A DNA stretch of 37,570 bases from Clostridia bacterium. GTDB lineage: Bacteria > Bacillota > Sulfobacillia > SLMV01. Each line of letters starts with the position of its first letter. Position 1 is the stretch's first letter. Both the position numbers and the translations under genes were made by a program. Below the pieces are notes generated by a model. It had not been told where the DNA came from. It did no database searches and saw only the letters and a list, made by a program, of their open reading frames with translations. Location: assembly GCA_003552525.1 (NCBI GenBank), contig PUNF01000214.1, positions 1-37,570 of the forward strand, given 5' to 3'. Shown here in pieces: positions 1 to 37,570 of this stretch.

Positions 1-119
1 CCCTTCTTCGACAACAACAACGTCATCGCAGCCGTCAACGTCGTCTTACCATGGTCCACGTGACCAATCGTACCTACGTTTACATGAGGCTTACTGCGTT
101 CAAACCTCGCCTTAGCCAT
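1..119 (-). CDS. tuf: Elongation factor Tu, N-terminal part (runs off the window)
   Basis: Translating the minus strand from the ATG at 119-117 gives the EF-Tu N-terminus: [19 protein letters not shown], then the G1 P-loop [12 protein letters not shown]-Tu is the GTPase that delivers aminoacyl-tRNA to the ribosomal A site. Only the first 39 or so residues lie in the window; the rest is beyond base 1. An AGAGG element about 5 bases upstream of the ATG serves as SD. The gene follows a cluster of five tRNA genes but is separated from them by an intrinsic terminator and has a candidate promoter of its own. Confidence 0.97.
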
Positions 120-175
120 CGGAGCCTCTAACCCCCCAACAGGTATTACGCATTGTCAACGCAAAAATCGTTTTT

Positions 176-204
176 ATTTTACATCCCACCCGTTTCGGCC
201 GCAA
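176..204 (-). promoter_or_regulatory. Candidate sigma-70-type promoter of tuf
   Basis: On the minus strand, -35 TTGCGG (204-199), a 17-base spacer and -10 TAAAAT (181-176) lie downstream of the tRNA terminator and upstream of the tuf ATG. The -10 box fits well and the -35 is weak. A second TTGACA hexamer occurs on the same strand near 155-160 but has no good -10 at the right distance. Confidence 0.4.
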
Positions 205-260
205 GAAGATTCCTGTGGACGTGATCACTGGCAATGTCCCCGAAAGCCGCATCCACAGTA

Positions 261-297
261 ATAAAAGCGGAGGGAGGCACCAATGGCGCCTCCCTCC
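261..297 (-). terminator. Intrinsic terminator between the tRNA operon and tuf
   Basis: The perfect 10-bp inverted repeat GGAGGGAGGC / GCCTCCCTCC (269-278 and 288-297, 9-base loop) is followed on the minus strand by GCTTTTATT. That makes a rho-independent terminator directly after the second fMet tRNA gene. It implies that tuf is transcribed at least partly from its own promoter. Confidence 0.85.
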
Positions 298-306
298 AGG
301 AAAAGA

Positions 307-383
307 TGGTTGCGGGGGCTGGATTCGAACCAGCGACCTCCGGGTTATGAGCCCGACGAGCTTCCTGACTGCTCCACCCCGCG
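307..383 (-). tRNA. Initiator tRNA-fMet (CAT), copy 2 of 2
   Basis: A 77-nt cloverleaf on the minus strand with encoded CCA (309-307). Anticodon loop CTCATAA gives CAT. Initiator features are visible: the unpaired C1/A72 at the top of the acceptor stem, and three consecutive G-C pairs at the bottom of the anticodon stem (GGG/CCC). The T arm is GCTGG-TTCGAAT-CCAGC. The gene body is identical to the copy at 478-554. Confidence 0.95.
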
Positions 384-390
384 GCAATAA

Positions 391-465
391 TGGAGCTGAC
401 GACGGGGATTGAACCCGTGGCCTCGTCCTTACCAAGGACGCGCTCTACCACTGAGCTACGTCAGC
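391..465 (-). tRNA. tRNA-Thr (GGT)
   Basis: A 75-nt cloverleaf on the minus strand with encoded CCA (393-391). Acceptor stem GCTGACG/CGTCAGC, anticodon loop TTGGTAA reading GGT (Thr, codons ACC/ACU), T arm ACGGG-TTCAATC-CCCGT. It sits between the two identical initiator tRNA genes. Confidence 0.95.
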
Positions 466-477
466 AAAAAAAGAAGA

Positions 478-554
478 TGGTTGCGGGGGCTGGATTCGAA
501 CCAGCGACCTCCGGGTTATGAGCCCGACGAGCTTCCTGACTGCTCCACCCCGCG
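478..554 (-). tRNA. Initiator tRNA-fMet (CAT), copy 1 of 2
   Basis: A 77-nt cloverleaf on the minus strand with encoded CCA (480-478), identical in sequence to the gene at 307-383, including the C1/A72 mismatch and the GGG/CCC anticodon stem. The identity extends a few bases past the CCA end (AGATGG on the plus strand), which points to a recent tandem duplication or gene conversion. Confidence 0.95.
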
Positions 555-561
555 GTATTTG

Positions 562-643
562 TGGAGAGGGCTGGATTCGAACCAGCGAAGGCTGAGCCAG
601 CAGATTTACAGTCTGCCCCGTTTGGCCGCTTCGGTACCTCTCC
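562..643 (-). tRNA. tRNA-Tyr (GTA)
   Basis: An 82-nt class II tRNA on the minus strand with a long variable arm. Acceptor stem GGAGAGG/CCTCTCC, anticodon loop with GTA (ACTGTAAAT region), T arm GCTGG-TTCGAAT-CCAGC, discriminator A. CCA is not encoded (the next bases are CAA), unlike the three downstream tRNA genes. Confidence 0.94.
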
Positions 644-650
644 TCTTATG

Positions 651-723
651 AGCTGGCGGACGGACTTGAACCGACAGCCTGCTGATTACAAATCAGCTGC
701 TCTACCGATTGAGCTACGCCAGC
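651..723 (-). tRNA. tRNA-Thr (TGT)
   Basis: A 73-nt cloverleaf on the minus strand, first gene of the tRNA operon. Acceptor stem GCTGGCG/CGCCAGC, anticodon loop TTTGTAA reading TGT (Thr), T arm GTCGG-TTCAAGT-CCGTC, discriminator T. CCA is not encoded (CAT follows). Confidence 0.94.
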
Positions 724-758
724 GTTCGGGAACACGTGTCCCACGCGACGCGCCATAT

Positions 759-787
759 AATATAGCACACCACTTCGGCGCTTGCAA
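759..787 (-). promoter_or_regulatory. Promoter of the tRNA operon
   Basis: On the minus strand, -35 TTGCAA (787-782), a 17-base spacer and -10 TATATT (764-759). Transcription would start near 752, about 30 bases before the 5' end of tRNA-Thr(TGT). This is a near-consensus sigma-70-type promoter, as expected for stable RNA genes. Confidence 0.7.
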
Positions 788-871
788 GAGATCGACAGGC
801 CACGTGCGACCCGCGCGTAAAGATATCACGAAGGCCACTTGGTTACAAGATCCATCACGCACGGCCTCGCC

Positions 872-1366
872 TTAACTCGCCTTTTCCGTCGCGCGTTCCA
901 CAACCTCCATGTCAACGATCTTTCGCGGATCAATCAAAAGAATTATCTTCCCCTCGAGACTAACCGCACCCTCGAGAAAGTGATCGTTCTTTTCTTCGGC
1001 GAAATGCTCGACCGGCCGTATTTGATCGTCGCGTAACACACGGATCGCATTTACCTCATCGGCGGTGAAGACCATGTCTCCATCGCTCGTGGTCAGGTTG
1101 ATGAGATGTCGACGTGCATCGCGCCGCTCCGCATCGAGACGCTTATGTAGGGAAATGACCGGAAGCACCTCGCCCGCCACATCGAGGATCCCCGCTAGCC
1201 AAGCCGGTGCATCGGGTACTGCAGTCGGGTCACGATGCTCAAGGATTTCCCGGACATAATCGATTCGAATACCAAACTGGCGTTCTCCGACGTCGAACAC
1301 GACGACCTTAATCTCTTCGCCGCCTTCCATTTTGTGTCCGTCCAAGACAATCTCCCCCTTCGGCAC
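872..1366 (-). CDS. cheW: CheW-like chemotaxis coupling protein
   Basis: A single CheW domain (SH3-like beta barrels) of about 150 residues. Visible family hallmarks are VVVFDVGERQFGIRIDYVREIL near the N-terminus, then VPDAPAWLAGILDVAGEVLPVISL, then the closing EGKIILLIDPRKIVD. CheW links chemoreceptors to the kinase CheA in the cytoplasm. No receptor, CheA or other chemotaxis gene is nearby, so it is an orphan here. It could alternatively serve a CheW-like role in another signalling array. The start is ambiguous: GTG at 1366 has AAGG 5 bases upstream and gives 164 residues, while ATG at 1330 begins 12 residues later, immediately before the conserved domain, but has no close SD. Confidence 0.88.
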   Translation of the reverse strand: MPKGEIVLDGHKMEGGEEIKVVVFDVGERQFGIRIDYVREILEHRDPTAVPDAPAWLAGILDVAGEVLPVISLHKRLDAERRDARRHLINLTTSDGDMVFTADEVNAIRVLRDDQIRPVEHFAEEKNDHFLEGAVSLEGKIILLIDPRKIVDMEVVERATEKAS

Positions 1367-1430
1367 ATTGGCCTTATACTCATACCTATCTATCGAGAAA
1401 TCCCATTGAATCCGTTAGCCCAGCCGCCAA

Positions 1431-1459
1431 TTGACTTCGGGGTACCCTCGACCTATTCT
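1431..1459 (+). promoter_or_regulatory. Promoter of the antiporter operon
   Basis: -35 TTGACT (1431-1436), a 17-base spacer and -10 TATTCT (1454-1459), about 60 bases upstream of the GTG start at 1518. It lies in the gap between the divergent cheW and antiporter genes. Confidence 0.55.
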
Positions 1460-1517
1460 CAAGATAGTCGTGTCCTGTGAAGTCGCAATTATCGGTACCC
1501 GGACGGAGGCGCTCGCG

Positions 1518-2102
1518 GTGCAATATGCAGGGCAAGTGGGCCTCATCATCGTGACTGGCCTATTGGGCGGCAGGCTGTTTCGACGGATGAACCTCCCCGA
1601 AGTCACAGCTTACCTCGTTTTGGGGTTCATCCTCGGGCCCCACGTACTGGGACTTGTCGACGGTTCCGCGCTCGTAAAGATGCACTTCATCGAGGAAATG
1701 GCCCTGGCGTTCATTGCGCTCACGATCGGCCTAGAGCTAAACCTACACGGCCTGAGAAAACGCGGATCCGGTGTTGGCATGATCGCGCTTTACCAGTCGG
1801 TGGCAACCATCGCCCTGGTCACCGTCGTGGTCGCGGGGTTGTCGGGCTCGCTACCAATGGCACTACTGCTAGGCGCCATGGCGACGGCGACCTCGCCCGG
1901 GGAAGTCCTCCTGATCATTCGAGGAGCGGGGGCGGCCGGTCCCGTCACCCGCACCTGTCTCGGCGTGGTAGCGCTGGACGATGCCCTCGGCATCCTCTTC
2001 TTCTCATTACTCATCCCCTTCATCGTAATCGCCGCCGGGGGAAACATGGTGCCAACCAACGTACTGCTGATCCCTCTGCGAGAAATCGGGGGGCACTGGT
2101 GA
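1518..2102 (+). CDS. CPA2 cation/proton antiporter, N-terminal half (frame-broken)
   Basis: This encodes the first half of a CPA2-family (KefB/NapA-like) membrane antiporter, 194 residues against about 390-420 for the family. GTG at 1518 is chosen because GGAGG lies 8 bases upstream and the next residues begin the first membrane helix, followed by the family pattern LPEVTAYLVLGFILGP. The unwound-helix motif TATSP (123-127) and the ion-binding pair Asp154-Asp155 (VALDDA) are present. The frame ends at TGA 2100-2102 just after a run of six G. The C-terminal half continues in the -1 frame from 2099. Together they match one intact antiporter. It leads an operon with a PII-like gene and a second antiporter. 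Confidence 0.85.
   Translation: MQYAGQVGLIIVTGLLGGRLFRRMNLPEVTAYLVLGFILGPHVLGLVDGSALVKMHFIEEMALAFIALTIGLELNLHGLRKRGSGVGMIALYQSVATIALVTVVVAGLSGSLPMALLLGAMATATSPGEVLLIIRGAGAAGPVTRTCLGVVALDDALGILFFSLLIPFIVIAAGGNMVPTNVLLIPLREIGGHW
2088..2102 (+). other. G6 tract and GTGA overlap where the antiporter frame breaks
   Basis: The sequence is C-GGGGGG-CACTGG-TGA. Frame 0 reads Ile-Gly-Gly-His-Trp-stop. With a seventh G, or a -1 slip on the run, it would read Ile-Gly-Gly-Ala-Leu-Val-Ile-Gly and enter the second half smoothly. Possible causes are a homopolymer sequencing error, a true one-base deletion, a phase-variable tract, recoding, or GTGA-coupled translation of two chains. Confidence 0.7.
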
Positions 2103-2686
2103 TCGGGGTCATTCTAGGGTTGTGCCTGGCCCGTGTCCTCCAAAGCGCCCCCAGTCATGGATTCGGACTCGCAGCGTCCCTCACGTTCGTCTTCTTGGCG
2201 ACGGGACTGTCCCAGCTATGGTATACCTCACCTCTTCTGACCTGCCTGACACTGGGCGTCACCGTCGTGCATCAATACCCCTACGTCAATGAACTGCTCC
2301 ACGATCTCGATGAAATAATGGCGCCACTGCATGTGGTCTTCTTTGGAGGAATCGGGGCGGCTTTTTCCCCGGCGAGTCTCACCTTATTCGCACCTGTTAC
2401 CGTCGGGTACACCATCGCACGGGCAATGGGGAAGGCCGCGGGAGTGCGGATGGGAGCAGTACATAGTGAGGCACCCGATCCCATTAGAAGATACCTCTGG
2501 CCGACCCTCTTGCCGCAAACCGGGATCAGCCTGGGCCTTATCGCGGTGGTAGGTACACACTTCCCGCAGTTGCGTGATGCTGTGGGAGCAGTCATGTTTG
2601 CTTCATCTGCCATATACATCCTGGTGGGATTCCCCCTGGCCCACCGAGCCCTGCAAAACGCACACGAGGCATCAAGGCCGGACTGA
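2099..2686 (+). CDS. CPA2 cation/proton antiporter, C-terminal half (frame-broken)
   Basis: A 195-residue, strongly hydrophobic reading frame that supplies the missing half of the antiporter at 1518-2102. It contains several membrane helices, the typical DEIMAPLHVVFFGGIGA segment near the middle, and an LLPQTGISLGLI element near the C-terminus that is usual in CPA2 proteins (PQGG/PQTG helix). The GTG at 2099 overlaps the upstream stop as GTGA, so re-initiation by translational coupling is possible, but no SD precedes it other than the G run. Natural CPA2 proteins are one chain, so a frameshifted gene is the simplest reading. The PII-like gene starts 46 bases later. Confidence 0.8.
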   Translation: MIGVILGLCLARVLQSAPSHGFGLAASLTFVFLATGLSQLWYTSPLLTCLTLGVTVVHQYPYVNELLHDLDEIMAPLHVVFFGGIGAAFSPASLTLFAPVTVGYTIARAMGKAAGVRMGAVHSEAPDPIRRYLWPTLLPQTGISLGLIAVVGTHFPQLRDAVGAVMFASSAIYILVGFPLAHRALQNAHEASRPD

Positions 2687-2732
2687 CACATATCGGCAAG
2701 TACAACCTTATTGAGAGAGGAGTTGCACATCA

Positions 2733-3095
2733 ATGGCGGCACACATGTTGCTTCTTGTGATCAACGATAGGCGTAGTCTCGACTCCATTCTCAGGGCCCT
2801 TCGAAGGGCGGGTGTTGGGGGTGCAACTGTCGTTGAAAGCACGGGAATGGGACGGACTCTATCTGGATCCGTTCCCCTGATCGGGGGGCTGCGCCACCTC
2901 AAGGAGGGCCTAAGCACCCATAACCACACCCTTTTCGCCGTGATTCCGGACGAAATGGTGTTGCAGAGGGCAACGGAACAGATCCACAAGGAAATGGGGG
3001 ATTTCTCCGGGCCAGGAAGTGGCATGATGACCGTTTGGCCACTTACGGAGGTTTGGGGTGGATCCCGGAACGCTCGGGAAGAGGACCCTCGATGA
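2733..3095 (+). CDS. PII-like signalling protein linked to cation antiporters
   Basis: A 120-residue protein with the length and pattern of the PII/GlnB ferredoxin-like fold: a first strand MLLLVINDRRSLDSIL, then a helix, then GGATVVESTGMGRTLSG (strand 2 and a T-loop-like segment), a strand HTLFAVIPDE, and a C-terminal MMTVWPLTEVWG. It lacks the classical GlnB uridylylation motif, so it is a PII-like protein rather than a nitrogen regulator. PII-like proteins usually bind nucleotides and control a neighbouring transporter. Its position between two CPA2 antiporters, with its TGA overlapping the next ATG (ATGA), suggests it senses a nucleotide or second messenger and gates antiport. Start ATG 2733 has GAGAGGAG about 10 bases upstream. 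Confidence 0.72.
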   Translation: MAAHMLLLVINDRRSLDSILRALRRAGVGGATVVESTGMGRTLSGSVPLIGGLRHLKEGLSTHNHTLFAVIPDEMVLQRATEQIHKEMGDFSGPGSGMMTVWPLTEVWGGSRNAREEDPR

Positions 3096-4273
3096 ATGTA
3101 CCCTTGATCCTAGCCAGCATCGCGGGAGCGGGAGTCGTCGCAAGGTGGATCGCGTCACGTGCCGGTTTTCCCGTCGTCGCAGCCTATCTGTTGGTCGGCA
3201 TAGGGATTGGTCCACTTGGATTGCGCATCATCACCGAGACACACCTAGATGCATTAATCCCTCTCACCAGCATCATGCTGGCATTCGTCATGCTTATGGT
3301 CGGTAGAGAATTGAACATCTCGCGGATACGCAACCAAGCACATAACGCGGGGATCATCACACTCGTGGACATGACCGTCACCTTGGCCATCGTAACAGCT
3401 AGCACCTTCAAAGTGATTGGATCCACTTGCGCTGCCCTGTTATTGGGGATTACCGCCCTGCCCACCGCACCTGCCGCAGTGATGTCAATTCTACACCAGT
3501 ACACTCCACGCGGACCCTTCACACGACTAATCACATCTGCGGTAATCCTCAATGAGGTGATCACGGCCGCAGGTGGAGCCCTGGTGATTACCTCGGTGGC
3601 CCGATGGTACGGCCCCCAGGACGGCGGAGCAGCGGGGGGGCACCCACTCCAAATGCTACTGGTCTTGCTTACCGGGACAGCGGCCGGGTTATTGTTGGTC
3701 TTGATGCTGCCGCACCTGCGGGACTATGGGCACCGAAGTGCTGCAGTGATCGGAGCGACATTGAGTCTTTATACCCTCAGCCCGATATCCCTCCTCGCTC
3801 CCCCTTTTGCCGCCCTGGTTGCCGGGGGCGTGATCGCAAATGGCCTTCGATATTCGAAAGCATTCTGGCATCGGTTTGAAGAGTTCCTCGACTACTTCTA
3901 CCTGATGTTCTTTGTCTACCTCGGTGCTCATTTGCAGCCGGCACTCATCACGAGAGCACCGGGGGTACTTGCCGTATACATGCTGGCGCGAGGCGTGGGA
4001 AAGTACATCGGGGGAGCACTCGGTTGTGTGACCATCTCCACCGTGATCCCCGGTCAAAAGCACATTGGCCTCGCACTCATGCCCCAGGGGGCTCTCGCCC
4101 TGATCCTGGCCGCAATGGCCGAGAAAATTTCTCCGTTACCGACAGGTCTTCTCTTAAACGTAGTACTCACATCGACGTTGTTCTTCGAACTGCTGGGGCC
4201 TTTCGGTACTGCATTTGCACTGCGGGCCTGTGGCGAGAGCCACGACATCCACCGCCGATCTCGAGGCGGCTGA
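3092..4273 (+). CDS. CPA2-family cation/proton antiporter, divergent ion-binding motif
   Basis: A full-length 393-residue membrane protein of the CPA2 family. Start ATG 3092 overlaps the PII-like stop (ATGA) and has GGGAAGAGGA upstream; a longer frame from 3035 is unlikely. Early family pattern: AGFPVVAAYLLVGIGIGPLGL; later, GALALILAAMAEK resembles the last conserved helices. Where the first antiporter has TSP and Asp154-Asp155, this one has TAP (residues 125-127) and Asn154-Glu155 (VILNEV). That keeps one acidic residue but changes the usual DD pair, so stoichiometry or ion preference may differ, or it may be a regulatory partner of the first antiporter. It ends 18 bases from the convergent folC. 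Confidence 0.85.
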   Translation: MNVPLILASIAGAGVVARWIASRAGFPVVAAYLLVGIGIGPLGLRIITETHLDALIPLTSIMLAFVMLMVGRELNISRIRNQAHNAGIITLVDMTVTLAIVTASTFKVIGSTCAALLLGITALPTAPAAVMSILHQYTPRGPFTRLITSAVILNEVITAAGGALVITSVARWYGPQDGGAAGGHPLQMLLVLLTGTAAGLLLVLMLPHLRDYGHRSAAVIGATLSLYTLSPISLLAPPFAALVAGGVIANGLRYSKAFWHRFEEFLDYFYLMFFVYLGAHLQPALITRAPGVLAVYMLARGVGKYIGGALGCVTISTVIPGQKHIGLALMPQGALALILAAMAEKISPLPTGLLLNVVLTSTLFFELLGPFGTAFALRACGESHDIHRRSRGG

Positions 4274-4291
4274 GGCAACTGTATTCCCAAG

Positions 4292-5623
4292 TCATAATGA
4301 CTCGAGCGAGACCCATCGCCCGCGCACCGTCCCCACCAGGTACAGGCTGCCCCAGACGATGATGACATCCTCCGGCGCTGCGCGCCCGAGGATGGTTTCG
4401 ACTGCTTGCAAAGGATCGGAATCGGCATGTATAGCGCTTGCATGTATCAACGCGTCCGCGGCTTCGAGAGCCAGCTGTTTCTCGCAGCGTGCTCTCGGCA
4501 GGGGGGCCCGGGTCGCGTATACCTCTCCATCGATGAGCGGGGCAAGTTCCGCAAGCATGGACCTGGCATCCTTATCGTCCATTATGCCCACCACCGCGTG
4601 TATTGTCCGACCGGGAAACAACTCTTCGAGGGATTCGGCAAACACCTTCGCACCACTGGCGTTGTGGGCACCGTCAAGAACGACAAGCGGTTCTCGGTTG
4701 ACCACCTCAACACGGCCGGGCCACGTTGCGCGGGCCAAACCCGAAAGTGCCGAATTGGCATCCACCCCAACGTCATCCGCGACTGCCTCTATGGCAGCGA
4801 GGGCGAGGGCCGAGTTTCTTACCTGGTGCCCGCCAAGCATGCGAATACGGACATCGGGCAATTGCCACCGAACCCCATGGTACTCATAGCCGGCCCCGGC
4901 CTCACAAACCCAGGAAATCCCGTAGCGCGGTCTGTGCTCGCGGCGAGCGGCTGGCAGGACCGAGGTGATCGGGGCATCTTTTCCGATGGCCACGTCGGCG
5001 ACGACATCCCATGCCTCCCTTCGCAGGGGCCCCACTACAACGCGAACACCTTCCTTAACGATGCCAGCCTTCTCGCCCGCGATCTCTTCCAGTGTCGTTC
5101 CAAGTACCTCGGTATGGTCGAGATCCACATCGGTGATGACGGTCACGAGTGGGTGGGAAACAACGTTGGTGGCATCGTAACGCCCGCCCAGACCCACCTC
5201 CTGGACCAGGTACCGAACGGAACGGTCCGCCGCATGCTGGTACATGATCGCGGTGAGGATTTCGAAGAACGTGGGATGCTCACCCGTGTCCTTCTCGACC
5301 TGCGCACAAAGCCGGAGAACCCTACCGCCGATAGAGGCGAAAGCATCGCGCGAGATCACCTGTCCGTTTACCCGTATACGCTCCCGAATCGTGTGCAGGT
5401 GTGGGGAAGTGAAAAGGGCAGTGTCCTGCCCGGTTGATCGAAGCATGGCATCTAAGAAGGCACAGGTAGAGCCTTTCCCGTTCGTACCTCCCACGTGGAG
5501 CACATCAAAGGATTTTTGTGGACAGCCCATTGCATCGAGTAGCGGGACCATCCGGATCATCCCGGGCGTTCGAGCGAACTTACCCAACGCGAACAATCTG
5601 GAGACAACGTCTCGGTATTGCAC
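4292..5623 (-). CDS. folC: Bifunctional folylpolyglutamate synthase / dihydrofolate synthase
   Basis: FolC adds glutamate to dihydropteroate and to tetrahydrofolate in the cytoplasm, using ATP. The 443-residue length is normal. Visible motifs are the P-loop HVGGTNGKGST (residues 43-53), the omega-loop region SPHLHTIRERIRVNG, the Mur-ligase-like EVGLGGRYDATN, and DGAHNASG in the C-terminal domain. The start is GTG 5623, with AAAGGAG about 10 bases upstream, 17 bases after the butyrate kinase stop; an ATG between them is followed at once by TGA and cannot be used. It is the last gene of a three-gene minus-strand run. Confidence 0.95.
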   Translation of the reverse strand: MQYRDVVSRLFALGKFARTPGMIRMVPLLDAMGCPQKSFDVLHVGGTNGKGSTCAFLDAMLRSTGQDTALFTSPHLHTIRERIRVNGQVISRDAFASIGGRVLRLCAQVEKDTGEHPTFFEILTAIMYQHAADRSVRYLVQEVGLGGRYDATNVVSHPLVTVITDVDLDHTEVLGTTLEEIAGEKAGIVKEGVRVVVGPLRREAWDVVADVAIGKDAPITSVLPAARREHRPRYGISWVCEAGAGYEYHGVRWQLPDVRIRMLGGHQVRNSALALAAIEAVADDVGVDANSALSGLARATWPGRVEVVNREPLVVLDGAHNASGAKVFAESLEELFPGRTIHAVVGIMDDKDARSMLAELAPLIDGEVYATRAPLPRARCEKQLALEAADALIHASAIHADSDPLQAVETILGRAAPEDVIIVWGSLYLVGTVRGRWVSLESL

Positions 5624-5640
5624 GGGTCACATGGCTCCTT

Positions 5641-6759
5641 TCAACCACCCGGGTAGACCTTCAGATCCTCGACCCCCATCAGCACGCGCAAGGCACCCAG
5701 GGCAAGGGCTCTCAGCTCATCTTCCCCGGGCAGGATCGTAACGGGTGCGATCCAGCCCGCATGACCGATGATCCCCTCGTTAATGTAATCCGAGCGCGCG
5801 ATTCCCCCGGTCAGGACAATCGCGTCTACCTTGCCCGACAGCACCGCGGCCATGGCCCCGATTTCCTTCCCGATTTGGTACACCATCGCATCGAGCAATA
5901 GCGCGGCTTTTCGATCACCCTGACGGGCGCGTTCCTCGACTTCTCGTGCATCTCTCGTGCCGAGGTAGGCGAAGAGCCCTCCCTTCCCCATTAGCACACG
6001 CTTCAATTCCTCGGCGGCATACTTCCCGCTCGTGGCCAAATCCACCAGCCCCGTAGCGGGGAGCCCACCTGCCCGATCCGGTCCGAACGGTCCTTCGGCA
6101 ACTGCATTGTTGACATCGATGGCTTGCCCGGATCGTATCGCGGCCACGGTAATCCCACTGCCCAGGTGCACGATGATCAGGTTAATCTCCTCGAGATCAC
6201 GCCCGAGCCTACCCGCTGCATCCCGGGCGGCGGCCTTGCAATTGAGGGCGTGCCACAGGCTCACACGATCAATCTCGGGTAGGCCAGTGATACGTGCCAC
6301 ATCCTGCAGCTCGTCAACGCTCACCGGATCAACGACAAAAGAAGGAACTTCGAAATCCCGGGCAACGGCAGCGGCGAGCAGCCCACCCAAGTTGGAAGCG
6401 TGGTGTCCACCGTATCCCTCACGCAGGTCCGTCAACATGGTCTCGTTCGTGCGGTAGGTGCCACCCGGGATCGGACGCAGGAGGCCACCGCGTCCGACCA
6501 CAGCGGACAACCCGCCCGGATATGCGTCCAGGAACGCGCTTACCGCTGAAAGGCGATATTCAACCTGCTCGGGGATGGACTTGAACGCGGCCAATTCCTC
6601 GTCTGCATGAGCGAGCGTCTGCTCGGCGATTAGGGATGGCGCCCACTCGGCAGCGCCTTCACAATCCTTCCCATCCGCCGCAAAAAGGCCAAGCTTGGTT
6701 GATGTATTTCCGGGGTTAATGGCGAGTACTCTCAGCGTATCCGCCGATGTCCTGTTCAT
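5641..6759 (-). CDS. buk: Butyrate kinase
   Basis: An acetate/butyrate kinase of the ASKHA fold, 372 residues, the size of butyrate kinases rather than the longer acetate kinases. Seen: LAINPGNTSTKLGLF (phosphate-binding loop 1), VGRGGLLRPIPGGTY, VHLGSGITVAA (phosphate 2) and LTGGIARSD (adenosine motif). It converts butyryl phosphate and ADP to butyrate and ATP, or acts on branched-chain acyl phosphates. ATG 6759 is preferred because GGAGGG lies 9 bases upstream; a TTG two codons earlier is too close to the SD. No phosphotransbutyrylase gene (ptb) is in the window, so the partner must be elsewhere or be another acyltransferase. Confidence 0.93.
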   Translation of the reverse strand: MNRTSADTLRVLAINPGNTSTKLGLFAADGKDCEGAAEWAPSLIAEQTLAHADEELAAFKSIPEQVEYRLSAVSAFLDAYPGGLSAVVGRGGLLRPIPGGTYRTNETMLTDLREGYGGHHASNLGGLLAAAVARDFEVPSFVVDPVSVDELQDVARITGLPEIDRVSLWHALNCKAAARDAAGRLGRDLEEINLIIVHLGSGITVAAIRSGQAIDVNNAVAEGPFGPDRAGGLPATGLVDLATSGKYAAEELKRVLMGKGGLFAYLGTRDAREVEERARQGDRKAALLLDAMVYQIGKEIGAMAAVLSGKVDAIVLTGGIARSDYINEGIIGHAGWIAPVTILPGEDELRALALGALRVLMGVEDLKVYPGG

Positions 6760-6809
6760 TGCCAAGATCCCTCCAGGTCTGCAAATTGGAACGTGGGCAT
6801 GCTTCGGTG

Positions 6810-8225
6810 CTATACACGCTGAACCATCCGATATCCGATGAATAGGGCCCGAACGGATCCGTCGGCATCCGGGACGAATTCTATCTCCGAATCCTCTCCT
6901 CCACTATGGTACACCGCCGATCCTGGTCCCGTTGGCCGCAGGCGATAATTCGAGTTTCTCGTGCACAGATAGGGCTGTCCGTCTTCTATGCGCACGCGCA
7001 CCTCGTGGCCTTCTCCGGAGCGATACGCCCCGACCCAACGGCGCAATTCCGATGGCGCGAGACGTGTTTCTTCTACCGAGAACCTCGGGGTCGCCGGGTT
7101 CTCGCCCAGGCAAGCATTCAACAGGCCAAACCATATCCTACCTGAAGGTGCCCAACCGGCGTTGGCCATCACCATGATCGATAACTCCAGCTCGGGGCAG
7201 AATCCAAAGTGTGTCCGCACACCCATTCCTCCGCCCGCGTGCTCGATTGTTCGCACCCCATTTGCGCCCTTCCGATTCATGAGCGCATATCCATAGCGGG
7301 AATAGCAATCGATCGGAACCCGGGGCGCACACATCCTGATGATCCGTGCATCCTTCAATAAACGTCGACCGCGATAAGTCCCCATTCCCAGGAACAGCTC
7401 CGCATACTGCATCATCTCCCGGGCGGTCGACCGGCAGAAACCCGCCGCCGTCATCGGTGGCGAGTGTTCCCAGCGATGAAATGGCACTGGCGGACCATCC
7501 CCAAACCGCGCGTGCGACACCGTGTACTCCGCATCCGCTGACGGCCAGGCATCAAACGTGGTGTGCACCATCTGCAGCGGATCGAGGATTTCTTCTTTCA
7601 CGAACCGAGGGAAGGGGCGCCCATCGACAGATTCCACGACCGCACCAAGCAATGCGTAGCCGTCATTTGAGTAGGAGAAGAACCTCCCCGGCGGTCCAAG
7701 CGCACAGCCTTCTGGTCCCCGGAGAAACCCTAGCAAGTCACCCACTTGCCGGATGGGCGGATGGTCGATCCAATCCTGCCAGTCCCCAGCTTCTGCCAGG
7801 GCATCCACCACGGTTTGCTCGAGTGATTCCCGCGAGGCGTAGCGTAGGGCACCCGTGGGTGGCAATCCAGAGGTGTGACTCAGTAGGTGCGAGAGGCAAA
7901 CCGAGTCGCTCCATGGTGAACCGCCCATGGAAAAACCCTGAAGATGACGGGCCAGGGGATCTCCAAGCGATAGTGCACCGCGCTCTTCGAGGATCAACAA
8001 GCTCAAAGCGGCCATCGACTTGCCCACGGAAGCCAACTCGTAGAGTGTATCTCCAGTGGCCGGCAGGCCCTCCCGGGAATCCCGATAACCAAAGCCCCGG
8101 CAATAAATGACCTCTCCGCGCTGGCTCACGGCCACCGAGAGCCCCGGTATCTCGTGCTCATGCATCTGCCCGCACACGAAGGCTTCGATCTCCTCGGTAC
8201 GTAAAGGCCCCAGTGCCGTACCCAT
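6810..8225 (-). CDS. Serine hydrolase of the class C beta-lactamase / esterase superfamily
   Basis: A 471-residue cytoplasmic-looking protein (no signal peptide seen) with the three penicillin-binding motifs: SVGK (SxxK, nucleophile Ser) in YELASVGKSMAALSL, YSN in FSYSNDGYALLG, and HAGGGMG in place of KTG near residue 335. The roughly 100-residue C-terminal domain after FSVEETRLAPSELRRWVGAYRS resembles the lipocalin-like domain (DUF3471 type) found in such esterases. Substrate unknown: esterase, D-aminopeptidase and peptidase are all possible. ATG 8225 has AAGGGGG 7 bases upstream and is preferred over ATG 8246. It probably heads the operon with buk and folC (50-base gap to buk). Confidence 0.88.
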   Translation of the reverse strand: MGTALGPLRTEEIEAFVCGQMHEHEIPGLSVAVSQRGEVIYCRGFGYRDSREGLPATGDTLYELASVGKSMAALSLLILEERGALSLGDPLARHLQGFSMGGSPWSDSVCLSHLLSHTSGLPPTGALRYASRESLEQTVVDALAEAGDWQDWIDHPPIRQVGDLLGFLRGPEGCALGPPGRFFSYSNDGYALLGAVVESVDGRPFPRFVKEEILDPLQMVHTTFDAWPSADAEYTVSHARFGDGPPVPFHRWEHSPPMTAAGFCRSTAREMMQYAELFLGMGTYRGRRLLKDARIIRMCAPRVPIDCYSRYGYALMNRKGANGVRTIEHAGGGMGVRTHFGFCPELELSIMVMANAGWAPSGRIWFGLLNACLGENPATPRFSVEETRLAPSELRRWVGAYRSGEGHEVRVRIEDGQPYLCTRNSNYRLRPTGPGSAVYHSGGEDSEIEFVPDADGSVRALFIGYRMVQRV

Positions 8226-8343
8226 AAGCAAACCCCCTTCATACATCCGCCCATGCCGTATATCGCGTCAACGCCTCGGTTTTCGATAAGGAGGTGTGAC
8301 TCCCCTCTTAACCACGCGCTTTGCATCCCAGCGATACAAGCAC

Positions 8344-8372
8344 TTGGCGATGAATCGCGGCTATGCTATGAT
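8344..8372 (+). promoter_or_regulatory. Promoter of the ileS T-box transcript
   Basis: -35 TTGGCG (8344-8349), a 17-base spacer and -10 TATGAT (8367-8372). Start of transcription near 8379 would place the whole T-box leader in the 5' UTR. Confidence 0.75.
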
Positions 8373-8384
8373 GTCGATTACTGA

Positions 8385-8642
8385 AACGGACAATGAAGGA
8401 GACGAGTAGGCGGGAATGTTGCATAACAGAGAGCCCGGGATGCTGGAATCCGGGTAGCGATTCCCCTGAATATCCCTCCGGAGTCGCGGACCGAACCACA
8501 AAGTAGGCTCCGCCGGCCGGGACCGTTATCCCCCACGAACATGCACTTCACCGAGGGGTCGCGCGGCGAGCAAATCGCCGGCGGCAAAATGGGTGGTACC
8601 GCGGTCCAGGGGGCCGTCCCAGTATTGGGATGGCCCCCTTTT
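8385..8642 (+). promoter_or_regulatory. T-box riboswitch, isoleucine-specific, controlling ileS
   Basis: This leader reads uncharged tRNA-Ile and switches between terminator and antiterminator. Stem I shows the conserved GACGAGTAG entry near 8402, an AGAGAG segment and the distal GCTGGAATCCGGG loop. The specifier loop GAATATC carries ATC (8472-8474), an Ile codon. Stem III contains GCCGGGACCGTTATC. The T-box core GGGTGGTACCGCGG (8591-8604) has the bulge TGGT, which can pair with the ACCA end of tRNA-Ile. The intrinsic terminator at 8609-8642 is the off state. Lack of charged tRNA-Ile should let transcription read through into ileS. Confidence 0.96.
8609..8642 (+). terminator. Regulated terminator of the ileS T-box
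   Basis: GGGGGCCGTCCCA (8609-8621) pairs with TGGGATGGCCCCC (8626-8638) as a 13-bp stem with one G-U and a 4-base loop, followed by TTTT. It competes with the antiterminator formed by the T-box core just upstream. Confidence 0.93.
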
Positions 8643-8696
8643 GTGTGATTCACTACCAACACGGGCGACGTTTCCCCGGGTCGAAGGAGGATTCTC

Positions 8697-11600
8697 TTGT
8701 TTAATGCCGTTCCCGAGAACGTAAATTTTCCGCAAATGGAGGATCGAATACTGCGTTGGTGGGAAGAGGATGGAGTCCGCCGGGAGTATCTTGAGCGCAA
8801 CGATGATGCACCGGAGCACTTCTCTTTCCTGGACGGTCCCATCACGGCGAACAATCCAATGGGCGTGCATCACGCCTGGGGTCGGACCTACAAGGACTTG
8901 TTTCAAAGACACCGGACGATGCTGGGCTTCGAACAGCGCTATCAGAATGGCTTTGACTGTCAGGGCCTATGGGTCGAGGTCGAAGTAGAAAAGGCGCTCG
9001 GCATCAATTCCAAGCGAGAAATCGAGGAGTACGGCGTCGCGCGTTTTATCGAAGAATGCAAACAGCGCGTGTACAAGTACTCCGATGTCCAAACGGAGCA
9101 ATCGAAGCGACTGGGCTATTGGATGGACTGGGAGAACTCGTATTTCACCATGGCCGACGAAAATAACTACACCATCTGGCACTTCTTGAAGAAGATGCAC
9201 GCACGATCACTTATCTACAAGGGTGACGACGTGATGCCATGGTGTACCCGCTGCGGCACCGGGTTGAGCGAACACGAAATCGTCACCGAGGGATACAAGG
9301 AGCTTACGCACACCAGCGTCTACGTGCGTCTTCCCCTCCGCGATGAGGAAGCGAGCCTCCTCATCTGGACGACGACTCCCTGGACGTTGCCGGCCAACGT
9401 GGCGGTGGCCGTCAGCCCCGAGGACACATATGCGAAGGTACAAGTAGACGGAGAGCGCTTCATCCTGGCCCTAGAAGCGGCGAAACGAATCTTCGGCGAA
9501 GACGTGGCCGTCATCGACCAGTTCCCGGGAAATGCCCTACTCGGACGTAGTTATCTTGGTCCGCTCCCAGACCTCCCGGTTCAACAATCCATCGAGACGA
9601 CCATTATCCCCTGGGACGATGTCGATCCAGAAGAGGGAACCGGGTGTGTGCACATTGCACCGGGTTGTGGTCGCGAAGACTACCAGCTTGGCAAAGAACA
9701 CGACCTACCGACGCTCGCGCCCATCGACGAAAACGGCACTTACCTGCCCGGTTACGACTTCTTGAGTGGTATGGATGTGCACGAAGCCAACAGCGTAATC
9801 GTCGAGCGACTGGTGAAGGAAGGGCGGACACTGAGAACCGAGGAAATCACGCACCGGTATCCGGTCTGCTGGCGCTGTTCGCAGGAGCTTGTGTTCCGCC
9901 TCGTAGATGAATGGTTTATCGCCATGGACCCATGGCGAAAAGACATCATGGACGTCACACGCCAAATCCGATGGATCCCCGCCTTTGGTCTGCAGCGGGA
10001 GTTGGACTGGTTGCAAAACATGAGCGACTGGATGATCTCTAAGAAACGGTACTGGGGTCTCGCCCTGCCAATTTGGACATGTGAATCATGTGAGCACTTC
10101 GATGTGATCGGCGGGCCCGATGAGCTGAAAGATCGAGCCGTCGCCGGTTGGGATGATTTTGCGGGTCACTCGCCACACCGCCCGTGGATCGACGAGGTGA
10201 AGATCGCCTGCACCGAATGCAACGGGGTTATGCACCGCATCCCAGATGTCGGAAATCCCTGGCTAGATGCCGGTATCGTCGCCTACTCCACGCTGCATTA
10301 CCTCACGGATCCCTCCTATTGGGAGAAATGGTTCCCGGCGGATTTCATCACCGAATCGTTCCCGGGACAGTTTCGCAACTGGTTCTACTCCCTACTCGCC
10401 ATGAGTGCGGGGCTGACCCGGCGTCCCCCGTTTCTGACAGTCCTGGGTCACGGCCTTGTCCTGGACGAAAACGGCGAGGAAATGCACAAGAGCGGAGGGA
10501 ACGCGATCATGTTCGAAGATGCGGCCGATGAGATGGGAGCGGACGTCATGCGATGGCTGTACATGTCATCCAACCCCACATCAAATGTACTGTTCGGTTA
10601 CGGTGCGGCCGATGAGGTGCGGCGTCGATTCGTAATCCCCCTGTGGAATGTGTACTCGTTCTTCATCACGTACGCCCGCATCGATGGTTTCAACCCGGGT
10701 GAAGTGGAGGACGTCCCCGTTTCTGAACGGACACCACTGGATCGGTGGCTTCTGGCGCGCCTATATACCATCCTACGCGATGCAGATCATGCGCTTCGCG
10801 ATTACGATGCAGCTGAAGCCGCCCGCCTGCTGGAGTCGTTCACCGATGACCTGTCCAACTGGTATGTTCGCCGGTCTCGACGCCGCTTCTGGCGCAAGGG
10901 TAACGAGAACACCGACGATGATCAGCGCGACAAGCACGCAGCGTACCAAACGCTCTATGAAGCCCTGTGCCTGCTAACCCGCGCAATGGCGCCGTTTATG
11001 CCCTTTGTCACCGAGGAAATGTATCAGAACCTGGTGCGTGCCCCGTATCCAACCGCTGCGCGGAGCGTGCATCTGACGGATTATCCCGAACCGCAACCCC
11101 AGTGGCATAACCCTCGACTCGAACGGGAGATGGCCGCGGTGCGCAGGATCGCATCCCTGGGACGCGCGGCTCGTAATGCCGCGGGGTTCAAGGTGCGACA
11201 ACCATTGGAAGCGATCATGGTTGCCGGGCCCGAGTGGGACCGCACCCTCGATGCGCTGATCAAAGAGGAACTGAACGTTCGACAAATCCGGGTGGTCTCC
11301 GACGAAAGCGATTTCATCAGCTACGAGGTGAAACCGGATTACTCGGTGCTCGGTCCTCGCTTCCAGTCCGATATGCCGCGGGTCGCCCAGGCGGTTTCCC
11401 AGGAAGATGCCCGCACACTTGCTGAGAAGGTCCGCGCCGGTGAGCCGATACGCGTGGGCGACGAATTCGACCTGGAACCCGAGGATCTCATCGTTCGCAC
11501 GCACAACCGAGAAGGCTACGCTGCTGCCGCAGAGGGTGGTTTCACCGTCGCCGTGAGCACCGAGCTGACCGAAGAATTGCGTCGGGAGGGGCTGGCCCGC

Positions 11601-11840
11601 GAAGCCATACGCTTCATCCAAGACAGCCGCAAGCGCGCTGGACTCGAGGTTTCCGACCGGATAATCCTCACGTATTCGGCCACCGGAGAACTCGAGGCCG
11701 CCCTGCGCGATTTCGCCGCCCTGGTGGCCGATGAAGTCCTCGCGATCGAATTCAAGGCGTGTAACAACCCGGGAGGTCACCGCTTCGAGGCTGAGATTGA
11801 AACCATGGACCTGGTCATTGGTATCGAGAAGGCGGGCTAG
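8697..11840 (+). CDS. ileS: Isoleucyl-tRNA synthetase (divergent, long form)
   Basis: A class I aminoacyl-tRNA synthetase of 1047 residues that attaches isoleucine to tRNA-Ile. TTG 8697 is the start: AAGGAGG lies 6 bases upstream. The Ile assignment is supported by the ATC specifier of its T-box and by the architecture: catalytic N-terminus, CP1 editing insert, CxxC pairs (CTRCG near residue 182; CWRC; CESC and CTEC, probable zinc knuckles), WISKKRYWG-like WMISKKRYWG, and an anticodon-binding C-terminal half. Both class I signatures are unusual: GVHH (56-59) where HIGH is expected and EMHKSGGN (595-602) where KMSKSxGN is expected. The length and C-terminal layout resemble type 2 (eukaryote-like) IleRS. 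Confidence 0.95.
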   Translation: MFNAVPENVNFPQMEDRILRWWEEDGVRREYLERNDDAPEHFSFLDGPITANNPMGVHHAWGRTYKDLFQRHRTMLGFEQRYQNGFDCQGLWVEVEVEKALGINSKREIEEYGVARFIEECKQRVYKYSDVQTEQSKRLGYWMDWENSYFTMADENNYTIWHFLKKMHARSLIYKGDDVMPWCTRCGTGLSEHEIVTEGYKELTHTSVYVRLPLRDEEASLLIWTTTPWTLPANVAVAVSPEDTYAKVQVDGERFILALEAAKRIFGEDVAVIDQFPGNALLGRSYLGPLPDLPVQQSIETTIIPWDDVDPEEGTGCVHIAPGCGREDYQLGKEHDLPTLAPIDENGTYLPGYDFLSGMDVHEANSVIVERLVKEGRTLRTEEITHRYPVCWRCSQELVFRLVDEWFIAMDPWRKDIMDVTRQIRWIPAFGLQRELDWLQNMSDWMISKKRYWGLALPIWTCESCEHFDVIGGPDELKDRAVAGWDDFAGHSPHRPWIDEVKIACTECNGVMHRIPDVGNPWLDAGIVAYSTLHYLTDPSYWEKWFPADFITESFPGQFRNWFYSLLAMSAGLTRRPPFLTVLGHGLVLDENGEEMHKSGGNAIMFEDAADEMGADVMRWLYMSSNPTSNVLFGYGAADEVRRRFVIPLWNVYSFFITYARIDGFNPGEVEDVPVSERTPLDRWLLARLYTILRDADHALRDYDAAEAARLLESFTDDLSNWYVRRSRRRFWRKGNENTDDDQRDKHAAYQTLYEALCLLTRAMAPFMPFVTEEMYQNLVRAPYPTAARSVHLTDYPEPQPQWHNPRLEREMAAVRRIASLGRAARNAAGFKVRQPLEAIMVAGPEWDRTLDALIKEELNVRQIRVVSDESDFISYEVKPDYSVLGPRFQSDMPRVAQAVSQEDARTLAEKVRAGEPIRVGDEFDLEPEDLIVRTHNREGYAAAAEGGFTVAVSTELTEELRREGLAREAIRFIQDSRKRAGLEVSDRIILTYSATGELEAALRDFAALVADEVLAIEFKACNNPGGHRFEAEIETMDLVIGIEKAG

Positions 11841-11847
11841 GCCCGTA

Positions 11848-11881
11848 TCCGCGGGGGTCTCGATCCGAAGACTCCCGCGGA
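11848..11881. terminator. Strong hairpin between convergent ileS and the rnf operon
   Basis: CCGCGGGGGTCT (11849-11860) pairs with AGACTCCCGCGG (11869-11880), 12 bp with one G-U and an 8-base loop, starting 8 bases after the ileS stop. No U-tract follows on either strand, so it may slow or end transcription in both directions only with help, or protect 3' ends. A smaller CGGGC-TAG-GCCCG hairpin overlaps the ileS stop. The rest of 11882-12116 shows nothing I recognise. Confidence 0.5.
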
Positions 11882-12116
11882 GTACTCTCCCCCCGGAGCG
11901 CGACCACATCTTTGCGCCTCGCGCATCCGCCCGAAGAATCGGGCCACCTGCGCCTGATATTCGCCGCCGTCCGGGCCAGATCCCCGGGGCGGCTCATTGC
12001 ATGTACACAACATGGATTCACCTGCCCGATGGATGATGCGGGGAAGGGAGTTGTCTTCGTGGCGACGGATCACCCCGGAGATGGGCACCGGGAAAGCCTG
12101 GAACCACCAGGGGACA

Positions 12117-12515
12117 CTAGCGCAGAATGTGATCGTAGGGCGATTCCTCGGGCGAGATCAGTTCAACGATGAGCCCGTTGGGAACGCAGATGGACCGATC
12201 ACCAGCAGTTCGGAGGTATCCCATCTCGACGCATATCTGCCTGGGACACTCCGCATGATGCACGGTGGCTTCCCTTCCATCCACGCGGAGGGCCATCCCT
12301 CCCGCGGGACCCTCCAACCATTTGTCTTCCTGCGCCGGCAGCGAAATCTCCTGCACGACTTCACTGCCACCACCGGGAAGGAGGCGGATTACGCGCAGCG
12401 TTGTCGGCTCGACCTCGGTATCCGGCGCCAAGAGAATCCAGGCACCTGCCGACATAACGAGCACGAAGGCGATGATCAGAAGATCCCATCGACCGAACAG
12501 TCGCCTAAAGTCCAT
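12117..12515 (-). CDS. Membrane-anchored NusG domain II protein of the rnf operon
   Basis: A 132-residue protein: one N-terminal membrane helix (WDLLIIAFVLVMSAGAWILL, residues 10-29), then an extracytoplasmic NusG_II-type beta domain with a conserved Cys pair in AECPRQICVEMG followed by the typical SICVPNGLIVEL ending. The domain family is named for similarity to domain II of some NusG proteins, but this protein has no NGN domain and is not a transcription factor. Such genes accompany rnf operons in many anaerobes and their role is not settled; a redox or assembly function is plausible given the cysteines. Its ATG overlaps the 3' end of apbE by 11 bases, indicating the same transcript. Confidence 0.8.
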   Translation of the reverse strand: MDFRRLFGRWDLLIIAFVLVMSAGAWILLAPDTEVEPTTLRVIRLLPGGGSEVVQEISLPAQEDKWLEGPAGGMALRVDGREATVHHAECPRQICVEMGYLRTAGDRSICVPNGLIVELISPEESPYDHILR

Positions 12516-13566
12516 CGCGCGTCATCTCCACCCGCTCATCCATCCGATCCGTGGCATGGATGTCCCTTTGGGCATCGATGATCAGCCCCTCGACCCCCTG
12601 CCACCCGTCGATCAAGCGCAGGGCGTCATCCGGTTGCATCGGCATCACCGCGGTGGAGATCCCATCCGCGCCCAGGGAGCTATCCGAGAGGACCGTGGCC
12701 GCCATGATTTCCTCTGCTGGCCACCCGGTACGCGCATCGAGGATATGGGATCGGCGTATACCCTCTTGATCGATGAAGTATCGCTGGTAATCACCACTGG
12801 TACTGATGTGCTCGCCATCGGGCAATTCCACCGCCGCGTAGGTGGTGCCGGGATCGCGGGGATGCTCGAGGCCTATCCACCAATGTCGTCCGCCGGGAGC
12901 CTCGCCAAGCGCTCCGATACTACTTGGGCCCGCGATAACAAGCGCCCCCGTCACATCGCGCTCACGTAATCGTTCGAGCGCGTAGTCGGCGATATAGCCC
13001 TTGATGAGCGCTTCGAGATCCAGCAGCATATCGGATTCAATCCGGACACGCCCATTCTCCAATTCGACACGCCGGTAGTCCACTGCACGCAGGGCTTCCG
13101 TAATCTCGGCTTGGTCGGGCACCCTGTGATCGCCGCTGTAAAATCCCCACAGTTCCACGACTGGTCCCACCGTCGGATCAAAGGCACCTCCGCTTCGCTC
13201 GGCAACCTCGAGGGCATAGCCGAGGAGTGTCTCGAATTCCTCGGACACCTCTACCGATTCGCCCGCCGAAGCATTGACCCGCGCGGTTTCACTGTCTTCG
13301 CAGTACAAGCTCAAGCGACAGCCCAGTGTGTCCATATCATCGATCACCTGCCGCACCTCCGCTCGAAGCGCATCAGGCTCACGCGGGGCGTGTGCACGAA
13401 TCGTCACGATGGTGCCCAGGATCAGTGCGTCTTCGACCACCAGGTTGGTCTGCTCCTCGGGCGCCTGCGGACCACATCCCGGAAACGATGCAACGCTGGC
13501 GACCACCAAGACGAGTGTCGCCAGCGTTAGCAGGTAAGCACTTTTGATGCCAGATCCTCGGTTCAA
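12505..13566 (-). CDS. apbE: FAD:protein FMN transferase (ApbE), flavinylates RnfG/RnfD
   Basis: ApbE moves FMN from FAD onto a Thr of flavoproteins outside the membrane; the Rnf subunits encoded just upstream are its natural substrates. TTG 13566 overlaps the rnfB stop as TTGA and has GGAGGAAGG 6 bases before it, giving 353 residues. The N-terminus is a signal peptide ending ASFPGCGPQ, a possible but non-ideal lipobox. Conserved elements: LGTIVTIRAH, GGAFDPTVGPVVELWGF, SHILDARTGWPAEE and the metal-binding SLGADGISTA. The usual GGN in the FAD-binding loop reads AGPSS (near GALVIAGPSSIGALG), a departure worth noting, although the Asp and Thr ligands near the C-terminus are kept. Confidence 0.9.
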   Translation of the reverse strand: MNRGSGIKSAYLLTLATLVLVVASVASFPGCGPQAPEEQTNLVVEDALILGTIVTIRAHAPREPDALRAEVRQVIDDMDTLGCRLSLYCEDSETARVNASAGESVEVSEEFETLLGYALEVAERSGGAFDPTVGPVVELWGFYSGDHRVPDQAEITEALRAVDYRRVELENGRVRIESDMLLDLEALIKGYIADYALERLRERDVTGALVIAGPSSIGALGEAPGGRHWWIGLEHPRDPGTTYAAVELPDGEHISTSGDYQRYFIDQEGIRRSHILDARTGWPAEEIMAATVLSDSSLGADGISTAVMPMQPDDALRLIDGWQGVEGLIIDAQRDIHATDRMDERVEMTRDGL

Positions 13567-14381
13567 CCGGTTCCTTCCTCCTTCACCGCCACCCCTTGTC
13601 GCGGCGGTTGCAACGCCCCCGTAGGGCAAATATCGATCGCGCCTTCGCAACCCTCACAGTTCTCGTAATCTACCTCGGCCAGGTTATCCTCTAAGCGATA
13701 CGCATCGGGGAACTTCCGAACACACAAACCACACGCGATACAGGCATTCTTACACGCCTGCCGCGACTCACGTGGTCCATCGTGGGAGACACACATCACG
13801 TATACGGGTAGGTTTTCGGGGAGAATCTCGATGATTCCACGCGGGCAGGCATCAACGCAGTTTCCGCATGCAGTACACGCTTCCTCATCAATCACGGGCA
13901 ACCCGTTATCCGCCATAAAAATGGCGTCGAACGGGCAGACGCGAACACAGTTTCCAAGACCAAGGCAACCGTACTCGCAAACCTTGTGGCCGGCGGCGAC
14001 AGCATGGGCTGCGTCGCAATCGGGCTCACCCACGTATTGGAAGCGGTCCTTGGCCGCATCGTGGGTGCCGCGGCAACGAACCACCGCAACCTGGCGATTC
14101 TCGTCAACCTCGACCTCCTGGCCCAGGATGTGGGCAATGTGCTGCCACATGCCCGATCCGGCCACGGGGCAGTCCATGGGACTGGACTCGCCATGCACCA
14201 GGGCCTCCGCGAATGCGGTGCAACCTGCAAATCCGCAGCCACCACAGTTTGCACCCGGCAGAGCTTCTTCGATGGCCTCAATGCGTTCGTCGCGCTTGAC
14301 AGCCAAGACCCGTGCTGCAAAGGCAAGTCCGGCGCCGAAAAGCAACCCCAGGGCCATCAATGTCGCTACAGCATGAAGCAA
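13563..14381 (-). CDS. rnfB: Rnf complex subunit B (iron-sulfur, ferredoxin-accepting)
   Basis: RnfB takes electrons from reduced ferredoxin at the cytoplasmic face. 272 residues: an N-terminal membrane helix, then the CGGCGFAGC cluster motif with a later Cys (C46, C49, C54, C71), then ferredoxin-type clusters CLGLGNCVRVCP and CTACGNCVDACP, and a further pair CIACGLCVRKFP / CEGCEGAIDICP. TTG 14381 is the start, with GAGGTG 8 bases upstream. The gap to rnfA is 64 bases, the longest inside this operon. Confidence 0.95.
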   Translation of the reverse strand: MLHAVATLMALGLLFGAGLAFAARVLAVKRDERIEAIEEALPGANCGGCGFAGCTAFAEALVHGESSPMDCPVAGSGMWQHIAHILGQEVEVDENRQVAVVRCRGTHDAAKDRFQYVGEPDCDAAHAVAAGHKVCEYGCLGLGNCVRVCPFDAIFMADNGLPVIDEEACTACGNCVDACPRGIIEILPENLPVYVMCVSHDGPRESRQACKNACIACGLCVRKFPDAYRLEDNLAEVDYENCEGCEGAIDICPTGALQPPRQGVAVKEEGTG

Positions 14382-14445
14382 GTCGACAACACCTCAATTC
14401 GTAAATCCCTCACCGGCATCCTGACAAATATTCGGCTGGGATGGA

Positions 14446-15042
14446 TCAACCTCCCAGCATTGCCGTCACATCAAAGCCCGCAAAGGCCATGAAGGCCAAG
14501 GACATGATGGCCGCCGTGACCAGTGCAATCGGGGTACCCTTCATGGGCCCCGGGACATCCGCCCGATCAAGGCGCTCTCTCATCGCCGCGAACAATACGA
14601 TGACGATGAAGAAGCCGATGCCCGATCCCAGGGCGTGAAAGACGGTCTCCACGAACGTGTAACCGTCCGTGATGTTCAGCAGGGCAACGCCCATGATCGC
14701 GCAGTTGGTGGTGATCAGCGGCAAGAAAACCCCGAGTGCTTTGTACAGGGGTGGACTAAACTTCAACATGACCATTTCCACGAACTGTACCAGGGTCGCG
14801 ATGACCAGGATAAAGGCCACGGTCTGCAGATACTCGATGCCAAATCGCTCGAGAAACTGGTGCTGTATCACCCAGGTAACCATCGATGACATGCCCATCA
14901 CGAAAATGACCGCGCCACCCATGCCTATCGCGGAATCGAGGAATTGCGAGACTCCGAGGTAAGGGCAAATACCCAGGAATTGGATAAGCACGATATTGTT
15001 GACCAGAGCGGCCGCAAAGAAGATGACAACAAGATCAGCCAT
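14446..15042 (-). CDS. rnfA: Rnf complex subunit A (integral membrane)
   Basis: A 198-residue, six-helix membrane protein of the RnfA/RnfE/NqrD/NqrE family. It begins MADLVVIFFAAALVNNIVLIQFLGICPYLGVS, with the conserved Cys-containing half-helix that helps hold a [2Fe-2S] cluster between RnfA and RnfE, and has the inverted repeat segment TTNCAIMGVALL in the second half. It forms the membrane core for electron and ion transfer. The ATG overlaps the rnfE stop by 8 bases. Confidence 0.95.
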   Translation of the reverse strand: MADLVVIFFAAALVNNIVLIQFLGICPYLGVSQFLDSAIGMGGAVIFVMGMSSMVTWVIQHQFLERFGIEYLQTVAFILVIATLVQFVEMVMLKFSPPLYKALGVFLPLITTNCAIMGVALLNITDGYTFVETVFHALGSGIGFFIVIVLFAAMRERLDRADVPGPMKGTPIALVTAAIMSLAFMAFAGFDVTAMLGG

Positions 15043-15673
15043 GCGTCAAGGCCTCCTTTCGCGCTTTCAGCTCTGCCCGACGCGCGCGTCGGTCCCACCA
15101 GTTCATGGCACCCATCAGGAATCCGAGCCCAAGGAAAGCACCCGGAGGCAGGATCATCATGATGGCGGGCTGATAGGTGGTTCCCATGATGGCCACCCCG
15201 AATACCGTACCGGCACCGAGCAGCTCCCGGAAGGCGGCGAGCACGGTAAGTGCGAGCGTAAAGCCCACGCCCATGCCAAGGCCATCCGCTACCGAACGCA
15301 CCAGGGGATTCTTTGACGCGAATGCTTCAGCCCGCCCGAGGATGAGGCAGTTCACCACGATGAGCGGGATGAAGATCCCGAGGGCCTGGTGTATCGGGGG
15401 GACTAGGGCTGCCATCGTATAATCAACGATCGTGACAAAGCTCGCGATAATGACAATGAAACTCGGTATCCTGATCTTTCGAGGGATCATATTTCGCAGG
15501 AGGGAAACAAGAATGTTTGACATGAGCAGCACCGCCGTCGTGGCAAGGCCCATCCCGATACCGTTTATCGCGGATGTGGTCACTGCCAGCGCCGGGCACA
15601 TGCCCAGAACGAGGCGGAGTACCGGGTTCTCGATCTTGATCCCCTTGGCAAAATCACTCCATAATCGTTCCAA
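15035..15673 (-). CDS. rnfE: Rnf complex subunit E (integral membrane)
   Basis: A 212-residue paralogue and partner of RnfA. Seen: NPVLRLVLGMCPALAVTTSA (first Cys-bearing half helix), IVVNCLILGRAEAFASKN (second), and a charged C-terminal tail. Together with RnfA it forms the pseudo-symmetric membrane core with a shared iron-sulfur site. Start TTG 15673 has GGAG about 9 bases upstream and lies 3 bases after the rnfG stop. Confidence 0.95.
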   Translation of the reverse strand: MERLWSDFAKGIKIENPVLRLVLGMCPALAVTTSAINGIGMGLATTAVLLMSNILVSLLRNMIPRKIRIPSFIVIIASFVTIVDYTMAALVPPIHQALGIFIPLIVVNCLILGRAEAFASKNPLVRSVADGLGMGVGFTLALTVLAAFRELLGAGTVFGVAIMGTTYQPAIMMILPPGAFLGLGFLMGAMNWWDRRARRAELKARKEALTHG

Positions 15674-15676
15674 GGC

Positions 15677-16231
15677 TCACCGCTCCTCTCCCATGTTCTC
15701 GTGGGCCTTCAGGGCATGGCCTACCGCCTCGACCACGGCGTCAGTGGAGACCGTGGCCCCGGCAATACTGTCTATCACTCCATCTACCGCGGTCGAATCC
15801 GCGGGTAGACCCGAGAACCCATCCAAGAAATCCGCTTCCGTGATCCGGGCTCCGAGTCCCGGCGTCTCGGTTTGCTCGAGAACCTCAACCGTGGTTATGG
15901 CCCGTTCCTGTATGCCCACCATCACCACAACATCCCCGGCATATCCGGGGGAAACGGCCCGGATCGCGTGCCCCACCGTGACCCCGTCCCGTAATCCACT
16001 ATAGATGTTTTCCACCGCGGCAACCCCATTATCAATCCTAGTCTCCTCAAAGGACGCTGCACCGGGTATCACGCGTTGGAGGGCGGCACGTTCCATCTCG
16101 GCGCGGTTTTCCTCGATGCGCGGCGCCGTTACTTGGTACGTAAACGCAAGGGCCAAGGCGCTGAACAAGCAGACCGTCATCAGGAAAGCACCCAGTCGAT
16201 GAATGTCCTCTCTGCGACTATCAGCCTCCAT
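15677..16231 (-). CDS. rnfG: Rnf complex subunit G (covalent FMN)
   Basis: A 184-residue protein: one N-terminal membrane helix (residues 14-34), then an extracytoplasmic FMN-binding domain. The flavinylation motif is IAGATVST near residue 160, where the Thr of GAT should carry FMN through a phosphoester bond made by ApbE. ETPGLGARI is also typical. The ATG 16231 overlaps the end of rnfD by 11 bases. Confidence 0.94.
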   Translation of the reverse strand: MEADSRREDIHRLGAFLMTVCLFSALALAFTYQVTAPRIEENRAEMERAALQRVIPGAASFEETRIDNGVAAVENIYSGLRDGVTVGHAIRAVSPGYAGDVVVMVGIQERAITTVEVLEQTETPGLGARITEADFLDGFSGLPADSTAVDGVIDSIAGATVSTDAVVEAVGHALKAHENMGEER

Positions 16232-17201
16232 TCGCCTTCACCCCCGTACCAAACACCCGTGGTTTCGTGAACCGTTCGATCAGCGGAACCGCGGCGTTCA
16301 TGAAAAGGATCGAATACAGCACTCCCTCGGGATAACCTCCGAAGGTTCGAATTGCGTATGTAAGCAACCCACAACCGACTCCGAACAGGATCTTTCCGCG
16401 GGCCGTGATCGGACTCGTCACGTAGTCGGTGGCCATGAAGAAAGCACCAATCAGCAAGCCTCCAGCCATCATATGAAACAACGGATCCTGCCCTCCCAGG
16501 AAAGCCAACAACATAACCGTCCCGATATAAGAGGCCGGTATGCGCCAGTTAATGATACCCCGGAAGAGGAGATATAGGCCCCCGATGATAAGTGCTATCG
16601 CCGAGGTTTCACCGAGGGATCCCCCCACCCGACCCCAGAATAGCTCGATGAGTGGTGTATATACCTCGTCGAATCGCGCCAGCGCCAGAGGTGTGGCCGT
16701 ACTCACCGCATCGAATTCCGGGCCCATCCAGGCTCCCGAATCCGTGGGCCAGCGAAACGTGGTAAGCAAAACCGGGAATGATGCCACGAGAAATGCCCGG
16801 CCGACCAGGGCCGGGTTAAACATGTTGAGTCCAAGGCCACCAAAAATTGCCTTGCCGATTCCAATCGCGAACGCACCACCGACGAAGCCAACCCACAAGG
16901 GCAGATCGGGCGGCAACGTAAGGCCGAGCAGGAGCCCGGTCACCAGCGCACTGCCATCGGCCAGGGGAATCGCCTTGCCCCGCGCCCACATCACACCGGC
17001 TTCGGCGATAAACGCACCGGCGATGCACGTACCGAGGGTGATGAGTGCGCCCACTCCGAAGAAATACGTCGCTGCTGCAACAGCCGGAAGAAGCGCGATT
17101 ACGACGTCAAACATGATGCCCTGCGTCGTCTTGCGATCCTTGAGGTGGGGCGAAGATGTAACCGTCAATACCGAGCGATCAACATTCTCTTCTACGCTCA
17201 A
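16221..17201 (-). CDS. rnfD: Rnf complex subunit D (membrane, covalent FMN)
   Basis: A 326-residue polytopic protein of the RnfD/NqrB family. Family hallmarks: SSPHLKDRKTTQGIMFDV near the N-terminus, LGLNMFNPALVGRAFL (around 123-138), the flavinylation site DAVSTATPLA with the target Thr near residue 170, and MATDYVTSPITARGKILFG. TTG 17201 is used, with AGGAGGAGG 8 bases upstream. It lies 42 bases after rnfC. Confidence 0.95.
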   Translation of the reverse strand: MSVEENVDRSVLTVTSSPHLKDRKTTQGIMFDVVIALLPAVAAATYFFGVGALITLGTCIAGAFIAEAGVMWARGKAIPLADGSALVTGLLLGLTLPPDLPLWVGFVGGAFAIGIGKAIFGGLGLNMFNPALVGRAFLVASFPVLLTTFRWPTDSGAWMGPEFDAVSTATPLALARFDEVYTPLIELFWGRVGGSLGETSAIALIIGGLYLLFRGIINWRIPASYIGTVMLLAFLGGQDPLFHMMAGGLLIGAFFMATDYVTSPITARGKILFGVGCGLLTYAIRTFGGYPEGVLYSILFMNAAVPLIERFTKPRVFGTGVKANGG

Positions 17202-17243
17202 AGCCGAGTCCTCCTCCTAATCCCTCTTCCTCCACGAATGACC

Positions 17244-18572
17244 CTATCCTGCCGCATCAGCACGTGCCTGTGCTTCCGCTTTCGCCAAACGAATACGGGC
17301 CAGGAGTCGCTGGTTGGCAGGGCAAATGTACGCGCAGCTGCCACATTCTATGCAATCCAACGGGTCGTACTCGAGGGCTTCATCGTCCGGGTAACGAGCG
17401 GCATACAACGGCATGAGAAATGCCGGGCAAACATCTACGCATCGCCCGCAACGGATGCATGGCTCCTCTTCGTGGTACGCGGAGATCTCACTACTCACGG
17501 CCAATAAGCCAGACATTCCCTTCACCACAGGTATATCGAGATCCCCCACCGCCTGGCCCATCATGGGTCCTCCGGCGATGATCCGGGCAGGGGGCTCGGT
17601 GAATCCACCGCAATATTCGAACAGTTCCCGGATCGGGGTACCGATCCGCACGAGAAGGTTGGCCGGTCGCGCGACAACATCCCCACTAACCGTTACGATC
17701 CGTTCGTACAGCGGCATCCCGGTCTTCACAGCGCGGGCAATGCTCGCGGCGGTTGCCACGTTGTTCACCACGACGCCGATCTGGAAGGGCAGTCCGCCGG
17801 AGGGCACTTCCCTATCCGTCACGGCCTTGATCAACTGCTTCTCGGCACCCTCGGGGTACTTCGTCTCCACTATTACGACTTCCAGGGACGTCCCATCTAC
17901 GGCTGCGCGCATGGCTTCTATTGCATCCGGTTTATTATTCTCCACCGCGATCACACCGCGCTCCGCTCCCGTGGCTTTCAGGATGGCCTGTAGTCCGAAA
18001 ACGATCTCCCCGGGATCTTCCCGCATCAGCCGATCATCACATGTTAGAAACGGCTCACATTCGCATCCGTTTATGATAATGGTATCGAGTTCAATGCCCT
18101 CGGGCGGGGAATATTTCACGTGACAGGGGAAGGCCGCACCACCCATGCCGACAATTCCCGCCTCACGAATGATCTCCTTGATCTCGTCAGGCGTGAGATT
18201 CTCGAGGGACGCAGCCGGTTGAATGCTCTCGCATGGACGATCTTCTCCATCGGATTCGATGACAACAGCGGGCACTTTGCGGCCATCTACCAAGCGCGCT
18301 TCGCCAATCTCCATGACTTCCCCCGAGACCGAAGCGTGCACCGGCGCGGAGACGAAGGCATCAGTGTCCCCAATCTTTTCACCCAGGCAGACGCTATCAC
18401 CCTTTTTGAGAACGGTCTCATCGGCGACAGCCGGTTGGCAGGGGGCGCCAATGTGTTGGATCAATGGAACGATCACTTTTTCGGGGGGTGGTAGGGCTTC
18501 GATGGCGGAGGACTCGGTTAGCTCCTTGTACTCCGGAGGATGTACTCCGCCGCGAAAGGTCTTCGCTACCAT
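17244..18572 (-). CDS. rnfC: Rnf complex subunit C (NADH/FMN and iron-sulfur)
   Basis: First gene of the rnf operon; 442 residues. RnfC is the peripheral cytoplasmic subunit that exchanges electrons with NAD. Seen: GGVHPPEYKELT near the N-terminus, the nucleotide-binding GIVGMGGAAFPCHVKY and INGCECEPFLTCDD, and two [4Fe-4S] motifs CIRCGRCVDVCP and CIECGSCAYICP. ATG 18572 has GGAGGTG 10 bases upstream. The gene order rnfCDGEAB is the one usual in Clostridia and other anaerobes, unlike the proteobacterial ABCDGE order. Confidence 0.96.
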   Translation of the reverse strand: MVAKTFRGGVHPPEYKELTESSAIEALPPPEKVIVPLIQHIGAPCQPAVADETVLKKGDSVCLGEKIGDTDAFVSAPVHASVSGEVMEIGEARLVDGRKVPAVVIESDGEDRPCESIQPAASLENLTPDEIKEIIREAGIVGMGGAAFPCHVKYSPPEGIELDTIIINGCECEPFLTCDDRLMREDPGEIVFGLQAILKATGAERGVIAVENNKPDAIEAMRAAVDGTSLEVVIVETKYPEGAEKQLIKAVTDREVPSGGLPFQIGVVVNNVATAASIARAVKTGMPLYERIVTVSGDVVARPANLLVRIGTPIRELFEYCGGFTEPPARIIAGGPMMGQAVGDLDIPVVKGMSGLLAVSSEISAYHEEEPCIRCGRCVDVCPAFLMPLYAARYPDDEALEYDPLDCIECGSCAYICPANQRLLARIRLAKAEAQARADAAG

Positions 18573-18616
18573 CTATACTGCTCACCTCCAGGCGGTGTGG
18601 GAGTTGAGAGTGACAG

Positions 18617-18640
18617 CCGCGTAATTCGCTCGTTACGCGG
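18617..18640. repeat. Perfect 8-bp inverted repeat in the rnfC 5' region
   Basis: CCGCGTAA (18617-18624), 8-base loop TTCGCTCG, TTACGCGG (18633-18640). It lies 45 to 68 bases upstream of the rnfC ATG, downstream of the candidate promoter, so it would be in the leader RNA. No U-tract follows. It may be an operator or an mRNA-stabilising hairpin. Confidence 0.55.
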
Positions 18641-18684
18641 AAAGACAATACGGGAATGCAGTACGAATACGCACGCCCTTCAGT

Positions 18685-18714
18685 ATGATAACACTTATGT
18701 GGTCCAATTCACAT
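18685..18714 (-). promoter_or_regulatory. Candidate rnf promoter with CRP/FNR-like palindrome
   Basis: On the minus strand the palindrome ATGTG-N8-CACAT (18714-18697) contains TGTGA-N6-CCACA, one base from the CRP/FNR-family consensus TGTGA-N6-TCACA. A good -10, TATCAT (18690-18685), follows; the -35 position overlaps the palindrome and is poor (TGTGAA), as expected for an activator-dependent promoter. The regulator is not known. The remaining sequence to 18798 shows no gene. Confidence 0.4.
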
Positions 18715-18798
18715 GGGATAAGATGAGAAAATGAATACCACCGATAGACTAGGCAATTTGACGTATCAGCCAGTTGCAGGTCCTACATTATTGTAAGG

Positions 18799-19665
18799 CT
18801 AAACGGTGAGGATTAGTTGTCCCCGGTCCACCTTATCATCGGTGAGCAACTCCGTCTCGCGGACATCGGGCAGGGAGCGGCTCCGCCGAGCAATCCAGGC
18901 GATGGATTTCATGGAAGGGTTTCGTAGGGCACGATTCCTCAGGACACGGGGGCTACCAATTCGGCGCGTCGTGGTGCCGACGAGGATATAGTTGTTTCCA
19001 TCCCCGAGTAAGCGCCGCCACGGTGGCAAAGGCACCTCAAAGAGGTGAACCGACGCAAACACCTCCTGCATTGTACGGATAATGATCCGCACACTTTCGC
19101 TCTTGTTCCCGCGCAACCATCCCACGGCATTCACCACGGCGACCCCGGGATGCTCTCGCTTTTGCATGCTGCGATTGCGAAGGGCACGGGCGATCAGCGC
19201 GAAGCACTCTCTTGTATACATACGTGACGGATATCCGTCCTGGTTATATGCATCGAGGATGATGTGATCAAAGGTGCTCGGGTGCAAGGCAAGGTACCTG
19301 CGGCCATCCTCCACGACCAGTGAGACGCGCTCATCCTCGGGGACAAAGAAATATTCCTGGGCAACCTCGATGACATTGGGATCAATGTCCACCGCATCCA
19401 GCCGGGCGGACGCGTACGCCCTATGAAATGAGCGTACGCCCGCCCCTCCACCAAGCCCCAGGAAGAGAGCCCGGTCCGGCATGGGATTAAACAATGAACC
19501 GGCGTGCAGGAGAGGAATGTAGTTGCCCGTGTGCCGGTCGGGGTTCTTCAGATCGACGGTCGTCTGTGGCAGACTGCCGAGGAACATCGTCCTCCGGTGG
19601 CCGCGATCAACCACCTGCAGCCGACCACTGATTCCCATGCTGTCGTACACGATTCTTTGGTTCAA
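18799..19665 (-). CDS. Spermidine-synthase-like (SpeE fold) protein
   Basis: 288 residues with a Rossmann methyltransferase-type fold of the polyamine synthase family. Seen: FLGLGGGAGVRSF (residues 68-80, nucleoside-binding glycine loop), LDAVDIDPNVIEVAQEYF (acidic residue for the ribose), VVEDGRRYL, and FDHIILDAYNQDGYPSRMYT in the position of the catalytic Asp region. True SpeE proteins have DSSDPxGP there, so aminopropyl transfer is uncertain; a methyltransferase or another group transfer is possible. TTG 19665 has GAGGTGG 9 bases before it. It lies 36 bases after the protease gene and is probably co-transcribed. Confidence 0.75.
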   Translation of the reverse strand: MNQRIVYDSMGISGRLQVVDRGHRRTMFLGSLPQTTVDLKNPDRHTGNYIPLLHAGSLFNPMPDRALFLGLGGGAGVRSFHRAYASARLDAVDIDPNVIEVAQEYFFVPEDERVSLVVEDGRRYLALHPSTFDHIILDAYNQDGYPSRMYTRECFALIARALRNRSMQKREHPGVAVVNAVGWLRGNKSESVRIIIRTMQEVFASVHLFEVPLPPWRRLLGDGNNYILVGTTTRRIGSPRVLRNRALRNPSMKSIAWIARRSRSLPDVRETELLTDDKVDRGQLILTV

Positions 19666-19701
19666 TGGGAATACCCACCTCGCTCTTCCGTAATTCTCAC
19701 C

Positions 19702-20559
19702 CTAGGAGAACATTGAGTCTCTACCGTTTCGCTTCGGCGCATCCTGGCCGGGCGGCGGAGGAATGTACTGCACGGATGGTCTGCGGGGTGACGGCTGCGG
19801 GTATAGATCCATGAGATCGTATACGTCAGTCGGCAGGCCCGGTGTAACCGGTATACCCAGGGCCTCCAGTTCGTTGATGTGCAAGGGGTAGTCGTGGGTC
19901 CACCGGCCTTCGGTGAGATTGCGCGCAATCTCCCGCGCTTTGTCGGGATCATGCTTGTTTTCCAAAAGTGCATAAACGTTATGTCGGACCTGGGTGATAG
20001 CCTTCCTCGCGATATCGCCCATGATCAGCGTTTGGTCGTCGACTTTTTCCGCGCCCTTCTCCCGGATCGTCGCCAGTACTGAGACCGCCGGGCAACCCCC
20101 GAGCTGTGGATCTATAGGGCCCAGCACAGCATTCGGATCCATCATGATTTCGTCGGCGGCCAAGGCCAACAAAGTACCCCCGGACATTGCATAGTGTGGG
20201 ACCATTACGCGCACCCGCGCAGGATGGGCAGCCAACGCCAGGGCGATTTGTTCCGAGGCGAGCACTAACCCACCGGGCGTATGGAGAATGAGATCGATGG
20301 GCACATCATCGGAGGTCTTTCGGATCACCCGGAGAATGCGTTCGGAGTCTTCGATATCAATGTGTCGCTGCAGCGGGATCCCGAGAAGACTCAACGTTTC
20401 CTGGCGATGGATCATCACGATCACCTGCGACCCGTCACGTCGCTGGATCTTCTTCATGAGGCGCCCCCTGAGGGCATCCAGTTTCCTCTGCTGATACGCG
20501 GGAAAGAATGCCATCACGAAAAAGATCAATATGAACAAGTTCCACAGGGAAAACTCCAA
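19702..20559 (-). CDS. Membrane-anchored ClpP-fold serine protease (SDH proteinase family)
   Basis: 285 residues: an N-terminal membrane helix (residues 3-19), then a ClpP/crotonase-fold domain. Seen: DLILHTPGGLVLASEQIA (89-106, substrate-strand glycines) and VPHYAMSGGTLLALAADEI with the likely nucleophile Ser126, followed by DPNAVLGPIDPQLGG. This matches the serine dehydrogenase proteinase (SDH_sah) family, a Ser-Lys type group related to signal peptide peptidase A. The C-terminus is a proline-rich tail. The role is unknown; membrane-protein quality control is a reasonable guess. TTG 20559 has GGAGGG 5 bases upstream; 13 bases separate it from the deiminase-like gene. Confidence 0.88.
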   Translation of the reverse strand: MEFSLWNLFILIFFVMAFFPAYQQRKLDALRGRLMKKIQRRDGSQVIVMIHRQETLSLLGIPLQRHIDIEDSERILRVIRKTSDDVPIDLILHTPGGLVLASEQIALALAAHPARVRVMVPHYAMSGGTLLALAADEIMMDPNAVLGPIDPQLGGCPAVSVLATIREKGAEKVDDQTLIMGDIARKAITQVRHNVYALLENKHDPDKAREIARNLTEGRWTHDYPLHINELEALGIPVTPGLPTDVYDLMDLYPQPSPRRPSVQYIPPPPGQDAPKRNGRDSMFS

Positions 20560-20572
20560 GGTTACCCTCCGA

Positions 20573-21754
20573 TCATGGGGCGATACCGTCCCCGCTCCTG
20601 CGTAACACCTGCGTCAGGCCGCGCAAACCCCCGCGCCCACCGGCGGCCTCCAGCTCGAGCACCTGGACCTGCACACCCTGCCGGATGAGATCCTCGATCG
20701 GCGATGTACCCACTTCAGCGGCCACCACGATATCCTCCGGTCCGAGCACCATGATACCGGACAGCGTATGGGGAGGCTCGGGTCTCGCGGGAAGAATGGA
20801 GAAGCCATGCCCGTGCAGGTACTCGGATAAGCGCAATGTGCGCACCGGACCCCGCGCGGCATCGCGACCAGCGGCGTATACGTGGATCCGGGGTTCACTG
20901 CACGCACAAAGGCGATCTTCGTGCACGACGACTCGATCAGGCCCTACGAACACGACATAGTCATCGAGGTGGACCATGGCCGGATCCGGATCCTCGACGA
21001 CGCCCACTTCGTCCACACCGAGCGCATCGGCCGCGAACAGCTGCGAAAAAGCATCTTCATTCGTCGACGGACCGACGCGCAACAGCGCGAAATCGCCGGC
21101 GGGAATGAAGTCTCCACCCTCGAGGCACCCGGGGGCGCTTACTGCAGCCACGGGCGCAGTACCGAGTTGCTCGAGTGCCAGGGCCATCAGCGCGTTCTCC
21201 CATCTGCGTCCCGACGAAGCGGCCCGTCCGAGGACGGCGCCAGCACCGGTTGCGATCAGGGCATCACGCACGAAGTGAGCAGCCAATGCGGGTCGAACAC
21301 TATATTCCATACCGTCGGGATCCTGTCCAAAACCGACTCGCACGAGGGGGCGCAAGAACAGTAGGTCGGCAAGAACCTCGGGATGTGCGCGTTGAAGAAT
21401 GCCGTCTCGGCGATCGAGGAGACTTCTCCGTCGCTTTGCGGGTACCGCATCAGAGAACCAGTAATTGAGGGCCTTCCCCGCCAAGCTCCGGAGTCTATCC
21501 AATGCAGCGCCTTCCAATGGCTCCCCCACTGCATCGAGCGCCCCACAGGTAAGCGCATCACGAAGACTCGTGACGTTGATTCCACGGGCTTCCAAGAGGA
21601 AACGGTAGTTCTGATGATCCCACTGCGCCGCAGTCAGGTCCAGGGGGGTTCGCAGATCTTCTGCGTCGACTTCCATTAAACCAAATAGTGCTTCCCTACC
21701 CGGTTCGTGCAGTAGTACCGACTCGACACGGGCCCATTCCATGGTTTGTTTCAC
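20573..21754 (-). CDS. Arginine-deiminase-like protein lacking the catalytic cysteine
   Basis: 393 residues aligning by pattern with arginine deiminase over its length. Conserved active-site elements are present in order: FVRD (Asp164), CLEGGDF (Glu212, Asp215), MVHLDD (His262, Asp264). At the C-terminus, where ADI has GxRCxTxPLxR with the nucleophilic Cys, this protein reads GGLRGLTQVLRR: residue 379 is Gly (codon GGC at 20620-20618). Without the Cys, arginine hydrolysis to citrulline by the known mechanism should fail, so it may be a pseudoenzyme, a binding protein, or use another chemistry. The start is uncertain: GTG 21754 (used) or ATG 21742; neither has a good SD. Confidence 0.82.
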   Translation of the reverse strand: MKQTMEWARVESVLLHEPGREALFGLMEVDAEDLRTPLDLTAAQWDHQNYRFLLEARGINVTSLRDALTCGALDAVGEPLEGAALDRLRSLAGKALNYWFSDAVPAKRRRSLLDRRDGILQRAHPEVLADLLFLRPLVRVGFGQDPDGMEYSVRPALAAHFVRDALIATGAGAVLGRAASSGRRWENALMALALEQLGTAPVAAVSAPGCLEGGDFIPAGDFALLRVGPSTNEDAFSQLFAADALGVDEVGVVEDPDPAMVHLDDYVVFVGPDRVVVHEDRLCACSEPRIHVYAAGRDAARGPVRTLRLSEYLHGHGFSILPARPEPPHTLSGIMVLGPEDIVVAAEVGTSPIEDLIRQGVQVQVLELEAAGGRGGLRGLTQVLRRSGDGIAP

Positions 21755-21810
21755 GGTGACGTCGAGAGAACGCGTTGTCGCCGCCTCCTAACCGGTAACC
21801 TACCTACGGA

Positions 21811-21836
21811 GAATTTCCCCGCAACCGGGGGAATTC
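21811..21836. repeat. Inverted repeat in the divergent promoter region
   Basis: GAATTTCCCC (21811-21820) and GGGGGAATTC (21827-21836), 10 bp with one wobble and a 6-base loop, between the minus-strand deiminase-like gene and the plus-strand HD gene. No U-tract. It could be an operator serving both genes. I see no convincing promoter pair in the 218-base gap. Confidence 0.4.
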
Positions 21837-21972
21837 CCTTCATTCATCACGAAAAACCCAATAACTATTTCATTGCTCCTTCCGATGCCTGTTAAACCCT
21901 GTTGCAGGAGCGACCTCTGCACGCCGCGAAAGGCCCGGCGGCGGCCGGAATCAACCGAACGGGAGAATCGAC

Positions 21973-22620
21973 GTGGGAAACATTCGGGATATGATCACCA
22001 CGAAAGCCAGGCGCATGATGCGTGTTTCTCGCCCAGGAGAGCCACCGGGTTATCGTTACCAGCACGGGTTGCGTACTGCACGGATTGCGGCTGAGCTCGC
22101 CCTATCCGAACACCTCGCCCATACCGTCGACCTTGAAGCACTCCATTTCGCCTGCCTGCTACATGACATCGGCAAGGTCCACGAGCTACCTGGTGAGGAT
22201 CATGGCGAAGCCGGTGCACGGATCGCGGACACAATACTAGAGGATCACATCGATACGGACCGGCGCAAAATGATCCGTTCCTGTATCATGTGGCACAATA
22301 AGCGAGAAGACGCACCGCAGACACTGCCGCAGGAAGGTCGACTGCTACAGGATGCCGATCTTCTCGATCACTTTGGCGCCATCGAGGTATGGCTCATTCA
22401 ATATCGCGTTGCCCGTCACAACGGCGGCATCGCGGAGGCCGTGCAAGAATACCGAAGTGCTCGCAACTGGCGTCGCTACGCCCTATCGAGCGCATACTTC
22501 CCACGCACATCCGCCCGCTTACGCGACCGGATGTGCGTGGCGGCAAGGTATTTCTTTACACTGGAGAAAGAGGCTGGAATCCCAGACACGCGACTAGCGG
22601 AAGGTGAGTACCCTGGATAG
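21973..22620 (+). CDS. HD-domain metal-dependent phosphohydrolase
   Basis: 215 residues with an HD domain: metal ligands His31 (YQHGLRTARIA), His64-Asp65 (LLHDIGK) and a later Asp (LLQDADLLDHFGA). His86 in the GEDHGEAGA loop and His112 (IMWHNKRE) fit the extra ligands of the family. HD proteins hydrolyse phosphoesters of nucleotides or related compounds; this one resembles the small stand-alone HD proteins and the substrate cannot be told. GTG 21973 has GGGAG 7 bases upstream. The last 17 bases overlap the CPBP protease gene, so the two are translated together. Confidence 0.85.
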   Translation: MGNIRDMITTKARRMMRVSRPGEPPGYRYQHGLRTARIAAELALSEHLAHTVDLEALHFACLLHDIGKVHELPGEDHGEAGARIADTILEDHIDTDRRKMIRSCIMWHNKREDAPQTLPQEGRLLQDADLLDHFGAIEVWLIQYRVARHNGGIAEAVQEYRSARNWRRYALSSAYFPRTSARLRDRMCVAARYFFTLEKEAGIPDTRLAEGEYPG

Positions 22621-23332
22621 ACGATACCACGCGTTCTTCCGATATGAAGACCTGGGTGATATTTTGCGATCACGCCCACCGATTCGAATCACGCGTCTTC
22701 TGTTCGTCTTTTTGATCGGCAACTTGCTTCCGCTTGGACTGATCGGACTCTGGGCCGATCCGCAAGCGGGTGGAGGGATCCTCACGGTCCTGGCCATACT
22801 CCATCCAATCATTCTGCTTGCCACGATCTCGTGGGTGGAGCGCCACCGCGGTGGGCTTCAATCACTTCCCCTACAACGGCTTCCGGTCGCGCACGTCCTG
22901 TACCTGCTCATCATCGTGCCCGTGATCATGCGTCTCATAACGGTCGCAATTGCCGCCATTCAGGCGCCTTTCGGTCTAGTCGCCGAGCAAAGCAACAATC
23001 CGCTCCTGATGGACCTGGGGCTCACGGGGATACAGCAGTGGGTGGTTGGACTGGGTGTTGTCGTGCTCATTCCGGTGGCAGAAGAGGTGCTCTATCGCGA
23101 CCTTCTGTATCGTGCGCTGGGTGGGCTCGGCGCATGGCCGTCATGTATCCTGTGTAGTCTATTGTGGGCGATCATGCACGGATCGATTGCGTTCGTGTTG
23201 CCACTATTCTTCGTCGGTCTGCTGCTATCCGTCCTGTACGAGTCCTCCGGAAATCTCATGGCACCCATCATCGCGCACGTGGGATTCAACCTCTCCTCTT
23301 TCATCCTAATCCTCCTGCTACCAGTGATCTGA
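22604..23332 (+). CDS. CPBP (CAAX/Abi) family intramembrane metalloprotease
   Basis: 242 residues and several membrane helices. Family motifs: Glu160-Glu161 with Arg165 in PVAEEVLYRDLLYRAL, His192 in AIMHGSIAF, and a final His in IIAHVGFNLSS. These are the zinc and catalytic residues of Rce1-type CPBP proteases. Bacterial members act in protein or peptide processing, immunity to self-made bacteriocins, or envelope regulation; none of these is indicated by the neighbours. GTG 22604 overlaps the HD gene. Its 3' end overlaps the convergent mrpG by 15 bases. Confidence 0.88.
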   Translation: MSTLDRRYHAFFRYEDLGDILRSRPPIRITRLLFVFLIGNLLPLGLIGLWADPQAGGGILTVLAILHPIILLATISWVERHRGGLQSLPLQRLPVAHVLYLLIIVPVIMRLITVAIAAIQAPFGLVAEQSNNPLLMDLGLTGIQQWVVGLGVVVLIPVAEEVLYRDLLYRALGGLGAWPSCILCSLLWAIMHGSIAFVLPLFFVGLLLSVLYESSGNLMAPIIAHVGFNLSSFILILLLPVI

Positions 23333-23701
23333 TCGGTATTCGAGTCCGCCCTCTTCTTCCTCTCTCAACCGATCGAGGTACTCCTGGTATTCATCCACGA
23401 TCACCTGGGGCTCACAAAGCTGCTCGCGACAGGCCGCACGCGCGATCGCATGTGTCGCAATCGGGTTCGTAACCAGGAAGAAGAGTCCAATGATGAACAG
23501 CTTCCCCACTACGAAGAAATCGGCTTCCAGTATTGCGACCCCGGCCAAAAGAAGCAACGACCCGGCGGTGACACCCTTGGTAGTCGCATGAAGCCGCGTG
23601 TACAGGTCGGGAAAGCGCAGCACACCGATCACCGCCGATACGCAGAAGAAGGTCCCACCCAGTAATGCGAGACCGGCCAAGACATGCTGCACGACCGTCA
23701 T
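23318..23701 (-). CDS. mrpG: Mrp Na+/H+ antiporter subunit G
   Basis: 127 residues with three membrane helices and the MnhG/PhaG pattern GVLRFPDLYTRLHATTKGVTAGSLLLL. The C-terminal 35 residues are a charged, acidic cytoplasmic tail (DRLREEEEGG), longer than in many homologues. The ATG overlaps the mrpF stop (ATGA). Last gene of the Mrp operon. Mrp complexes exchange cytoplasmic Na+ (or K+) for H+ and need all subunits. Confidence 0.93.
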   Translation of the reverse strand: MTVVQHVLAGLALLGGTFFCVSAVIGVLRFPDLYTRLHATTKGVTAGSLLLLAGVAILEADFFVVGKLFIIGLFFLVTNPIATHAIARAACREQLCEPQVIVDEYQEYLDRLREEEEGGLEYRSDHW

Positions 23702-23955
23702 AGGTGCAGTTCTCCCCTCTCGATATACTTGGCGACGATCAATATGTCGGCAAACTGCAATACTGCATATACCAAGGCGACATCATACAACGGTGCCAGT
23801 CGATACTGGTACGCCAGCAGGACCATCGTCAGGGCGAGGAACAAGCTTATGGCATCCACGGCCACCAACCGATCCGGTGCCGTGGGACCGACGATCACCC
23901 GATAGAAGCAGGCTACAGAGGCAATGACGAGAATCCCCGCGGCGACAAATATCAC
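23698..23955 (-). CDS. mrpF: Mrp Na+/H+ antiporter subunit F
   Basis: 85 residues, three helices, with the MnhF/PhaF signature RVIVGPTAPDRLVAVDAIS. GTG 23955 overlaps the mrpE stop as GTGA. Standard length. Confidence 0.94.
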   Translation of the reverse strand: MIFVAAGILVIASVACFYRVIVGPTAPDRLVAVDAISLFLALTMVLLAYQYRLAPLYDVALVYAVLQFADILIVAKYIERGELHL

Positions 23956-24455
23956 TCCAACACCCTCCTTAGGTGTTCCTCCATGTTCTGGATCAAGGCT
24001 TCTGCGCGCTCATCCTCATCGAGCGTGGTGACGTCAATCCAGTGGACATAATACGCCCATTCATCCGAATTGAAGTCCATCGTCAGGGTCCCGGGCGTGA
24101 GGCTAATCAAGTTTGCGAGCACAGTGATAGCCGTCCGACTGCGGAGAATTGTCTTGACGCGAATTACCCCGGGGCGCATACGGTCAATCGGCTGGTATGC
24201 GAAGCGGGCAACCCCGATCGCAGAGCGAAATACCTCGCCCAGGAAGATGACAAGGAAGACGAGGGTGTTCCACAGCCGCCACATCAAACTGCTGACGCGT
24301 TCGCCACCGGTACGGTAAACGTCCGACCGTCCGAAACCCCACAGGCCAAGGAAAGTAACCGCAAGTCCGAGGAGCAATACCGCGATGGAAACGGACCCCG
24401 CGAGGAGCATCCAGATCAAAAAGAGCAGGACGAATACCAGGCCGTAGTTATTCAT
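23952..24455 (-). CDS. mrpE: Mrp Na+/H+ antiporter subunit E
   Basis: 167 residues. N-terminal membrane helices, then the MnhE/PhaE domain: VRVKTILRSRTAITVLANLISLTPGTLTMDF near the centre and YYVHWIDV near the C-terminus (cytoplasmic domain). It lies 24 bases after the second MrpD-like gene. The 3' end overlaps mrpF by 4 bases. Confidence 0.93.
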   Translation of the reverse strand: MNNYGLVFVLLFLIWMLLAGSVSIAVLLLGLAVTFLGLWGFGRSDVYRTGGERVSSLMWRLWNTLVFLVIFLGEVFRSAIGVARFAYQPIDRMRPGVIRVKTILRSRTAITVLANLISLTPGTLTMDFNSDEWAYYVHWIDVTTLDEDERAEALIQNMEEHLRRVLE

Positions 24456-24479
24456 GTCACCACCTCCGATCCGCGCGAA

Positions 24480-25928
24480 TCATCTAAAGACCAATAATGC
24501 GACGAGAAAGACCACCAAGATCATCATGAGGTTCCCCTGTAGGCGATCCTCGGTGATACGAGCAAGTGAATAGGCCACATACTCCATCAATACGAGGCCG
24601 CGCCGATAGAGTGCATCCACGTCAGGGGGCTCGGGAGCCCTCGATAGCAGCTGCCGTGCCACGGTAAAAAACGCAACTCCTGCCACGGGTGGCCACGCAC
24701 CCGCGGTGAGCCCCGAAAGTGTGAAGGGATCGGGCGCCGGACCCGCATGGGGCAAGTAGCCTGCGAGGATGTCCGGGCGCAGCCCAGTGGCCAGGCAAAA
24801 CACCGCGAGGAGTAGCATGGGAATCGCCATCCCCGGATCCACTTCTTTCGGCCCACTCGACACCGTGCGATTCTCGGGATCTCGCAGGTACGTGTACCAA
24901 AGAAGTTTCATAAACGAAGCACCGGTGCCGATTCCAGCGATCGTAAGAGCATGCAATACGACCGGTTGTCCATCAAGGGCAAGCTTGAGCCAATACTTGC
25001 TGACAAATCCATTGAACGGGGGTACACCGGAAATGGATAGGGCACCCACGAGCGCACAGATAAACGTGAGCGGCATATAGCGGATGAGCCCACCCAGGGA
25101 TGGGAGATGATCGCTGCCCACTCGATAGATCACGGCACCTGCAGCCATAAAGAGCAGCGTCTTGTAGGCAATATGATTGATCACGTGTAGGGATCCCGCG
25201 TCAATACCGGAAGCAGTAGCCAGGCCCACACCCGCCACCATGTAGCCCACCTGGCTCACGATGCTATAGCCCAGAACACGTCGCGAATACTTCTGCAGCA
25301 GCGCAAGTAGTACGCCGACGAGTGCCATCGCCGCTCCCATGTAGGGAATCGCCGCAACTCCGGGTAACAGTCGGATGATCGCGTATACCCCGACCTTCGT
25401 GGTGAAGCCCGAAAGAACAACGGAGACCGACGGGGAGGCACTTGCATAGGCATCGGGCACCCAGGTGTGGAAGGGGATTGCGCCAACCTTGATGCCGATA
25501 CCCAACATGAAGAATGGAATCGCAGCATTTGTGGGAGCAGAAAATGCCATGCTCCCGGTTGCCGAAACCTGTACCAGGACGCCCACCAACATCCCCGCCC
25601 CGGCTATCACGTGGTAGAGCAGATAGCGAAATCCCGCGTTCCTGCTCCGGGCCGTTCCGGCGGAAACGATCATCAGGTAGGATACGATCAGCATCAGTTC
25701 CCAGAAGATGAGAAACGTCAGCATGTTGCCGGCGGTAACACAACCCAATGATGCAAGCACGAACACCAGGGAGAGCATTGCTCTCTTGATGGGCGGCCGG
25801 CTGGCTAGGGTGTAAAGCAAGCCCATGGTACCAACCATCACAAAAGCGATGACAAATATCATGTTCACCGCATCAATACCAAGGGCAAATCGTCCAAATC
25901 CGAGTGACTGAATCGCATCCTGGAGCAC
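24480..25928 (-). CDS. mrpD: Mrp antiporter large subunit, MrpD/NuoM-like (second copy)
   Basis: About 482 residues, polytopic, proton-translocating fold shared with complex I NuoL/M/N. Key residues: Glu in NMLTFLIFWELMLIVSYLM (TM5) and Lys in IKVGAIPFHTWVPDAY (TM7), then KVGVYAIIRLLP, and HVINHIAYKTLLFMAAGAV (TM12 His/Lys). GTG 25928 fits the SD (AGGTGA) better than the GTG 9 bases earlier, which gives 485 residues. With the separate MbhD- and MbhE-type parts it may replace a full MrpA. A charged C-terminal tail ends in one more membrane helix. Confidence 0.9.
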   Translation of the reverse strand: MLQDAIQSLGFGRFALGIDAVNMIFVIAFVMVGTMGLLYTLASRPPIKRAMLSLVFVLASLGCVTAGNMLTFLIFWELMLIVSYLMIVSAGTARSRNAGFRYLLYHVIAGAGMLVGVLVQVSATGSMAFSAPTNAAIPFFMLGIGIKVGAIPFHTWVPDAYASASPSVSVVLSGFTTKVGVYAIIRLLPGVAAIPYMGAAMALVGVLLALLQKYSRRVLGYSIVSQVGYMVAGVGLATASGIDAGSLHVINHIAYKTLLFMAAGAVIYRVGSDHLPSLGGLIRYMPLTFICALVGALSISGVPPFNGFVSKYWLKLALDGQPVVLHALTIAGIGTGASFMKLLWYTYLRDPENRTVSSGPKEVDPGMAIPMLLLAVFCLATGLRPDILAGYLPHAGPAPDPFTLSGLTAGAWPPVAGVAFFTVARQLLSRAPEPPDVDALYRRGLVLMEYVAYSLARITEDRLQGNLMMILVVFLVALLVFR

Positions 25929-25965
25929 GATACTCACCTCGCTTTCTTCGGTAGCCGGGTGTTCA

Positions 25966-27408
25966 CTACCCGACCAAGTAATCCGCTATGGTTGCGAATA
26001 TGCGCGCAAGATTCCCGGCCCATACCAGTGTGGCAATCGAACCCACGGCCGTTACCACCAATACGATAGTCGTCTGCCAGGGCGAGATGCTCACATCATC
26101 GGGTTCTCTCTCGGAAGGTGCATAAAGCACCTGGTATACACGACCGTAATAAATGGCCGACAGTACGGCCCCAGCAGGCAAAACTGCGGCGATCCCGATC
26201 ATTCCAGCATCAATCGCTGCAAACATGATCATGATCTTACTGGCAAAAGAACCGAAAGGAGGCAAGCCAATCAATCCGGCCGTGGACATGGCAAAAGTAA
26301 TTCCGGCCGGCCGGGTCCGCAACGCAGCACCCCGCAGACCACTCAACTCGAAGCTACCATCCGCGATACAGCCCACGGAGAAGAACGCTCCCGCCTTCAT
26401 CAACATGTGGTTTAGCGAGTGAAACAGGGCGCCGGCGAATCCGAGAGCCCCACCGATGCCGATACCCAATGCGATATACCCCATGTGCGCGACGCTAGAG
26501 CAAGCCAGAATACGCTTGACATTGCCCTGTCCCATGGCGAGCACATTGCCCCCGATCACCGTCAAGACACCGATCACCAGTAGTAGTGTGCGAACGTCCA
26601 AGCTGCCATCACCAAAACCAAAGATGGGCAGCAAGCGCATGAGCATGTATACTCCGTTTTTCAATAGCACGCCTGATAATAGGGCGCTGATGGGCGATAC
26701 CGCCTCGGCGTGGGCCGGAGGCAGCCAGCTGTGGAAAGGTATCAAGGCTACCTTCACCGACAAACCGATGACAAAGGATCCAACAATACTCGCACGCGTC
26801 AACTCTGGAATGGTGTCAAAGACCGCTGCAACCTCACCCATATTGAGGCTACCCGTGGCGGCGTAAACCAGGATGATTCCCAGTAGGATCAATGCGCTGG
26901 AAACCAGCGTAAACACCATGTAATAGAGGGACGCAAACAATGCGGTTCCCCGTCGACTCACCGCAACGAGGGGAAAGCTCGCAATCGCTGACATCTCGAT
27001 GAATACGTAGAGGTTGAAAAAGTCGGCCGTAAGAATAATGCCCATGATACCCGAGGCCACGATGAACAAGAGTACATAGTACTTGCTCTCGGCCGCCTCC
27101 ATATAATCTTGCGAATACAAAATAACGAGCAGAATTCCAAGCCCCATGATCCCAGCAAACGCCGCCGAGAGCGCATCGAGTTCTAGCACGATGCCTACAT
27201 CGGGACCCCAGCCCCCGAGCGGGTAGATCACCCGGTCGACACCCATCGCATGATATCCCCAGATCATCATCCCCACCAGGCCCGCGTATACGAGTCCCAT
27301 CGCCGTAACCGTAATCCGGCGCACGGACGGAAACAGCATGGAAATCAGCGGTATGAGGAAAGCAAATAGCAATGGAATTGCGATGACCAAGATGGGCAAA
27401 TGGCTCAC
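25966..27408 (-). CDS. mrpD: Mrp antiporter large subunit, MrpD/NuoM-like (first copy)
   Basis: 480 residues of the same proton-pump fold. Seen: TADFFNLYVFIEMSAIASFPL (TM5 Glu), VKVALIPFHSWLPPAHAEAVSPISALLSG (TM7 Lys, highly conserved), LKNGVYMLMRLLP, and SLNHMLMKAGAFF (TM12). It is closer to canonical MrpD/MnhD than its neighbour. GTG 27408 overlaps the mrpC stop as GTGA. A gap of 37 bases separates it from the second copy. Confidence 0.93.
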   Translation of the reverse strand: MSHLPILVIAIPLLFAFLIPLISMLFPSVRRITVTAMGLVYAGLVGMMIWGYHAMGVDRVIYPLGGWGPDVGIVLELDALSAAFAGIMGLGILLVILYSQDYMEAAESKYYVLLFIVASGIMGIILTADFFNLYVFIEMSAIASFPLVAVSRRGTALFASLYYMVFTLVSSALILLGIILVYAATGSLNMGEVAAVFDTIPELTRASIVGSFVIGLSVKVALIPFHSWLPPAHAEAVSPISALLSGVLLKNGVYMLMRLLPIFGFGDGSLDVRTLLLVIGVLTVIGGNVLAMGQGNVKRILACSSVAHMGYIALGIGIGGALGFAGALFHSLNHMLMKAGAFFSVGCIADGSFELSGLRGAALRTRPAGITFAMSTAGLIGLPPFGSFASKIMIMFAAIDAGMIGIAAVLPAGAVLSAIYYGRVYQVLYAPSEREPDDVSISPWQTTIVLVVTAVGSIATLVWAGNLARIFATIADYLVG

Positions 27409-27752
27409 TGCATTTTGCTCCTAATCTCCTCGATATCTACCGTACCGTAATGTCGATAGATTTGAATGATCAAACTAAGCATCAGCGCCGTCGTACTGGC
27501 AGCGATGACGATGGCGGTAAGGGTAAGAGCATGCGGTATGGGATCGGCGATCCCCGGCCCCGTGGTCGGCCCCATGAGCGGTGCGAGGTCCCCGGGGCTG
27601 TAGGAAAGCCGGACGAGAAACAAGAGGAGACCGGCCTCCATCACGTTAATCCCGACGGCAATCTTAATGAGATTACTCTCCGTCAGGATGCAATACAGCC
27701 CCATTCCAAATAGCAACAGCACAACCCAGTACGCCAAGGACAGACCCATCAT
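27405..27752 (-). CDS. mrpC: Mrp Na+/H+ antiporter subunit C (NuoK-like)
   Basis: 115 residues, three helices, of the MnhC/NuoK family: GLYCILTESNLIKIAVGINVMEAG with the conserved membrane Glu residues, and DPIPHALTLTAIVIAASTTAL. ATG 27752 overlaps the mrpB stop (ATGA). Standard size. Confidence 0.94.
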   Translation of the reverse strand: MMGLSLAYWVVLLLFGMGLYCILTESNLIKIAVGINVMEAGLLLFLVRLSYSPGDLAPLMGPTTGPGIADPIPHALTLTAIVIAASTTALMLSLIIQIYRHYGTVDIEEIRSKMQ

Positions 27753-28465
27753 TCCGGCTCCTTCTTCACCATGCTGTAAAATACCAGCGCCAGACCGGCG
27801 CCGACTTTGAGGCCGATGGCGACATTGAGTAGGGGTATCGCGCCACCACTCAACACCGATCCCGGATGTCCGCGGAAGAATCCCGCCCCGAGATTAGAGA
27901 GAAAATACTCGCCCGAGAATACCCCGACGAACGCAACCGTCATGAACAGCAGGGCCGCGGACGATTCCAGGGCCGTCTTGAAGCGGGGATCCAATAGACG
28001 ACGCTCTTCCTGCAGGCCATAGACAATCGAAATCAAGATCGTCAAGGTTGCCAGGATCACCCCACCCTGAAACCCTCCGCCCGGGGAGATGTGTCCATAG
28101 ACGACGATGTACATACCCGCGACGAACACGAAGGGGCCGATTACGTCGAGGCTTCGTTTCGCCAGTATCGATAATCCAATCGCGGATGGGTGTAGCGGTG
28201 CATGATAGAACATGAGCACGACACCGGCAACGGCAGCAAAAATCACCGTGGCCTCACCGAGCGTATCGAACGCACGGTAATCGAACAGTACGGCTGCGAC
28301 AAGGTTTGTCGCGCCGGTTTCCACGACACCCTTACCGATAATCCTCTGGGTGAGCGCCGACTGGCTTACGCGTTCATCGGGAGAAGGGAGCTCGGCAATG
28401 GCACCGACAAGTGCCAGTGTGAGCACGAGGATAAGAATCGCGGCAGCGATCTTTCGGAGACGCAA
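27749..28465 (-). CDS. mrpB: MbhE-MnhB fusion subunit of the Mrp antiporter
   Basis: 238 residues in two parts. Residues 1-85 correspond to MbhE, the last C-terminal segment of MrpA: VVETGATNLVAAVLFDYRAFDTLGEATVIF. Residues 100-238 are MnhB/MrpB: KRSLDVIGPFVFVAGMYIVVYGHISPGGGFQGGVILA. TTG 28465 is the start, with GAGGAGG 9 bases upstream. The arrangement (MbhD, then an MbhE-MrpB fusion) is the one of membrane-bound hydrogenase-related Mrp modules in anaerobes, but no hydrogenase gene is in the window. Confidence 0.88.
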   Translation of the reverse strand: MRLRKIAAAILILVLTLALVGAIAELPSPDERVSQSALTQRIIGKGVVETGATNLVAAVLFDYRAFDTLGEATVIFAAVAGVVLMFYHAPLHPSAIGLSILAKRSLDVIGPFVFVAGMYIVVYGHISPGGGFQGGVILATLTILISIVYGLQEERRLLDPRFKTALESSAALLFMTVAFVGVFSGEYFLSNLGAGFFRGHPGSVLSGGAIPLLNVAIGLKVGAGLALVFYSMVKKEPE

Positions 28466-28466
28466 C

Positions 28467-28718
28467 CTAATCAGCCTCCTCCTCTGCGCGCGTCTTGCTA
28501 ATGGTCACGAGGAATAGGGCCATCACCAGGCCGGCCCCGACGACCGCTTCGGCCATCGCAGCGTCTGGCGCCTGGTAAAGCACGAACAGCACGGCGAGGG
28601 TAATGCTGAACACGGACAGGGCCAGCACGGAGTTCAATACATTGCGAAAGGATATAGCCGTGGCTGCGGCGACCACGAGAAAGACCAAAAGAATTGAGAC
28701 GATGGTATTCTCGAGCAA
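28467..28718 (-). CDS. MbhD-like (DUF4040) small subunit of the Mrp antiporter
   Basis: 83 residues, three helices: NVLNSVLALSVFSITLAVLFVLYQAPDAAMAEAVVGAG, the MbhD/DUF4040 pattern matching part of the MrpA C-terminus. TTG 28718 is chosen because GGAGG lies 6 bases upstream; the longer frames reaching 28850 have no coding character before this point. First gene of the Mrp operon. Confidence 0.85.
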   Translation of the reverse strand: MLENTIVSILLVFLVVAAATAISFRNVLNSVLALSVFSITLAVLFVLYQAPDAAMAEAVVGAGLVMALFLVTISKTRAEEEAD

Positions 28719-28750
28719 TGTGCTCCTCCAAAACATTTGCAATTCCAAGC

Positions 28751-28779
28751 ATTCTACCATTGCGTGCACAAACCGAAAA
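28751..28779 (-). promoter_or_regulatory. Candidate promoter of the Mrp operon
   Basis: On the minus strand -10 TAGAAT (28756-28751) preceded after 17 bases by a weak -35 TTTTCG (28779-28774), ending about 32 bases before the MbhD-like TTG. The gap also holds a 7-bp inverted repeat (28798-28804 / 28819-28825) spanning the stop of the upstream gene. Confidence 0.35.
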
Positions 28780-28813
28780 GCGCCCGGCGAAAAGGTACAT
28801 CCAGTAAAATGTG

Positions 28814-29875
28814 CTAGGTGGATGTCCAGACAAAGACATGATCGATGCATACCTTGATGACGGCAGCGACGGGCACACCGAGAAATAGCCCCCAGAAACC
28901 AAAGAGCACGCCGCCTGCCATCACAGCAAAGATAACCGCCAACGGATGCAGGCCCGTTCGTTTACCGAGAATCCTGGGGCTGATGACGAACCCATCGAGT
29001 TGCTGCACCACGACGTATAGAATACCGACCTGGGCGAAGAGGCGCCAGGATTCGAGACCGGCGATCACCAAAGCGGGGATGGCACCGATAAACGGCCCGA
29101 AGTAGGGAATGAGATTCGTTAGACCGGCGACCACACCCAAGATCATGGCGAAGCGAACACCCATAAACTGCAGCACTAGTGCCGTGAGGACTCCCACCAC
29201 AACCGACACAATCAGTCGACCATGGAAGAAACCCGAGAGCACCTGGTTGATATCGGCCAAAAAACGCTGTACATGGGCCCGTCTATGGGGCGCGAAAGCA
29301 TTCTCGAGCACATCGTGGAATCTGCGAAAGTCCTTGAGCATATAGGCGGCCAGCACAGGACCGAGTACCAAGTTGAACAGGCCACCGAAGAACCCCATTA
29401 CTCCGGTGACCAAGCCTGTCAAGACGGCCGCAGTATGCTCTTCGATCTTTCCAAGATTGGTCTCAATACTCTGATTAATGGCGTCTCGGACCGAAGCTGG
29501 CAGTGCGCTGCGGGCGTAATACCCCTCGAATTCGAAGATCGCCTGCTGGATATCCTCCACGTAATTCGGTACATTCGCGACGAGCCGATTGACCTCCACG
29601 ATAAAGACGGGAACAACATAAATGGCCAAAAGGACCATCAGCACCATCAACATGAGGTACGTCGCGGCGATAGCCTGTCCTCGCGTCATCCCCTTTCGAC
29701 TCGCGTAATCGACCACGGGATTCAGTACATATGTGATGATCCCGGCGAATATGAACGGGGTGAACACCTGGCGAACCTGCATAAAAACGAAAAATAGAAG
29801 ACCCGCGATGATGGCGATCGCGATGATGCGAAAGATTCTACCCCAATCGGCTTCCTGGAACATCCGGTCGGTCAC
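28814..29875 (-). CDS. AI-2E family (PerM/YtvI-type) membrane permease
   Basis: 353 residues with the AI-2E/DUF20 architecture: two N-terminal helices (IIAGLLFFVFMQVRQVF, FIFAGIITYVLNP), a soluble stretch around residues 105-155, then the conserved late region NLIPYFGPFIGAIPALVIA and QLDGFVISPRILGKRTGLHPL. Members range from autoinducer exporters to Na+/H+ antiporters of the AI-2E superfamily; substrate unknown. GTG 29875 is used; ATG 29863 is an alternative. It ends about 95 bases upstream of the Mrp genes, and read-through is possible. Confidence 0.88.
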   Translation of the reverse strand: MTDRMFQEADWGRIFRIIAIAIIAGLLFFVFMQVRQVFTPFIFAGIITYVLNPVVDYASRKGMTRGQAIAATYLMLMVLMVLLAIYVVPVFIVEVNRLVANVPNYVEDIQQAIFEFEGYYARSALPASVRDAINQSIETNLGKIEEHTAAVLTGLVTGVMGFFGGLFNLVLGPVLAAYMLKDFRRFHDVLENAFAPHRRAHVQRFLADINQVLSGFFHGRLIVSVVVGVLTALVLQFMGVRFAMILGVVAGLTNLIPYFGPFIGAIPALVIAGLESWRLFAQVGILYVVVQQLDGFVISPRILGKRTGLHPLAVIFAVMAGGVLFGFWGLFLGVPVAAVIKVCIDHVFVWTST

Positions 29876-29962
29876 CCAGATCCCTGGTGGCTTCTACATG
29901 CAAACACTACTACCCTGCATTCCATTCAATAGTACCTTTACCCTGCCCGGGAATCCAGCGCG

Positions 29963-31258
29963 CTATCCATCGTTCTTTGTCCCGGGATCTTCAATGCGCC
30001 GGGGAGGGGGTAGGAACCATCCCGCCACTGCTCCCATGAGGGGCAAGACTGTCATGAGCAGCAACACCTCGCGATACCCGCCGAAGACGTCAAAGCCCAA
30101 CCCGAACGGTAGGGGCCCCAGGGCGGAACCGATCACCATACCCGTGGTGGTGACGCCGCGGATGCTAGCCAAATGTCGACGACCAAAATACGCCGGCCAA
30201 ATCACCGCATTGACCATGGAGTTATTCGCCATCCGCACCCCATTTATCACCCCTAGGATGACGGCGGACACGGGTGAACTCACGTACAAGAGATACACCA
30301 AAGCCAATGCCTGTAACAACATTCCGCTGATCAAAAGGTGCTTTTCCTCCCACCGATCAGAAAGAACCCCAAAGATTGGGGTGGTGACAAGGTGCGCCGC
30401 TGCCGCCACGGTAAAGACGGCTGCGTCCGTCGCCCGACCCACACCCCCTTCGGCAAGAATCGACATATGGTGAAATTGTGCACCGGTGCCAACCATACTG
30501 GGAATCGCCGTGGAAATGAGAATAATCCAAAACGGCGCATACCTCAGCGCCTGCGACAAGGACCAGGTGATCTCGACGGGTACGCTCGTATTGGACCCGG
30601 AGTCAGAAGACAAAACGTCCGCATCGGAATCACCATCGGGAAGCAAGGCCATATCCTCCGGACGATCCCTGGTGAAGATCCAAGCCAGCGGAGCCAAGAC
30701 CAGCCCGAGAACGATCGCCCAAAACTGCCACGCCCCGCGCCATCCGAAAGAACCCATGATGACCAGGTTCAAATACGGCACGGTCGCCGAGCTGATCGCG
30801 GCTGCCATGGCCAATACGCTTAACGATTTCCCCCTATGCCGGACGAACCATTGGGGGACGAGGCTGTACGGAATCAAAGTCAGCGAACCCTGTCCCAGGG
30901 TCCGGATCAGCATGAAACCAACGAGCAAGGTAAAGGGCACACCCACCGACGACATAAAAAACAGGGCCCCAGCGAAAAGCAGCGCTACCACGGTCATCGA
31001 TAGGCGATAACCCACCCGGTCCACCGCCCGACCGATAAACATCACGATGAAGCCAGCGGCAAGCGTGCCCGATGAGTATAACCCGGAAACGAGAGAGCGG
31101 CTCCAGCCGAATTCCTCCATCAGTGGATCGATAAACGTGGACACTGAGTAGGTTTGCCCGGGTCCCGAAAGGAATACGCCCAGTGCACCAAGGAAGACGA
31201 TGGTCCAGCCATAATAGGTTTTCTTACGATCTGAGCCTGTTCTCACAAAAGCCCCCAA
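29963..31258 (-). CDS. MFS transporter, possible monocarboxylate/oxalate-formate type
   Basis: About 431 residues with 12 predicted helices. N-terminal YYGWTIVFLGALGVFLSGPGQTYSVSTFIDPLMEEFGWSRS is the pattern of the MFS group that includes OxlT-like and monocarboxylate transporters; GRAVDRVGYR is the loop 2-3 signature and WFVRHRGKSLSV the mid-domain one. Substrate not determined, most likely an organic anion. TTG 31258 has GAGAGGTG 6 bases upstream and is preferred over GTG 31267. It is divergent from the PLP enzyme gene across a 185-base gap without a clear promoter. Confidence 0.88.
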   Translation of the reverse strand: MGAFVRTGSDRKKTYYGWTIVFLGALGVFLSGPGQTYSVSTFIDPLMEEFGWSRSLVSGLYSSGTLAAGFIVMFIGRAVDRVGYRLSMTVVALLFAGALFFMSSVGVPFTLLVGFMLIRTLGQGSLTLIPYSLVPQWFVRHRGKSLSVLAMAAAISSATVPYLNLVIMGSFGWRGAWQFWAIVLGLVLAPLAWIFTRDRPEDMALLPDGDSDADVLSSDSGSNTSVPVEITWSLSQALRYAPFWIILISTAIPSMVGTGAQFHHMSILAEGGVGRATDAAVFTVAAAAHLVTTPIFGVLSDRWEEKHLLISGMLLQALALVYLLYVSSPVSAVILGVINGVRMANNSMVNAVIWPAYFGRRHLASIRGVTTTGMVIGSALGPLPFGLGFDVFGGYREVLLLMTVLPLMGAVAGWFLPPPRRIEDPGTKNDG

Positions 31259-31443
31259 TATGGACACCTCTCATCTTAGATCACTCGGAGCTGACCGACC
31301 AGCATAAGGACAAGGCAATTGTGATCCGATCCTTGATCCGCATGGGAAGAGCGGACATGATAATGGGTAGTGGTCTTATTGTAGGGCACGAGAGAGATCG
31401 CATCATACGTGATGGACCCTATTCGAGAAATGAGGTCATACCC

Positions 31444-32487
31444 GTGATCGATTGGAGCCGTAATTCCCGGGCCGCACAAAATCTGCTAACGTTGATCGGC
31501 CGAACACCAACCCTGGAGCTGCCCAACCTCAGTGCGGACTTCGGTGTGCGATTATTCGCCAAGCTCGAGTTCTTCAGTCCCAGCGGAAGCCTGAAGGACC
31601 GGGCATATCTTCACATGATCGAAGAAGCGGAGAACGCGGGTACCCTCAAGCAGGGCATGACGATCCTCGAATGTTCCACCGGCAACGCGGGGATCGCTTG
31701 TGCACTCGTAGCCGCAGTGAAAGGGTACGATTGCATGATCGTCATGCCCGAGGGGATGAGCGAAGAACGCCACAAGACGATTCGCGCCTACGGCGCCGAG
31801 CTGGTCTTCACCCCGGGTGGAGAAAGTGACGTGGATCTCGCCCTCGAGAAACTTGAGGACATGGTGCGCGACGAACCAGGGCGCTACTGGGTCCCCCGCC
31901 AATTCAGCAATCCGAAGAACATCGAGGCGCACTATATGTCGACTGCCCCGGAGATCTGGAGCCAATGCGGAGACCAAGTTGATGCCTTCGTGGCCACCCA
32001 GGGCACCGGGGGAACCCTCACCGGAATCGGACGATACTTCAAGGAGAGAAACCCCAAAGTCCGAATCTTCGCTATCGAACCAGCGGAGTGTCCTTTGCTG
32101 GCTCATCGGCGGTGGGGATCCCATCAAATCGAGGGAATCGGCGATGGTTTCGTCCCAGAGAACCTCGACCTTAGTATTCTGGATGGGGTCATTACCGTCA
32201 GCTCGGAGGAGGCCATCGACATGGCTCGTCGACTCGCACGCGAGGAGGGCATATTCACCGGCATGTCCTCCGGTGCAAATATCGTGGCCGCAAGAAAGCT
32301 GATCGATCATGACAAAAGCATCCGTGGGATCGCGACCATGATCAATGACAACGGACAGCGATATTTCAGCACCGAGCTCTTCGGAGCCAAGCGCGAGGTG
32401 GAAATCCCCGAGCGTGAACATCAAATCGACGACTATTCCCTTGCCCAGCTGGAAGAATACGCGGTGAATTGGACCATTATCGAATAG
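31444..32487 (+). CDS. PLP-dependent cysteine synthase / CBS-like enzyme
   Basis: 347 residues of the fold-type II PLP family (CysK/CysM/CBS). GTG 31444 is chosen because GAGG lies about 8 bases before it and it places the start 18 residues before IGRTPTLEL. Lys51 in FSPSGSLKDRA binds PLP; ECSTGNAGIA holds the substrate amino-group loop; QGTGGTLTGIGRYF is the phosphate-binding loop. It probably makes cysteine from O-acetylserine and sulfide, or a related beta-replacement product, but the C-terminal 30 residues (EREHQIDDYSLAQLEEYAVNW) are not typical of CysK. A bidirectional terminator follows. No serine acetyltransferase is nearby. Confidence 0.86.
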   Translation: MIDWSRNSRAAQNLLTLIGRTPTLELPNLSADFGVRLFAKLEFFSPSGSLKDRAYLHMIEEAENAGTLKQGMTILECSTGNAGIACALVAAVKGYDCMIVMPEGMSEERHKTIRAYGAELVFTPGGESDVDLALEKLEDMVRDEPGRYWVPRQFSNPKNIEAHYMSTAPEIWSQCGDQVDAFVATQGTGGTLTGIGRYFKERNPKVRIFAIEPAECPLLAHRRWGSHQIEGIGDGFVPENLDLSILDGVITVSSEEAIDMARRLAREEGIFTGMSSGANIVAARKLIDHDKSIRGIATMINDNGQRYFSTELFGAKREVEIPEREHQIDDYSLAQLEEYAVNWTIIE

Positions 32488-32521
32488 GAGCGCGGGGACG
32501 GCGCAGCCAAGTGATCGTCAA

Positions 32522-32554
32522 AAGAGCGCCCGGTCGCGGATCGGGCGCTCTTTC
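32522..32554. terminator. Bidirectional intrinsic terminator
   Basis: AAAGAGCGCCCG (32522-32533), 9-base loop, CGGGCGCTCTTT (32543-32554): a perfect 12-bp stem with T-runs on both strands. It serves the PLP enzyme gene on the plus strand and the MBL gene on the minus strand, which converge here. Confidence 0.92.
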
Positions 32555-32579
32555 ACTCCGACGCGGGCACCAATGACAG

Positions 32580-33530
32580 CTAGCGGGGACCCGCATCCTC
32601 AATACCATGCCAGTAGGAGTCATATCGAGAAAGCGTCCATACGTCGCCGGAGCAGAAGGCGCGGTGACGATCACCAAATGTACCTGCTAGGGCCATCTCA
32701 CCACGCTCTCCGGTGCAGTGACCAGAAATGACCCCTCCTTCCACCATATCCATCAAGGAGGCGACGGTTGCATCAATGCGCTCCGTCTCTGCATCATAAA
32801 GGTGTAAACCCCCTGCCAGCGCGCGCACGGGAAAGCCAACGAACAATTCTTTGGCATGGGCCACCGTATTGACCGGTCCCGCGTGACTGCACCCGGTCAG
32901 GACGACCAGTTCGTTACCGAGGCTCAAGTATACCGCCAAATCCTCGGGCTCCCCATCGTGCTCCAGAACACCTTCCCGAAGCGTAGCCACGTGCGGCCGC
33001 ACCTGTTCAAACTCCACCCTCCGCGGAATACTCCCGCTCATCCATACGCCGGGAGCGAGGGATAACGGGGCGGCCACAGGCAACCAGCGAGCCGGCTCAA
33101 GCCGATCAAACCCAGGCGAATCCATGCCAATGTACTGCAGGCGCGGGTGCGTTCGATATGCCCTCCTCGTGATGTCCGGGTGCGCGACCACCATGCTCGC
33201 GGCACCTGTTCCAGACAACAACCACTCAAGGCCGCCCGTATGGTCATGGTGACAGTGAGATAGAACCACCCAATCGATTTCTTCAGGTGACACCCCCAAC
33301 TCACCCAGGTTGTGCCGCAGGATTTCACCTGAGGCACCGGTGTCAAACAAGAGGTAGGCACTTGTTTCATCGGACCAAGCCAGGCTGGCAAGGAGAGCAA
33401 ATCCGTGCTCCGATCGCATGCGACCACCCTGGGGCGTCCGATTACTGGTCACGATCGCCAGTTCCACTCGATCGAGAACCGGGCTTTCGAAATCCACGTG
33501 CTTCATCCCCTCCCACATCCGGATAGGCAT
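32580..33530 (-). CDS. MBL-fold metallo-hydrolase (dihydropterin phosphate synthase-like)
   Basis: 316 residues with the metallo-beta-lactamase core: SHCHHDHTGG (metal ligands His92, His94, Asp96, His97), LTGCSHAG (third ligand loop), and ISGHCTGE at the C-terminal ligand. The order GCSHAGxVN and RALAGGLHL is that of the MBL subgroup annotated as 7,8-dihydropterin-6-yl-methyl-aminobenzene phosphate synthase; that reaction is not proven here. The start is uncertain: ATG 33530 lies 2 bases after the transporter stop but has no SD, while ATG 33506 and GTG 33500 have GGGAGGGG close by. Translation is probably coupled to the DASS gene. Confidence 0.85.
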   Translation of the reverse strand: MPIRMWEGMKHVDFESPVLDRVELAIVTSNRTPQGGRMRSEHGFALLASLAWSDETSAYLLFDTGASGEILRHNLGELGVSPEEIDWVVLSHCHHDHTGGLEWLLSGTGAASMVVAHPDITRRAYRTHPRLQYIGMDSPGFDRLEPARWLPVAAPLSLAPGVWMSGSIPRRVEFEQVRPHVATLREGVLEHDGEPEDLAVYLSLGNELVVLTGCSHAGPVNTVAHAKELFVGFPVRALAGGLHLYDAETERIDATVASLMDMVEGGVISGHCTGERGEMALAGTFGDRHRAFCSGDVWTLSRYDSYWHGIEDAGPR

Positions 33531-33532
33531 TG

Positions 33533-34933
33533 CTAGCGGAACCAGAGCAGGTTGGCTGTGACAGATAATGCCACCACACCAACAATGGTGAGAAGTAAGC
33601 CAGCCTTAGTCATATCATAAGTCTTGAATTGGTTAGAACTATAGACAATCGCGTTGGGCGGTGTGTTGGCGGGCAACAAGAATGCCATGCAACTCGCAAG
33701 TCCGGCCACGATCGCCAGGGGCACCGACGGCATGCCCAGTTGCGCGGCAAGGCCGATCGAAACCGGGACGAAAGTCGTCGATGTGGCCGTCAGGCTCGAA
33801 AAGAATGTGATGCTCATGGCCGTTACGAAGGCAAGAAAGGTGACCACGATGTAGGGGCTCACGCCGGTGAGAAACCCCGACAAACTATCAGCGATCACCG
33901 TAATGACCCCCGATTCGTGCAACCCGGAGCCTAGGGCGAGTCCACCACCCACGAGAATGAAGATGTCCCAGCCCATCTCGCTGGCTGCATCCTTCCATTT
34001 GACGACACCAATACCTGGCGCTACGAACATCAGGGCGATGATCACCGATGCAATATAAAGCCAGCCCGACATCAACGGGAATATTGAATCGGCAATCCAC
34101 AGCAAGACGGCGAGGGAGAATAGCACCATCACCTTTCGTTGTCCCCGGTCTGCCGGACCCATTTCATCCAGCTCAGACCGCACCGCGTCAGTCCCGCCCT
34201 CTATGCTATCGATCTCGGGAGGGAAGAGCATCAGCAGCAAGCGCCAGGCCACCGGGATCAGGATGATCACGACGGGCACTGCCCGGATCATCCAGTCCAA
34301 GAATCCAACCTGGACCCCCAGCATATCGTCAATGAAGGCAATGGTAATCGAGCATGCTGGTGTGCCGGCGGGAGTTCCCATGCCGCCGATATTTGCCGCA
34401 TAGGCAATTCCTATCATGGCTACCTTCCCGAGATTACTGGAAACACCGGAGACTTGGGCCATGCGTATGATGCCAAGGGCGATGGGCATCATAATCGCCG
34501 TTGCCGCAGAATTGGAAATCCACATGGACAGAAACGCCGTCGCGATCATGATGCCAAGAATCAGCCGATCCGTACGCTCTCCCATTGCCGAAACAATGTT
34601 GAGGCTGATTCTCCGGTCGAGACTATATTGGCTCAATGCCGTAGCCATTACAAAACCCGCAAATATAATGCTATTGACCGGTGTGGCTATGTAACCCAAC
34701 CCTTGGCCAATCGGCTGAATGCCCACCAGCGCCTGCAACAAGATGACGACCAATCCAGTGAGCGCAATCGGTATGCACTCGGTAATCCAGAACACGGCAC
34801 CAATGAGCGCGATGGCAATCATTCGCACCCCGTCTTCGGAAAACACCTCGGGGAAGGGTAGTAAAGTCATGAGCGTCGCACCGGCGAGCGTAATCACAAC
34901 GATCAGGAAGTTTCTTCTATCCGCGTTCGACAT
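33533..34933 (-). CDS. DASS-family (SLC13) Na+-coupled carboxylate transporter
   Basis: 466 residues, polytopic. Family signatures: WITECIPIALTGL in the first third, the SNSAAT sodium/substrate motif (MWISNSAATAIMMPIALGI), AANIGGMGTPAGTPA after it, and the mirrored second-half motif SSLTATSTTFVPV with LLPANTPPNAIVY. It imports or exchanges di- or tricarboxylates, usually with Na+, which fits a sodium-based cell. A possible promoter on the minus strand upstream is TTGTCC-N17-TCTAAT. The MBL hydrolase follows after 2 bases. Confidence 0.92.
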   Translation of the reverse strand: MSNADRRNFLIVVITLAGATLMTLLPFPEVFSEDGVRMIAIALIGAVFWITECIPIALTGLVVILLQALVGIQPIGQGLGYIATPVNSIIFAGFVMATALSQYSLDRRISLNIVSAMGERTDRLILGIMIATAFLSMWISNSAATAIMMPIALGIIRMAQVSGVSSNLGKVAMIGIAYAANIGGMGTPAGTPACSITIAFIDDMLGVQVGFLDWMIRAVPVVIILIPVAWRLLLMLFPPEIDSIEGGTDAVRSELDEMGPADRGQRKVMVLFSLAVLLWIADSIFPLMSGWLYIASVIIALMFVAPGIGVVKWKDAASEMGWDIFILVGGGLALGSGLHESGVITVIADSLSGFLTGVSPYIVVTFLAFVTAMSITFFSSLTATSTTFVPVSIGLAAQLGMPSVPLAIVAGLASCMAFLLPANTPPNAIVYSSNQFKTYDMTKAGLLLTIVGVVALSVTANLLWFR

Positions 34934-35090
34934 CCCCAGAATTCCACCACCCTTTCTCTCCCATCTCCTGCAATTATGCCATTAGATGAGGCGACGAACC
35001 ATAGGACAATGGGATACAGTGACCGATCCACGGTACACCTCGCAGCATCGACGTACGAAAACACCGCTGCCAGCTGCATATTGCGTGCGA

Positions 35091-35096
35091 TATAAT
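35091..35096 (+). promoter_or_regulatory. -10 box of the DUF2726 gene promoter
   Basis: A consensus TATAAT lies 50 bases before the GTG 35146. The -35 at the expected distance is poor, so an activator or an atypical contact may be needed. Confidence 0.4.
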
Positions 35097-35145
35097 GAGA
35101 CCGTAACAAAGGCATGATTGCGCCATCAGGAGAGGGGGCAGATCG

Positions 35146-35631
35146 GTGACAGCTACGACCGGACTACCCATCATGTTAGCGCCCGTTTTCCTGCTATTCT
35201 TCTCACTTGGGCTCAAAGTGGGGCTGGGCAGGCGTCAACATTGGCATCGACGGCAGGAAACGATCAGAGCGAGACAGTCCATTGTCTCGCCACGCATCCA
35301 GTCGGTGTACGATAAACTACGACCCCGTATACCCCGGAGTCATCACATGGTTCCCATGGTACCCATTGCCCGCATCGTGGAAATAGACGGTCAAAGGCGT
35401 GAAAATCGCGCGCACAACGACCTCTGCGTCGACCTCATTGTGTGTGATGCGAATTGGAAGCCATACCTCGGAATCGTCGCCGATGACAGCAGGCGAAACG
35501 GTCAGGCTTCCGAAGATACCCGAATACGTGGCCTTCTAACTCGCGCCGAAATCCCCTCTGTGGTCGTTCCCACCGAGGGCCCGGAGGGTACACTGGCCGT
35601 GGAGAAATTTGCGCAATCAAGGGCGAGCTGA
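35146..35631 (+). CDS. Membrane-anchored DUF2726-type protein
   Basis: 161 residues: an N-terminal membrane helix (LPIMLAPVFLLFFSLGLKVGLG, about residues 7-28), a basic linker, then a domain with LCVDLIVCDANWKPYLGIVADDSRRNG and IRGLLTRAEIPSVVVP. That resembles DUF2726, a restriction-endonuclease-like fold found in proteins of unknown role; nuclease activity is not evident, since the D-ExK residues are not all visible. GTG 35146 has GAGGGGG 7 bases upstream. It converges on the SEC-C gene with only 7 bases between the stops. Confidence 0.7.
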   Translation: MTATTGLPIMLAPVFLLFFSLGLKVGLGRRQHWHRRQETIRARQSIVSPRIQSVYDKLRPRIPRSHHMVPMVPIARIVEIDGQRRENRAHNDLCVDLIVCDANWKPYLGIVADDSRRNGQASEDTRIRGLLTRAEIPSVVVPTEGPEGTLAVEKFAQSRAS

Positions 35632-35638
35632 GGGTGAC

Positions 35639-36910
35639 TCATGTTCTTTGAAAAAGCGATCTCCTCACGTGGCGCGCCGCCTCCACCCATCCGGCCTCCT
35701 GGAGGTCTTGCGCGTATAGTAGGAGACTCACATGATCCTCTTCGATAATCGCGGATACCCCCGGCTGCTCTTGCGCGTTCGACAATTTATCACGCACACA
35801 AGATGCGTAAATGACGCCCAATACACCATCCAATTCAGGCAGGCCATGGCACTCCAGGAGCGCAACCATTGCCTCAAGGGATTCTACTTGCTGCGTGTGC
35901 ACATGTTGACGCTCCTCGATCCAGGCGTTCAACGCATGCTTGATCGTGGGCAGGAAGTGCGGCCAATCCCTCTTCATCGGCGTGCGCATGTGTGTCGTGA
36001 TGGGCTGTTCCCACCAGGCTCCCCATTTCCGTATATCGAACAATGCATCGTACCCTGGATGGTCGGGATCCGCAATCAATGAACGCATCCGGAGGGCGCC
36101 GTTGACGACACTAAAGAGAGGAAGATCCAGCGAAATCTCTCCTGCCACCATGCGTTCGACCGCATCCTGCGAACATGCACGCAAGCGTAGGATGTCGTCC
36201 CGTTGGGAAGACGATTGGCTGGGATCGGTAAGCGCGATGTCACCCATCTCCTCGGCGTCGAAACGTGGCTCCCAAAACTCCGACAACGTGATGCGGAAGA
36301 ATGCATCCCACACCGCGTTCTCCGAAATCGGGAGATCCTGGTGTAGATTCCAAAGTCCCCACACCACGACCGCCAGGATTCGCCTACCTGCACCCATGCG
36401 CCGAGCACGAAAAATGAGCGACCAGTGCACGCTCTCGACGAAATCGGGCGTCAGATAGGGTTTCAGGCACCCACCGATGAGATCGCGTGATGCATCGGCG
36501 GGGGAGTCGGGATCAACGCATACGCCCTCGATGATCCGCTCGATCAAAGAGTCCGACAAAGATTCCACGGGCAAACGAACATTCGATTCTGCGAGTAAAT
36601 CGCGCAATCCTTGATCTAGATCCTGGACACCCTCCGGGTAGTCCATGAGTGCCATGATCAACTCTTCAGTTGCCGCGGTAAGATCTTCGACCGTGGGAGG
36701 GATTTCCCCGGGAGGTGGCCTCAGGCCCGACAAGAGGCCGTAGGCATAGAGAGGGAGGTCGATCCTGTCCCAACCCATGACGGCCTGCTGTAACATCTGC
36801 GTGATGCGCCTGCGAACGTATGTCACCGGCTCCAAACAGCACTCGGCATAAGGGATGCCGCTACCGCAAGGACACCGGCGATCTGAAGGTATAACCAATC
36901 GGAATCGCAA
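35639..36910 (-). CDS. SEC-C motif protein of unknown function
   Basis: 423 residues. The N-terminus carries a SEC-C zinc motif: Cys13, Cys15, Cys24, Cys25 in RRCPCGSGIPYAECCLEP. SEC-C is known from the end of SecA and from many unrelated proteins, where it binds zinc and partner proteins. The remaining 390 residues are mostly helical, acidic and not recognised; one Trp-rich stretch (KWGAWWEQPITTH) lies near residue 290. TTG 36910 has GGAGG 6 bases upstream. A cytoplasmic scaffold or adaptor is a guess. Confidence 0.75.
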   Translation of the reverse strand: MRFRLVIPSDRRCPCGSGIPYAECCLEPVTYVRRRITQMLQQAVMGWDRIDLPLYAYGLLSGLRPPPGEIPPTVEDLTAATEELIMALMDYPEGVQDLDQGLRDLLAESNVRLPVESLSDSLIERIIEGVCVDPDSPADASRDLIGGCLKPYLTPDFVESVHWSLIFRARRMGAGRRILAVVVWGLWNLHQDLPISENAVWDAFFRITLSEFWEPRFDAEEMGDIALTDPSQSSSQRDDILRLRACSQDAVERMVAGEISLDLPLFSVVNGALRMRSLIADPDHPGYDALFDIRKWGAWWEQPITTHMRTPMKRDWPHFLPTIKHALNAWIEERQHVHTQQVESLEAMVALLECHGLPELDGVLGVIYASCVRDKLSNAQEQPGVSAIIEEDHVSLLLYAQDLQEAGWVEAARHVRRSLFQRT

Positions 36911-37147
36911 TCTGCGCCTCCGTCCCCGACCCGCCGGGCAAGATGTAACCTTCCACCTTGGTCACGACGTTGCGCGAATACACGCTCGGTCTTCTCTTCT
37001 GATGTACCCTTTCCGGGTAAACAGCAAACCGCTGCGTGAGGCCAGGAGGGTTCCTTTCCAAGCGTCTCTGGTGAGAGAGGAGAAGGAAGTAGAACGGATC
37101 GGATGACGGTGTCGGATCCAGGGCGGAGACGAAGATGCAGAATGGGA
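36911..37147 (-). other. Intergenic region upstream of the SEC-C gene
   Basis: 237 bases. It holds the SD of the SEC-C gene (GGAGG at 36917-36921 on the minus strand). A small hairpin TACCC-TTTCC-GGGTA lies near 37005-37019. I find no convincing promoter, RNA gene or terminator here. Confidence 0.5.
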
Positions 37148-37570
37148 TCAGTGCAGCCTCAGTACCGCGATCTCCCCGCGGTCCGAGTAATACACGCAGG
37201 CCCGCTGGCCCGGGGATAACCCCTCGAGACCGACGTATCGATCATCGGCGTCATAGACTGCCGGTTCCCGCGCCTCGATCAGTGAGTTGGCTTCTACCTC
37301 GGGGTCACGCACCGCCTCATTCAGCGCACGAACTCTTACGGCTTCCTCTTCTGCATCGACGGATACGACCATATGCGGGCGCGAATCCGGGCTCGTCGAT
37401 ACCCAGGTTCGCACGCCCTCGACTTTCCCGGAGGGATTCACGCTCAGCTCGGCGAATTCACCCTCCCGAAGGCGAAGATCCGCGTCCGTGAAGCGCACCC
37501 ATAAGGCGGGAAAGGCGAGTTGATAGGTGACGGGCACTCCCGCCTGCTCGACCACGATGTGATACTGACC
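37148..37570 (-). CDS. Unidentified protein, C-terminal fragment (runs off the window)
   Basis: The minus-strand frame is open to the last base of the window (141 codons including the stop). The ATG-type start listed at 37555 is only an internal GTG, since GQYHIVVEQAG continues before it. The fragment is rich in beta-strand patterns: SVNPSGKVEGVRTWV, VSVDAEEEAVRVRALN, AVYDADDRYVGLEGLSPGQRACVYYSDRGEIAVLRLH. This looks like the last one or two beta-sandwich modules of a secreted or cell-surface protein, but no family is recognised. The full gene lies to the right. Confidence 0.6.
   Translation of the reverse strand, partial: GQYHIVVEQAGVPVTYQLAFPALWVRFTDADLRLREGEFAELSVNPSGKVEGVRTWVSTSPDSRPHMVVSVDAEEEAVRVRALNEAVRDPEVEANSLIEAREPAVYDADDRYVGLEGLSPGQRACVYYSDRGEIAVLRLH

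Follow-up and report, generated by a model that had tools for sequence, protein, structure and literature searches.

The PII-like protein encoded between two CPA2 antiporter genes in this genome very probably regulates the antiporter beside it. Its relatives across Bacillota almost always adjoin an antiporter gene, and it is therefore probably a clip-on antiporter regulator. The locus as a whole likely encodes an antiporter with a detachable sensor, in which the PII protein would respond to an adenine nucleotide, with c-di-AMP as the tentative best candidate.

The window, that is, the whole stretch of 37,570 nucleotides that was analyzed, lies on contig C208 of a 2.3 Mb draft genome with a completeness of 92%. 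Three plus-strand cistrons follow one another in it: ant1, the first antiporter, in two pieces (1518-2686), the gene of the PII-like protein (2733-3095), and ant2, the second antiporter (3092-4273). The PII-like gene encodes a putative regulatory subunit of 120 amino acids and is preceded by GAGAGGAG at 2715-2722. The start codon of ant2 overlaps the stop codon of the PII gene in an ATGA at 3092-3095, which bears out the translational coupling proposed in the initial annotation. The PII protein had also been described there as lying between two CPA2 antiporters; the PII fold and the PF00999 assignment of its partners agree with this, whereas the first antiporter turned out not to be a single open reading frame. 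Upstream of the operon there are a tRNA cluster and a divergent CheW-like gene, and the convergent gene 3' of ant2 reads as a folylpolyglutamate synthase-like gene. A possible sigma-70-like promoter of the operon (TTGACT-17-TATTCT, plus strand, 1431-1459) was found by a consensus scan with agreement at 9 of 12 positions; the match is weak, as four such sites were found and 1.8 were expected in shuffled sequence. Elsewhere in the window, the minus strand encodes Mrp/MBH-type antiporter subunits at 24480-28465 (Proton_antipo_M twice, MnhB), which together with an Rnf cluster at about 12.5-18.6 kb suggest ion-gradient energetics. A T-box leader at 8384-8624 lies just 5' of a gene at 8697 that looks like isoleucyl-tRNA synthetase.

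The N-terminal part of ant1 (1518-2102, plus strand) begins with a GTG preceded by GGAGG at 1505-1509, ends with TGA, matches PF00999 and retains the DD motif (VVALDD). The C-terminal part (2099-2686, plus strand) begins with a GTG that overlaps this stop codon; it scores 25.7 bits against PF00999, just below the cut-off of 26.2 (profile positions 186-307), and is 62-66% identical to the genes of the sister species. The frame breaks at a run of six G residues (2088-2093, plus strand), where a -1 shift would rejoin the halves. In both sister species the homolog is a single intact open reading frame of 395-415 amino acids with neither the G6 run nor the break, and a programmed frameshift or functional split is accordingly not favored. 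Since both halves keep the codon-position conservation pattern of the intact sister genes, which is a purifying pattern, we read the single-base frameshift as either a very recent mutation or an error of the draft assembly (one base was inserted into ant1 by a script, for alignment only). The best matches of the sister gene are NapA (4bwz) and KefC.

The ant2 gene (3092-4273, plus strand) encodes an antiporter of 393 amino acids that lacks an RCK domain, matches PF00999 over residues 16-377 (76.9 bits, E=1.8e-21) and has no sequence match in the PDB. It is the fastest-diverging of the three operon genes, and in its TM5 (window positions 3550-3565) NE (ILNEV) stands at the site of the aspartate pair (DD or ND) of CPA2 antiporters, taking the place of the DD that both sister species carry and of the D-D found in most relatives. 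In a phylogenetic tree the ant1 proteins of the genus make up one clade and its ant2 proteins another, and the two clades are distant and not sisters. The tree thus rejects a recent origin of ant2 as a tandem copy of ant1, although the long branch of ant2 makes its placement unsure. One alternative is that ant1 and ant2 pair as a heterodimer to which the PII protein belongs as a third subunit, ant2 being a non-transporting or differently selective partner. The retention of the triple in all three species of the genus that were searched and the contrast between DD in ant1 and NE in the ant2 of the window would fit such a complex, but a single antiporter suffices elsewhere, ant2 of both sister species keeps DD, and the two proteins come from distant clades; we consider this alternative unlikely.

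The assignment of the small protein to the PII superfamily is borderline by sequence and secure by predicted fold. Its score against PF00543 is 24.9 bits, with a cut-off of 25.0, while 75 of its 85 relatives match this family (E<=0.01). In AlphaFold2 models of the 120-residue protein (mean pLDDT 77 with 17 homologs and 82.8 with an 85-row alignment) the core is beta-alpha-beta-beta-alpha-beta and the T-loop is poorly ordered. In Foldseek searches of the PDB the best 50 matches listed all belong to the PII superfamily, with GlnK1, PII and SbtB at the top, and the two models yielded 183 and 173 matches at E<=0.001. The PII-like fold claimed at the outset is thus upheld by the models. The loops are built as in classical PII and not as in PstA, with a T-loop of about 24 residues, which is the classical length, and a short B-loop. 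T32 (100%) and G38 are invariant across the family, and G30, A31, N64 (87%), T66, G97, F100 (87%), P103 and G109 are conserved in 85-95% of its members.

The best sequence-profile matches of the protein are GlnB and GlnK (E about 1e-5), and these matches, along with the classical T-loop length, are what would be expected of a classical nitrogen PII protein, responsive to 2-oxoglutarate and ATP, that had been recruited to control an antiporter. We regard such a recruitment as very improbable. The uridylylation motif YRGAEY and the B-loop motif GDGK(I/V)F, searched as PROSITE-type patterns, occur in 0 of 99 family members, basic residues are missing at the positions that align with K90, R101 and R103, the ATP-phosphate residues are lost, and neither AmtB nor GlnB/GlnK was found in the window genome, which is 92% complete. 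On motifs and genome content the identity of a classical nitrogen PII is rejected, and the earlier proposal that the system is distinct from nitrogen-linked PII systems is supported. The protein is not an ortholog of PstA either: PF06153 is absent from the families listed for the 85 members (E<=0.01), and the PstA of this genome is a different gene, on contig C57, which also accounts for a weak third PF00543 match in the genome.

In a profile search, a wide score gap separates the PII family from the next matches. Of 399 genomes that sample the phylum, 76 carry the family, which is present in 60 of 268 genera. The complete antiporter-PII-antiporter triple is present in both sister species, and thus in 3 of the 3 species of the genus that were searched, while the usual unit outside the genus consists of one antiporter and one PII gene. 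A second locus of the antiporter-PII type occurs in the window genus and also in two further genera of its taxonomic family. A same-strand CPA2 antiporter gene lies within 600 bp at 88 of 98 loci of the PII family (downstream at 59, upstream at 24, and two antiporters at five). Genomes carry between one and four PF00999 genes, and adjacency by chance would therefore be expected at less than 1% of loci; the arrangement is not due to chance. The gene order is thus conserved well beyond this genome, both in the triples of the sister species and at the 88 loci across the phylum, so that the refuting outcome named in the initial annotation, a gene order confined to this genome, did not occur. The same adjacency test gave 0 of 27 for other PII types (PstA, 0 of 10 loci; other PII-like families, 0 of 17). 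The 17-locus control leaves out L040 (the same place as L029), where a distant PII-like relative does adjoin a CPA2 antiporter, and the pairing is therefore not unique to the PII family. No gene fusions between PII and antiporter were found among the loci, and a search for another recurring partner gene returned ABC ATPases, a generic family, as the only broad cluster.

A few members of the family are orphans or lie beside other carriers. Among the ten exceptions, three loci are near contig ends (L005, L118, L148), one has its antiporter on the opposite strand (L156), four make up an orphan subfamily within one taxonomic family, and the remaining two, both from the same genome, are orphans. 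The orphan paralogs at L157, L161, L164 and L165, all from one taxonomic family and without an antiporter beside them, have common neighbors, for example a glutamate-synthase-like flavoprotein. In Acetoanaerobium noterae (L180, 2389-4357) the family PII gene follows what by eye is a YfcC-like carrier and not a CPA2 antiporter. Among other PII-like genes, more distant ones at L028, L038 and L039 adjoin ArsB/NhaD-like carriers, which belong to another superfamily, and may represent a parallel case of PII-transporter pairing; those at L044, L045, L046 and L047 adjoin DUF1538-like membrane proteins; these carriers and membrane proteins were also recognized by eye.

The exceptions bear on a further alternative, namely that PII and antiporter are linked by co-expression only, the PII protein acting on something else, or that the locus is decaying in this genome. 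Orphan paralogs exist, ant1 is frameshifted, and ant2 evolves faster and lacks DD, all of which such a reading would accommodate. However, the family extends over 60 genera with adjacency kept at nearly all loci read, the adjacency survives changes of gene order and of partner subfamily, and both halves of ant1 show a purifying codon pattern, so that we judge this reading improbable. In genomes with two pairs (for example G204, G381, G244, G206) the PII proteins group by antiporter clade, each being closest to the PII proteins paired with antiporters of the matching clade, while G195 encodes two near-identical PII proteins (distance 0.29) beside antiporters of unrelated subfamilies (4.97). The two genes are thus inherited as a pair, but the sensor can switch to an antiporter of a different type; the G195 pattern is as expected of a plug-in sensor. 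The divergent antiporter clade is paired with PII proteins that do not cluster.

The partner antiporters themselves suggest what the PII protein may do. PF00999 was matched by 46 of the 47 that were scanned, and RCK or TrkA domains by 0 of 47. They are also short, with a median of about 402 amino acids and a maximum of about 428. Given this small size and the absence of RCK matches, the PII protein appears to stand in for RCK in trans, and we infer that a separately encoded PII protein takes the place of the RCK domain of the antiporter. In the mechanism that we propose, the membrane part would be a CPA2 cation/proton antiporter without the C-terminal RCK gate, and the sensor would be a separate PII-fold protein, probably a trimer, made from the same operon. 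An adenine nucleotide would bind at the interface of the PII subunits. In one nucleotide state the T-loops would dock on the antiporter from its cytoplasmic side and slow exchange, much as SbtB docks on SbtA and GlnK on AmtB, and a change of ligand would release the PII protein. That control is inhibitory is suggested by analogy with these systems. The T-loop carries a conserved P-(I/L)-F-x-x-L-R stretch, a candidate for the docking element. Within the window, the module would comprise one PII protein amid two non-sister antiporters. CPA antiporters are dimers and PII proteins trimers. Since PII regulation seems to be confined to transporters that are trimers (PMC10710835), this mismatch in symmetry counts as evidence against the proposal.

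We consider it reasonably likely that the ligand of the PII protein is an adenine nucleotide, and c-di-AMP in particular is, tentatively, the best candidate. In hhalign comparisons T32 and N64 of the family align with T28 and N41 of PstA, in a profile match that is weak and spans part of the chain. Mutations of T28 and N41 in PstA weaken c-di-AMP binding (PMC4316997). The conserved F100, aligned by eye with F99 of PstA, is T in the window protein. The window genome encodes a diadenylate cyclase in addition to its own PstA. At six loci from two taxonomic families, all belonging to one antiporter clade, a c-di-AMP riboswitch (Rfam RF00379) lies directly upstream of the antiporter-PII operon, and it is the only c-di-AMP riboswitch found in each of the four f55-family genomes that have a match. 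A hairpin and then a U-rich run come right after the aptamer in these relatives, which appears consistent with a termination-type off-switch, the type known for the c-di-AMP riboswitch (PMC6488665). The riboswitch at the head of the operon indicates membership of the antiporter-PII genes in the c-di-AMP regulon of those lineages and is not proof of c-di-AMP binding by the PII protein. The three genomes of the window genus (G000-G002) yielded no c-di-AMP riboswitch, and neither this riboswitch nor another known RNA was detected at the window operon, even at a permissive threshold. Control by a nucleotide or second messenger, as originally suggested, thus gains indirect support from residue conservation and from the riboswitches on the operons of relatives.

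The same antiporter-bound sensor might instead read energy charge (AMP/ADP/ATP) or cAMP, as SbtB does. The monomer fold is close to that of SbtB (target TM-scores mostly 0.67-0.81), the adenine pocket retains its threonine and glycines but the triphosphate clamp has disappeared, which is compatible with AMP or cAMP, and SbtB complexes have been solved with AMP, cAMP, ADP, ATP and c-di-AMP. However, six operons carry c-di-AMP riboswitches, and N64 matches a c-di-AMP contact of PstA, and this possibility appears to us somewhat unlikely. With c-di-AMP as the ligand, the module would be a further branch of the c-di-AMP circuit that governs K+ and osmotic balance. In its most far-reaching form the proposal is speculative and rather doubtful: a widespread family of PII-fold c-di-AMP receptors would provide interchangeable gating subunits, encoded by separate genes, for dimeric CPA2 antiporters, replacing RCK and breaking the trimer-only pattern, with one PII protein serving a hetero-antiporter pair in the window genus. 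Regulation of CPA2 antiporters by this PII family would in itself extend PII control to a new class of transporter, in about a fifth of the sampled genomes of the phylum; a 3:2 symmetry question would arise, and bacteria with RCK-less antiporters would have a candidate c-di-AMP receptor for ion homeostasis.

PII proteins are well known as regulators of transporters. A 2023 review names AmtB/Amt1, nitrate and urea ABC importers, and SbtA as their transporter targets (PMC10710835). We found no description of a PII family paired with CPA2 antiporters in the open-access literature that was searched. The parts are of known kinds, and what is new, as far as the open literature searched goes, is a distinct PII family paired with CPA2 antiporters. 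The module resembles the cyanobacterial system of the PII-like protein SbtB and the bicarbonate transporter SbtA in its PII fold, but its partner is a CPA2 antiporter, a type that is normally dimeric, instead of SbtA, and the window protein shares only 11-16% identity with SbtB chains. For SbtB, docking on a membrane carrier under nucleotide control is described (PMC10710835), and the PII protein here would act likewise. The likeness to GlnK-AmtB lies in the fold, the T-loop length, the two-gene operon with a transporter and the PF00543 similarity, whereas the PII protein here lacks the uridylylation motif, the GDGK loop and the phosphate-binding residues, and its genome yielded no AmtB. With the c-di-AMP-binding PstA/DarA (PF06153) the family shares the equivalents of T28 and N41, in a genome that has c-di-AMP signaling genes. 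However, the T' loop of PstA, which contains GGFL, is short and its B' loop is long, unlike the T-loop of about 24 residues and the short B-loop of the family; moreover, PstA is a separate gene in this genome, and the PstA loci of relatives are not beside an antiporter. CpaA and KefC, which are RCK-gated CPA2 proteins, share the membrane domain, and CpaA is gated by c-di-AMP via RCK_C (PMC5575661). In those proteins the sensor is present in cis, while here there is no RCK domain and a PII-fold protein encoded next door appears to be its substitute.
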